A stretch of 64,000 nt of DNA, from positions 62,001-126,000 of the forward strand of contig JNEN01001260.1 in NCBI GenBank assembly GCA_000697355.1. Reading direction: 5' to 3'. Numbering within the stretch: position 1 is the stretch's first letter; each line of letters begins with the position of its first letter. A program made the position numbers and the translations under genes. Below, piece after piece: positions 1 to 64,000 of the stretch. Source of the stretch: Syncephalastrum monosporum B8922 (taxonomy: Eukaryota; Mucoromycota; Mucoromycetes; Mucorales; Syncephalastraceae). Under the pieces are notes generated by a model. That model was not told the DNA's origin. It saw only the letters and a program-made list of their open reading frames with translations, and searched no databases.

Positions 1-63
1 TACTTGTTGTGTTTGTATGCCTTTGTCGACGCGTCCTCACCTATATTCCACCTCTTTCTATAG

Positions 64-2458
64 GCATGCCCAATCAATTCCAACAGCGTGGATTATACCA
101 AAACAATGGCGATATGATGTCGCCTCAGGCCTTGATGTATCAGCAACAGCAACAGCAGCAACAGCAGCAGCATATGGCTCTCAATAGGGGTAAGTCCTCA
201 ACTTGCAACTACTTATGCGGACGCCTTGTTGAAAAAATCACAAAAAAACGCGTTAGTCAAGCAGCAATCGCCCAGCCAGTCGCCTGCCCTTGGGAGTGCC
301 CATTATCAAAATCAAACCGCATCGTCTGTAATGGCAGGTAGCCCCAACGCTGGTCGTATGCCCTCGTCAGAATATCCAGGTACGTGTTCTTCTGCTAATA
401 CTATCACTATAACTCTTACTCTTAATCATCTTTATCTTCTCACGCGTCGATCGATTAGTATCTTCACCTGTATCTTCGCAGGCTATGTTTTCGCAAGCAT
501 CTCAGATGGTACGTCGTAAAAAGTGGGCCTTATACTGTGTCACGAGTCTAATGAGGGTACAGAACCGTGTTATACCATCCCAATCTGTCGGTCGATACAT
601 GCCTCATGCCAACTCTCCTATGATGCAGAACAACGCAAGCGCATCTCCGTCCAACAGACAACTACCCTCACACCAGGCCTCGCCTCAGGTATATATATAT
701 ATATAAATATATATGTCTTGGGATGGATCTGTCTCACAACGCATTGTGCTATTAGATTAGCAATAGTTTTGCTCAACCTTCACCGGCTCAGAACTCGCCA
801 GTCGCGCCTTCAGCCGTACCTCAACGTTCTGCTACACCGGGCAGCACCACATCGACCCCGATGCAGCAGCACCAACAATTGGAATCTAAACCAGAGGAAC
901 AGCCACCTAGTGAAACGAAAAAGCAGGAGACCCCGCAAAAATCGCCTACACCCAAGGCAAATAACCTACTCGAAAAGGGTGCCGAATCAATATCGCAGCG
1001 TGGAACGCCTGAACACCCCGACAAGGAAAACGTGAACTTGGTGACCTATATGCCAAAGACGCGAAACGTCGAAACCTATGGTGGCGTTGATCTCAAGTAC
1101 TTTGACAAGTTCGATATCAAGCCTCTGATACCGCACTCCTCTGAACTTGGTAAGTGTTATTTTGGGTAATGGAGATATCGCGGGCTAATGAAATCGCAGG
1201 CAACGTGGATATACATGCCCTAATCATGTCCCTGAAATCTGGTCTCAAAATGGAAGTCACCAATGCTCTGAACATCATGAGCGTCGTGACAGCACAGCAG
1301 ATGATGCCACTGACATTGTCATTCTGCGAAGACCTTGTCGACGTTCTGCTCGACTATCTGGAGGCGGATATTCTGCGGACAGGCACGGGCTATGACGACC
1401 ACGAAGAGGCACCGTCACCACGGAAAAAGAGATCAACGCGACACACAGAGGACGATTACACCTATTCGGAGCTGTTTGATATGTCTCTCGACGAAATGAA
1501 AAGTCTGATCCCGACGCTCGAAGATACAACTTCTGACCTGTGGCTCTCGCTCCGAGAGCGATCGCTCTGCATCTTCAACATTTTACGCAACCTCTCCTTC
1601 ATGCCGGACAATATGGAGTACCTCGCGAAACATGGTCGATTTGTGGACATTATGGCCCGAATCGTCGTCACCCTCAACGAGAGTTCCGACGTCTTCGAAA
1701 ATGACGCGTGGTTCGTCGGTGTGCGGCGGATGGATACGCTGGACTTTCGAAAATCGGTCCTGATAATCCTCAGCAATATTAGTATGCTGATGGTCCTCAG
1801 GCGCCGCTGGGCAGAAGCCTTTCTGGAGCTGATCCACGATTTTATCTCCCATGGACCTGATACCTACTATTCACTGTTAGCTACAGAGACGTGGGCCAAA
1901 CTGGCCGTAAACTATGAAAATCGCAAGGTTTTCGCATCGCTCCCGAGCCGAAAGACTCTGCAAGACATTTGGATCGAGCTGGCAGCCATGATCCGGCGAG
2001 ATTACTTTTCATCCGAGGGACGCGTTCTGTTTAATATCACGGCCAACCAGCTTGCCACCCTCGAATATGCCCTCATGGGGCTCTACAACATTGTGTGTAT
2101 CACTGTCACTGATCAGGAACCGCTACCGAACCGCAAGGTGATTGCCATGACAATCCTGAGACTGGCGGTAACCATGGCAGAGTCGGGATTGCAGCATTTC
2201 TACATGGTGACACGACGCGGCATGGAACTGATCCGGGTCCTCGTGTGCGGCACCACACAGGATCGACAATCCTCACGAGCACCACACGAAGAACCTGATG
2301 ACAACGAAGGACGCGACATCTCGCTTGTGGCAAGCCAAATCTTGGACGTAACGTCTGTACGAGACATGCTGATGCGCGCCATGTTGCGGCCAACCATGGA
2401 TGTCGATGTACTGCGGGATCTTTCAGATCTGGTGTCTTCCATAGACGGTGACGAATAG
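64..2458 (+). CDS. SWI1: SWI/SNF chromatin-remodelling subunit SWI1, C-terminal part (5' partial)
   Basis: Subunit of the nuclear SWI/SNF nucleosome-remodelling complex. Visible are a low-complexity Gln/Pro/Ser-rich N-terminal part (poly-Q encoded near 140-172) and then the conserved C-terminal helical-repeat region. That region starts with TYGGVDLKYFDKFDIKPLIP and continues after a short intron (1150-1199) as NVDIHALIMSLKSGLKMEV. The last exon (1200-2458) is open for 419 codons and ends SSIDGDE-stop. This C-terminal block is typical of fungal Swi1/Sol1 and metazoan ARID1/BAF250. The ARID DNA-binding domain expected upstream is not in the window, so the gene begins before base 1. Small exons between 64 and 690 lie in low-complexity sequence and their exact joins are uncertain; the exon from about 758 to 1149 is clear. 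An acidic segment with basic patches (RKKRSTRHTEDD) lies in the last exon. Confidence 0.75.
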
Positions 2459-2607
2459 CTGTAGTTTCTTCAAGAATCCGATTGTACAGAGAACCCTCCC
2501 TCCCCTCATCCACATAAAAAATGATATTAAAACGGATGAACCAATCTTTTTCTCTTCCGTCCTTGTACATGGTATAGATTACTATATGTTTCTTATTTTT
2601 AAGTTGT

Positions 2608-5600
2608 TCAGGCACGCTGCTTGCGTTCTTTGTTTTGCTTGAAACACAAGAATTGAACAACGGTGCTCTTGCGGCTAAAGACAAGCAGATCTTTGACGTG
2701 ATTGAGCTCGGCCTGGAGTTCACCCGTATTCTGCTGCTGTGCATCGTACGACTGCTCGATAGATTGGTAGATAAGTTGGAGGGTATCGGATGCAGCCGGT
2801 GTGACGAACTGCTGGAGTGTCTGATGCATAAATTCAATCTCGAGTGTAGCCTGCAACATGCCCCCCATGCCGAACCGTTCCACATGGCGGAAACTTTCCA
2901 AGCAGTCGGTGGCCATGTTCTCGAGTAACGCAGAGAGGGCACGATGCGTCAGCTGCTTGGAGACATTGCTGACTTGTGAATGCACCATGACAAGCGTCAT
3001 GAGCGCCTCATAGACGTAGGCATGGACCTCTGGAGGTCCTGTTAGATACTGCTGAACTGATTCTCGGGGACGTACCTGTCGGCTTGGGTATGCTATACCA
3101 ATCCACGCCGCTGAGCAGAATACCTTGGCGGACAATGTCTCTGATTAGGGCTGACTTGCGTTTGATATAATCGTCAAACAAAATCTTGTCGAGCTGATCC
3201 ACCACATCAATGAGGGTCTTAAGATCCTCTTCCATGTTGCACTTGTACGCTTTCTCAAACAGGACAATAAGTTTCTTGATAACGGTGGAGCGCATATGAG
3301 CTAGGTTGCCAACGGTCAACAGGATGCGCATGTCCTAGTATGTAAAGAATAAGATGGCTGCAAAAGATGACAGTATGACTTCTTACCATAGAATGAACGT
3401 CGATTTTTTCGCGTTTCTTGGCCAATTGGATTTCCTCCTTCTCATTCAGGGGCGTATAATCCGAAAAGGCCAGACGCACCAATCCATCCAGAAATGTATA
3501 GGTTGACTCGAGAAAAGCACCACGGATCTTTTCGACATATTCGGGATTGATTTCGGCTCGCTCCTAGAAATAATACGAGTTAGCAGAGTACTATGAGAAT
3601 GAAGGAGAAAATAGTACCTGTCTTCCTAAGTCATCGGTGGTAGCGATCAGACTCGAAATTTTGTAAGCTGATCGGGCGCAGAATTTGTGGTAGTCATAAT
3701 AGCGCTTTAGTAAGCTGGTGCATTGAGGCAGGTCGGTATCGAGGATCCAATCTTCCAAGAGGTAGAAAATCTTGGCGTCACGCTCCCAGCAGCGGCAAAT
3801 GACTTCGACGAACTTCCACCGTGCCTGCTCCATTAATTCGGTGAGACCTGAAAAGGCTTCACCGGCCAAATGAATGGCGCTGATATCATTGACACAATGC
3901 GCTAGGTCGCCAATGATGCGGGTCAAATACTCGGCGACATGGATCGAGCATGCATTTTTCGGTAAGAACGAAGGCATGATGATCTTATCGGTACCGTCGG
4001 GGTTGCGCTGTGTCGCCAGATGGCGTTTGGTAAGCGAAAAGTGATTTGCAATAAGTGCCGCGTAGAGGTCGACAATATTGCGTGTCATTTTTTGGCATTG
4101 CTCGACCTTGGTCAGGTCGACCCCGACATTCTGTCGACGACGACGACCACCGCTCTCGCCAGCCACTTTAAGTGCCTATCATATACTAAGAAAGAGGTGG
4201 GGATTAAGATTGTATAAAAGTACCTTGTTGGCAAATTTGCCCTCAATGAATGCTTTGGAGAGACGCCAGAAATCAGGAAGACATCGTAGCAAAAGAGTAG
4301 ACAATGATTTGACGAGATCAGAAATAACACGCCATATCCGAGTATCTGGGTCACGCTCTAACAATCATCATGTGAGTTCCACCCTGTATCAGCATTCTGT
4401 ATTTACCCATGTCAAAGCCTTTGGTTTGTATTTCTCCAATTGCCTTCTTGAGAGCCAAAGCCCGTGGAATATCGGCTTCTTCCGTCTCATTGGCTTTATC
4501 AAGACTCTTGATGCGTTCGGCGCTCGTTTCATATGTCTCTTTCAAGAGCCCAACAATCCAGCGATACTGACTATCGAGATAAAACCAGGCTGGGTCTTCG
4601 GTTGTGTCAAGGTCAAATAAGAAGCTAAAGAGATAAATAATTTAGATGAAAAAAGAACGATGTATAACTGTACGTACTTGATTGTCTTCTCTTGCTCTTC
4701 CATGCTACGCCAAGGGTCAGAGAGCATCTTGAGTAGGATATTACGAAGCTCGACGACAATCTTGTCCACCTCGGACCATACTTTGTCGAACACTTTGCGA
4801 TGAAGTTCCGTGATATTTCCCTCTTCCTCTAGAGATGTCGGCACTCCGTCCTTATCAAGCTCATCTTCATCTTCGGAGCCATCCTTCTTCAGATCATGAT
4901 ATACGAATTTACCGCGCTTGTAGTCCCGGATGGCTGCTTCATACTTATGCTGTCAAGTCGTTAGATATCAGGTTGTAGTCGTGACCAACTATAAGAAGGT
5001 CAGTACAATACCTGCTTGATTGATTCGAGGAGACTGCTCGGCAAGTTGAAAAAGAACTTGTAGCGCTGTAAGATGCCAAGAGTGCTCCGGACCTTGTCTA
5101 CTTTAACACGCCTCTCAACGATAGGACCATAGACCTGATCCGCACGTGAATTTGCCTCTGTAAATATATCGCAGAAGAATAAGTAAGTGTTTAATGCAAA
5201 GGGAATATCTTTGCTTTACCTTTCAGAGCAAATTCTAGATTGCGTGTACCGTACTCTTCCTCTGCGTTGAGTTGCTTGGCTTTCATCTCGTCATAGACAT
5301 GATCGACCGTCTTTTTGGCGCTGACGAACCGATCAAAGTTGGTGTGAACCAAAGATTTAAGAGCTTCTGCGCGTTGATGGACGTGAAGTCGAAGGCGTTC
5401 CTCGCCAGCGACAAGATCGTTGTATGGTGTCGTCTTATGGACTTGCAGCAGAAAATGACGTGGTTGAAAGGACTTGTTGGTTATGACGAGGGACGATTCT
5501 GATGGGTAGACGAGGTGAGCTCAGAAACTCGCTTTTTCGCTCGAACTTACTCTCTTTAAGCTGCATGATATTTGTCGTGTTTCGGCGGGGATCACTGGTT

Positions 5601-5919
5601 ATGACAGATATTATTAAAGATGACAACGTAGTAATGATAGTATGATATACTTTTCAAAGATGGAAGGACGTAAGCCAAGAGGGTCAGTGCTATCAAGGAC
5701 TTGCAGGTCGTTTGCACTTTCTGATTCCTTTATCGAAGGCCGTTCTTTCCAGTCGCCTTTCTGTCGAGCGAATTGTTGTAGGGTTGACTCTGGGACTTGG
5801 TCGTCGGATGGGCCTGAAACTTCATCCATCCAAACATCGGGCTCGAGGGACTCCAGATTGTAGAAGCGGAGAATAGCAGCGTCTTCTGCATACTCGGGTA
5901 CCTCTGTGCGATTGACCAT
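2608..5919 (-). CDS. SEC5: Exocyst complex component Sec5
   Basis: Subunit of the octameric exocyst, which tethers secretory vesicles at the plasma membrane in polarised growth. Eleven exons give 928 codons plus stop: 5919-5651, 5594-5551, 5498-5220, 5157-5012, 4949-4678, 4624-4407, 4357-4224, 4175-3618, 3563-3387, 3334-3076, 3038-2608. The sum is divisible by three. Family signatures include TDPLGLRPSIFEK near the N-terminus, then RFVSAKKTVDHVYDEMKAK, YKFFFNLPSSLLESIKQHKY and DPWRSMEEQEKTIK, followed by TTEDPAWFYLDSQYRWI and the C-terminal helical rods. No IPT/TIG domain is seen, as expected outside animals. The last intron is only 37 nt. The gene is divergent from the CSA-like gene, with 120 bp between the two start codons. 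Confidence 0.9.
3039..3075 (-). other. 37-nt intron in SEC5
   Basis: On the minus strand the donor GTACGT and acceptor CTAACAG enclose 37 nt. Removing it joins IPKPTG to PPEVHAYVYEAL in the correct Sec5 frame. Without removal the upstream frame runs out of the Sec5 register. Confidence 0.65.
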
Positions 5920-6039
5920 CTCCAGAACTTAACGCGGAAGACCTCCCCTCTCATTTTCAATTCGCGGTGTCTAAAAGTAGCCAAGAAGTGTATTGCTGTG
6001 CATTTTCTTCCGCTTTTCCTTTCTCCCCGCCATTGCATA
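5920..6039. promoter_or_regulatory. Compact divergent promoter between SEC5 and CSA
   Basis: Only 120 bp separate the ATG of SEC5 (minus, 5919) from the ATG of the CSA-like gene (plus, 6040). Both 5' leaders and promoters must fit here or overlap. It is pyrimidine-rich just before the CSA start; no TATA box is evident. Confidence 0.6.
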
Positions 6040-7655
6040 ATGTTCGCCTATTTGAAGCGACGCGAACGTGGCACATTGCGCCCTGTCGAATTCCAGCGTG
6101 CGGAATCAACCAAAATGGCCTACAGCCTAGGTCTCAGCCTTGACAAAGAATTCGCCCATAACCATCGCGGTAGCACGTGCTTATGTAAATTTAAGCGAAC
6201 TCCACTGAAATAGCATACTTCGTAGGCGGTGTCACTTCTCTCAAGCTGGAAAAGTTTGAACAGAGATAGTAGGCTTGATCAGGTCTATCTTCTCATTAAG
6301 GAGTGGGATTAACTGTATCATAGCTTGCTATCGGCAGGGGCGGATGGACGGTGCCACATCTACGATCTGGCGGACGAAAAACCACGGAGGCAAATCGAAC
6401 CAGTCGCGAGTATCTCAAGGTATATCATCTAACCTTCAGGATGCCTTGGCTGAATCAAGATAAATAAATATAGGGCAGACAAACATTTATTTTCTATATC
6501 CAGTGTTTCATGGTTTCCCTTTGATTCGGGTGCCTTTCTCACGTCAAGCTACGATGGCACCATCCGAGTCTGGGATACCAATCTGATGCAGGTAAAAAAT
6601 AAAAAAAATAAAAAAAGGAATAGAGAAGAATGGCTATGAAATGCTGTAGCTACTTATACCAAATATAGGCTGCTTTTGTGTTCGACATGGAGGCACGCGT
6701 CTACTGCCAGGCCATTTCGCCGATCGCTACACACACGCTTGTTGCTAGTAAGTGCTGTAGCACAACAGACGCATGCCCATCAACCTGGTTTTCTTTATAT
6801 TTTTTTCTTCTTTGCTCAAGGTGCTATCGCTGGTCCCCACGTCCGACTGTGTGATCTCAAAAGCTGCACAAACGTGCACTCACTCGTGGGACACAAGGGG
6901 TCAGTCCTCTCTGTTTCATGGTCCCCGCGAGATGAACACACACTTTATTCGGGAGGGTAAGTTCGTTCACGTACCTGCATATTCCAACTTCTCATGTGTG
7001 CCGACCCAGGACGGATGGTACCTTGCGCGTATGGGACATTCGAAGGGCCAATGCTTGCTTGGCTTCATTCGACCAGCACAATAATCAGGACAAACTTGCC
7101 GAAACCAACCGAGCACATGGTCGCGGTATCAATGGCTTGACGCCTTCAAGCGATGGGCGCTTTTTAATTTCCCTCGGAATGGACGAAAAGATTCGCTTGT
7201 GGGACACAACCACGTACACAAACATGCTCGTCAATTACGGCACCCTCTGGAGGAACAGATTCAAAGCATACATGGGTGCCACCACGTCGGATAATAATGA
7301 TGTCTGGCCGCCATTGCTCTATGTGCCGAGCGACGATCGCGAAGTCCTTGTATACGATTTAATGAATGGCTCCCTGAAGCGACGGCTGCGTGGCGCTTAC
7401 GGCCGAGTGACATGTGTTGAAAAGCGTACTGCTTTTCAGGAGCTATTTAGTGGGTCGACCGACTGTGAAATCCTGGCCTGGGCACCCGTTCCATCGCAAC
7501 GAGGCCCAGCATTACTGCAGGAACAGGCAGATGAGGTATGTCCTCGTTTGCATACAGTAGCACAGAGGAACGCGACCGAACTAATAGAATTACCCGTTTT
7601 GTAGACTTTCATGGATACCTGGAGCAGCCCGGAAAGTAGCGAAGGCGAAGAATAA
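6040..7655 (+). CDS. ERCC8: CSA/ERCC8-like WD40 protein (transcription-coupled repair)
   Basis: WD40 substrate receptor of a CUL4-DDB1-type ubiquitin ligase acting in transcription-coupled nucleotide excision repair (Rad28 in yeast). Eight exons (6040-6169, 6226-6268, 6324-6419, 6504-6591, 6669-6747, 6821-6956, 7010-7535, 7605-7655) give 382 residues, close to human CSA. The start MFAYLKRRERG...FQRAESTKMAYSLGL matches the CSA N-terminus, including the RAEST motif. WD repeats include SSYDGTIRVWDTNL, GPHVRLCDLKS, SGGTDGTLRVWDIRRA and MDEKIRLWDTTTY. The repair-protein signature FQELFSGSTDCEILAWAPV is present, as is the short acidic tail TWSSPESSEGEE that also closes the human protein. Assignment to CSA rather than a generic WD40 protein rests on these colinear matches. 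Confidence 0.88.
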
Positions 7656-7909
7656 TAAGGGGGTAAGGGCAGAGAGAGAGAGAGAGAGCGCGCGCGCGCC
7701 GTTGTAGAACAGGGCACAAATTAACAAGATGGCAAAATTGGCAGGTGTCACAAATGGGCCCTTTTTCGAGCTTCTATATAACAGTAGCGCCCCATGCCAA
7801 CTTCTAACCCTTACCTCTTCTTCTGTTTACTTTTCTTTCTCTTCATCGACGGCCTAGCACGCCACCATCCTTTCTTTCTATTCCTTTCCTTTATTTTCAA
7901 GAACAAAAC

Positions 7910-8397
7910 ATGGGCTGTTGCTTCTCTGCTGACGCTGACAAGGTATGTCAAGTTATCCAGAAAATCTAGCGCGTATTAAATGCATAATGGGCTTTAGTCG
8001 ATTGTTTACGAAGTCAAACTCGATGCAGACGGTATCGCACATCGTGTACCTGAAGGCGAAGGCACCCACTATATTCATGTCTCGTCCGATGGTGCGGAAA
8101 CACGTCTCGAGGCAAAGGTAAGAACGAGAGATGGAACAACAATGCTCTTCCTTACACGTTGTACTTATGTAGCCGGGCTTTAACCCTTCTGAGACGATGT
8201 CAGAGAAAGACGCCACCCTTGCACGGCCGGATCCCGTGCATGCCTACCCTGCGCAAGCAGCGCCTTCACTTTCACCACCGCCTGTGCGCCCAAAGAAGAA
8301 GCGCATTGAACCGATTGTGCTCGACTCGTCCTGGACAGAGAAGCCACCGGCAGTACCCATCATTCCCCTCACTCATCATCGTGCCGCACAGTATTAG
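7910..8397 (+). CDS. Small N-terminally acylated protein, function unknown
   Basis: Three exons (7910-7942, 7998-8117, 8173-8397) encode 125 residues. The protein begins MGCCFSADADK. Gly2 followed by Cys3-Cys4 is the classic context for N-myristoylation plus palmitoylation, so membrane attachment (plasma membrane or vacuole/lysosome surface) is likely. The middle contains a short beta-like segment (SIVYEVKLDADGIAHRV) and GTHYIHVSSDGAETRLEA. The C-terminal half is proline-rich and contains PKKKR. The start resembles the MGCC start of LAMTOR1/p18 and Ego1-type anchors, but the rest gives no convincing match, so I assign no family. A pyrimidine-rich stretch precedes the ATG. Confidence 0.7.
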
Positions 8398-8595
8398 TTG
8401 TACGCGGTGCTGAAGCCTGTTAATTAGTGTCTGGCTGGTCTAGGCTAATTGTTCAAAAGAAATGTATATGTATTCCTGTTGTACAAACCAAAAAATTATT
8501 CATTGTCAAAAAAAAAAAAAAAACTGACCACGATTGTGGTTCTGCCATGTTTGTAAGCCCAAAGGGGTATCTTTTTTCATCCGTCTAGTTCCACA

Positions 8596-10062
8596 TTACT
8601 CTTCCTCCAACTCGACTTCTTCGACTTGGAAACTATGGGTCAAACCCTCCGAGTCAGCCACGCCGCTCACCAGCTGATAGGTATCAAAAGGCTTTCGGGG
8701 ATCTTGCTCAACGTGGACGTTCTCCGTTGTCTTCTCTGCTTTTTCTCTGTCGTCGTCGGTTCTTCGCTCCTCCTTCAGCACGCGTCGCTCCAAAAATTCA
8801 CGGATAGCTGTAAAATATCCGGACTGCATGCATGTGTCGTTGTGCATACCATTGGGCAGCGATACGAAATCCTTCTCGTCGCGAGTACCGCACAGCTCGC
8901 GTAGTTGTGTCATATGCTCAGACGGGATGAGCTCATCCTTGGCGCCCGATAGAAAGAGGACAGGCGTATTCGCGATGCGCTGGATACTTGTCTCCGACGG
9001 CCAAATTTGGTGGCACAAGAAGGTGACATAGCGCAGCACAGGCATCACCGTAGGAATTAATTTGGGCTATTTTTCTTCTTTAGACAGGTTCTCCCTTCCC
9101 ATACAGCCTTTCTACTTACCAGACTCAAGAATGTGTTTTCCACAATCATGCCCGAGAATGCATCTTCATTGCGAGAGACAACATCAATTGCGACTGCACC
9201 ACCGATGGACTGACCGTAAGCGATCAAGCGGGTATCCTTCAGCACGTGATGCTCGCGGACATAGTCCAAAAGCGTCTGCAAGATGAGTGATTAGTCCCAA
9301 ACCAGAAAGTGCCCAATTCCGATATGCTTACCTGGGAGTCAATACGGATGCCTTTCTCGTTTGCCTTGCCTTCGCTCAGGCCGTATCTGGTGTTGTTTTT
9401 TGTTAGAGGGCCAAAAAAAAAAAAAAAAGGTGAGATGAGCATGAAGACTTTACCCTCTGTAGGAGAGCATGACGACGTTGCATTTAAGGCGCTGATGTAA
9501 CACTTTGGCGATAGGTAACCGGTGGCCCTGAAATCTTTGAGGTCAACAGGCTGCCAGTGATGTCGCACAGGGGAACCCTTCTTATTCTTACCATGTTTCC
9601 GGCGTTTGCCTTTGGTCAGTAAACAAAAAGTTAATTTTGAACTCATCTCGTCAGAAAGACCCGGTCCCAGCAGTATACATACATGGAAGTACAAAATGGT
9701 GGGGGCCTGTCTGGCTTCGTCTTCATTCTCCAGAATCATGGTGTACGTGTGGAGTTTGACGTTGTCCTTCGTGATCAGGGTCTGCTCGACGAACTTCATG
9801 TCAAACTCAGAAGGCTTGGCAACCTGTATAATTGACAGACGCGTTGAGAGCACATCATATTTAGTATTTCAGAGGAAACAGGTCGAAAGAGCCAAGAGCT
9901 TGCCTCTGTGCGCGATCCTTCCGGGAAAGCGCTCGGGTAGATGAGATCACATTGGTAGAGATACAACATGGTAGCACCTGCTAATCCAGCCAAGCCGGTG
10001 AAAGACAGGACATAGGAGAGCCAAGCAGGAACACCATAACGCAGAGATTGGTCGTCGCTCAT
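8596..10062 (-). CDS. BEM46: BEM46/ABHD13-like alpha/beta hydrolase
   Basis: Membrane-anchored serine hydrolase of the Bem46/ABHD13 family; in filamentous fungi Bem46 acts at the ER and cell periphery in polarity and germination. The protein starts MSDDQSLRYGVPAWLSYV and has one N-terminal transmembrane segment (about residues 12-35). It continues with LIYPSAFPEGSRTE and the hydrolase fold. Visible catalytic elements are the nucleophile elbow AYGQSIGGAVAID (Ser), SGAKDELIPSEHM (Asp) and LPNGMHNDTC (His). The family motif YGLSEGKANEKGIRIDSQ precedes the elbow. Several introns interrupt the gene, one just after FHGN-type oxyanion sequence. The C-terminus is acidic (EEVELEEE). It ends 198 bp from the convergent small acylated-protein gene. 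Confidence 0.85.
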
Positions 10063-10207
10063 GTCTGCAAAGACGCACAAGGAAAAAGGGAAAAGGCAAA
10101 GCAAAAGGAAGGAAAAAGATCTAAGTGTACGAGGGGCAAGGCGGGCCCCGAAAAGTTGCAGGCAAGAGCACCCGCCCCCCGCTCTTCATGCTTTTTTTTG
10201 TGTCACA

Positions 10208-12193
10208 TCATATTTTCTTTGTAAGGCTTTGGACTAAAAGTACTTTCAGCGCCAAAAGCGCCAAAGCCCCCGCAAGGTACCCGCTCCCGGTAAATGCTTT
10301 GTACGTCACGTAGCTACTTGACACCTTTTGCTCGATCGCTCCTGCCAGATTCGGTCCAAACATTGACGCCGTCGTGATCACTAGGAACAGGGAAAAGCCT
10401 GCATCAAGTCTATCTAGCGACGTGACGGCCGCAGTAACAGCCGGAGCTAAGACGGAATAGTTAGGTAACGGTACACAGAAAAAAAATATTCGACCTACTG
10501 AGAGTAATGAAACTGCCAGAGAAGAACCCAAAGACAGCCGCGGTTGCCACCAGAGTGGCGAAATCATCCGCAAACATCCAAATCAAAAAGCAGCTCATGC
10601 TCGTCAATATGCCGCAGAGAAAAACCGTATTCACGTGCCCGATTGTATCACCTAGAAAGCTTTCAAAGTCCCAAGCTCTATCAATATCGTAAAAGGAACT
10701 TCGAATCATACACAGACCCTCTTACCCTGCAAAAAGGCGACCGACTAAAGTCAAGCCGGAGATGATGGAAAGCAAAGCCGACCCGCGCGCCGAATCGATC
10801 CCGAGGTATGAGGCATAAGCTGATGCACACATGGTCCAGTGTTAATCGCCATTCTCTCAAATGATACATACATAGATAGTTTATGTCTACACTTACATGG
10901 TAGATAAAAATAGGGGACATAGAAAGCAGCTTCCATGAATAAATCAGCAAGACACCATAATAAAAAGGGTGGACTTTTCAAGAGATCAAATTGGACGAAG
11001 TTTTTCATGCCAGGGAACTCTTTCTTCGTTTGTGGATGCTCCTTGTACAAAAACGATGCTATCATGCCACATGCAAGCGACATGAAGCCAAGAATGCGAT
11101 AACACCTGCATGTAACCGCAAATAATGCCCATATCGACACTGTGATTAGCTGATCGAGGGTTATAGATCTGGGAAGCATACCAGCTAATACCAAGCTGAT
11201 TATTCAGGATGTTCATTATCGGCGGGAGAATAAACCCTCCAATGGCGGGCCCCACGCTGGCTATAGCGAGTGCAATGCCACGTCGTTTTGAAAACCATAG
11301 CGGAATCGTTGTCATAGCATCCTGCGCCATAACATGCGTTACAGCAGACACTCATATGGGATCATCATCAGAACACATACATAAAACACAATGGATGACC
11401 CGGCGCCATAAAGAACACCTTGCGTCAGACAAAGCTGCCATATCTGCATTGTTAAGCTCGTAAGATATCTCAAGCAAAGTCTAATTCGTTCGTAATATAT
11501 ACCTCCTGGCTTGACCCTGCTAATACCAGCCCAATTGTACAAAGCAGAGTACCAATGCACAGCGAAATACGAGTATTTGTTACTGCCAGCAATGCTTGTG
11601 CAAGGGGCCCCAGCAAGTTGATACAAAGATGAGCTATCGTGCCGACCAATGATATCTCCACAGTTTGCTGGTGAAATCGGTGCTGCTCGTAAAAGTCCTG
11701 CATTACACCTATTGTACATAATTCGAGAGTAATATGCATTGAATGCCATAAAAAATATGCATTGAAAAATTAGCTTCAACTGGCATGACGGCTTGCTTAC
11801 ATACCCCTGAATGTCGATCATAATCCCCAAATTGAGCGTTAACGGTGGAATTAGAAAAGTTAAGAACTACTTCTCGGTGATAAGATTATGCGATTGATGC
11901 GCAAATTACCAGGATTGTCCGATCCCCAGGCACGGGATTTGTATTAGACAAGCAGCGAGTACGATGACCCATCCATACCCGCTGTCTGCCTTGCCGGAGG
12001 AGTGGTTTATACTTTGGTCTCCATTCTCTTTAGTGTCACCATCGAGTACTTCGATACCTTGATCGGTCATTGTGTCACCCGAAAACCCACTGAGATTATT
12101 GCATGTTGATGCTGGGGAACAATCAGAATATAGGTGCTGCTTCTGAATCTCATTTTCTCGAGGTGGTTTGGTTGGACTTTCTAGTGAATACAT
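10208..12193 (-). CDS. MFS monocarboxylate-transporter-like permease, tandem copy 1
   Basis: Twelve-helix major facilitator of the MCT-like family (yeast Mch/Esbp6 relatives); the solute is unknown. The start chosen is MYSLESPTKPP at 12193; MTDQGIEVLDG at 12070 is an alternative. A soluble, acidic N-terminus leads to the MCT signature SGYGWVIVLAACLIQ opening helix 1. Later visible parts include PLWFSKRRGIALAIASVGPAIGGFILPP (the RRG loop of this family), LFMEAAFYVPYFYLPC and the end KVLLVQSLTKKI. Helices are spread over many small exons. The reading frame across the first helix requires a 2-nt exon at 11805-11806. This is the most downstream of five co-oriented paralogues and the most diverged in the N-terminal region. 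Confidence 0.85.
11805..11806 (-). other. 2-nt microexon (GG) in MFS copy 1
   Basis: On the minus strand, acceptor ATTCAG is followed by GG and then donor GTATGT. The upstream exon ends in TG at 11910 and the downstream exon starts GTGTAATGCAG at 11708. TG + GG + GTGTAATG gives Trp-Gly-Val-Met. Flanking introns are 103 and 96 nt. Confidence 0.7.
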
Positions 12194-13009
12194 GGAAGAA
12201 AAGAGTGATGACGAAATGCGATGGAAGAACGTCTAATATGTTGTGGGCCAAAAGCTCTCATATATGCAGAAATTTTAAAGAAAAAGGAGAACAGTCGTTT
12301 TGACAGACGATGCGAATGGTTAACGCATGGTTATTTCAGGAGTGTATGCACTATATCACTCTTAAAAGCGTGATATGTATCGTATATACCAAACAAACAT
12401 CATTACAAGGACTGTACATCTTTGTGACGACTAAGCACAAAAACTAATTGCTTACAAGGTGCCTTCCGTACACAGGCCAATCAAACACTTCAGATATGAC
12501 ACTTTTTAACAAGTAGACCGTATCTAGTCATCTTGGATTGACTTGAAAAGGGAATTATAATGGCAAACCTTGTCGGTAGAATAGCCCATAGGTATCTGTC
12601 ACGCCACACGTGCGCCGTAAAGTTGCAGAAACTTTAAAGGCTTGTAATAACGAGACCAATTTGTAAGTGTTGTAGAGGACTAACGCACTGAAGGTATGCA
12701 TGCCCACATTGACGTGACATTAGATCGGCTATCAACCCTTGGAAGTTAGTATTGAAAAAGAAGAATTACACATATACCACTTTTGCAGATCCATTTGAAC
12801 ACAAGCTGACATTTTCCACTTGCAAATAGTGTATTATGTGGTTCATTTTCGCGTTTATATGTTTACAATGATAATGCAGTCGCTATATCGAAATAAACAT
12901 ACCTAGTTAAACCAATACAAGAATACTTAAATATTCGCAGTCCGTTTTGATGAAGTAGAATAATGCATAGAATATATTATACGGTTACAGATGAATATGC
13001 AGAAATGAT
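12194..13009. other. Intergenic spacer between MFS copies 1 and 2
   Basis: AT-rich, 816 bp. It must hold the promoter of copy 1 (minus strand) and the 3' end of copy 2. No ORF, RNA gene or repeat could be supported. Confidence 0.5.
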
Positions 13010-14957
13010 TTACAGTTTTTGCCAAGGACTGTTCGCCATCCTCAATTTTAAACAAACTAGCAGGAGTCCTCCTACAATGTATACAGCACCGGTCCACATT
13101 TTGTAAGTGATGAACGGCTCAGATGCAGCACCTTGGATGGCACTAGCAATGGAAGGAGAGAAAACGGAGATACCATTGCTAAGCAATAAGAAAGTGATAG
13201 CTGTTGGAAGCTTCTCCATTCCGACTACCATAGCTGTGATGGGAGAGACTTTGGAGAATGGTGAGCTCTTTGTACACAGTTGGTCGATCAGAAAACCTTA
13301 AAAAGCTTACATAGGGAGTAGTATGAAGGAGAAAAGAACCCAAAGACGACCGCGAACGCCATTAGAACACCGTACGAGGTCGCAAAAGTCCACATGAGGA
13401 ATGCACATACACCAGAAATAAGGACAAAAATGATATGGGCATTAAGTCGACCAATAAGATCACCTACGTATCTACAAATACAAAATGAAAATGTTAATGT
13501 AACATGGCTTCGATATGGTATATAAAAGAATGTTACCCCACGAGTATACGGCCAAGGAAACTGAAAGCCATCAAAACGGAAATTACAGCTGACGATTGCG
13601 TGCTCGATGCTCCCAAGGAGGTCGCGTAAGCTAGCATCGAAGAAGGATTAGCGCATTGTCAATTTTAGCCCTAGGTTCAAACTCACATGGAAGGAAGAAA
13701 ACGGGGACAAAGAAACCAGAAATCTGGACTACAGATGCGAGCATCCAGATAAGATAGTTGACGTTCCTGAAAATCTCAAAATCGAAGACCTTGCGAGTCG
13801 GTTGTTTGTCATGGCCTTCTTTGCGCTGTGGGTATTTCGGTTTGACGACGATGATTGTAATAATGTTAAGACCAAGCATAAGGAAGCCTAGAATGCGATA
13901 CGTCCTGTCAAATACAGTACTATGTTAGATTTTCATCATACAGCCAAATAAAATGGCTAGTACCAATTAACACCAAGTGTGTTGTTGATAGGCGAAACCA
14001 CGAAGGGGAATATTAGACCACCAAGGCCGGAGCCACAAGCGGTGAGTCCTGTGGCCAAGCCGCGCCGTCTGGTGAACCATTGTGGCACCAAGCCCATAGC
14101 AATCTTTACAAACATTTGAATCACGGGATCACCTGTATAAAGAAAGTATTGACTTACCACAAACAGAAGTCCTTCACCCATACCGAATAGGAGACCTTGA
14201 GTTAAGTACAGATGCCAAATCTTGCAAAGAAGAATTTAATATGCTAAAGGAACATGATCGCGCATGTCAAAATTACCTGGGACGTGAAGCCGGCCATCTC
14301 AAAGCCCAAAGTCATAAGAAAGACTCCTAGGACAATGACTGGAGTGTAGCCAAACCTTGATGCAAGAGCTTGGGCGATTGGGCCGCTGGCATAGGTAAAG
14401 AATTCCATGATAGTACCGGCAAAACTTAGCTGCAGGCTTGAGTTTTGTACGTCCTTGAACATGGATTGCTGGAAGTAGTCCTGCATGATACCTGCGAAGC
14501 TGTTATGTTAAAGACACATAGGCGTCCAGTGTAGCACTTACCCCTAAAAACGAACACTGTATCAGTATCGCTGCATAGAATAAGCATTCTGTAGACTTAC
14601 CAAGCATTGGCAGCGCCGAACGCGGAGAATTGTACCATAAAACCTCCTAAAACGACAAGCCAGCCCCAGCCGCCATCTTGATTATCCTCGTCTTCGCCAT
14701 TCGCCTTTTGCTTCAGAGAGTGATTTAATGCCGATGGTTGTGTGGAGTGATCTATGCAGAGATACAAGTAAGAGGAACTGTGGGAGGAAAGAAATCTTGA
14801 GTTGCAGGAACGTACATAACTCGAGCTCGTGACCGCCAATACTCTGATGGGCCTCTAATATCAAATCAGGCTCCCAATGCGCCTCCTCCTCGTGTGCCGT
14901 GGATGCAGTTGATAAGAGTGAGGGCGGCCGCTGCTTCTTTTCGTCCGCGTCCGTCAT
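13010..14957 (-). CDS. MFS monocarboxylate-transporter-like permease, tandem copy 2
   Basis: Same family as its neighbours. The start MTDADEKKQRPPSLL gives a soluble N-terminus containing PDLILEAHQSIGGHELEL, a peptide almost identical to one in copy 4 (recent duplication). Helix 1 follows the signature DGGWGWLVVLGGFMVQFSAFG. The conserved MQDYFQQSMF, SLQLSFAGTIMEFF, VPQWFTRRRGLATGLTACGSGLGGLIFP and the helix 7 segment VVQISGFFVPVFFLPC are readable. The end is RMANSPWQKL. Exons are numerous and short, and a 2-nt exon at 14541-14542 is required. Substrate cannot be predicted; fungal relatives carry riboflavin (Mch5) or unknown solutes. Confidence 0.87.
14541..14542 (-). other. 2-nt microexon (GG) in MFS copy 2
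   Basis: Upstream exon ends GCCAATGCTTG (14601). A 58-nt intron ends TTTTTAG, then GG, then a 49-nt intron starts GTAAGT and ends CTTCGCAG before GTATCATGCAG (14491). TG + GG + GTATCATG gives Trp-Gly-Ile-Met in frame. Direct joining without GG shifts the frame. Confidence 0.75.
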
Positions 14958-15737
14958 GATTATGAAGATATGAATTAGAATATGGGTATGAGGAAGGAAA
15001 CCGATTGCAAAGTTGGGCCTTAAAAAGAGATGCTGAGATTTCGGGCCTTTTGTATGAAACCTGGATCCGAGCTATAGAATTTTTTTTTTCAGGAGGAAGG
15101 CCTCACCGACATGACCTTTTTGGGAACAAGCGGGGAGCCCGCTCGCCACCTATATTTTTCGAATTTTGTGTAACGGGGACTCGGACCAATGCTAAAATCC
15201 TATCTATCACGTTTCGAACCTTACTTGCCAGTGCGCGGGCGATCAAATCTTCCTCTTCTTTATCTCATTTTGTCGTCTTCTATGCAGCTACCATCTATTT
15301 AAAATTTGAATCAAACATTTGACCTCTCTATAGCTTACCAAAAGTCTGCTTTGCAAAAGTGCTGATTGGATCCCAGTATAAGGTGCTTGTACGCTTTTAG
15401 AAAGTTTCGGAAATCGCCGACTTTGTGCTTTAGTAACCATGCCCGTTCATGTTTGTCGAACCAAGTGCAACGCACGAGTACAGATATCCGTGTACGGATA
15501 TTCATCACAAAGACTTGTGACTCTTATTAGGTTCCTCCTGACTCAAGCCCCATGTTGTGTTCCTGCACAGAGGCCGCCTCTTGTCTGGCCGTTGCTTTCG
15601 CGCCGCGGATTTCTTTGTCGATCGCTGCTGTGGCTTAGGAGCCGCGTAATCTTTTAGCACTCTTCGTCCAAAAGCAGAATAATGCCCAAAAAATACTGTA
15701 GAAGCAACAGTTTATACATGCCTAGTATCTTTATCAA
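14958..15737. other. Intergenic spacer between MFS copies 2 and 3
   Basis: 780 bp containing the promoter of copy 2 near 14960-15100 and, further right, the 3' flank of copy 3. No supported gene or repeat. Confidence 0.5.
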
Positions 15738-17732
15738 TTAAATCTTAGCGAAAACCTTCCGTCTAGTAATGTTCAGCTTAAGAAACAAAAGAAGGATTGA
15801 ACTGATAATATAGACAACGCCTGTAAATATTTTATACGCTAGAAAGGTCTCGTCTGCAATAGCGCTTGCAATCGACGGACCAAATACGCCGAAAACATTA
15901 GCAAAAAGAAGCATAGTTTGACCCGTTGGGAATTTCTCCAAGCCTGTGATCAGTGCTGTTATAGGTGCAACTGGTTCTAGGTTAGCATAAACAGGAGCGT
16001 GATCCAATTTTACCGCGTGCTGATATTAGAAACTTACATAGGGAATAAAATGATGCACCTGTTATACCAAAAACAACACTGAACGTGAGAAGGACACCAT
16101 AAGAATACGCAAACGTCCATATAAGCAAGGAGCTAAGTCCAGCAAGCGTCGTGAATATTATGTGGGCATTCAGACGGCCAATTTTGTCGCCAAGGTGTCT
16201 AAAATTGCGGGTACAGCACAAACAATTTGTGAAGACAGCAGTGGATTAATATATTGGCCTTGTTATCCGGAACGAGACATATACCCGACAAAGACTCGCC
16301 CGATAAAATTGGAAGCAGAAAGGACGCCGATTACTACAGATGCATCTGTATTGCTCAAGCCAAGATGGGTTGCATAAGCTATGTGGTTTAAATAAGTGAG
16401 CAATATGATTCGGGTGAATTATGCGAATTTGACGAACATGGCAAGAAAAAATAAGGTAGAGTGAATGCCAATATACCAATGACGGAGGCGGCTACCCAAA
16501 GAATGTATTTCAAGTCCTTGAAAATCTCCAGATCGAATATACGCTGCTGCTGGGTTTGCTGCTTGGTCTGCTTCCCGTCAATTTTCTGGTTTCTTCTCGG
16601 CTTCACCACAGCACATGTAAATACATTAAAGCCAAAAGTCAGTATGCCGACTATTCGGTATGTCCTAAAAAGGAGATTATATCATAAGATGAATTGCACC
16701 ATCTACGTTCTTTGTGTCCTTACCAAGCGACACCAAGGACATTGTTACTCGGAGTGATTACTAAAAGCGGTAGTACAAGGCCACCCAAACCTGTGCCTGC
16801 AGCTATCACACCGTTTGCAAGACCTCGACGTCGATTAAACCATTGTGGAACTAGACCTGTCGTCGTCTATGATGGCTGAATAATTCATAATACCTGATGC
16901 ATCAATATTGTTCAACTTACAATAAATAGGAAACATGATCCAGCACCAAAAAGTAAACCTTGTGTCAGGTACAGGTGCCATATCTACAAGCGTACCTTGA
17001 GTTTAGGATGGAATCAAGGGGTTATAAGCTATTGCTCACCTCTGTAGAGAAGCTGGCCAACTCGCAGCCCAGTGTCATGAGCAGTAAACCAAAGATATTT
17101 GTGGGCATGTATCCAAATTTGGATATTGATATCTGCACAAGTGGGCTGCACAAGTATATGAAGAACTCCCAGAGAGTTCCTGCAAAACTGAGCTGCAGAG
17201 TCGCATTGGGCACATCTTTGAACATATTTTGCGCATAATAGTCTTGTAAGATTCCTTTTTTTAGACAACATTAGTAGTGTCCCTTATATCGCTGTCTTGT
17301 TGTCTTGGATTCCTTACCCCTAAAGATTAGACGTTTAGTAATACGTATGTCACCCCGTCAACGACGATTCTTATGCAACAAACCAACTATTGCCGAGACC
17401 AAAGGCGAAAAATTGAGATAGAAAACCTCCAGCTACAATAAGCCATCCCCAGCCTCCATCATGATCATTATCTTCTTCACTGATGGTATTATCGTCACCA
17501 TATGATGGGCACATCGAAGGTATTGTGGATTTATCTTCCGGAAACTTGATTTAGGTTCTAACATGTAGCTCCCCATAAAGTGGATATACAAACAAATTAC
17601 CTGTTGTCGCCTATCATCGTTGACAAGCACATCACTATCAGTCTCATAATGTAGTGAATCTCTTTGTTTCATGTCGTTGGAAAAGCCGGAAAGGAGATGT
17701 GTGATTCTCTCCTTCTTATATGCGAATTCCAT
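15738..17732 (-). CDS. MFS monocarboxylate-transporter-like permease, tandem copy 3
   Basis: The N-terminus is MEFAYKKERITHLLSGFSND (start 17732; MKQRDSLHYE at 17672 is possible). An acidic stretch precedes the MCT signature DGGWGWLIVAGGFLSQFFAFG. Further markers are LQDYYAQNMFKDVPNATLQL, SFAGTLWEFFIYLCSPLVQI, the NRRRG-type loop and DLEIFKDLKYILWVAASVIG. The end is NITRRKVFAKI. The 2-nt GG exon lies at 17318-17319. The cytosolic loop around 16560-16610 is Gln/Lys-rich. It belongs to the same co-directional array; its start is only 230 bp from the stop of copy 4. Confidence 0.85.
17318..17319 (-). other. 2-nt microexon (GG) in MFS copy 3
   Basis: Upstream exon ends AATAGTTG (17384). A 64-nt intron ends CTTTAG, then GG, then a 63-nt intron from GTAAGG to AAAAAAG. 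The next exon starts GAATCTTACAAGAC (17254). TG + GG + GAATC gives Trp-Gly-Ile-Leu-Gln. Confidence 0.72.
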
Positions 17733-17962
17733 GGAATATGCAACGATGCATTATATTTATGCGTCGATCATCAGATGTCAGGGTTCGAATTTTCCGCCCT
17801 CTTTCTGTACTCCCATTGCGTGCTTTCGTATATGGCTCCGGCCACGCAGGTATAAGTTTTTCATAATCACTGAATTATCGTTGCGTGTATCAATTACTCG
17901 TATTGTTCATACAAAGCTTTCATATACGAGGTGCACCAGAGACTCAAATACCACCGTATTTA

Positions 17963-19913
17963 TTAGACGCGCGAGAAAAGACTTCTAGTTATCTTTAGTT
18001 TTAACAATACCAGAAGTACAAATCCGACCAAGTATACAACACCAGTGAACATCTTGTACGTAAGATATGGTGTCGCGACAGCACTATTTATGCCACTTGA
18101 AATGGAAGGACCAAACGCACTAGCGCAGTTGGAAAGTAGAAGGACGGTAAGACCGGTAGGGAATTTTTCCATGCCCGTAATTTGTGCGGTGATAGGAGAC
18201 ACTATAACCGTAGAGCGTCAGAAGATGATCATGTTTCTGACATGTTCTTGTTCACTTACATAGGGCAAAATAAGATGGGCAAAAAAAGCCATATACAACA
18301 GAAAAAGCGATCATGACTCCATATGTGGAAGCAAAAGTCCATATCAGCAAAGCTGAAAGCCCTGCCATCAGTACCCAGATAATATGAGCGTTCAGCCGAC
18401 CAATGCGGTCGCCAAGAGATCTTTTCATGCGGTCAGTGCATCGCTCTTCTCGTATAATATAATTCTTACCCTACAGCAAGTCGACCGAGAAAGTTGCACG
18501 CGCACATAATAGCAATACACGTACTGCTTTGCGTGCTCGAATAACCATGATATGTGACGTATGCTACATGGAACTTCATTAGAAATTCGCTTCAGCTCAT
18601 GAACATGTCAACACTTACAAGGGAAGAAGAAATACGGCACGAAAAAACCGGAGAGTGCGATCATCGACGCCACAACCCATAATACATAGTTGCTGTCTTT
18701 GAGAACTTCAAAATTGAAGACATCTCGTAGAGAGAATTTCTTCTCGTTTTTCTTCCTTCGTTGAGGATATTTTGGCTTGACAGTCAAGCAGGATATAACA
18801 TCGCAGCCGAGACAAATGAATCCCAAAATTCGATAGCCCCATCCAATGCCGAGGCTGTTGTTGATTGGTGTCAGAATAAACGGCAGCACAAGGCCGCCAA
18901 TACCTGACCCACCAGAAGCGAGGCCCATAGCCAGACCACGTCGCTTATTAAACCATTGAGGAGTGACACCCATGGCAGTCTGACATCGACGTGTTAATAA
19001 CCATCTACGACATTGGAGGGGCTATAACACTTACGACAAATAAAAATGATGCGCCCACACCGAAAAGAACGCCCTGTGTGAGGTACAGGTGCCATATCTG
19101 TATCAAGTCCAATATAAGGTAAGGAGTGGTCTTTGTCTTACATATGCTTCCTACTTACTTGGTTAGCAAAACCAGCCATTTCAAGGCCAAGGCACATTAA
19201 CAATGCACCCGTCACCAGTACAAAGCGATGACCAAACCGAGCTGTCAAAATCTGGACAAAAGGGCTAGCGAGATTGACAAGCATCTCCATAATGATACCG
19301 GCGAAACTCAGTTGTACTTGGACATCGGCAACATTGTTGAACACGTTTTGCTCAAAGTAGTCCGACATGATACCTTTGGAACAGCATTAAAACATTACTG
19401 CATACCTTAAACCCAGTTTATACAGGTCCCGCAAAGGACTTACCCCTATAATATCACGTTAGTCCATCCTGATCTCTTCTCTGACCAACTTGCCCAAAAG
19501 GATCTTAAATCACCATAGCATGACGGCTGGTGCCAGATAACATGGGCTTCCTCGCAACAAATTTGGAATAAAACCGAATAATTTACCAAACCGAAGCAAC
19601 ACCAAAAGCAGTAAATTGAGCTAGGAAGGCACCAGCGACACAGAACCAGCCATAGCCACCGTCCTCCAAGTACGCATCATCTCCGAGATTCTCAGCTTTC
19701 GTTGTTTGGCTGTTGATCGAATGCTGCTTGGAGTGGTCTATTCACAGCCGTCAATGAGAGATACCGCAGCAGTATATCAATCTTACATAAATCGAGCTCG
19801 TGACCACCAATGCTCTGATGCGCTTCTAGGATCAGATCCGGATTGTTTGCTTCGAGCTCATGTTCTGTCTCTGCATTCGAATGGACTGACGGCGGTTTGC
19901 CCTTTTGTTCCAT
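17963..19913 (-). CDS. MFS monocarboxylate-transporter-like permease, tandem copy 4
   Basis: Starts MEQKGKPPSVHSNAETEHEL and shares PDLILEAHQSIGGHELDL with copy 2. The protein shows the family order: helix 1 region ending FGVASVW, then GIMSDYFEQNVFNNVADVQVQL, SFAGIIMEMLVNLASPFVQ, TPQWFNKRRGLAMGLASGGSGIGG, and after the large loop DVFNFEVLKDSNYVLWVVASM. The end is KITRSLFSRV. The central loop is strongly basic (QRRKKNEKK). The 2-nt GG exon is at 19444-19445. Overall exon positions match copies 2 and 3, showing that the array arose by duplication of an intron-containing ancestor. Confidence 0.87.
19444..19445 (-). other. 2-nt microexon (GG) in MFS copy 4
   Basis: Upstream exon ends TCGGTTTG (19587). 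A 141-nt intron ends ATTATAG, then GG, then a 70-nt intron from GTAAGT to CCAAAG. The next exon begins GTATCATGTCG (19373). TG + GG + GTATC gives Trp-Gly-Ile. Confidence 0.72.
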
Positions 19914-20662
19914 AGATCAAAAGTAGAGTAAATGAAAGAAAAGAAGAGAAAAAGAGAAGAGAAAATGGACGCTGAGTTGGCGCAATTTTTTTTTGAAACA
20001 ATTTTGTGTCTCTTCGAATCATCCAAAAGCATTCAGGGCCCCAATCTCCGTTCAAATAGCCTCTATATTTCCCAGGAACTAGAATTATCGTCTATGTGAT
20101 GTAAATGTGCAGATTCATAATCCATAATTTATAGTAGAGAGCTATTTGATCCCATATTATATAGGAAGTCTTAGCAGTACATAGACAGATCTCGACATTC
20201 TACTACATGGGGACACTATTCTTTCCGGAGCTTTTCGGGTTTGTAACATGGTGTAAACCTTATTGGTAACAACGATCAAGCTGAGTGGTTGCACAGCCCA
20301 CGCGTGGGCAGAATGGAGGAAATTTTTGGTTATCTATCACATTACTAACAAACTTGTGCAAACAATTGCGGGGCAAAAATGAAGTAGATTGATGGAGTCT
20401 AACTATATACTTAGCATAAAAGTTCCTATATGCAATTATTTTCATATTTGTGATTTGCGTAACCCGAAACATTCATGCATCGAAATCACTGCATGCAAGA
20501 TAACGCGAGGTGGCCAAAAAAATGAATATATAGGATGCGTAGTGTTATATTTAACACAAAGAATGTACATGATATAAAAAATGAGAAAATGACGAAAGAT
20601 ATAAAAGGGCCACTTGAAATGAGGATGTCGAAGATATGTGGTTAAGTGCGTAGTATGCACGA
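19914..20662. other. Intergenic spacer between MFS copies 4 and 5
   Basis: 749 bp, AT-rich. The purine-rich run near 19925-19965 (pyrimidine-rich on the coding strand) is probably the 5' leader of copy 4. Nothing else is recognisable. Confidence 0.5.
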
Positions 20663-22600
20663 CTAGATCTTTGTGAATACGCCCTTGGTCATTTTAAACT
20701 TGAGCAAGCAAAGCAAAGCACCGCCAACGAGATAAGTAGCACCGGCAAAGATCTTGTAGAAAAAGTAGACGTCGATGCTCTCAAGGCTGTCACCGATGGC
20801 GCTTGCAATAGTGGGCCCGAAAACAGAAATAACGTTACCCAATAGAAGTATAGAAAGAGCAGTAGGGAAGCGGTTCAGTCCGACGATCGTGCAGGAAATT
20901 GGTGTCACTATTTTGCGAGACAAAAGTCGTGTCAATGAGGAAAATCGGATCTGCAAGGGTTATACACTTACTGAACACGAGGCACGAGGAGCAAGACAGG
21001 CCAAAAAGAACGCTGAAGCCCATCAGCATGTTATATGTGTCAGCAAATGTCCAGAAAGCCAAACAAGTAACGCCGCACATGAACGTGAGGAAGATACTTG
21101 TATTCAGTCGACCGATCCGGTCCCCAACAAATCTAGAAAGGTTTCGTCAATGCTCGGCATGGAACGATAAAGGAGAATATGGTATATCGGATGCACTTAC
21201 CCCATACATAGTCTCCCGATGCAAGAGGATGCTGAAAGAACCGACATGAAGGCAGAACCGTCCTTACTTTGCATTCCAAGATACGTGGCGTAAGCTGAAA
21301 TATTAGAAGGTATTAGTTGACATGCTATCTTCTCAGGCCATAATTATGTACTAACAGGGCAAGAAGAAGAAAGGGATATAGAATCCCCACATGCTTATAA
21401 TAAAAGCAAAAAGGTAGATGACATAGTTGGTGTTCTTGAGGATACCCAAGTCAAACAGCTCTCGAATCGTCTTGCGTTCTCCAGGGCTGCTTTTGGCGGA
21501 TTTACGCTCCTTAACGAGTATGCACGTTATGGCGTTGATACCGAAAACGATGAATCCGAGAATACGATAGTTCCTTATTTAAGAATGCCGTTAGCAAATG
21601 TCCACAGAGTCATGATCGCTTGACGTACCATTGGATGCCGAGGTTATTGTTCAGCTTGTCGATAATGAATGGCATGACTAAACCACCTGTGCCGACGCCG
21701 CTGGAAATAATACCTTGGCTGAGAGCACGCTTCCGGTTGAACCATTGGGGTGCAATACCCATCGCCATCTATAGTAAATTGTATTCAGTGTCACGGAACG
21801 AGCCCATTGTATGAAAAGATACGTACAACATACATGAACGAAGCGCCCACACCAAATAGAACACCTTGCGTCAAATAAAGATGCCATATCTTGTTGGTGG
21901 TTAGTCATAATGGCATAATCAATAGTGATGCAATATACATACCTGTGTGCTTAAGCTAGCAAGCTCTAAACCCAGTGTGGCAATGACCGATCCAAATATC
22001 ATGACTGCCGTCAAGCCAAATTTGCTAACCAAAATTTGGAAAAACGGGCCCATCGTGACACTTCCAAGCTCCATAATTGTGCCTGCAAAACTGAGCTGTG
22101 TCTGCGCCTCGCTTCCAAACATATTACGCTGGAAGTAGTCCTGCAGGATACCCCTATTGAGGCGATGAGTGAGTTTTGACTGTGATTGCTTCTAAGTGCT
22201 TCGAAGTGGCTTGTGCATATCTGGGAGGAAAGACGTACCAAGAAAACATGATACCAAACAAAGCAAATTGGCTTAAGAATGCGCCGAGCAGGACGAGCCA
22301 TCCATAACCACCTTCAGGCGCGTCTTCACCATCCGGATCATACATGAAATCAACTTCCTGTGTCTTCTCATCTGGTATAAATTAAGTCTTCAGTCATTTC
22401 TTCCTGTTCAATGCCAGTATAAATTTATTTTTACCATCATCGAAGTCTTCGCCGAGATAGTCCACCTGAACGCCCTTTTCTGTCGCGGCTTGGGATATAT
22501 GGTCATCCTCCAGACGGATGGTGCCTTCTGCCAGCTCTTCTTCCCGCACAATGTTGTTAAATTGAATCTCACTCACGCCTTCGGATAGCAGCGTCGTCAT
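20663..22600 (-). CDS. MFS monocarboxylate-transporter-like permease, tandem copy 5
   Basis: First gene of the array in transcription order. Starts MTTLLSEGVSEIQFNNIV; the acidic soluble N-terminus runs across an intron into EGGYGWLVLLGAFLSQFALFG, the MCT signature. Further on are LQDYFQRNMFGSEAQTQLSFAG, APQWFNRKRALSQGIISSGVGTGG and DLGILKNTNYVIYLFAFI. The end is KMTKGVFTKI. Here the GG that forms a separate 2-nt exon in copies 1-4 is the first two bases of a normal exon (CAATAG followed by GGGTATCCTGCAG), so the second intron is missing. This confirms independently that GG is coding. Function of the transporter is unknown. Confidence 0.87.
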
Positions 22601-24164
22601 TTTTCTTGTGTTTGATGGGATCGACGTAAATGGGATGTTTTCAGATAATCCGGCTTTATAAATACGACTGAAGTTAGAAAATCGATTGGTGCAGCGTCCT
22701 TGCTTTATAGAGCGAGGGCCGGCGCCATTCTTGCTTTATAGGGCTCTATAGCGGAAGTGACCCACTCATTCTCGGGGGGATCATGGGGGGTGGAACAGTA
22801 GTTGTTTATCAGTTGGACAAATTTCCATGGGAAATGCGTGGAAAGCACTATGAAATTTGTTTGTGGTGTAAGAGTCAATTTTTTTTCGCGCAAGTGGAGG
22901 GGTTTATGGCAATCATATCTTCAAGAAGATTATGCACACACGCCAAAAAAAGAAGGGAAAAAACCAGCTGGGAGCCACCCGGGGGGTCACCCGAAGTTGA
23001 CTCGGAGCACCTAAAAAATGTTTTCTAGGCGCCGATCAGTTTCATATAGGTTTACTTGTATATCGTGTAAGTCACTTTACATATATCGATACGGTCCTCT
23101 CGGTTAATACTCGACATTTTTTATTTAAATTTTTCACGCGTTGTTTTCTAAAGTGCCTATGAAAACAATTTCGATAGAAGGCAATTACAAATTGCAGGAA
23201 TACGATCAAACAAGCCATGAATTACACGAAATGGTATTTCCTTGTTGACGACCGCATTGGTGTAGATTTCCCCACATCTACGCTCTTCCATTCTTCTACC
23301 GAACGCGAACAAGGTTTGGAGATTATCCTGCGCCTTTCGGAAAACGGGTTTTACCTTAAGCCATTGATAGTATATATACGAAATAGGCTATACTGATGGC
23401 CTACTTTGGGGCACGACGCCGAGCATGATGGATAAAGACAGCATTGCTGGAAAACGCTTACTTATTCACACTTCCGGGCAAGCAAATACATAGGGGTAGA
23501 TTAGCACAAATACAGCGATATTCTAGATGAGCTACATATTGAGCGAAAAATTTAGGACAAGTGTGCTGGTTTGTGTTTGCTACCACACACATGAGAATTC
23601 TGTCCATGTGAAACGCTGCTATCGCTGGTATTTGTTTAGTGCATGAATTGTTGCAGTAACATGCTCAAATGAGAATGATCCTGTTAGCAAGAAGTTCTGT
23701 AAACGGCATGCTACAGCTTTCTTCACCTAGTTCAGTGCTAATCAGATAGGGAAAGATGCATTATAGTCGTGTAAAAAAAGAACCGACCTCTGTACTCTTG
23801 TCTCTCACGGAGACATGTACCACCTAGTAAAGTGTTAGACAGTCATGAATGGTGCGATCCACCCTTGAGTACATATTTATTTCCGTATCCAGCTTTGCAT
23901 ATGAGCTTTTTGGGAATACCTGTGATCGCCGACTTAAAACGATCGGGTTATTTGGGGGAATGGAGAGGGAAGAGTTTCTTTTTATTGTGAGACGCTTCAT
24001 GCTAAAATTATACACAAAACAATGTAGAGAAAACGAATACGACGTCGTCTATGGACTTTCTGTGTACTGTGACATAAGTAAGCCCAGGAGAGCCCAGTAT
24101 TAAGTTGTAAATAGTACGCGCATTATAGAGTAAGTGGTGAGGAAAGGGAGGGGGTATTTGAACT
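22601..24164. other. Intergenic region upstream of MFS copy 5
   Basis: 1.56 kb. The part near 22600-22760 is the promoter side of MFS copy 5; the right end is the 3' flank of the DIP2-like gene. Only short unsupported ORFs occur. No tRNA, rRNA or transposon signature was seen. Confidence 0.5.
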
Positions 24165-27100
24165 TCACTGCTGTTGCAATTGCTGTTCCTGCTGCTGAAG
24201 ATAGGGCTCTTGTCCCTCAGGCACATGTGACACAGCAGGCGAGCTGGGCATCGAGTTGCGATTGATCGATTGTCGGCTGCTGGAGGTGTCCCCGCGCTGC
24301 AAACGGCTCTGGAGACTACCACTGCGATCCAGTTCTGTTCCTGTGATTGATTGGGCGCCGGCTGACTGTGGCGTAGTTGTATGCGCTGAGATCACTGAAC
24401 CCGTATCATTTTCTAGGTTCATTTGTGACTGTGACCACTGTGGAAGACTCAGTGGTTCGTGCTGGTTTGTAATACGACTAACATAGACAACGGGCCTAAA
24501 ATCGCGTTCAACTACGCATGAGCTACGGTGCAACCTTTTGCCTATCTTGACACTTACAAAGTCTTGTCCATATAGGCCGCCAGCGCCGCAGTACGTTGTT
24601 TATCGCCGAAACGGGTGCGTGGGAATTGATTACTGTGGACGACCACAACAGTATCCACAAGGCAGGAATGGTTGTCCAAAATAGCACTAACCACCAGGGG
24701 CACGGCCGAGAGTGCTTGCTCTGTTGATTTAATTGCCACCACGGCCACGATTTCTTTGTGGGCCTGGAATACAATACTGTATGGGAAATATATGAGTCTC
24801 GTGCAAGAGTCAATCGTGATATGGTATAAGCTTACCATCCTCCGCCAACAATCCCAGGGTGACAGCGCTCCACGCTAAGTTCAATATCAAACGGAAAGTG
24901 GATGAGGCCATCGCGTTCAATGATCTCGGATTTGGAGCCCAGTACAAACAAGCACTGGCCTTCCTCCACCATGGGCTGCGCTGAACCATCCACGCGTCTC
25001 TGCACATTCCAGAGGAAGCCAAGATCGCCTGTACGCATATATTTGATGCGCGGATCGGCGCCAGGTAGTGTTGCCTCGAATTTGGCGTTGTGTGCACTCT
25101 CACTCAAGCCATGGAACGACCTCACATTGCAGTCTGAAGCAATCCAGATCTCACCAATGATGTTGCTTGGGCAGACGCTTCGTGTTTCAGGGTTGACAAT
25201 AGCCACCATGGTGTTGCTGGGCACAATGCCCGAATCGTGCAGAGTCAGACCGTAAGCTTCATCCTCATAAGGCAAGGGCCGAACGATGCCGTGTCGCAAC
25301 CATCCCACATCCACCAAGAGTGAAATAGGTTCGATTAGCATGTAAGAGCGAGTAGTGGCCATCGGGTTCGCGACATGACTGTATACAGTATTGATAGCCG
25401 CAGGATCCAATCGATTGGGCGCAAAGAATCGTGCAATATGTTGATCTAGTAACAAATAAGTTTAACTATGAGACACGTCTATGTAGTAGTACTCCGGTTT
25501 GTTGTACTTACACAAAATGGGTTTGGGCCGTTCTTCTGTAACAAGCATCATGTTCTGGACATTTTGTAAAACAAAAGTGCGATGCTCAGCAGGCGTAATT
25601 CTGTTCATTGCGTACTGCAAAAGTGGATGCGTCACGCATACATCTTTGGCTAAAGACAAGGTTCAGCTGTTCTGATTTTTACCTAGCGAGCTTCGAATAA
25701 GTTTACCTTTGTAGCGCTGCAGAAGTTCAAAGAATGTGGCAGGTGCCGTGTAGAAGTCGGATGTGGATAGCAGGATTGTAGGCGCACCTGAAACACGTGT
25801 AAGAGGAGGTATGGCACTATTTTTAGAAATCAAGCCTATCACTTACCGACATAGACACCACACATGGCATAATGCAGTAGACTCAAACCTTGGTAGGCCC
25901 CGAGACCAGTACCAACGATGGCGCGCAATGATTTCATCTGACATGTCACTTTTTGTGCACGGCATTGCGCCAAGATGGTCTCGTGGCCAATAGAAACGTA
26001 CGAGTGATGACCGTCCAGTGCCTTGTGTACCGTTACTAGGGCGGGTAAGTTTTCCCCGGTAGAAGACCACTCGGGCTTGATAAAAAGCCCGCTTTCCTTG
26101 CCCAACATCTTGGTCGTCTTGGACGCCTTGTTAATGTTTGTAAACTCTGGCAACTTGAGTGACTTCTTCGTCTTGGGGTCTCGGTGGGTGCTGAGCACTT
26201 GGCGCAGATGAGGCTGCACATGCTTATTCTTGAGCACATCCTCCGACTCGGAGTTGACGACAATGTATGTCACATCCAGATCAAGAGCAGCAGAGACCAA
26301 AGAATTCACGTCTTCTTTGATGCGTTGAGGCGGCTGGAGCGCATCTGGTGGCTCAAACGGTATGGGGATGACACCGAGCGTGAGACAGCCGTAGATGGCT
26401 TGAATCCATTCGATGCCAAATGGAACGACCACCAAAGCCATTCTTCCACGCTTGAAGCCTCGCTTCATCAAGTAATTGGCCACCATGGCAATCTTGCTGT
26501 TGATCTTGCGCCACGTGTAGGGCTTCGTGCTGGGCGGACCACCGCTGTTCAGCTGCGTGACTGCAACGAAGCCAGTTTCTTCGGGATAGAGACGTGTGCG
26601 CCATAAAAGCACATCGATGATGTTGCTAAACTTGGACAGATCGAAGTCTGTGCGTTCATCAACTACCTCGCGCACGGTCTCCATGCCTGTGTGCTGCTGT
26701 TGAGGTCGAGGCATGATTTGCCCCGTGCGAATAGCTCTGTCGTATGCCATGCCCGACTGCCAGATATTGTGGTTAGGGTCGTCATTCATGACCAAGTTGA
26801 AGATGGTGCGATCCACGTCCATCTTGATATGACGAATGTTCAGCTGGCCAGTCATAAAAGCGCGCTTGACCATGAGGGTATGGATTCGGCGGCGATCGTG
26901 TTTCGCTTCGCGGGGTAAGGTATTCGGAGCTACCACTACCACGCCATAGACACGCAAACCATGATGAGCGAGCATCACGTCCACAATGGTCGTTGATATC
27001 TTGGCTAACTCGGATCGGGCAACACTCGATTCGTACACGACTACTGGCAAATGCTGATCGTTGACAGCGATTTCAAAAATAGCACTATCAAACGTTGTCA

Positions 27101-30100
27101 ATACAAAAGGTGGGGCGGTCCCAACATTATGTCTCATACCAGTGATCGATGCGCGCTTGCTTGTTTAGGGTCTCCGTCAAGTCTGCCGCAAAGTGGGCTT
27201 CTTCCAAGCCAAATGTTTCGCCCAGACGCTGCTGGCGTATGCGATCTTCATAGGTGCCAAGGACAACAAGACGCCCACCGATGAGAGTACCGACCAAACC
27301 AGTCCGGAGGAATTCTTGATCATACACCTCGGGGTGCATAGTATCTGCAGGAACCACAATGGATCGGGCATGGAAGATAGCCTCGGTGTGCTTTGGAAGA
27401 GCCCAGAATCCGCCAGACAGGGAAGGTGCGTCAATCCAGACTTCGCCGATGGTATCTGAGGGGCACAGCATGCCGGTTTCGGGATCCACAATGGCCACCG
27501 TGGCTTATTCCAGGTTATTAGTCACTTAGAGCACTAAAAGGTTCGCAAACTTACCCTCAGGCATGACGAAACCAAAGGCGCCTACGCGAATGCGGCCCGG
27601 TTCAGCGGTTAGGTTGGCCTGTTTGGACTCTTCTCCCGTAGCGAGGACGACAACCTTGTTCAGTCGCAGGCTCTCTGCATCAAGCAGACACTCCCACGTG
27701 TCTCTGGAGCCTCCTGTGGCCAGGACAGAATGGGTCTGTTCCTGTCCATCTTCAAACACTTTCTCCTCCTCAAGACGCACCGGGCCCAGGTGATCACGGA
27801 AGCTCATGATCATACCACCATGCTCAGGGAGAGATGCCACAGGGCAAACTGTTTGCGTGGGGTTGGGGTTCTTCAAGGGCTCCAACAGATACTTTGCAAT
27901 AAAGTCGTTCAAAGCGGGATTCACCACCACAGTGTCCAGCATAAGGAAGCGCAAAGAGGAGAAGTCGGGGATGACTTTTTTGCTTTGGTTGTGCACCTCC
28001 TTCGTGTGCGCCTGGTAATACTGCGTAATCGACTTGAGCGCACTGTATTCACCGAGTGTAATAGAAGCTAGACAGAAGACGGTAAGTTTTTGATCTAACC
28101 TAATTTCCTGTTCCTTGTACCTTGATATTTCGAGACGACGTAGATCCACACTGCGGGAGTGTCCACAATGCTCGAGCTAGCAAACACGGTATGACACCCA
28201 GAAAAGATCGACCAAAGGACAGAGAAGACCAAACCCATTTGCTGTCGGTGCTCCAGATAGGTCACCATGCAGTCACTTCCCCTCATCTTGTACTTGGGTG
28301 TCAGCTTGACCTCGCCATTTTCTGTTACAGTCGAGGACGTGTCTGTCATGGACGCCATGATCGCCGTGCACTCGGACATGATCGTCTTGTGGTTGACAGT
28401 CACGCCCTTGAGCTCACCATTGGGCGCCTTGGCATACTCGACATACGCCAAATCAAGCACGCGGATAGACGGGTATCCGCCGGACTTTTTAGGATACCAT
28501 GAGCCAAAGTCGTTTGTCTTCCACCAGTCGATATTGGCCGGGAACTCGATATTGCGGGCCTGCATGTCGCGTGTGAGCGTTCGCAGATTGATGTCGGTGG
28601 TAAGGATGAGATAGGCGTTGGTGAGGTTCAAGATAAAGGACAGCTCAGCAAGCTCTTCAGCGGCATTAATGGGGACCGCCACCATGCCGGCCAAGAAACA
28701 GCCCAGCAAAGCGACGATGAACTCCAGTTGCTCGGATTTCCGGTAGATGAGTGCGACGCGGTCACCGGCGTGCAAACCCGATTTTTCGCGGATCACTTGA
28801 GCTACCTTTTCTGCACGGGCGTTGAGTTTCTCCCAGGTGTAACTTGCCGTCTCCTTGCCGCGCGCATCGACCACCGTAAATGCAGGAGATCGGCAGTGAC
28901 TGCTCTTGGTAGCACGGTGTCGCAGAATCTCGGCTAGGTTAGAAAAGGTATTCATCTCCATTTGGTCCACCGAGTCCAGAACACGGAACGGGATCCCGCG
29001 AGCTTCCAAAGGAAGCAACTGCCGACCCGCCAAGTCCGCCATCATCATTTGCTCCATGGGGTCGTCCAGCGTGAGCTTGGGTTGTGGTGCAGGTTCGACG
29101 GCCTTGAAACTGGTAGCCATGTAGCTGTTACCATAGCGGCTGCGGCCTGTATTCGCGGAGGAGCGGCGCAGAAGAGGCATACGAGCCATGTTGTCCATCA
29201 TGGCGAAATGACTCCCTGAGGCCCGGGTTGGGGTTGCTGACATAATTGAGGGTGCGCGGCCAGGGGGAGGGCGCCAATTATTCGTGCCTGCCATGGATGC
29301 GGTTTCTATTGTAATGGAATGCATTGAGTATATCACTGTCCTTATGTACCTCTTCAAAACTTACCCCAGTCGTCTGATGGCGCGGGCTGCATCTCCCCAT
29401 TATAGCCATAGTTGGTGGCAGGTCTTGCGCTCGGAGGCTGCATAACGCTGTTGGCATCCGATCTGGACTCAAGCGACGAAGTGCGAGCATGGCCGCGTGG
29501 AGGTTGACCGTAAGAGGAAGGAGGGCCTGGCATAGGGCCTGCTGCGGGTGGGGGTGGATTGGGAGGGCCGGGACGGACATTGCCATACATGGGCCGAGGT
29601 GACATGGTATTCGGAGGACGGTACATGGGTCTGGGCGTGCCCTGCTGTGGCGGGCCCGGCGGCGGCATGGGCCTGCCATAAGGGCTATAGGCCGGACGAG
29701 GAGAGAAAGGTTGGTTGGCTGGAGGAGGAGGTCTATTGTACATGGGACGCGGCTGGCCTGGATAGGCACCATAGTTGTTGGGCGGCCACATGGTGTTTTG
29801 CTGATATTGGGGACGCGACATCGTGCGTGGGTCGTATTGCCAGTTGGGACGCGGAGAGGCTATACCTCCTGGGCCTTGCGAAGCGCCATACGGATTCCCG
29901 GGTGCCTGACCCATAGGAGCCCCACCCGCAGGGTTGCTTCCATACGGCTGCTGTGGTTGCTGTTGCTGCCATGACGGCGCTTGGTAAGGCGCGCCCCGGT
30001 CCGTCGGACTGGTCGGTCCAAGTTGAATCTGACTGCCTGAAGGCGATTGCAGACGCTGATGATTCTCTTCCATTAGAGACGCACCGCGATCTTCTCGAGG

Positions 30101-30499
30101 AGAATGCGTGGGTGATGGAAGAAAGTCGAGAAAGTCGACAGCGTCTGCGGCCGAGGGCTCCGGGTCGAGGTCAAGATCGCATTCCTCAGCCGGCGGATGG
30201 TCTCCATGGTCGTCAAGGGTGTCTTCCTGGGCGACGTCGTGTGGGACTGGAACGGGGGCGGCAGTAGAAGACGAGAAAGCATAATCGGGTTGACTTGCAG
30301 TCCTAGACGTAGATGTCACGGCGGTAGATTCGATCGGCGTGGCTGGTGTCGACGAGTATGCGTAGTCTTGCAGAAGTGAGGCTTTCTTCTTCTCATACCC
30401 TTTTTGGGTAATGTCACCTTCCTCGAGCTCGAGGTCAAGAAGTCGTAGCTGGTCAAGCAGCTCCGCGGGCAAGTCCTGGTTTATAGCTTCTGACGCCAT
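24165..30499 (-). CDS. DIP2: DIP2/CMR2-like protein with DMAP1-binding and two FAAL-like adenylation domains
   Basis: Very large protein (about 1,900-2,000 residues, about ten exons) of the Disco-interacting protein 2 family (yeast Cmr2, fission yeast Mug62, Cps1 of filamentous fungi). DIP2 proteins have been linked to control of a subset of diacylglycerols. Residues about 7-45 form the DMAP1-binding domain (DLPAELLDQLRLLDLELEEG, then DITQKGYEKKK). A Pro/Gly/Tyr-rich disordered linker follows (about 110-375). The first AMP-binding fold carries YTWEKLNARAEKVAQVIREK, DRVALIYRKSEQLEFIVALLG and GVTVNHKTIMSEC. The second carries YTWRKINSKIAMVANYLMKRG, PFGIEWIQAIYGCLTLGVIP and GHETILAQC, ending RTGDLGFL and SEIIERDG. 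The tail is Ser/Gln-rich (ending QQQEQQLQQQ). ATG 30499 is the only plausible start before the DMAP1 domain. Confidence 0.88.
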
Positions 30500-31881
30500 G
30501 GCGAGTGGAAAGCTAAAAGATAGCGAGGGCTTTTGAGATGATAGGGAGGGATGTGCACGGTGGGTGGTGTCGTCGTGGTTATTATTGTTATTGCTATTGT
30601 TGTTGTCGTTGTGACAAAGAAGAGCAGCGGCAGCAGCGGCAGCAGCAATGAGCGGTCCCCTTCAAGGTTTTTGATAATCGAGCTAAATGCGGGTGTGGTT
30701 TTGCTCTTCCCAGGGTGAGAAGCCTCTCGGATCTTGTGAACAATGGAAAAGGGACGATGAGGAGGAAAACGAGGCTCAATTGCAATTGAACCTCATCCAG
30801 ATCGACCAACTCCGCAAATGAACAAATGAACCTTTTTCTACTTTGCAAATCTTCATTTTCGGTATGACAATACTGTGCATCGATCATCGTGTGGTACTTA
30901 ATAATAGCGACTGTTGTCGTCTTTGTTTTAATATTAAATTTGATACTCTGGCAAAAGAAAGAACACTCGTACAATGATTGTTCACTGTTTCTACAAAATA
31001 TGAAGATCATTTATTTCTATTGCTGCTTGTATGAACCAAGACAAGTAAAAACAACCGACCGCGCGCTTCATGAGAAGTACAAGGCCAACAAACAGTATTT
31101 GGATGGGATTTTCCTTATGACAAAACCATTGAGATGCCCACCGAAGGTGTTTTATTGTTTGATGACTTATGACAGGCAGACAAGTTTATTGTACTCGTAA
31201 ATAGCCTCTGCTAATTTTGCACCACTAGACTTGACTCTGTTATCAGCTGATGACATTAGAGAAGAAAGATAGTGGCTTGCTTATGCTGCCGTTGCGATGG
31301 ATAGCTTTGCTTGAAATGACACATGCTTGAATATAATGGAAGCAAAGCGTTATACCTTTTCCGGACATCACCTCGTTTAATGTAATTCTTTGACTTCCGT
31401 TGTCCTTAGAAGGGAGACGCAGTAGTCTATGTATGCCATTTTGCTAGTTAGCTGGATGGCGAATACTTGGAGAGAAAGAAAGAGACTACCAGACACTGTG
31501 ATACGACAGTCCCCGTAACAGAGCCTCTAATCTGTGTAGATAAGACGCCTATGCGAGCTAATCCCGTTGTGTCGTGTCCCCATTCACTTTAATCTCTGAC
31601 GGTCGCTAGCATATAGTGTAAATAGTTCAAGGAGAGCGGCATGAAAGTAAATAACTTTTGGATTGCTTCCAGTTCAGAGGAAGAGCAGAAGCTTGTGTCT
31701 TGAAACAAGCTACACAGACATTTTGGCGCGAATCCCGTATTTTGATTGGACGAATTAAAGTTGGGCCACCAACGGAACTGGGTCTGGCTGCCCTTGAATA
31801 TCTTTTTTTGTCAAATCAAACCAAGCAGAGAGACAGACAAGCTTAGCACAGAACAGAGCAAAGGAATCCTTCCATTCCCAC
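30500..31881. other. Divergent intergenic region between DIP2-like and ZRG17-like genes
   Basis: 1.38 kb with promoters for both flanking genes. Near 30570-30650 there are trinucleotide-like low-complexity runs (TTG/TTA and CAG/CGG). No supported ORF. Confidence 0.5.
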
Positions 31882-33905
31882 ATGAAGTCCACACGTCAGT
31901 TCACCAAGCGGCATCCTCAATCACCGCTCATGGCTACTGGTGCGAGTCCGACCTCTGTCTCGTCTGCCACTTCACCTGGCGCAGTGGCCAACGGCTTCTC
32001 TGCTGCAGCGGCTGCCCTGAATGGGCAAACGACGAGTGCAACGACGGGCGGGATGGTCGCCCCCTCCGCCCTGCACGCTAATCCGCTCGAATCATCTGTC
32101 ACTGTCCAAAGCTCAACCGCTCCTTTGCACAAGCATCGCTCCAACATCTCTGCTGCTGCGTCCGATTTCCATCCAAAGGAGGAGGTAACTTGCCCATCTC
32201 TCAAACGAGGAGTTCAGTTGAGCTTATTACCTCGTGTACCTTTCCTAGCATACTCATTATGAGCCCATCACTTATCCACAGAACCAAGCTTCGTTGTATG
32301 GCTCTGGTGAGCAGGCTTATTCCCATCCTAGCCACGAACACCAGCATAACCAGCATAACCACCACCATCCTAATCATCAAGCTCACCTGCACCAACACAG
32401 CCATGGTCATAACCATGATCATAGCCACAGCCAAAGCCATAGTCATAGCCATAGCCATAGTCATGACCATCATAGTCATGACCACCACCATCACGACCAT
32501 CATAACCATGACCATCATAACCATGACCACCACCATCACGACCACCACAGCCATCACCATAGTTATCCCGCGGTCTTCACCCCTCCACTTCCCTCCTGGT
32601 CCGAGATATTTGGCTCTTTGGCTCCCATGCAGAAAACCGTGTTTACTTGGTTCTCTGCCCATCTGTTGATCGGTTTATGCGTTTGGTGGGCCGGTACATC
32701 GCGTGATAGCCTGGGTATTATTAACTTGTATCGCGCTCATCCACAATGCTTACCTTGCCTTCCATCTCTTCTAGCGATTGTTGGCTTCTCCTACTTGGTC
32801 ATGTACGATGCATTGGGAGTACTCAACATATTTGTGTCCGATATTGTCCGTACCCATCCCTCCTTCACCAGTTCCAACACAAAGCGGCCGTATGGGTATG
32901 TACACTTGTTACGTGAAATGGATAGACCTTTATCTGACGATCGGTGATTCAATCCTGGCTACTCTATTGCAGTGCTAGACGATATGAGGTTGTCTTTGCC
33001 ATGGCTACCACTGTGTTCCTTCTTTTTGCCACGATGTACACCACAAAAGAATCCTTAGAACATCTGCTGCTCGAGGATGCGGAAGGCGACCATCACACCG
33101 AAGCGTGAGTATAGCTTTCTGACCTGGGCTAGAGATCCACTGACGCAATGATAGGGGATTGGGCTTTTTCGGCTTTATCATACTTTGCGTGGCAATGGGC
33201 TCGACCTTTTTGTCCAGCGTCAGTCTGAAAAATCACGAAAACCTGGTTCGCCGTAAGTAATCACCAAAAGCATGAAAGTATAAGAAGGCTTATTCTTCTC
33301 CAGACCTGCGGCGATCACCACCGACAGTCCATGGTTTCTCGTACAACGTCGTGAACCGCGCGCGTGGAAGTGCACTCAATATCGTGCTGTCTAACGTCTA
33401 CTCGTTCTCCATCGTGGCGTGTGGCGCTTGTGTTCTCTTATTTCACATTCTGGGATTGGCCTCACCTTTCATGGATAAAGTCATGGCGTTTGGCGAATCG
33501 GCGGTGATGCTGTACCTGGCGTTACCGACCGCGACGGCGTTATCCAAGCTACTGCTCCAAACTACCCCTGATTTGGTGCGCACAGGTATCGAGAACCGTC
33601 TGAGTGAGGTAAGAAAATTGGACGGAGGACTGGAAAAGTGTGAGTAACTGTATACGACTATACGACTATACGGCATGGTGTAGATTCGTCAAGATCCAAA
33701 CATCATTTCCATTGACCGTGTGCATTTCTGGCAAAACACGTACGGCAAGTGTGTCGGTACGCTAGAAGTCCAAATCCGGGCGGATGCGGACGAGCAGGCG
33801 ACGTTACAACACATATATCAAAAATTAGAGGGCCTGACAAGCTCAGACGATGGACAGGATACTTATGTTCCTAGTGAGCTGACCGTCAGCATCCTAAAAC
33901 AGTAG
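31882..33905 (+). CDS. ZRG17: Cation diffusion facilitator, Zrg17-like zinc-transporter subunit
   Basis: Six exons (31882-32184, 32282-32895, 32973-33104, 33155-33252, 33304-33608, 33684-33905) encode 557 residues. In yeasts Zrg17 pairs with Msc2/Cis4 to load zinc into the ER/Golgi. A Ser/Ala-rich N-terminus is followed (about residues 115-194) by an extreme His-rich tract with 44 histidines in about 80 residues. Six hydrophobic segments and a cytosolic C-terminal ferredoxin-like domain (DPNIISIDRVHFWQNTYGK) follow. The usual CDF HxxxD zinc site is absent: helix 2 reads YDALGVLNIF and helix 5 NIVLSNVYSF. This matches the non-transporting partner type (ZnT6/Zrg17) rather than a stand-alone pump. 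Confidence 0.8.
32330..32565 (+). repeat. His/Asp-encoding imperfect repeat in ZRG17-like gene
   Basis: Imperfect iterations of CATAGCCATAGT, CACGACCATCATAACCAT and similar units encode alternating HS/HD/HN. The antisense strand stays open through it, which is a side effect of the repeat. Confidence 0.8.
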
Positions 33906-34271
33906 AACACAAAAGCATGAAGCTCATCTTTTAAAGTTTCGACATAATGCAAAAATACATTCGTTCTGCCTCTTCATGTGTACGACATCATATATCTCCT
34001 AGGAGATTTAAGACTGCGTATAATAGTAGCGTCAGCAGAATCAGCTCGCACAACGAGTGGTCTCCTACGCTCCAGTCGTATGTTTGAGAATGCTATAGGT
34101 CGGTTCCACCTGTCAGGAAGACAATTACGATTGTTATCGGCCCGAATAAGTATTTCGCGCGGTAAGAATTGCAGAATGCAAAAATATCATTGTCAGCTTA
34201 TAATGCAGCCATTGGCATTTCTTTCCCCGTTCGCTCATCATTTGATTACATACAGCATATCATAACCTGCC
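33906..34271. other. Spacer between ZRG17-like and amidotransferase genes
   Basis: 366 bp holding the 3' end of the first gene and the promoter of the second; no other feature seen. Confidence 0.5.
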
Positions 34272-35268
34272 ATGGCCCAGAAACTACACCTTGCTTTGCT
34301 TGTCTGCGACACGCCTAAACCTGAAGTTCTCGAGAAGTATGGCGACTATCCGCGCATGTTTACAAGAATCTTTGAACAAGCTTCCAGGGATCGTAATGTC
34401 GAAATTACGTGGGAATACTTTGATGTTGTGCATAAACAAGAGTATCCCGACCTGCGCGATCTCGCTGATAACAAGACCTTTGATGCTGTTGTCATTACCG
34501 GCTCAGCTGCCTCAGCTTACAAGGACGATCCTTGGATTGTCAAGCTGGTAGAGTACGTTTGCATGCTGCGTTCTGACCCATACAAGGCCAATGTCCGTCT
34601 TGTCGGCATTTGCTTTGGTCACCAGATCATTGCGCGTGCCTGTGGAGGTCACTGTGAGAAGAACCCCAACGGCTGGGAGGTGCGTTACAAGAGATACGTG
34701 TGCCTGCTGCTGCTTCTGTCGCTCATACTTGTTACCCTTAGTTTGGTCTCGAGTCCGTTTACCTGACTGCACTCGGCAAGGAGTTTTTCCGGACAGAGAA
34801 GGGCTTTATCGTAAGTCATCATGACGTGGCGTGTGTACGACTCGCCGAGAACGTTCTGCGATTAAGCACGTAGTACCATAGAGAGTGCACCAAATACACC
34901 AGGACCACGTGAAGGAGCTCCCAGCAGGCTTCCACAGCCTGGCCACGACTGCACCGCATACTCCCATCCACGCTCTTGTTTCCGACGACAGCCAGTGCAT
35001 TACGATCCAGGGCCATCCAGAGTACCGTCGCGATGCCGCACGCATCCTGCTCAGAGTGCGCCGTGATGCTGGGCTTGTACCTGAAGACTACGCCAACCTT
35101 CAGCTGGAAAAACTCGATCGGGAAAGCGACAGTGCTGACGACGATGTTTGGCTCGTAGGCAAGTTTGTTGATTTCATTCTTGGCCAGCTTCCCCTCCAGA
35201 CCAAGGATCGGGTTTCACCTGATACCGGGGCGGCCCAGGGCCCCAACGTGCGTATTGGCAATGATTAG
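34272..35268 (+). CDS. Class I glutamine amidotransferase-like protein (YLR126C family)
   Basis: Three exons (34272-34679, 34742-34810, 34882-35268) encode 287 residues. The fold is GATase1, as in the amidotransferase half of GMP synthase, but stand-alone. The nucleophile is Cys114 in VGICFGHQIIARACGG, and the His/Glu pair is H204/E206 in QGHPEYRRDAA. The family sequence IHQDHVKELPAGF is present. Upstream, DAVVITGSAASAYKDDPWI forms the oxyanion-side loop. Relatives in yeast (YLR126C) and fission yeast are poorly characterised and may be peptidases or gamma-glutamyl hydrolases rather than true amidotransferases. The C-terminal tail is low-complexity. Confidence 0.85.
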
Positions 35269-35499
35269 AACGATATATATATTATAAAATGTATCCTACG
35301 TGCCTTTCCGTCTGAAAATAAAGAAATCCGCCGCAACGCTAATGTCCGTGGACAGGTTAAAGAAAACATTGAAATTCCGTTTGCATAATGGTTCTGAACA
35401 CTGCCGATAAAACTTAAGCTGTTGAACATCACAAAATTTGCCAATGAAATGAACGTGTCATGAAAGACCAAATACAAGGCCACTGCTGACCACAAGCAC

Positions 35500-36130
35500 T
35501 ATGGACACCACCGGTGAAAGTGGGCCTCCGGACGCTCCAGAAAGCTCACAGGACGTGACGAGCGTCTTTAGTTGCGTGAAGTCAAGAATCGTCGCGCTCT
35601 CCTGCAAGACATCACGCAGGATTCTGGACTCAATGTCAGCACAAAGAACGTTCGACGATGTCTTAACGTGCTGGCATCAACCCTCCAACCGCCAAGCAAA
35701 AGCCGTTCCTGACGGAGAAGCATAAGGAGAAACGTCTTGCCTTCGCGAAGAAGCACAACGCCTGGACCCTTGACGACTGGAAGACGGCCTCGTGGACCGA
35801 CGAGGCCAGTTTCGAAAAAGGCAAGAAATCTGGTCAGGTTCGTGTCTGGCGTTCGAAGGACGAGGCCAACCTCAGCGAGTGTCTCGCACCCACGTTCAAG
35901 AGCGACAGGACGTCGGTGATGGTCTGGCGTGGAATCACCCGTGGTAAGAAGACAAAGCTCGGCATCTTCCAGAAGAAAGGTCGAGGCCTTCACAAAGTCT
36001 ACCATAGATGCGTGGGGGTTCTTGTGAAGAGGCGGACTGGAACAAGCCCATTGAGAGCATGCCAGATCGCATCAATGCTGTCATTCAGGCGAAAGTGCAC
36101 TCCCGCGGTGGTCTGCAGACTACCGCCTGT
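35500..36130 (+). pseudogene. Decayed Tc1/mariner-type transposase
   Basis: Pieces of one transposase lie in different frames. The first is an N-terminal helix-turn-helix-like piece (ESSQDVTSVFSCVKSR) that shifts to LQDITQDSGLNVSTKNVRRC. The second is KPFLTEKHKEKRLAFAKKH with WTDEASFEKGK (first catalytic Asp) and DRTSVMVWRGITRGKKTKL. The third is a C-terminal piece, ADWNKPIESMPDRINAVIQA. The part that should carry the second Asp (DN motif) and the DLNPIE motif is missing between about 35985 and 36010, and at least two frameshifts and stops are present. The copy is inactive. I found no clear terminal inverted repeats. Confidence 0.75.
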
Positions 36131-37645
36131 TAAAGCCTGAACAACTGTATACGGTGTGGAAGAGACGATTCGTACAAAGTTTGAAGGAATATGGCAAGTC
36201 TGAAGCCCTATCACGGAGGTTAATAACATTGAAAGTTATGACAATGTTGTTCAAACGCGAACCTACTCTTATGTTTCAGAGGGACCAAGTACGAGAAACA
36301 CTTCTGGATCAAGCATTGGGCAACAAAGGCCCATATCATCCGAACGATGCCGACGAGCTTCATGCCGATCAAACACAAGCCGAGTCTTCAAACACCAATT
36401 ATTCACGCACCGGTTCGTCGCACACCGATCAATTCACACCGCCCAATCTCATGTTTATGAAGCAACCGAGACAGATACCGCAGCAAGGTCCCTAACGGAC
36501 TAATTGAGTTTGGAGGAGAAGCTGCACAAGATCGTATAACTCATCGGGGTATAACTTATTCGCGCGGCTACTGGTACTACGCAGCAGTTCTGCTAGACAG
36601 CGAGCAATCAGCGCAACGTGCGCTGGATGATATTCTCTCTTTGGGCCAAGAAAGCTGAACTCGCTGGTGCTGGTGTTGAGTATTAATTGTTGGTAGGTAG
36701 GCCGTGCTTGTGCAAAATACCAAGATAACCAAAGCAAGTATCCAACGCCCCGCACAGAGAAAAAGGCTTGCAAGTATTGCTCGTTGTCATGACAGCCTCA
36801 TGATACAAAATCACCACCAGCAGCCACGTGTTTGGCTCTTCAAATCAATCGCCATCGCTGCATGAATTGGCACCACCTTTGAACATAATCGTCTTGTCAT
36901 TTTGCTTTGATCTCATACAACCCAACAACCCTTGCTATAATCTCCTCACTACCATCATATCTCAGCTCATGATGATGACCACTATCCTTAGCAACGTCAT
37001 GGCACTGACATTTCTTCCTCATATAATGCTCATAGTTAACTAGGCAATAAACTATGATTGATGTTCAATAAACCCACTGTGGACCATATAACCGAATGAC
37101 CTTTCCTATGTCATTTTATATTATCCTCAACTTGTACAATGGCGCCAAACTGCATATACCTGATTCTGGCACATTGTTGGCATATTCTTTCAACAACCAC
37201 TCGAGTATAAAAAGAAGACTATACTGTTGCCATTGTCGTCTGTCATTATGATGGTTGATGTTTGAAAGGTGTGGGCATGCACCAATCACTTGTATCATGT
37301 TGACATTGGGTTGGTAAGCTTTGTGCTGTAATTTCGCATAATATGCAACAAATGTTATGTTCCTGTTCGTTATGAAATTGCTGTATGGAGAGTACCATTC
37401 GAGTTTTATTGCTTGCACTGCCAAACCAACATTGTTTTGCGGGTTCATAAAATATATCATGCTCCTCCACTTCTGTATTTTTAAACGCAAAGAGGGGATC
37501 GTTGAGAAAAGGATCTCGGGCACAGCACTTTAAATTACAGTACATTGTATATAACAAACAGTGATTTGGGTTGCCAATGTCGGGGTTGAATAACGTCTTT
37601 CTCTCCACTCGTGTGTTTTATAGTCGACACGTACCCACAATAACA
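36131..37645. other. Gene-poor stretch after the transposase remnant
   Basis: 1.5 kb. Two overlapping minus-strand ORFs (37116-37523 and 37246-37608) and one at 36492-36773 are open for 93-135 codons but show no recognised domain. They may be relic transposon sequence or chance. The right end contains the promoter of the PEX39-like gene. Confidence 0.4.
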
Positions 37646-38353
37646 ATGGCGACCGAGACCATCTCCGAAGACAAGTTTGAAGCTTTCTCAAAGTATGATT
37701 TCGATAATGACGAGGAGTACAAGGTAACGCATAGTCGCATATCCCCCGAGTCCGGATCTATTGAGCCCAAACACGCCTTTAGACTGGCTTGGCCACCATT
37801 TTAAAACGAGCGGGCGACGATGCCAGTGCAGAAACGGTTGAAAAAGCCAAGGTCTTTTATTTCAACAAGTAAGAAGAGTGCAGTACACATATACCCACTA
37901 CATATGTATCGTATATGTATACGTATATATGTAAATGTAAATGTAAACGTATCCATAGGCTAACCTACCCGACAGGTTTATCCAGCCGCTGACTTTGGAC
38001 GAGCTGCACGCATGGAAGGCGAGCAAGAGGGAACCGGAAGCGTGGAGCCAACGCCAGCCAGTCGCTGCTCCCGAGACTCCTACTCCGTCCCGGCCAAGCG
38101 ACCAAGATGAAGACGGTAAAGAAGTAGGCCACCCCCCTCAATCTGTAAAATTTACCTTTCAAGAACTCGTCGAGATGATCGAATCGGGCCAAGAAATACC
38201 AGGTGCGCCTCTCCACGCTGATTCTGTTGCTAGCTACTCACTTCTAACGCCCTTCTAGGCATCCGTCAGATTCCCAACAAAATTAATGAAGGTCCTCCGA
38301 GCGAGGCGAAGATGCCAGCCCCTCGTAAGCCCTGGGAGCAACAACAGAAATAA
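37646..38353 (+). CDS. PEX39: PEX39-like KPWE-domain protein (peroxisomal import)
   Basis: Four exons (37646-37723, 37783-37868, 37976-38202, 38259-38353) give 161 residues. The N-terminal part FSKYDFDNDEEYKTGLATIL and the segment KVFYFNKFIQPL precede a low-complexity linker. The C-terminal module is FTFQELVEMIESGQEIPGIR with QIPNKI, then APRKPWEQQQK. FxELVExIxSGxxIPGIRxIP followed by a terminal KPWE is the hallmark of the KPWE domain of YJR012C and C6orf226, recently named PEX39, which helps PEX7 deliver PTS2 cargo; the same motif occurs in Pex13. An in-frame upstream ATG (37577) would add 23 residues, but ATG 37646 fits the family better. The protein is probably cytosolic/peroxisomal. Confidence 0.78.
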
Positions 38354-38577
38354 AGCACTCTCCCCTTTGTTGAGTTAAATTGCATCGTGTCGCAAGGCGT
38401 GCTTTGTTGGGAACACCGCTCTGCATTGTTCTTGCATTCACCATATTTGTTTCCAATCCATTCTAGATCCATCTTTTGGTATATCGAACATGGAACAGCA
38501 AATAAAAACACAATGTATTTTTGGGAATTATACTAGGGGGTATCAATTGAATGTTCTATACAAATTATCCTTTGGGA

Positions 38578-39003
38578 TCAGCACGCGAGCTCGCTCACAT
38601 GAAAGAATGCAGTCGGGGCGGTAGTCGGTGTGTTAGGCACAGAACGTGAGTAAGCTTGTCGTGAGTAAGAACGACGAGGCATTGAAATTGAGCCAGGCTT
38701 GGTGGTCGCTAGTCGTTTGCGCTTGCTGAGCGAGGAAAACGGTGGATACTGGGTTGGCGCCGGTGGGGACGGATCTGCTGTTGTTTTAGGACATTCAAGG
38801 CCCAGGAGCCGACGAAAGTAGCGAGATAAAGAATCGATAGTAAGACCAGACGCGAATTCAAGTGCCAGTAAGGCAAGACGTATGGAAATGAAAGAGGATG
38901 TCAATGTGCTGGTGAATATGGCCAGCGAACCGAGCACAGCGAGCAACGTAGCCATGATGGGTGTCAAAACAACGCAGCTGATAGCGGATAGAATGGATGG
39001 CAT
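38578..39003 (-). CDS. Small predicted membrane protein, unknown
   Basis: Single-exon ORF of 141 residues starting MPSILSAISCVVLTPIM (39003). An upstream in-frame ATG (39204) would add 67 residues of weaker character. Residues about 4-55 contain two hydrophobic stretches (VVLTPIMATLLAVLGSLAIF and FISIRLALLALEF). The rest is soluble, Ser/Pro/Arg-rich, and ends HVSELAC. No family recognised; the gene is convergent with the PEX39-like gene. Confidence 0.5.
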   Translation of the reverse strand: MPSILSAISCVVLTPIMATLLAVLGSLAIFTSTLTSSFISIRLALLALEFASGLTIDSLSRYFRRLLGLECPKTTADPSPPAPTQYPPFSSLSKRKRLATTKPGSISMPRRSYSRQAYSRSVPNTPTTAPTAFFHVSELAC

Positions 39004-41098
39004 GGTCGAGGCGGGTAAAAGATGGTAAAATTGGAGGAAGAGAACTACCGCCGTCGGCAATTTATATGCCAGTGAGAAAAAAAAAGATCGGTTTTGTATG
39101 GTGATAGGTGTATCACATGCAGAATCTTCTCGTTTTTGCTTGACGAAGTTGCCTTTTGCGACCATCTGTGACGCGAACCCGTGATCGGCTCGCCGCTGCC
39201 CCACATTACGCCCCGCGCAGCATCATCGCAGAGCTTACGTCAAGCGGGCTCAAGAAAGAATTACTGTGTAACATTGCTCGTTGAACCCCAAGCATTTTTC
39301 TTACCCGCAAGAAACATATGCATGCAGTTTCTCGGGATTTACTGTCTTGCTGTGCATATGGATTTGGGGATGCGAATGCGCGCTCTTTTTGGATTTACCT
39401 GAGGCTGTCTCTGTTTCCTTTTTTTCAGTGCCTTTCTGCTGCAACCCTGTCACCGCCCCCCGATTCTTCTCATAGCCTTTGACCTCGTTCTCCGCTCATG
39501 CAGGTAGATAGTCTAGGCAGGTACTTTCCCATTTGTATTTACATATTCTTACATATACACACACAAACTCTGGTACAATAGAACAGTGACAACACGGTTT
39601 CTATTGGTGACCTGTCACCTGCAGATGGCGAACACTATCTAAAAAATGACAGTCTCCATGGTAAATAATCCCATTCACCGCCGCCCGATCATGGTGGCCG
39701 CTCATTGGGCCTTGAAGCGCTTATCGCTGGATTTTTAGCTCCACCAGATTCAGCGGGCCTGGGCTTGGCACCACGGTCTTATTTGGATGGTGCGCCGCCG
39801 CACTAAATTATCCAGACGGCGATATGCAGTATTCCAACATTGGCGAATATGCTGGATCGAAAAACCAAGTGAATCCGAATATGCGATGAAAAGAGAGTTT
39901 CGCCCACCGGCATAGGATAGTAGAAGGAAGTAAAGGAGAGCTGGAAAAGAGCGAGGAGATCCCGTTGAACGGAGGAGATTCGCCAGCTGGCCTGCGAAGG
40001 GGTAAATAACAGGAATTCATTTCTGTTATATGTGCACCGGCTGTCTCATTGGCGATGACGAAGAGAAGCACGTTAAGCTATTGATAGGCTACGGTGAACT
40101 ACGTAATGACCAGCCACAAGCAAAATCACTGTTGGAGCGTGCCTTCCAGACTTGGGCCAGTTGACAATCGGTACCATCTAGGGCATAGCGCCCGTTATGC
40201 AGCATCAGTTAAGGTTCAACAGGGGCTCCTGTGCATGTACCAGCGCACGACACGCTTCTTTCTCTTTTCCCTTTATTTTTTTTTTTTTTTTTACTTTTTG
40301 AATGAAAAAATTGTATAATAAAGGAAACGGAAAAGGGGTTTCGTCCTCGGCAAAAGGACGATGACGAGAAGATTTGGCGGCAGACTGTCACCCCAGATAT
40401 GGCCATATCATCCGTCAAATGATGTATGTCCCTTTTCCTATTTGCTGTTCCTCTCACCAACAGTGAATGTGTATTAAGTGTGTTGATTTTTTTGCGGCAT
40501 AGCCTTTTCGTGATGATGCTTCGGGCTGCATTTCCCGCGCAACAAGTGTCCAAAAAAAGAGGCTGGCTTGTCTATGTGTTGTATGTGTCTTGACACAATT
40601 CTCACCAATGATCTATGTGTCAAGAGCTGCCCCCCCCCCCAAACTCCCTTTCTTAATTCAGACATTCAGACATTCAGACATTCACGCATCACACATAACG
40701 CACACTATCCGCGCATAGTATTTACATCCATGCCTCACACACGGGCCTTCGTACGCTCATATCAACCCTTTTTTAAGCTTTCACGCCCCTTCACGCAGCC
40801 CCCAAGCACCCCCTCCCCCAAACCATCCAACCCCTTTGCACACACGCACACACATACGAGCGCTGCCGGGTGCTGCTGGTGCTCCTCTCTCCCAGGCAGG
40901 CGCTCCCTTCGCTCAGCCGAAATATTTAAACCTGTTTCTTTTCTGTCTGTCTTTTGTTTTCCCAAGAAGTGTCATCTTGTACTGTACCAGTAGTAGCCCA
41001 TCTTACCCCCACTACCATTTTATAAACCTTTCATTCTTCCTCTATTACCCGCAACTGCCTGTACATTATACGCTTTTCTCTTATTTTACTGTTGCGTC
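39004..41098. other. Long intergenic region upstream of the Myb-like gene
   Basis: 2.1 kb, with 5' flanks of both neighbours. It contains a T17 run (about 40276-40292), a C-run near 40631-40640 and a short tandem ACATTCAG repeat (40656-40684). CA-rich and pyrimidine-rich DNA follows up to the start codon. No supported coding sequence or RNA gene. Confidence 0.5.
40656..40684. repeat. Short tandem repeat of ACATTCAG
   Basis: About three and a half copies of the 8-bp unit in the upstream region of the Myb-like gene. Confidence 0.7.
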
Positions 41099-42060
41099 AT
41101 GACTGGTAAGCCGACCCGTTTTGCCGTTTTTTCTTTGGATCTATGGCATGCTGAATTTTTTTCGACTCTTCTTGTGCTCTTTGTTTGGCAGGTGCTATGG
41201 ATATTAAGAACTTGTTGTGCCATCCTTGTGATCCAATCACCGTACATTCAGCACAACCACAACCGTCGCAGCAAGGAAAAGACAATCCAGCCTACTCTAC
41301 GCCTTTTTTGCTGGCTTGCGACTCACAGCCTCTACAACAAAATCAGCAACAGCGCAAAATAACCCACACAATCCAACCCACTTGTTCCACGCAACAGGAG
41401 CATGAACCTTTCTACGCATCCTTGTGGAAGTATCGGCTTTCTAGTCCTACGAGCCCAATCAGTAACGACCACACATACCACCCGTATTACCCTCATCACC
41501 AGCAGACGTTACCGTCTTCACCCCCGGCACTCGTACGCAGTCGAACCACCAGCGATGCCTCTTCCACCTCCTCTTCATCAAGCCCAAAAGAAACCTCGTG
41601 GACGTATCCTCCGACTCCGAGAGACGATACAGACAATGGTCATACTTTTCTCTACGGTTCAAGCACAGCGTCTGGTGCGACCCCCGTCCCTTTCAGCACA
41701 ACGAGCACAGCGAGCCACAACAGCATCAGCAGCAACAGCAGCGGTGGAACCCATATGAGTCGAGTGCGCTCCTGCTCCCGAAGGTCGCGTGCTTCTTCGT
41801 CAACGTCATCATGCGACGCACCTATCCAGACCCGCATGGCGTGGACACCGCACGAAGATGAACTGCTGCAGCAGGGTTATGACGAAGGCTTATCGTGGGC
41901 CATGATCTCGTCAACCTATCTGCCACATCGCTCGCGAGGCTGCTGTTGGGGCCGGTTTAAGACGCTCCAGAGCAAAAACTTGGTGGATCCCAAACGCCAG
42001 CACACGCGTCTTTTCCGCAAACCCTGGAGGGTAGTCGACAACAAGCCCCAGCAGTCTTAA
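41099..42060 (+). CDS. Single Myb/SANT-domain protein, probable transcription factor
   Basis: Two exons (41099-41105 and 41192-42060) encode 291 residues. The first coding exon is just 7 nt (ATGACTG), so the protein starts MTGAMDIKNLLCHPCD. The N-terminal two thirds are low-complexity (Ser/Thr/Pro/Gln). The C-terminal part carries one Myb-like helix-turn-helix: AWTPHEDELLQQGYDEGLSW, AMISSTYLPHRSRGCCWGRF, then KTLQSKN. The conserved tryptophans (AWTPHED, SWAMIS, CWGRF) mark the three helices. A basic RSCSRRSRASSS patch lies before it and could be a nuclear signal. No family name is clear. The long pyrimidine-rich upstream region suggests a sizeable 5' leader. Confidence 0.75.
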
Positions 42061-43601
42061 AATTTTGCAATTGCAGCAGCTGGCGGTAATGCATGCAATT
42101 CATCCACACACGCCCCCCTTTCTCATCTCCTCTTCTGGTTACATATTTTTCATTGCCTTTTCCGTTCTTTTATCCTTTTTTACACTAGTTTATGCAGAAT
42201 TGACACACTCTCTTGTATTTAATCGTTTTTCCCTTTTACTTACTATGCCAGGTGGCATTATTGCTTTCTACCTGTTCTCTCTTCTATGTTATCCCCTTCC
42301 TTCTATGCCTTATTACGCTTTTATTATCCCATTTACTTTTTCTCGCAGCAGCAGCTAATACCGTTTTTACATTCCCCTTTTCTCCTACATCGTATCTCCT
42401 CATCCCTGACAAAAACGTACGTGAGCGATTTCTCCTATGTCACGTACTCGCTGAACCCACCCTTTCTCCTTTTGCCTTTGCTCTATATGGCCATTTTATC
42501 GCTTTTTGGTCATGAGTTGACATTTGCGTCAGTCGCACATCCACCCGCCCCTTTCTCATACAATGATCAGCCAGATCCACTATAATTAACAAACAGATGC
42601 AGTAACATATATTATTATAATTATTTTTATTCGTTTTCTATTCAATAAACAGTGTGAAAGCATTTATTTTTGGACTGCATAATTTTGTGGCGTAACGTGC
42701 GTGGAGTAGGATACATACGTAAATGTATGCACATATGTAGGCAGTGGTATCAGAGAAGGCAGGTACTCGTTCTTATATCCCGTACATATCCCTTAACTTT
42801 CTCTTTTTTATGCCTCACTTCTTTTATTTTCACTCGAAGGTTTGAGTCTATCTATTCTCACATCTTCTATTATCATTGCAGCTCCGTTATGGTCTCGTCT
42901 ACAGCGGTAATACGGTACGATAGTTGTACATCAAAGGAGTGAAATATTGAAGATCCAGTGCGTCAATAGATAAATATGAACATTAGGTATTGCAAAGCAC
43001 TGCATGCTTTAGAGTCATGGAGGTAACAGAGCTGTGGACGAGGATGGATGTGATATTGATGGTGCTACAAGTAAGAGATCCCTCCTCCCCCTTTTACCTT
43101 TGTACTCAAGGGGCAGTCAACGCCCGAGAGGAGCAGCAGAAGCAGCAGCAGCAGCAGCAGCAGCAATAGTTGCTCGGGGCTTGGATAGAAACGCTGCTGT
43201 ATGAAAGTCGGCTACGCAGAATCTGACTTTATATGTGATATAATAGTCTCAAACTGACTGCGCCCTCCCTGTGACTTGCAAATTTTAGCCGGTACTGCGC
43301 CGGACTGAGAAAGACAGACCAGCCTGCAGGATGAAATAATGAAGGACCAAGATGAATATAAAAGAGGCGACTCATCAGTGGCGTCGTCCGCATGGCAAAG
43401 ATAATAGAATAGATTGGCTCAACAATGAAAAGGCGGATTTTCTGTGTTTTTATTTTGTGGAAAAAAAGGGAAAGCGTATGTGTATGATATGTGTATAGAC
43501 GAGTTCAGCCAATTGTGTTTCGCGCCGCGCATAGACTTTGAATACTTGGCTGTCCGCGTGTCTCAGTATTCTTCCTCACTTTTCTCTTCTACTCTTCAAA
43601 C
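42061..43601. other. Intergenic region between Myb-like gene and SKP1
   Basis: 1.54 kb. T/C-rich near 42120-42560 and again before 43600; holds a CAG tract (43134-43165). Short ORFs here have no support. Confidence 0.5.
43134..43165 (+). repeat. (CAG)n microsatellite
   Basis: Near-perfect CAG trinucleotide run outside any supported coding exon, upstream of SKP1. Confidence 0.85.
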
Positions 43602-44468
43602 ATGAGCTCTGTCCACCTCCTCAGTTCCGACAACGAAACCTTCACTGTTGAAAAAGACGTCGCCGAGCGATCTGTTTTGATCAAGAACATGCTTGAAGGT
43701 GGATTTCTTTCTTTTTCTCTTTTTTTCTATTTTCTTCCAATGATGGCCGAAACGTCTCGGAATCAACCCAGTAAACACATTGACTAATTAATTCTGTTAA
43801 ACACCGAGCAGACGTTGGTGAGAGTGATGCTCCCATTCCGCTTCCCAACGTGACGGCCAAGATCTTGCGAAAGGTAAAGTGGGACGAATGGTTGGGGGGA
43901 GGGTTTTTTTCCTAGAGACAGTACGTAACAACCTTTTGGCGGGGAAATTCAGGTCATCGAGTGGTGTGAGCAGCACAAGAACGACCCTGTCGTCCAAGAC
44001 GAGCAGGAACGTCGCAACACTGACATCGATGAGTGGGACCAGAAGTACATGGAAGTCGACCAGGAAACCCTCTTTGACATCATCTTGGTAAGAAAACAAT
44101 CAATAATCAGCATTAGTTACTCGTATCCTGCTTTTCGTGTTTATCACAGCCCTCGAGAGAATGGATCGACTGATTGGCCATTGATTAAACTAACAACGTT
44201 GTAGGCTGCCAACTACCTTGATATCAAGCCCCTTTTGGATGTCGGCTGCAAGACCGTTGCCAACATGATCAAGGGCAAGAGTGCCGAGGAGATCAGACGT
44301 ACCTTCAACATCACCAACGACTTCACTCCCGAGGAGGAAGCTCAGATCAAGAAAGAGAACGTGAGTCTTCTCTTTCTCTTCCTTTGCTTGTCTTGTCTTT
44401 CTTTACTGACATGTATATCTTCTTTTTTTTTTTTTTTTTCTATACAGGAATGGGCCGAGGACCGATAA
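43602..44468 (+). CDS. SKP1: SKP1, SCF ubiquitin-ligase adaptor
   Basis: Five exons (43602-43698, 43812-43873, 43953-44087, 44205-44360, 44448-44468) give 156 residues, the family length. Skp1 bridges the cullin to F-box proteins in SCF ligases. The N-terminal BTB/POZ-like fold runs from [18 protein letters not shown] through [20 protein letters not shown]. The C-terminal F-box-binding helices follow: [40 protein letters not shown], then [20 protein letters not shown]. The last coding exon carries only EWAEDR. All splice joins keep frame. A poly-T tract precedes the last acceptor. No departures from the family were seen. Confidence 0.96.
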
Positions 44469-45157
44469 ATCGCTTCTTGTAAACCCTATGTCATGATTCT
44501 AGTTCTGTTCAACAAAGGACTCACTTTTTTACCACTTGCTATACTTGACTTTTGGATCGAAACCATTAAAAATCCATACTGAAAAAAAAATAGGAAAAAA
44601 GGAAAGGTCTGTAAACCAAGCGTCTGGATGGCGAGTTCATTGTATAAGCTGGATGGAAGGAGATCAAGGCGTGGAGTGGGTGGCAATGTAACATATGTGA
44701 AATACGCGACACATTGTAAGAATAGATACTATACCATTCAAGGATAGGTGGAAAGGACAAGATGCGTAGTGGTCTTAACAAGCTTGTCAAGTGAAAACGA
44801 GGGTACCGGGAAATGTACGTAGATTACCATTAATGATGGCTATTGGGAACACTATCACTCGATGTCACTTTAAGCTTCCGAAAAAGAACACACGGACTGT
44901 GTCAATCAGGCACAGCTCATTTCTTGTAATCATTACTTGTGTAGCCTTCACCAAATTCTGCACAGGCATGGAACTAGGAACAATAAGCCATGGCCAGACT
45001 GCAACTCCTCTTTCTCTTTTCCCTCTCTTTACTCTCCTCTTCTCTTTTCCATTATCTTTTATCCTCTCTTTCTCTTCCTTCATTCTTCCCTTTACTTTGA
45101 CGTATCGAGTCCGCCTGCCTGTCGGTGGGTGAAAACGGACATTTTTGACCAGTCGTT
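44469..45157. other. Spacer between SKP1 and NoxR-like gene
   Basis: 689 bp; a T/C-rich block at about 45003-45100 precedes the NoxR-like start. No other feature recognised. Confidence 0.5.
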
Positions 45158-47066
45158 ATGGAACTTAAGGTACTCGGATAAAAAGTGGGACTTCCCTTTC
45201 TTTTTACTAATAATAAGCTAGCAATATGAAATTCAGCAGTGGTCTAAAGGATGTGCAGCATTTGATAACCGTGATTACGATCTTGCCTTACGGACGTTCA
45301 TGGTATGTTCATCTTTTAAGGCAGCAATATCAATATTGGCAGACTCACGGATGAAAAAAAATTTCTATCCAGCGCATCGGCGACAACGCGAAAATGCACT
45401 TCAATATTGGACTCATTTTCGGTACCATTAATGATCACCGACGCGCGGTAGGTAACCAATCACTGGTATCATTATACGGGATTAATCGTCTCCTCTTTAC
45501 TTTCTCGTTTTCCAAACCATTGTATTCTTAGTTGGCCGCATTTAACAAAGCGTTGAGTCTGGACCCTTTCTATGCCGTGGCCAGTTTCCAGAAGGGTGTA
45601 TCCCATTTTCTGATGGGCGACCTCGTGTCGGCCTGCGAAGATTTTGATCAAGCCCACCAGGTACGTACAAGCTTGATAAAAAGATGACCTACATATTGGA
45701 GTGGCTGACGCTATGAATGGATGACGTACAGAAACTTCGGGGGAATTCGATCATCAATTATCACCAATTAGGCCTTCCGTTTCGATTGTACGAGTGTGAG
45801 GTCCTCTTCAACCGTGGGATTTGCCAGCTGTACCTTGGCAAGATTGACGCAGGACTCACGGACCTCTATTTTGCACAAAAAAAGAAAATGTCGCGTGAGC
45901 ATGTCGTGGTTGATCAGGCGGTACACGATAGGGGAAAAGGCTACTCTGTTTTCTCCATCCCCCCCGGTATCCTATATCGGCCACCCGAGTACAAGATCCA
46001 TGGCCTTCTACATATTGATGAGGATGATTTTGTTGTGTCCTTTCAGGACGGAACCTATAGACGACGACTGCGCAACAATTCTTTCTTGTTGACCGCCGGA
46101 CCTGGTGGAAGGAATGTGTCAGCTGCCACAAATCACCGACAAGAGGACCCTGTTACACAAGATATGGATGTCCACCATTCCCGCCACGAGCAAGATGATT
46201 CCGAATGGCCACAAGCCGCAACGACAGCGACCATGATCGCAGCGCAGCCTTACCGGCACTGTAAACAAGGGCATGAGCCTGCTTCGCCCCAAAGTATCGA
46301 CAGTATGGACGACCCACTGCCCCCCATATACAAGAAGCCCGAAACACCGCCCATGTTTACCGATGAACATACATGGAAAGTCGCGCGCCACGGCCACACT
46401 TCGAATAGTGTTAGCATCCACAACAATAATAAGAATAGCAGCAAAACATCTATGGTAACTCCAACCTATGCAACAAACAACCCCAAGAATAGGAAGGTAG
46501 ACAGTGGATGTCTTCCTTCACCTTCATATGACGAGGATGAAGACCCCAACGCGATGCAGAGCATGCTAGATACAGAGCTCGACCGGATCCTGGCTGCACT
46601 GACAACGAGTCAAAATACACCTGTGGGAGCCATTCCCAAACTTCACAACGGTGCTGCACCCGCAGCTGCTATGGCCGACGGGCGGGCACAAACGCCAGCG
46701 GAACGTGAAGAGAGGGCGGACGCCTCGGCATCAGCAGCAAAAGTAAAACCGAGCCTACCACATCAACACAATAACACGACTCTAAAAACAGCATACATCT
46801 CCAAGCTGAAACTCAAAGTGCATTTCCACGACACACGGGCCCTCTTGGTGCCAAGCACCATTACGTTTGCCGAACTCATGACTCGCATCCACGAAAAATT
46901 TGACGTGCCACTAAGCATCCCTCTGCGGTTACAGTACAAGGACGATGAGGAGCAGCGTGTTCTCATGATCGATCAAGACGACCTAATTATGGCGCGTCGT
47001 ATTCATCGTCTACGCAACAAAAGCTCGATGGGAGACGAAAAGCTGGAGCTTTGGTGTGTCGCCTGA
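45158..47066 (+). CDS. noxR: NoxR/p67phox-like TPR-PB1 regulator
   Basis: Five exons (45158-45169, 45237-45302, 45373-45447, 45532-45660, 45732-47066) encode 538 residues. The protein begins MELKQWSKGCAAFDNRDYD. Residues 1-150 are four TPR-type helix pairs that bind Rac in NoxR/p67phox (AAFNKALSLDPFYAVASFQ, YECEVLFNRGICQLYLGKID). An activation-region-like segment follows (FSIPPGILYRPPEYKIHGL), then a disordered linker. The C-terminal PB1 domain is about residues 455-535: KLKVHFHDTRALLVPS, then FDVPLSIPLRLQYKDDEEQR and KLELWCV. There is no SH3 domain. In other fungi NoxR activates the superoxide-producing NADPH oxidases NoxA/NoxB. The first coding exon is only 12 nt. A Cdc24/Bem1-like polarity scaffold is the main alternative. 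Confidence 0.8.
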
Positions 47067-47577
47067 CATGTTTTTTCCCTGTTCCTGTTTCTCTTTTTTT
47101 GTTGGTGCCACAGCTCTATTTTTTCTTTTTTCTTTTTTGCATTTTCCCTTTCTGAAAGGCGTTGTAAATAAAGCATATTTTTCTTCTTTTGTTGTATGAA
47201 TTTAAATCGTCATAACAATGCTGTTTTAGTTTCTTACGTGATGTTTGTGCGCTTTGACCAACGACACCGCTTGCTGCTGCTATTCTTGGCAAGGTTCGGA
47301 TGTCTCAGCCTTCCGACAGCGCAATTCCGTTGCCTCCCCCTTCGCACGTTCGCTGCAAACTTTTTATTTTTATTTTCGCAACTTGATCTAAATTAGGATC
47401 GAAACGCAACAGTCATGCTCTGTATGTCAATGTGATGCCAAGTATGTTTCGCCATTCTCTAGTTCTATGTATGATCACGACCGGGCGGGGCCCATAAAAA
47501 AGGTATAAAAGGCCCACGGGATAAACAGATGCCATTTCTCCACTACTATCACTACAATAAGCAATATTTACTATACA
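47067..47577. other. Promoter region of the secreted cysteine-rich protein
   Basis: 511 bp; T-rich 3' flank of the NoxR-like gene, then a compact TATA promoter for the next gene. Confidence 0.5.
47504..47510 (+). promoter_or_regulatory. TATA box
   Basis: TATAAAA in the context AGGTATAAAAGGCC, 74 bp upstream of the start codon of the secreted protein; it suggests strong, regulated transcription. Confidence 0.6.
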
Positions 47578-48093
47578 ATGCTTTCCTCTTCTCTTCGCCT
47601 GTTTGCAACAGCATTGGTGCTCGTCCTCGTGGCCAGCCTGGCTCAAGCCGCTCCCCTTAAGCGCTCCATAAACATTCAAGTCAAGTCAGCCTCGTCCTTC
47701 TGCACCTATCTTCCAGCCAAACCCGGTCTGGAGATTGGCGGAACTGAAGGCTCTGCTGAACCCTTCTGCACTGATGCCTCGCTCGCGGGTAGCGCTGGTC
47801 ATGCTATGCCATCAGGCTTTATCAAGACGGCCCATTACAAGAAGAGTTCGACGTACGCTCAGATCACTGGTACTATCAACCGCGCGGCCTACAAGCTCTC
47901 TGCATCGGATGGTGGTGGACAGTATGACAACCGCAACGAAGCTGCTACTTGCAACGGCTACAAATACTGGGTGAACCTCGTCGAGCCTGATATCGAGCGT
48001 TTTTGCATCCGCTGTTGCCAAAATTCCGCGGACTGTAACCTTGGCCGATCCGAGTATGGCTGTGAACGCGTCGTCCCTGGTGACTATAGCTAA
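47578..48093 (+). CDS. Secreted cysteine-rich protein, unknown
   Basis: Intronless ORF of 171 residues. A signal peptide is clear: MLSSSLRLFATALVLVLVAS followed by LAQA and a predicted cut before AAPLKR; KR may also be a Kex2-type site. The mature part has eight cysteines (SFCTYLP, PFCTDAS, ATCNGYKYW, then FCIRCCQNSADC and YGCERV), consistent with four disulfides. The sequence contains GGGQYDNRNEAATCNGYKYW and ends VVPGDYS. Similar secreted proteins seem widespread in fungi, but I know of no function. A TATA box 74 bp upstream and lack of introns fit a highly expressed gene. Confidence 0.75.
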   Translation: MLSSSLRLFATALVLVLVASLAQAAPLKRSINIQVKSASSFCTYLPAKPGLEIGGTEGSAEPFCTDASLAGSAGHAMPSGFIKTAHYKKSSTYAQITGTINRAAYKLSASDGGGQYDNRNEAATCNGYKYWVNLVEPDIERFCIRCCQNSADCNLGRSEYGCERVVPGDYS

Positions 48094-51053
48094 ATCAAGA
48101 ATGATCCTGCGCATATACTGCATACGTACATACTTGCACGCTTACTAGGGCGAATCTGTTGTATATTTTCTCTCTCTCTCGCCATCAGCCTTTCTCCACT
48201 CCACCATTATCATTTTGTCATCTAAATATCTAACAATCTGTGAATAAATCCATCCCATTCCTTTCATGTAAAAAGAATGCTAGTATGACCACTGTTAGCT
48301 TCGTTTTGAATTCTTACTCATTCTCTGTGCTTTTTCTCACTATTTCCTACCACGTTACATCTTTTATAGTTATTTTTACTCTATCATGACTGCTGAAAAC
48401 CTCGATTTCATTCTCATGCTAGGTCCAAGGACAAATAAGTGACCACACTTAGTCTATGGGGCAATATGACGTATACGATGCAAAATGATCAACGGGTGCA
48501 ACTGTAGAGGGCGTATTACTCGGATAGGACAAGGCTGGTCCATAGATTATACTGCTAAAGTCGAGGAAAATCGACATTCTTTGACTACTGAGCAACAAGT
48601 GTGAGGATAGGATTGCATCATCTTCCCTATAATCAAAGTCACAGAGGTGTTTGTGTGCACCACAAAATCCCATTTTTTCTTTCTTTTTTAGCACTGTTCG
48701 CAAACTGAAAACACACAAAAAAAAACCAGGATAGCCGCGTTTGGTATCTCATTCCGGCTTTCGGATTTTCTCGGCACATTTGGAAAAGTGGAGAGTGATG
48801 TATATCGCCACTACTGCGTCGTGTGGTTGCATTCAAAATCATGAATCACGATTATGAACTGGGTTATACATCTCTGATACTGCAGTTGTGGCCGCGATTT
48901 CTTAGGATTACGCACCTCAATCCATTCTGAGCTGAATTTGGGCAAGTTTGGATCCGTCCCCATGCTTCGTGACGCGCGAAGCAACACTAAGTTTTTGGGT
49001 CCAAGGAAAAACATTCCTGCTGCTTTCACACGATAGTTCGTGTAACGTTACAAAAGATCGCCTTGCCTGCCGAAAAAGTTTCATCAAAAGCATATGCGAT
49101 ATGCTGCATAAAACATGGCATTTATCATCTACACTGGCGAAACTGGTCCCAACAAATCAGCTCAGTTGGCATGTAAAAATATATGTCAGTGGCGATCACC
49201 GCAACAGACTTATTTTATAGTCCCTGATTTAGCACATGTTGACGAACGGCGATCAGACTCAGCCGCCAAATATGCGGCTAGTGTAAACAAAGGTCCCTGT
49301 CCACGGACCTCACCTATGATATTCTCATCGTGATCACTCTCCGCGAGCTTTGCAGAGGGATATTGTATCACTATAGCCATAACTAAGAGGTGAGTCAGCC
49401 ATAATTTATTCCTCACTGGTACCATAATCAAGTATCACTGTGTATAGATTACACGCGTATTTGAACAGTACTGAGACGGACGCGAAGGGATCGCACGCTT
49501 TTTTGGTAACCATATTGACTGACTGTGCGCATCATGTCTTCATTATTTTTACATGAAGTATTTGGTAGCGTATCCCTTTTTCTGATTGAGCACATTATAA
49601 AAGAATTAGTTGATAACCGGGTGACGGGAGTAATGCATTGTTATAGCCCCAATTTCTTGCTAAAATGAAGATGGACGCACACACAAACGAGAAATGTATA
49701 AGCTGGAATACTGTATATGTAAAGTAGAATCGCGTGTGTCAACAACACCTGGATATGGTACTTCACTACTGTCGTTTTCTCTCTGTCCACATTTGACTTG
49801 TACTAACTTCTACTGTCGGGCTTGCACGTAAAGTCGATAATCCTGTTGAGACAATAATTTCCGTACCAAGGGTTTCTCGCATCGATGCCTATATTATATC
49901 AAGCTATTATCACTCAATGAAGGACATCTGACTCTTGTCTCTGGCACTTAGATGTACCTAATATGCATGAAAGAAGTAAGAGCATAGTAGATCATAAGAA
50001 GGGTGACTCCGTGGCAGCTCTAAGCTCCAGAATGTTTTAAATTATGTGATCGATTCTGTCACAACCACGCTCAAAGACAAGTAGCATAGAACTTCAAGTG
50101 ACCCGCCACAGTTAATAAACCTTTTCCTGCTGTATTATCCAATTTTCTTTTTAAAAATTTTCGTGGCGGCAACATTCAAGTCGATCCTAGCCATCATTTG
50201 CCATGGATCATATCCCAGCAAATAATGATAACCCGCTACGGATCAATGGCTACGCGAACGGTATAAATGATTGAGACGCACAAAGAAAGCTCAATGTAAG
50301 CAATGTGTGTTTAAAGCAAATCTTAGGAGCAAAGATGAGATATTCAGTCTTTTAGACACGGAAGCCAGATAATGCAAAGCATTGTTAAACGAACGAGAGA
50401 ACGAAATCGTTGAACTTAAAGAGCACTTTTGGGCAACCCCAGCATCAAGTCGAAATAGCTACGGAAAGATAACAACTTCTACATTCGAGCGAGTGTTCCT
50501 CCATTACATGCAACTGATAAATTTTTCAGGTCAGTTTCAGTGTCAAAATGGGGAAGCGTGGCAGGAGAGTGTTCATCTTCGGCTAGGGAACAGTGATATA
50601 GCAAGTAGGAAGGGCAAGATATTCTCGGTCAGTTTCAGCAGAAAATGCACAGCTACAACAGGAGAACGACTGTCTTTGGAAGTAGTACAATATTCTACAC
50701 AGCAAAGAATTGAATTCTCTACCACAAGTGTCGACGCAAGCGGACGAGCGCAGCAACACAACATAGCTCTTGCAGGAGAACAATAGAATCCTTCTGGGAC
50801 AGGTTGAAGAGGCGTGAGACTTCACTCAATTAGCAGAGAATTACTTAACTGAGCTGAAAAATACAAAGCAAGTACTTTTCGATTCTGCTTTATCATCGAA
50901 AGGTAAAGAATACACATTAGATTTTGGTGGATAGTGTTGCCATTTGATGTGCAGAGGAAGCTGAGCTCAAAATTTATGAATGAATAGAAGTGCGCAGACG
51001 CGTCTCGAACAAATTCGCTGCTTGCTTCTTCAGACAAACACGACACGATCTCG
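48094..51053. other. 3-kb gene-poor region
   Basis: AT-rich sequence with only short ORFs and one coiled-coil-like relic (50370-50930). No RNA gene or transposon ends recognised. The right end contains the CSE1 promoter. Confidence 0.5.
50370..50930 (+). pseudogene. Possible decayed coiled-coil gene
   Basis: Two frames alternate between coiled-coil-like pieces. LLNERENEIVELKEHF reads in one frame. AENAQLQQENDCLWK and, after a stop, LLQENNRILLGQVEEA and LAENYLTELKNTKQ read in another. Stops and shifts separate them, and no GT..AG introns join them convincingly. One frame (50382-50786) is open for 134 codons. It may be a gene fragment; no family is identified. Confidence 0.3.
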
Positions 51054-54000
51054 ATGGAGAACAACGATCAAGCCTACGCTGCTCTCCAGCAATACCTCCA
51101 GCAAACCCTGAACCCGGCCACCCAGAAGGAGGGTAAGTCTCTTCTTTGCTCTTCCTATCCTCTCTATCTAACGTACAAAAAAAAATAAAATAAAATAAAA
51201 TAAAAAACCAACGACAGCCGAGCACCAGCTGGCCGCAGTCGAGGTTCAACAGGGTTTTGGATTGCTACTGCTACGTCTCGTTAGTGACGAAGCCGTGGAT
51301 CCTACTCTTCGATTCGCTGGATCCGTCTACTTTAAGAACTATATCAAACGAAACTGGGTTCCTGTAGGTCACAATCACCCTCACTTGTCCATTCAGTCCA
51401 TTGACAGCACGTCTTTATTTATGTCCAAAGGAAAACGAGAATGAAGACAAAATCGCGCCTCAGGATCGAATGACCATCAAGGCTCAAATTGTTCAGCTCA
51501 TGATCAGCGTTCCTGACAAGATTCAGCTCCAAGTCAGCGATGCTTTGACCATCATGGCTGAGGAGGACTTCCCCGAAAACTGGGACAGCCTTTTGCAGGT
51601 ATTCCCGATATTACTTGTGGGAGTAACACACCGTTAACTGGTGTTTACAGGATCTCATCAGCCGCTTGAGTCCTACTGACTACCGAGTTAACAACGGTAT
51701 CCTTCAAGTCGCTCACTCGATTTTCAAAAGGTATTCCTGTGCACGCCAGGTGTGCTTTGCATGATTATATTCACTGTGTATTTTTTTTATCATAGATGGC
51801 GCTCTCACTTTGAGTCCAATTCGCTTATGTTGGAGATCAAATACGTTCTTGACCGGTTCTGTGAGCCCTACATGCAGCTCTTCCAGGTAAACAAAATAGG
51901 ATACAGTGAATGAAATTTCTCAAACTTCCCTTCCAAAGATCACCGACAGACTGATCAACGAAAATGCTGCTAATGAGGGTGCTCTCAAGCAGCTCTCGGT
52001 CTCGCTGAACCTTTTGATTAAGATTTTCCATGACCTCAACTGCCAGGATCTCCCTGAGTTCTTTGAGGACAATATGCAGTTTTTCATGGAGCAGTTCCAG
52101 AAATACCTCATCTATGGTAATGTTCTCCTCGAAAGTCAGGTAAGACAAGGAAAAGGCCATATTCACGGCAGACATAACTCATATCTCGTCTTTTAGGATG
52201 AAGACGAGGCCGGCCCGCTCGAAAAAATCAAGACAAGCATATGTGAAGTCTTGGAGCTTTACACACAAAAGTACCTGGAAGATTTCCATATGCTAAACAA
52301 TTTTGTGCCGATTGTCTTTGACTTGCTTGCCAGTCGGGGTCATGAGGCCAAGAATGACACTGTAAGTATCTCTCATCCATATTCCATCCACAATGCTCAC
52401 TATGATTGTAGCTCGTCTGCAAAGGTTTATCGCTTTTGACATGTATGGTAAAGACGGAGAATGTGTCGGGCGCGCTTTTGGCTGGCGACACTCTGAAGAG
52501 CATGTGCGAGAAGATTGCGCTTCCCAACATTGCTATGCGCGGTAAATCATATATTATTCAAAATAAGGCAAATGTGTATTCATCGTGCATATCCACATAG
52601 AATCGGACGAAGAGCTCTTCGAAGACAACCCGATCGAATACATTCGCCGTGATTTGGAAGGCTCAGGTACAGCAGCTGATGACCAAAGAAGACACATTTT
52701 CTTATTCCACCTAGATACCGACACTCGCCGCCGTGCGGCTGCCGATTTCATCCGTGGTCTGATGGAGCGTCTGGAAGCTCAAGTGACAGAAATCATGTCG
52801 CAGTATATCCAGCATTATCTTCAGGTTCTTTTTTCCAGTTATACGACAAAGTGTTTTTACTAATCCACAATATATTGTAGCGATATGCTGCTAGCCCCCA
52901 GGATCATTGGAAGGACAAGAACACCGCCATTTTCTTGCTCGTAGCTATCGCTGCACGCTCGTCCACGGCTTCGGTAATTATACACTTTTGTCGCTTTATC
53001 GTATCGATTTTTTATATTCATAATTGTCGTGTGCATAGTATGGTGTGACCAAGACAAACTCGCTCGTTAACATTGTTGACTTCTTCTCGCAAAATGTTGT
53101 CATCGATCTGCAGAGTGGACCTAACGAAGGCAATCCTATCCTTAAGGTTGATGCTATCAAGTATCTGTACACGTTCCGCAGTCAGGTAATCCACTCAATT
53201 TGACATGACATATACGATGAGCCTAAATCATTACTATTATAACAGCTCAACAAAGAGCAACTCCTTTCTGTCTTTCCTTTGCTCGTCAAGCATCTGGAAA
53301 GCACCAACTACGTGGTTCACACGTACTCAGCTATTGCTATTGAGCGCGTTCTCTTTATTCGAGAGGGCAAGAGTATGCTGTAAGTGCAATATTCACACGT
53401 AGGAGGAAACTAGTTATTCATCAGAATCTGTAGGTTCACGTCAGGAGATGTCGCGCCTTATGCCGAGACACTTTTATCTCAGCTTTTCAAGCTTATCGAG
53501 GCAGGCCAAACACCAGAGAAGCTTTCTGAGAACGATTATCTTATGAAGAGTAAGTTCAGCTGATTCAGACAGTTGCAGCGGCTCATCAGTTATAAAGCGG
53601 TCATGCGAGTTATTATTACTTGCCGTCAAGATATGGTGACCTATGTGAATGTCATCATGGGCAAACTCACTAGCATACTTGGTGTTGTCAGTCAAAACCC
53701 GAGTAACCCGCGCTTCAATCACTATATCTTCGAGAGTATCGGTGCTCTTATTCGGTTAGTAGTATATACTTCAAGCGACTAGTTTTATTGATGTTGGTCT
53801 TTATTTTCGTGGTATAGTTTCATTTGCCCTATCTCTGAAGGAGCCGTCTCTGAATTTGAGAACCTGGTATTTGGTCCTTTCCAGGTCATTTTAGCACAGG
53901 ATATCCAAGGTAAGTCAACGCAACTTCTACTATGCGCGATTAATGGTCCCTCGTAGAGTTCAAGCCGTATGTCTTTCAGCTCATGGCCCAACTTCTTGAG

Positions 54001-55078
54001 CAGCACAAGGGCCAAGATTTGTCAGACGCTTATACTTCTTTGCTGAACCCCATCCTCCAGCCCCAAGTCTGGGATCCTGGTAAGTGCATGTCACAGGGAA
54101 AGGACGGCCTGTTTACACATGGATGTTTTTGAACTAGCCAACACCCCGGCATTGGTGCGACTTGTGCAGGCGTATCTTTCTAAGGGCATCAACACGCTGT
54201 TGGCACAAAACAAACTGGAGCCTATCCTGGGTATCTTCCAGCAAAAACTCATCAACTCCCGTCACAATGACTTCTACGCCCTACAGCTCCTCAGCAGCAT
54301 CACTAAATATGTTCCGTCGAATGTGTTGCTGAACTATCTTCCCGTTCTGTTGACGTCCGTCCTGACCCGGTTACAATCCAAGAAGAAGAATAACAGCATG
54401 GTCTTTGACAAGTTCACTCGCAGCTTTACGCAGTGGATCTGTCTTTTCTGCGTCTTGGACTCTCAAGGCGGTCCTGACAATCTTATCCGCGTATTTGACA
54501 ATATTCAACCAGGGTAAGTGTCAACATCCTTCATCAGAAATTTGGCTTATACGCCCTTATGTAGACTGTTTGGCCAGATCATTACCCTGTTTGTTGTGCC
54601 AGACTTGAACGCGCTGCGTGAGCCTGTGGACTACAAGACCTGTAGTATCGGTATCGCACGTCTACTCACTCAAAGCCAACTTCTACTGGAAGGAGCGTAT
54701 GCAACGCAGGTATGGCCCAAGGTATTCACTGGCCTGTTGGGGATGCTTGAGCTTCCCCCCAACACGAACGAGGACGGACCGGACGAGTTCTACCTGCTTG
54801 ATTTGGAAGAAACGGGCTACCAAGCTACGTATGCGCGTCTGTTCACATCGAGCCCTGTGCGCGAGGACCCGACTGCATCATACCCTGCGTGCCAGGTTTA
54901 CTTGGTGCAGCAACTTGTATCCATGCCACATGAAAAGCGCACCTTGGTACGTGTATCTAGACAAGCTCGCATGATGCTCTAATACCAGATTTAGGTGAAA
55001 TCGCTTCTACCCCCCGAGGCAAATCAATTCCTGCCAAAGTACTTTGAGGCTGCAGGTGTGCCCATGGACAGGCTGTAA
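51054..55078 (+). CDS. CSE1: CSE1/exportin-2, importin-alpha re-export receptor
   Basis: Nuclear transport receptor that, with Ran-GTP, returns importin-alpha to the cytoplasm. It is an all-helical HEAT-repeat protein of about 960 residues in many exons. The N-terminal importin-beta domain reads [20 protein letters not shown] and [17 protein letters not shown]. The CSE1 core follows: [80 protein letters not shown] and [11 protein letters not shown]. The C-terminal domain carries [19 protein letters not shown], and the end is [12 protein letters not shown] 51054 is the start giving the expected N-terminus. The splice that yields DTDTRRRAA skips the short in-frame stretch near 52669-52718. Confidence 0.93.
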
Positions 55079-55305
55079 CTCACTTTTTCGCATCATCACT
55101 TCACTCCCTTGTTATAAACATGTTCTCCCCTACCCACCCCACCCCACCCTACCCTACCCCAGATCAATGGAACACAGGACAACGTGATCCAGATGAATCC
55201 AGATTACAAACACGAACTCAATCCCCCCTTTTCTACTGTTTGTCGCAGTATTCATTCAATAAACGAAGCTAGCAGTGCTGTCAGGCACCACCCTCTACAT
55301 ATTCA
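55079..55305. other. CSE1-NOC2 spacer with C-rich run
   Basis: 227 bp between two co-directional genes. It includes an imperfect CCCACC/CCCTA run (about 55130-55161), then an AATAAA-like signal at 55257-55262. Confidence 0.5.
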
Positions 55306-57834
55306 ATGCCCGCCGGGAAAAAAAAGGAATTAAAAAAAAAAGTTGGCCGCGAAGTTGACACTTTTGACATTCAGACCAGATTCAACATGGCAAGGGGAGC
55401 CAACAAACAGACGATCAAGTTCCAAAAGAAGAACTTGAAGCGGACGATTGAGCGTAGACGTCAGACGAGCAAAGTGAGAAAGCAGATCCTTGAACGAAAA
55501 GAGAAGCAGAGAGCAAAGCAGTACAAGGAGAAAGGTAAATCGCTGGGATCCGAGCGATCGAACGTACGATCTAACCCTGTTCCAGACGCGAAGGCCGAGA
55601 AACCAAAAGACGACACCAACGAGAATAGGTAATGCACAGTGTGATCGAGTGTAAAGCTGATCTGACCCGAGATCGTACGGTATTAGCTCGGATGCGCAAG
55701 TGCAGAATACGGCTGAGTACTTTTGCGACTTCAGCTTAAAAGCCGAAGAGCCCTTGGACTTGAGCGACGATGAAGTAAGAGCGCAGTATACGGCACTAGC
55801 GCCTCTTGAGACTCACGTATAACATGAATAGGAGGAGGATGTGAACGGCCTAGAGCAATTTACCGCGGTCGAAAACGATCAGGACGACGACGAGATGGAA
55901 GCGGATGAAGAAAGCGAAGAAGAGGACTACGACGACGATGAAGATGACGACGAGGATATGGAAGAGGACGATGAGGACGATGAGGACGAAGATGATATGG
56001 AGGAAGACGACACAGAGGATAGCGCCCAGGTCGTGACAAAAGAGATGGTGCAGCAGTGGGCCAAGGACGTGAAGAAAAAGTCTCCCGATGCTTGGAAGCA
56101 GCTTCTGCTCGCGTTACGCGGTGCAGCTCGATCAGAAGAGGAGACGGGAGTCGCTTACACGTACCGTCTGGACAATTACAAGCTTTCCTGCAAGGTCGCC
56201 AAGCTTGCGATTGAGTATGCATACCCCATCCTGAGTCAACACTTGATCACGTCCAAAAACCACAAGATCCCACAGAAGACAAAGTACTGGCCCAAGTTTG
56301 AGAAAGCTATCCATTTGTTTTTCAACAATACTGTGCGGTTCCTGCGTGACTTGGAGGATGAGTCGTTACTCGCCTTTGCCTTGACTGCTCTCGAGAAGTG
56401 TGCCATATATTTTGGCACTTTCACAAAGGCGTGCAATGCCTACTTGAAGGTAAGAAAATTCACCTGGCTCCAGCATGATAATCGGATCTATATTCATTGT
56501 TTGAAATAGGTTCTTCTTGATCGGTGGTCCGACAGCAGCTTGTCATCCGAAACGCGTCAGTTGTGTTATAGCGCTCTCCGTACCTTTGCCACGACTGCCC
56601 AGGATGCTGAGAAGAACGGTTATATGCCTCATGCGCTCAAGGGCGTGTACCTTGTGTTTGCCAAGAGATCCACCAAGATGTCCGAAACAACGTTGCCGCT
56701 GACGAAGGAAATGGCGGAGCAAGCGGCTGACCTGTATGCAGCTAATCTAACAGAGGGTCAGCGTCATGCACATGTCTATATCCAACAGCTGGCGAACCAT
56801 TTGAAGGCAGCCAAGAAAGCACAGACAGTTGAAATGTTTAAAAAGGTTTATACATGGCAGTATGTGTGCTGCTTGGACTTTTGGGCCGGTGTCCTTGGCG
56901 TGACGTGCGATCCGTCACAGACAGGCGGTGCGTCTACCATGCAGGCTCTTGTACAGCCTCTCGTGGAGCTGGTTTTACACACTATCAAGTAAGCGGAGCA
57001 ACCGATTTGGATATGTGAATAACCTTGGTTCTTTATTTTTTTTTTTCAGACTTAATCATGTTCAGAGCTTCCTGCCTCTACGCCTGCATCTTATCAAAAC
57101 ACTTATCGGCTTGGTGGATGCAACTGGTTTCTTTGTACCTCTTGCACCCTTGATCTTCGAATTCAACATCGACGGCCGACGAGGTCGCACTACTGACTCA
57201 GAAGAACTCCCGCCCTTTGACATGGATTTGCATTTGAAAACACCGCCCGCATATCAGCATACCAAAATATATCAAGTAAGAAGGAGTAATAAATTACGGT
57301 ATGTGATTTACTGACATGTCCCTTCTTAGGATGCCGTTCTGACCGCATTCTTTGACAATCTCCTCGACTTTTATGCCTGTTTTGGCTTGTCCATTGCCTT
57401 CCCCGAGCTCGTCATCCCAGCGATCAGTCGAGTAAGTGGTGTGCTGCCTTGGCGTGATAGTATGTGAAACTCATGATATTCAATCTTAGCTTAAAGAGAG
57501 CCAAGGTCGGGTGAAGAACACAAAATTTGCTAAGCCCATGCGCATGCTGATCGAAAAGGTACAAATTCCTGCTGGATATCCAATCATTGCGATACTGAAC
57601 CTATTTATTTAGTTGGAAGCTCACAAGAATTATATCGAACAAAAGCGAGCGAACGTCGAGTACAGTGCAACTAAACTAGAAGAAGTCAATGCATTTTTGC
57701 GCAATACGCCGTTTGAAAAGACACCCTTGGGTGGGTATCTTGTCAATAAACGATCGTAAGAGTTGTATTTTAGAGACAATTACATGACGCTGTGTTGCAA
57801 ACGTACGCAAATTGTGAGCCCCGGTATGAAATGA
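55306..57834 (+). CDS. NOC2: NOC2, nucleolar complex protein of 60S ribosome assembly
   Basis: Ribosome biogenesis factor that forms Noc1-Noc2 and Noc2-Noc3 complexes moving pre-60S particles from nucleolus to nucleoplasm. Order: a basic, coiled N-terminus (IKFQKKNLKRTIERRRQTSK), a short exon (TAEYFCDFSLKAEEPLDLSD), a long Asp/Glu tract (about 55875-56015) and then the Noc2 domain. Diagnostic blocks are TKEMVQQWAKDVKKKSPDAW, TKYWPKFEKAIHLFFNNTVR, HVYIQQLANHLKAAKKAQTV, YTWQYVCCLDFWAGVLG and the C-terminal NAFLRNTPFEKTPLG. The last short exon gives a DNYMTLCCKRTQIV tail ending at 57834; its donor (two overlapping GT options near 57730) is uncertain. Human NOC2L has a longer tail. Confidence 0.92.
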
Positions 57835-57971
57835 GACGTGAATACAACCCCAACATCTAAGAATTCCCATCTGGAAACTCCGAGTCGTGCGCTTGATACT
57901 GTACAATGGATCTATTATATATTTTTTGGGATGTATTGAAGAAACAAAAACACAAACGAGCTTCTTTACAC

Positions 57972-58602
57972 TTAAGCGGTCGCAGGTTCGGCCTTGTCTT
58001 GCTCAACCTTTTCTTTGCCACCCAAACTATGGCACGTACAAGACGATTCAGTTGAATATCATACACAACAGGGCGTGGAAAGTCGACTTACTGGTTGTAG
58101 TTGATATAACGGTAGCCCTGAACCAACTGAGCAACCTCGTTCGTTGCGTGACACGCAAAGAGAAGATAGTTCTTAGGCTGGACGGCAAGGGCAAAGCGCA
58201 TGAACAGACCCGAGTAGACGCAGAGAGCTATGCAGAAAGGTTAAATAAGTGTTATATAAGAGCCAAGCAAGACAACATACCGGCAGTCATGTTGCCCGAA
58301 ATGTAAGCGGGGTCCTTCTTCCAGTCAGCAATGGCAGCCAAAGGAATACCCCAGTTAGCAACCGGGCCCCAGAAATGCTATCGGAGAGGACAGTAATGAG
58401 CCTTTTGAATATATAAACAAACGAACATTATAACGAGATTGATTGACATACGGTGCTGTAAACGTGAAAATAAGGACAATGAGTACACATTCCATAGCAT
58501 AACATAGATAGAGTTTCGTTACCTCATCAGGTAGTTTCTGAACTCCTTGGATGAGAGCTTTTGAATGAAGCGGTTGGCAACGGATCCTGAGGCCTGCGAC
58601 AT
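57972..58602 (-). CDS. MPC1: Mitochondrial pyruvate carrier subunit 1 (MPC1)
   Basis: Inner-membrane subunit that, as a heterodimer with MPC2-type proteins, imports pyruvate. Five exons (58602-58523, 58455-58452, 58377-58281, 58227-58092, 58026-57972) give 123 residues in frame. The sequence reads [80 protein letters not shown] and [32 protein letters not shown], the NMT helix and [10 protein letters not shown] are family invariants. Exon 2 is 4 nt long (CACC), yet without it the invariant STH cannot be encoded. The C-terminal tail is acidic ([11 protein letters not shown]). The gene converges on NOC2 with 137 bp between stops. Confidence 0.93.
58452..58455 (-). other. 4-nt microexon (CACC) of MPC1
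   Basis: Minus strand: acceptor TTTACAG, then CACC, then donor GTATGT. Exon 1 ends ATGAG (58523) and exon 3 starts CATTTCTGG (58377). AG + CACC + CAT gives Ser-Thr-His of the invariant LMSTHFWGP. Introns are 67 and 74 nt. Confidence 0.85.
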
Positions 58603-59486
58603 GTTGGGAAAGAACGGGAGTTTGGAGGGATGCTCGCCGCTGATGGGTATTTTTGTTTTTGGAAAGCCGATGCCGCGATTTTGCCCGGGCTGGATTATTA
58701 TCCGTGCGATTTACTAGCATCATACTCGTCATCAAGAAGTACTACCTCCTTGATTGTCCGTATATGTCTCTCCAGTGATCGACTGCTGCCTTTACTTATA
58801 CGTAAAAGTAAGGGCATGGCTTCCGACAGTTTCACTGCTCATGATATGACGTGTCAAGATGATACCATGTAGAAAAGAAAGCCATGTCCCAATTAAAGGG
58901 AGATGGATATTGCCGGTCGCATACATCAAAAAACCATAGACTTCACCTGCCCTGTCGCAAAAATAGATGCAGCTATGTCACGTGTAGCTGGGTACCAGCC
59001 ATACTACAAATGTGGTAACAAATCTAGCACTTTGATAATGCCGCACATCCAGCCTCTGGCCGTAACCATAGTGTTTTGCTCCATTAAGCTATTTAGACTC
59101 TGGTAGCAGCACCACTGACACATCCTTTGCCCATGATCTTCTTGCTCCACAGAGAACTGTTAAGCTTATGCAGAAGTAATCTTTACTATCTCCTTAATGG
59201 AGATGACGGCAGCGCTGAAGAGAGCGAGTTTTAGTCATTCGCAAACGTCCTTTGAATGTGTGCATTTGACAAAGTTTCTCTATTCCTCATCTATACTTTA
59301 AAAAATGTGGTATAGTACACGCATAACATGCATTACCGATGTGCGTGGCAGAAAACTATGTGTGTGGCATTGTTCTCCTTCAATTTCTGCCACACATATT
59401 GTGGTTCCCTATCCTATATATCGAGCAGACATAGATAAGAGCGAGAGATAAGTATTTAGACAGAGATATTTTATGCATTAGAGTAG
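58603..59486. other. Spacer between MPC1 and the HD-domain gene
   Basis: 884 bp; MPC1 promoter on the left, 3' flank of the HD-domain gene on the right. No gene or repeat supported. Confidence 0.5.
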
Positions 59487-60289
59487 CTAGGCGACAGCAG
59501 CAGCCTTTCTAATCTCTGCTTGAGCTGAGAGATGGTTAATGACGATGGGGCGGTAGAATTCTAGATCAGGCACTTTAAGATCGACCACTTTGGCCGCGTC
59601 GTCCCAACGACGAAGTTGGACTTTTTGTTCGTAGAGTGGATCTTTTTCAAATTCAGCAACTTGTTCAGGAGTGAAAGGGCCGCCCTGAGAATGAACAATG
59701 GAAAAATGGCGTGTGTATTAGCGAGTCGAGTCTGGCAAGCACTTTTCCTCCACTTGATTATTGATTTGCTTACCTGATACTTTAGAGACAGTTTGCTTGC
59801 TCCGCTCAAACTTTCGTAGTAGCTCGCATCTTTCCCAGTTAGATAACGCTTGACCGGCACGTGTGACTCCACTAGCTGGGCCACCTTTTCCGAGAAGCCG
59901 AAATTTCGGAGGAGCTCAGCCCCAATGCGCTCATGCCCTTTCACGCCAACGCTGATCTTTTTCTTCGATTCTCCAGTCTCGTCACCTTCCACACTGTCTG
60001 CGTCGCAGAGCATTTGGTCGGCCGCGGTCGAGAACTGTCCAATGTCGTGCAAAAGTGCTGCCAACACCGTCTCGTCGTCCGCCTCTGATTGAAAGAACAA
60101 GTGATCAGAAATTCCATCGGCGTTCGTGATGCATGAAATAGAGAAATATTAGGAATAGATCTTACTGGCTTCGACAGCTTGGGCAGCCGCTTGGAGACTA
60201 TGCTCCAGCTGAGAGATCTTTTCGCCAATGTATCCTTGTTTGCTGCCTTCGATAAGGACATTGAACACGACGTCGGCGGTCTTTTCCAT
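59487..60289 (-). CDS. PhnZ-like HD-domain mixed-valent di-iron oxygenase
   Basis: Three exons (60289-60166, 60084-59774, 59684-59487) encode 210 residues. Bacterial PhnZ cleaves 2-amino-1-hydroxyethylphosphonate to glycine and phosphate with a di-iron centre. From remembered PhnZ numbering, its metal ligands H34, H58, D59, H80, H104 and D161 correspond to H30, H54, D55, H92, H116 and D173 here. Its active-site residues Y24, E27, K108, S126 and R158 correspond to Y20, E23, K120, S138 and R170, with matching spacing apart from one 16-residue insertion (about 70-85). Motifs: YIGEKISQLEHSLQ, ALLHDIGQF, GHERIGAELL, ESHVPVKRYL, QGGPFTPEQVAEFE, LRRWDDAAKV. The usual HDIGH has become HDIGQ (position 58). 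Other HD oxygenases (TmpB, MIOX) are alternatives. It is divergent from a PhyH-type dioxygenase gene. Confidence 0.82.
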
Positions 60290-60463
60290 ATTGTAGTTGC
60301 TTGAGCACGAGTGTGCAAGTGAATGGGCGCGGAAGTGAGTGGGATAGAGCGAAAAAGGGTTCAAATCAGGGTTTACTTAAAGAAGAGGGCAACGGGCGGA
60401 TCTAGCCAAAAGGAGTCAAAAAAGACTTGCAGGGCATCCGCGGATTGCGTGTTTGCATGCACA

Positions 60464-60469
60464 CACGTG
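60464..60469. promoter_or_regulatory. CACGTG E-box
   Basis: CACGTG within ACACACGTGTCC, the core recognised by bHLH factors such as Pho4/NUC-1 of the phosphate-starvation response. One such palindrome in 441 bp can occur by chance; regulation by phosphate is an inference. Confidence 0.35.
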
Positions 60470-60660
60470 TCCCACTGTATCTGTGAATTTCAAGCTCCAG
60501 GTCTGGGACCCTACCCTATCCATCATTATTGGGAACGTCCGTTCCTCGGGATTCCTTGGGTCCAATAGCAGATCCCATGCAAACGCGTCTGTGGGCTCGT
60601 GTACACGCGTGTGGTCATCGTTCGTTACTCATAAACACGAGCGCGGACATAGCACATGAA

Positions 60661-60667
60661 TATAAAA
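60661..60667 (+). promoter_or_regulatory. TATA box
   Basis: TATAAAA in AATATAAAAGGACC, 70 bp upstream of the PhyH-dioxygenase ATG. Confidence 0.55.
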
Positions 60668-60730
60668 GGACCCCGCACTTGATCGTTCGCTGACCTAACA
60701 CAACTAAGTATACCAAGTCACTGATCAACA

Positions 60731-61725
60731 ATGGTTGTCACCCAGAATCAAGAACCCTACGTGCTGTCCGAGGCGCAGCTGCAAGCTTACGAGGATCAAG
60801 GTTTCTTGCTCATTGAAGACTTCTTCTCCCCTGAGGAACATGCCACGCTCAAGCAATACTGTGCTGAGTTCCAGAACTGGGGTAAAGAAAAAGGCAAATG
60901 GATGCAGTATTACGAGGTGAACACCGTGACCGGCGAGGAACAACTTTGCCGTACGGAGAACTTTTCGCCTTACCACGAGGGCATGGCCAACTACATCAAC
61001 AGTGATCGCCTGCTGAATGTTCTCAAGAAGCTTCACGGTGAAGAATATGTCCTGTTCAAGGAGAAGGTCAACTACAAGCTTCCTGGCGGTGGAGGTACTG
61101 TATTGCAACCAAAGGCATGGCATATGCTCATAGTATTTTCGATTAGGATTCCCGGCCCATCAAGACTCTCCTGCTTTTACACAGTTTGGTCAAGTTTCCC
61201 ATATGACCGTCATGTTCACGATTGATCCTACTACCAACGAAAATGGATGTCTCGAAGTCGTCCCTGGCTCGCACAAGAACTCTTATGAGAAGGGTATCCT
61301 ACCTCAGGAAAAACACGACGGCTCTATTTCGCGTGACTGGTGCAAGGAGAATAACTGGATACCGGTTCACTGCAAAGAGGTATGGAATATGGAGCTGACA
61401 GGACGAGTTATTAAGACATAGATGTATCAATAGGGCTCCATTCTGATCTTTGGTGCTTACTTAGCCCATCGCTCAGGTGACAACCAAACAAACAAGTCGC
61501 GTGTGGCGGTGTACCTGACGTATAATGCGGCGCGCGAGGGGAACATGCGCGATACCTACTACAGTGACAAGCGCAAGCTTTTCCCGCCGTCTTATGAGCG
61601 TGAAGAGGGCAAGGATTACAGTAAGTACAGAGATACCGGAGCACTTCGGCGGGAAACTAAATGTGATGCATCCCCTAGGTGAAGGTGCTGTTATTTACAA
61701 CCTAGCAACTCCCATCAAGTCGTAG
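60731..61725 (+). CDS. PhyH-family Fe(II)/2-oxoglutarate dioxygenase, candidate PhnY-like
   Basis: Four exons (60731-61094, 61147-61379, 61434-61620, 61679-61725) give 276 residues, about the size of bacterial PhnY. The double-stranded beta-helix iron triad is H126 and D128 in FPAHQDSPAF plus H211 in AYLAHRSGDN. R222 (NKSRVAVYLTYN) is the expected 2-oxoglutarate anchor. Other PhyH features are QGFLLIEDFFSPEEHATLK, VNYKLPGGGGFPAHQD and ENGCLEVVPGSHKNS, with a C-terminal TYN...DTYYSDKRKLFPPSYERE. PhnY hydroxylates C1 of 2-aminoethylphosphonate to make the substrate of PhnZ; the head-to-head PhnZ-like gene makes this role plausible. By sequence alone it could be another small-molecule hydroxylase. 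Confidence 0.8.
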
Positions 61726-62237
61726 ATAGTTTCAGTGCGAAATACTCTTCGCTTTTTGGGAATTTTGAGCTGCATAGGATAAACTTTCAGTGTACTTATC
61801 ATCGCGTCATTGGAGTCCGGATCCTGTGTTTCATGACATGGTGACGGTGTAACCGTGTCGTGGTCTACAGAAGCCTTCTACGTGCGTAGAATATCGAACC
61901 GCTATTTCGTTTGATTTCGCTGCACTTTCATTGACAATAATTCATCGGTATGTATGATGCTTGCTTATAATAGCTAATCACGTCTCCGTATTACCGAGGA
62001 ACATAGATTTACCTTCATCGTAGCCTAGATAAACAGATTTCAACACAGTTTGCGCGTGTTTAAATCAGAAAATTACAGCCAATAGAGTAAAATACAATAA
62101 CTTTATTACACGGGGCATGCAGGAATGGAAGGTGCCCTGAAAGAAGAACTCGATGTGACTGGTTACGGAAACGCTTTTTGTTCGTGTAAATCTAAAAATT
62201 TGGTATAAAAAACACAAAGAAATCGACCATTGTGGTT
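61726..62237. other. Spacer between PhyH gene and APC4
   Basis: 512 bp between convergent genes; nothing recognisable beyond 3' flanks. Confidence 0.5.
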
Positions 62238-64000
62238 TTAACTGTCCATCAAACAAATCAGGGCCTGGGAGTTGGACGCCACCATGCCGAGTATCCGGCG
62301 TTTTGGTCGTCCGTTGGCACCGAGAACAATGTTCGTCATCCGCGGAAGCTCCATTGTACGTGCAAATTTTGGCTGCCATAAAAAGATAATAGTTGTATGA
62401 GAATCGGATGATCGTTCTACGTCTCCTCTCCTGACCGAAACAGATGGTCCTTCTCTCAGCTTCTATTTGATAATTTCTTACCTCGACGTGTACATTTTTA
62501 TCCAGTGTCATGACGTTCATTTTACTATAGGCATAGGAGCCCAGGTCCAATGTTGCAACAGTCGAGTTTTCGTCTGTTATGGAATGGAAGAGTGAGCTGA
62601 CTGCTTTTTTTCTCTACTTCGCGCTGCCTTACTGTCTTCAGCAGTGCCATAGACAAGGCCCAGACTATCTTGGTCAAAGAATTCCATATCATGGATGCGT
62701 ATCTTGCTCAACTTAATTTGTACACCCTCGATAGTGTCAGCTCCGGACATCCGTACAAGTGTCACTAGAGAGAATCGGGGATGAGCTGAAGCTGTGTATC
62801 CTTCCCATTTGCATTGCTTACGTGTTTCGTCAACTGGGTCTCGTTTTGCAAAGGCATAAAATTGTATGTCTTCGTCTGGAGCACAGGCCACGACATCCCG
62901 TCCAAGAGCATCAATATTGTGTGGAGCAGCCTGAACGGGTATATCGATAGACTTCACCACAGTAGTGTTTTGTGTAACGATTGTGGCAGGCTGTGTCATG
63001 GTCCTCATGCAAGTGTCCTTAAGATTATAAAACGTCTGCCTCAGACTTGTCGCATTTTCTAATTAATGTTTTAGGGTAAATTTTACAGGCTATAGCTTCA
63101 TAATAATATACCTGGATCATTTGATGGGCCGTCAAAGAAATGGAACAACCCGTCTGAAGCAAAGTAGTTGTTAAGATAGTCGATAATCGGCCACGGTGTC
63201 TTTGTGAATATCGGCTTTTCATTGTCCAAGTTAGGTTGATCCATTTCGGATCGTCCAGTTTCTTTCTTATCAGCGTATTTCTGAGTTGCTGAACAAGTTA
63301 AAGTTGAAGTGTTAATGACCTTGTCGTGTAACATCACACGCTTCCTTACTGTGGATGATCCAAAGGATGAACTCGTCAAATAATGTCGATGCTTTGGTGA
63401 CCTCCGCGAGATACGAGTGGAGCTTTTTCGACAACATTTTTGCAGAGTGTATGGTTTGAAAGACCTCATCGATGTTGAGGAGACCAGTGTATTTTTGGAT
63501 ACTACATGAGAAAAGTGGGTTACTTTAAGACAGATTATGACAAATAATTAGGAGCTTACTGCATGCTGCACCCCTTCCAGTAATCAAGGTAGACCAATAG
63601 CCTATCACAAGCTGGTATAAGATACGCGCTTGCGATAGTACGGCATGTCATATAGCTATGGGCGGTCCGAGTTTGCCACATGCGCACTTGCTGTATGATG
63701 CATGCGTGAGTTGACTTGTCATTGGCTGTGTAAGGATGTACTTACTCGCTCGGACACTTTCTCAGAAAAGTATTCTTCGACTGCATCACACGGTCTACCT
63801 AGAGCCAGAAATCCAATCATCTCTAACTCTGGCATAGCCGTACCTTCGTCTGATTACGTATTAGACACACATATATATTTAACGACGACCAAGCATACCG
63901 TCATGGTTGATGATAGAGCTTGTTATCTTTTCTGCATTCTGGTTTGCCATAGTCAAGACGGTTCTGTGGTGCTGCTCAAGAAGCTTGAAACAATATGCCA
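62238..64000 (-). CDS. APC4: Anaphase-promoting complex subunit 4 (APC4), 5' partial
   Basis: Scaffold subunit of the APC/C ubiquitin ligase that drives exit from mitosis. The gene enters from the right edge, so the N-terminal WD40 part is outside. Visible is the helical APC4 long domain: PELEMIGFLALGRPCDAVEE, YFSEKVSER, IPACDRLLVYLDYWKG, LHSYLAEVTKASTLFDEFIL and TKTPWPIIDYLNNYFASDGL. The C-terminal WD blades include SLGLVYG and VATLDLGSYAYSKMN. The final exon (62372-62238) encodes MELPRMTNIVLGANGRPKRR and the end ALICLMDS. A probable 57-nt intron near 62765-62821 has no stop and would add 19 residues if retained. Confidence 0.72.

Follow-up and report, generated by a model that had tools for sequence, protein, structure and literature searches.

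The window analysed here is a 64-kb stretch (64,000 nucleotides) of contig JNEN01001260.1 from the mould Syncephalastrum monosporum B8922. It holds two divergently transcribed genes whose start codons are separated by 441 bp (Table 1), and the exon coordinates bear out the head-to-head arrangement given in a preliminary description of the locus. The minus-strand gene comprises three exons and two GT..AG introns, 81 and 89 nt long, and its splice model translates in an uninterrupted frame to a 210-aa protein with an HD domain (the HD protein). The plus-strand gene has four exons and introns of 52, 54, and 58 nt, and likewise yields an uninterrupted product, a 276-aa dioxygenase of the PhyH family (the PhyH protein). 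CACGTG occurs 13 times in the window and once between the two genes, where ~0.09 copies are expected; the single intergenic copy is weak evidence, and that it is a Pho4-type regulatory site is only our guess.

Table 1 Features of the divergent gene pair (window coordinates).
Feature	Position	Strand	Content and basis
HD (PhnZ-like) exon 1	60166..60289	-	Start codon, YxxE loop (Y20, E23), first putative iron ligand H30; splice model, PhnZ alignment
HD (PhnZ-like) exon 2	59774..60084	-	H54-D55, Q58 (PhnZ His62), H92, H116, K120, S138, Q145; splice model, PhnZ alignment
HD (PhnZ-like) exon 3	59487..59684	-	GGP of QGGP, R170, last putative iron ligand D173, stop codon; splice model, PhnZ alignment
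Shared intergenic stretch, 441 bp	60290..60730		Presumed bidirectional promoter
CACGTG E-box-like site	60464..60469		Weak; 1 in 441 bp
TATA-like element TATAAAAG	60661..60668	+	70 bp before PhyH start codon
PhyH (PhnY-like) exon 1	60731..61094	+	Start codon; splice model, genome match
PhyH (PhnY-like) exon 2	61147..61379	+	H126, D128 of putative iron site; splice model, alignment
PhyH (PhnY-like) exon 3	61434..61620	+	Iron-site H211, R222 (putative 2-oxoglutarate Arg); splice model, alignment
PhyH (PhnY-like) exon 4	61679..61725	+	Stop codon; splice model, without a separate match in the genome search, presumably too short

The neighbour to the left of the HD gene is a mitochondrial pyruvate carrier, of which one exon (PF03650; window 58252-58377, minus strand) was matched. 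Seven of the ten other long open frames in the window match Pfam at E ≤ 0.001, with AMP-binding/Mug62, DMAP-binding, PB1, WD40, and BAF250 among the families found, and the neighbours of the pair read as ordinary eukaryotic genes. Beyond the PhyH gene there is seemingly a further multi-exon gene (62100-64000, minus strand), APC4-like by eye, none of whose five pieces matched a Pfam family. When the whole genome (27.5 Mb in 198 contigs) was searched, the HD protein matched its own three exons only; for the PhyH protein, one weak match elsewhere (26.8 bits) joined those to its own exons. Nearest to both proteins among the matches listed is Syncephalastrum racemosum (91% identity for HD, 95% for PhyH). 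The preliminary description had taken the fungal-style introns to speak against contamination or very recent transfer. The introns, the eukaryotic neighbours, and the clade of fungal relatives described below agree on this point and speak against bacterial contamination or recent bacterial transfer, which we rejected and which is also disfavoured by the closest of the matches listed, all from Mucorales and Umbelopsis.

The HD protein finds PhnZ as its best match by sequence among solved structures (E = 2.6e-39, 138 bits), with TmpB next (E = 1.1e-26, 97 bits). Profile scores fell under the respective cut-offs for TIGR03276, the phosphonate degradation HD-domain oxygenase (171 bits against 214.6), NF052439, the PhnZ1 of the methylphosphonate route (146.7 against 300), and NF049941, the TmpB equivalog (127.3 against 300). 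The TIGR03276 cut-off is likewise missed by a PhnZ fragment (189.9) and by our candidate sequence for PhoF (169.7), a fungal enzyme considered further below, and is therefore indecisive on membership.

A PhnZ layout with matching spacings had been proposed for this protein from its motifs. All of the named residues are indeed present: Y20xxE23, H30, H54-D55, H92, H116xxxK120, S138, QGGP at 145-148, and R170xxD173, which correspond one to one with Y24, E27, H34, H58, D59, H80, H104, K108, S126, Q133, R158, and D161 of PhnZ and supply the full H..HD..H..H..D series of metal ligands (H30, H54, D55, H92, H116, and D173). The spacing part of the proposal needs a correction, since 10 of the 11 successive intervals are equal and the span from D55 to H92 is 37 residues where PhnZ has 21, so that this loop carries 16 extra residues. 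Apart from PhnZ His62, 12 ligand and contact positions were mapped, and their residues are kept in all 38 chosen eukaryotic sequences (a selected set that includes the EukProt entry P0061) and in all 57 bacterial partner sequences; across a 240-row HD alignment, each is found in at least 231 rows and the remainder are nearly all gaps. YxxE has been summarised as a substrate loop that is missing from MIOX (PMC8177086). The motif also occurs in every one of the 57 HD partners examined from bacteria, those of Poribacteria among them, so it does not on its own single out an aminophosphonate, and we dropped it as proof of an amine substrate.

The fold gives the same picture. An AlphaFold model of P0001, which is 91% identical to the HD protein, has a pLDDT of 91.5, and a fold search with it returned PhnZ at ranks 1-7, TmpB at ranks 8-10, and MIOX next at E 0.046. 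Against 4n71_A, PhnZ with bound 2-amino-1-hydroxyethylphosphonate, the TM by target was 0.93. Phosphohydrolases appear only far down this list, and a generic HD phosphohydrolase was rejected on this ground. Profile, residues, fold (through the P0001 model), and tree thus agree with the PhnZ-like assignment first made from the motifs, and on sequence and model together we class the HD protein as PhnZ-like.

The PhyH protein scored 112 bits on PF05721 (cut-off 22) and 186 bits on NF052437, the methylphosphonate hydroxylase (E 7.7e-55, under the cut-off of 500); the next NCBIfam dioxygenase family, ectoine hydroxylase, reached 55 bits. Scores on NF052437 were 172.8 bits for the PhoF candidate, 209 for a relative from Legionella, 222 for one from Deltaproteobacteria, and 318 for a truncated one from Poribacteria. 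These scores therefore point to a phosphonate-hydroxylase-like PhyH enzyme outside the methylphosphonate equivalog. The HxD...H iron triad and the 2-oxoglutarate Arg noted in the preliminary description are intact, as H126, D128, H211, and R222 are unchanged throughout two alignments, one of 19 and one of 38 chosen relatives, with R222 as the putative 2-oxoglutarate-binding residue. A model of the PhyH entry P0121 (pLDDT 93.2) resembles proline hydroxylase H11 (top of the list), GriE, PHYHD1, and EctD; PhnY has no structure among the solved matches, whether by sequence or in the P0121 fold search. Ectoine or proline hydroxylase was considered and rejected for this protein: H11 tops the fold list, yet the sequence profiles favour phosphonate enzymes. 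The earlier PhnY-like assignment is upheld by NF052437, which lies far above the other NCBIfam dioxygenase models, and by the tree.

One PhnZ residue is replaced in the HD protein, a departure absent from the preliminary description: Gln58 (codon at window 60035-60037, minus strand) stands for His62. Gln occupies this position in 35 of the 38 chosen eukaryotic sequences, the exceptions with His being Chromera, Marasmius oreades, and Ramularia; it occurs in none of the 57 bacterial partners, all of which have His. Over the full 240 rows, the counts are Gln 119, His 111, Arg 7, Leu 1, and gap 2. The PhoF candidate (P0250) also has Gln, and should P0250 prove identical to the enzyme described in the PhoF paper, the replacement of His does not abolish function. 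With the other 12 mapped residues kept, Gln58 reads as a lineage mark, and the eukaryotic substitution could alter the pocket.

Synteny in relatives had been named beforehand as a point on which the proposed module might fail. In early-diverging fungi and dictyostelids, 23 PhyH entries could be checked because an HD entry of the same organism was also listed, and 18 of these share a contig with it, an outcome in the module's favour; the count draws on 60 HD and 43 PhyH organism-named entries among the best 120 of 1240 (HD) and the best 120 of 480 (PhyH). Locus tags are adjacent in Umbelopsis nana (02361/02362), Apophysomyces (002827/002826), Podila (009173/009174), and Heterostelium (05240/05239). 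The five off-contig entries belong to Phycomyces blakesleeanus and Coemansia spiralis, whose tags suggest different assemblies, Basidiobolus ranarum, which has short contigs, Coemansia RSA 2336, and a second Martensiomyces copy.

A comparable partnership is seen in prokaryotes. Bacterial and archaeal genomes were scanned with the PhyH alignment and the best 80 of 416 confirmed stretches were kept, in which HD partners were sought with P0105 and the PhnZ stretch and, in a repeat, with the window's HD protein; 57 loci had a partner each time. Of these 57 bacterial pairs, 56 lie within 230 bp; 53 are on the same strand, three are adjacent and divergent (L015, L037, and L039), and in the remaining one the HD gene is 4.3 kb off on the other strand. 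No HD partner was seen in the other 23 of the 80 loci, for some of which the flanking DNA is short on one side. A PhyH gene accompanied by a PhnZ-type gene is thus present in the window, in fungi and dictyostelids, and in bacterial loci.

Among the 351 proteins fetched, 71 carry both domains in a single polypeptide, 30 in the order PhyH-HD and 41 as HD-PhyH; the sample is non-random because one search started from a fusion. The PhyH-HD fusions with organism names are all fungal, and the sole named HD-PhyH protein comes from a Pseudomonadales MAG. The PhyH tree, with 53 unfused, 9 HD-PhyH, and 8 PhyH-HD rows, needs at least eight changes of fusion state, and some of the unfused entries may be gene-model artefacts.

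In the HD tree, a single clade of 38 rows (100/97, starred) takes in the fungi and dictyostelids and has the PhoF candidate inside. The PhyH tree places early-diverging fungi and dictyostelids in a clade of 16 rows (98/90, starred), which includes the metagenome protein P0152 and the EukProt entry P0149, and unites the same groups with Dikarya in a clade of 38 rows (89/91, not starred). The window's proteins fall with Mucorales in both trees, and the clades fit common inheritance of the pair within fungi. Ancestry shared with PhoF accordingly carries a star for HD and none for the joint PhyH clade. The preliminary description had counted a dioxygenase clade with another known substrate as evidence against its reading; the PhyH protein groups instead with PhoF, in that joint clade. 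A quick 85-row PhyH tree set Dikarya apart from early-diverging fungi, and the careful tree joins both after dropping 15 of the 85 rows; the careful HD tree drops 9 of 74, and several of the dropped rows are long branches. Partner swapping in Dikarya was abandoned on the strength of the careful PhyH tree. The nesting of dictyostelids within fungi was also set aside as evidence of transfer, as a fungi-only clade without them was not rejected (p-AU 0.416 for HD and 0.155 for PhyH).

Phosphonate breakdown is summarised in the literature as known mostly from bacteria and cryptic in eukaryotes (PMC10574752). The same review reports PhoF of Fonsecaea multimorphosa as a fused PhnY-PhnZ enzyme that acts on 2-aminoethylphosphonate (AEP) and 3-aminopropylphosphonate, and as a fourth version of the oxidative pathway, located in a fungus. 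Geomyces pannorum, also a fungus, is reported to have a hydrolytic AEP route (PMC3905195), and a diatom to use AEP (PMC9765203). The idea of a eukaryotic phosphonate module, as first put forward for this locus, therefore keeps its PhnY/PhnZ-like assignment and loses some of its novelty: with PhoF already in print (PMC10574752), an oxidative route for phosphonates in fungi was known before, and the original PhoF paper may already mention unfused fungal pairs. In the titles and abstract openings listed, with few subscription journals among them, we found no description of such a pair in Mucoromycota. What is added here is the unfused divergent form (its orientation read in the window's own genome), its spread, its probable common fungal origin, and the Gln in place of PhnZ His62 in eukaryotic sequences.

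Comparison with characterised systems places the pair near, and apart from, each of them. PhoF is one polypeptide with PhyH preceding HD, whereas the window has two intron-bearing genes on opposite strands. Its candidate sequence is 41% identical to the PhyH protein and 46% identical to the HD protein, a distance that would be enough to leave room for a changed substrate. PhnZ, from the uncultured bacterium HF130_AEPn_1, shares the fold and 12 of 13 compared residues with the HD protein; it differs in being bacterial, in having His62 where the window has Gln58, and in one loop that is 16 residues shorter. TmpB of Leisingera caerulea resembles the HD protein in its HD oxygenase fold and has the YxxE loop as well, but it is a weaker match than PhnZ (97 versus 138 bits). 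TmpA is not known as a PhyH-family protein and belongs to a different dioxygenase family. The methylphosphonate enzymes GmPhnY and GmPhnZ of Gimesia maris were compared through NF052437 and NF052439, the models named after that system, which the window pair matches but far under both equivalog cut-offs (186/500 and 146.7/300).

We consider that the two genes probably encode a two-step oxidative phosphonate degradation pathway, most likely acting on AEP, with catalysis and substrate both inferred. In the chemistry reported for such enzymes, as summarised in PMC8177086 and PMC10574752, a dioxygenase hydroxylates the carbon beside phosphorus and an HD oxygenase cleaves the C-P bond, which converts AEP to glycine and phosphate. 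By this precedent, the PhyH protein would act as an iron/2-oxoglutarate dioxygenase and hydroxylate the carbon next to phosphorus of an aminophosphonate, most likely AEP, to give an (R)-1-hydroxy compound. The HD protein, as a mixed-valent di-iron oxygenase, would then bind this (R)-1-hydroxy product and cleave its C-P bond with O2, releasing phosphate, plus glycine when AEP is the substrate. AEP is favoured because PhoF, in the neighbouring clade, acts on it. An exon-by-exon profile search of the own genome, in which only the best candidates were scored and split genes could escape, gave no match to TIGR02320 (PEP mutase) and none above cut-off for TIGR01422 or TIGR02326, the best sub-cut-off scores being 36.4 bits for phosphonatase/PhnX and 25.2 bits for PhnW. 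The pair is hence the only recognised route among those searched, which points to the use of outside phosphonates and suggests a scavenging role.

The same two steps might serve mainly another aminophosphonate, such as 3-aminopropylphosphonate, N-methylated AEP, or an unknown natural one, in place of AEP. PhoF accepts 3-aminopropylphosphonate (PMC10574752), and the TmpA/TmpB type of the pathway is described as able to use N-trimethyl AEP (PMC8177086, PMC10574752). The modest identity to the PhoF candidate (41-46%) and the His62-to-Gln change, which could reshape the pocket, lean the same way. Nonetheless, PhoF does act on AEP, TmpB is the weaker match by both sequence and fold, and TmpA comes from a different dioxygenase family; we regard such a shift of main substrate as unlikely, if deserving of attention. 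A methylphosphonate pathway as in Gimesia maris, running through hydroxymethylphosphonate to formate and phosphate, would be suggested by the sole named phosphonate hydroxylase model that the PhyH protein matches. That label is simply the nearest at hand, because an AEP-specific PhnY model is absent from the NCBIfam hits of the PhyH protein, and its 186 bits (cut-off 500) lie near the PhoF candidate (172.8) and far below the truncated Poribacteria relative (318). Poribacteria and Actinomycetota rows also stand apart from the fungi in the quick PhyH tree (97, starred), and we judge methylphosphonate a highly improbable substrate.

In a further reading, the pair would serve to detoxify or process an antibiotic or herbicide-type phosphonate and not to supply phosphorus for nutrition. 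One CACGTG site is the only tie of these genes to phosphate starvation, which gives that idea some footing, but the occurrence of relatives across many fungal groups and dictyostelids seems better suited to a common natural substrate, and we hold detoxification to be the least probable explanation.

Oxidative degradation of an aminophosphonate, probably AEP, thus remains our preferred reading, and it can be extended to the history of the pair. We are evenly divided on whether oxidative C-P cleavage is an old and widespread fungal trait, in which an early ancestor of the fungi already carried a linked, unfused PhnY/PhnZ-like pair (or fungi and dictyostelids came to share it early); the linked pair would have been retained in Mucorales and their relatives and fused several times later, with PhoF as one outcome. 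The His62-to-Gln change would mark the branch and may adjust which substrates its enzymes accept. If the two enzymes act in the proposed way, Mucoromycota moulds and dictyostelid amoebae could free phosphate from aminophosphonates, and the eukaryotic share in the soil phosphorus cycle would be larger. Being unfused, the pair would also allow each enzyme to be compared with PhoF on its own, and the Gln is a natural substitution to probe in a family of oxygenases of which few have been characterised.

Several observations were made in passing among the relatives. Bacterial PhyH loci that lack a visible HD partner (for example L054, L058, L067, L069, and L081) come from Gammaproteobacteria including Lysobacterales, Alphaproteobacteria, two cyanobacteria, and others, and their enzymes may hand the hydroxylated product to another enzyme. 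Legionella supplies the highest-identity rows among the best 80 bacterial loci, and the careful PhyH tree puts it with other bacteria. Eleven of the 80 loci, the top five scores included, are from Legionella, Coxiellaceae/Coxiella, Facilibium, and Francisellaceae (L010-L014, L016, L017, L020, L023, L025, and L027), groups tied to protozoan or animal hosts; an HD gene lies just downstream in nine of the 11, and none was found in L017 and L027. Finally, the PhyH relatives P0203 and P0234, in the rotifer Adineta and in Capsaspora, cluster together (100/100, starred).
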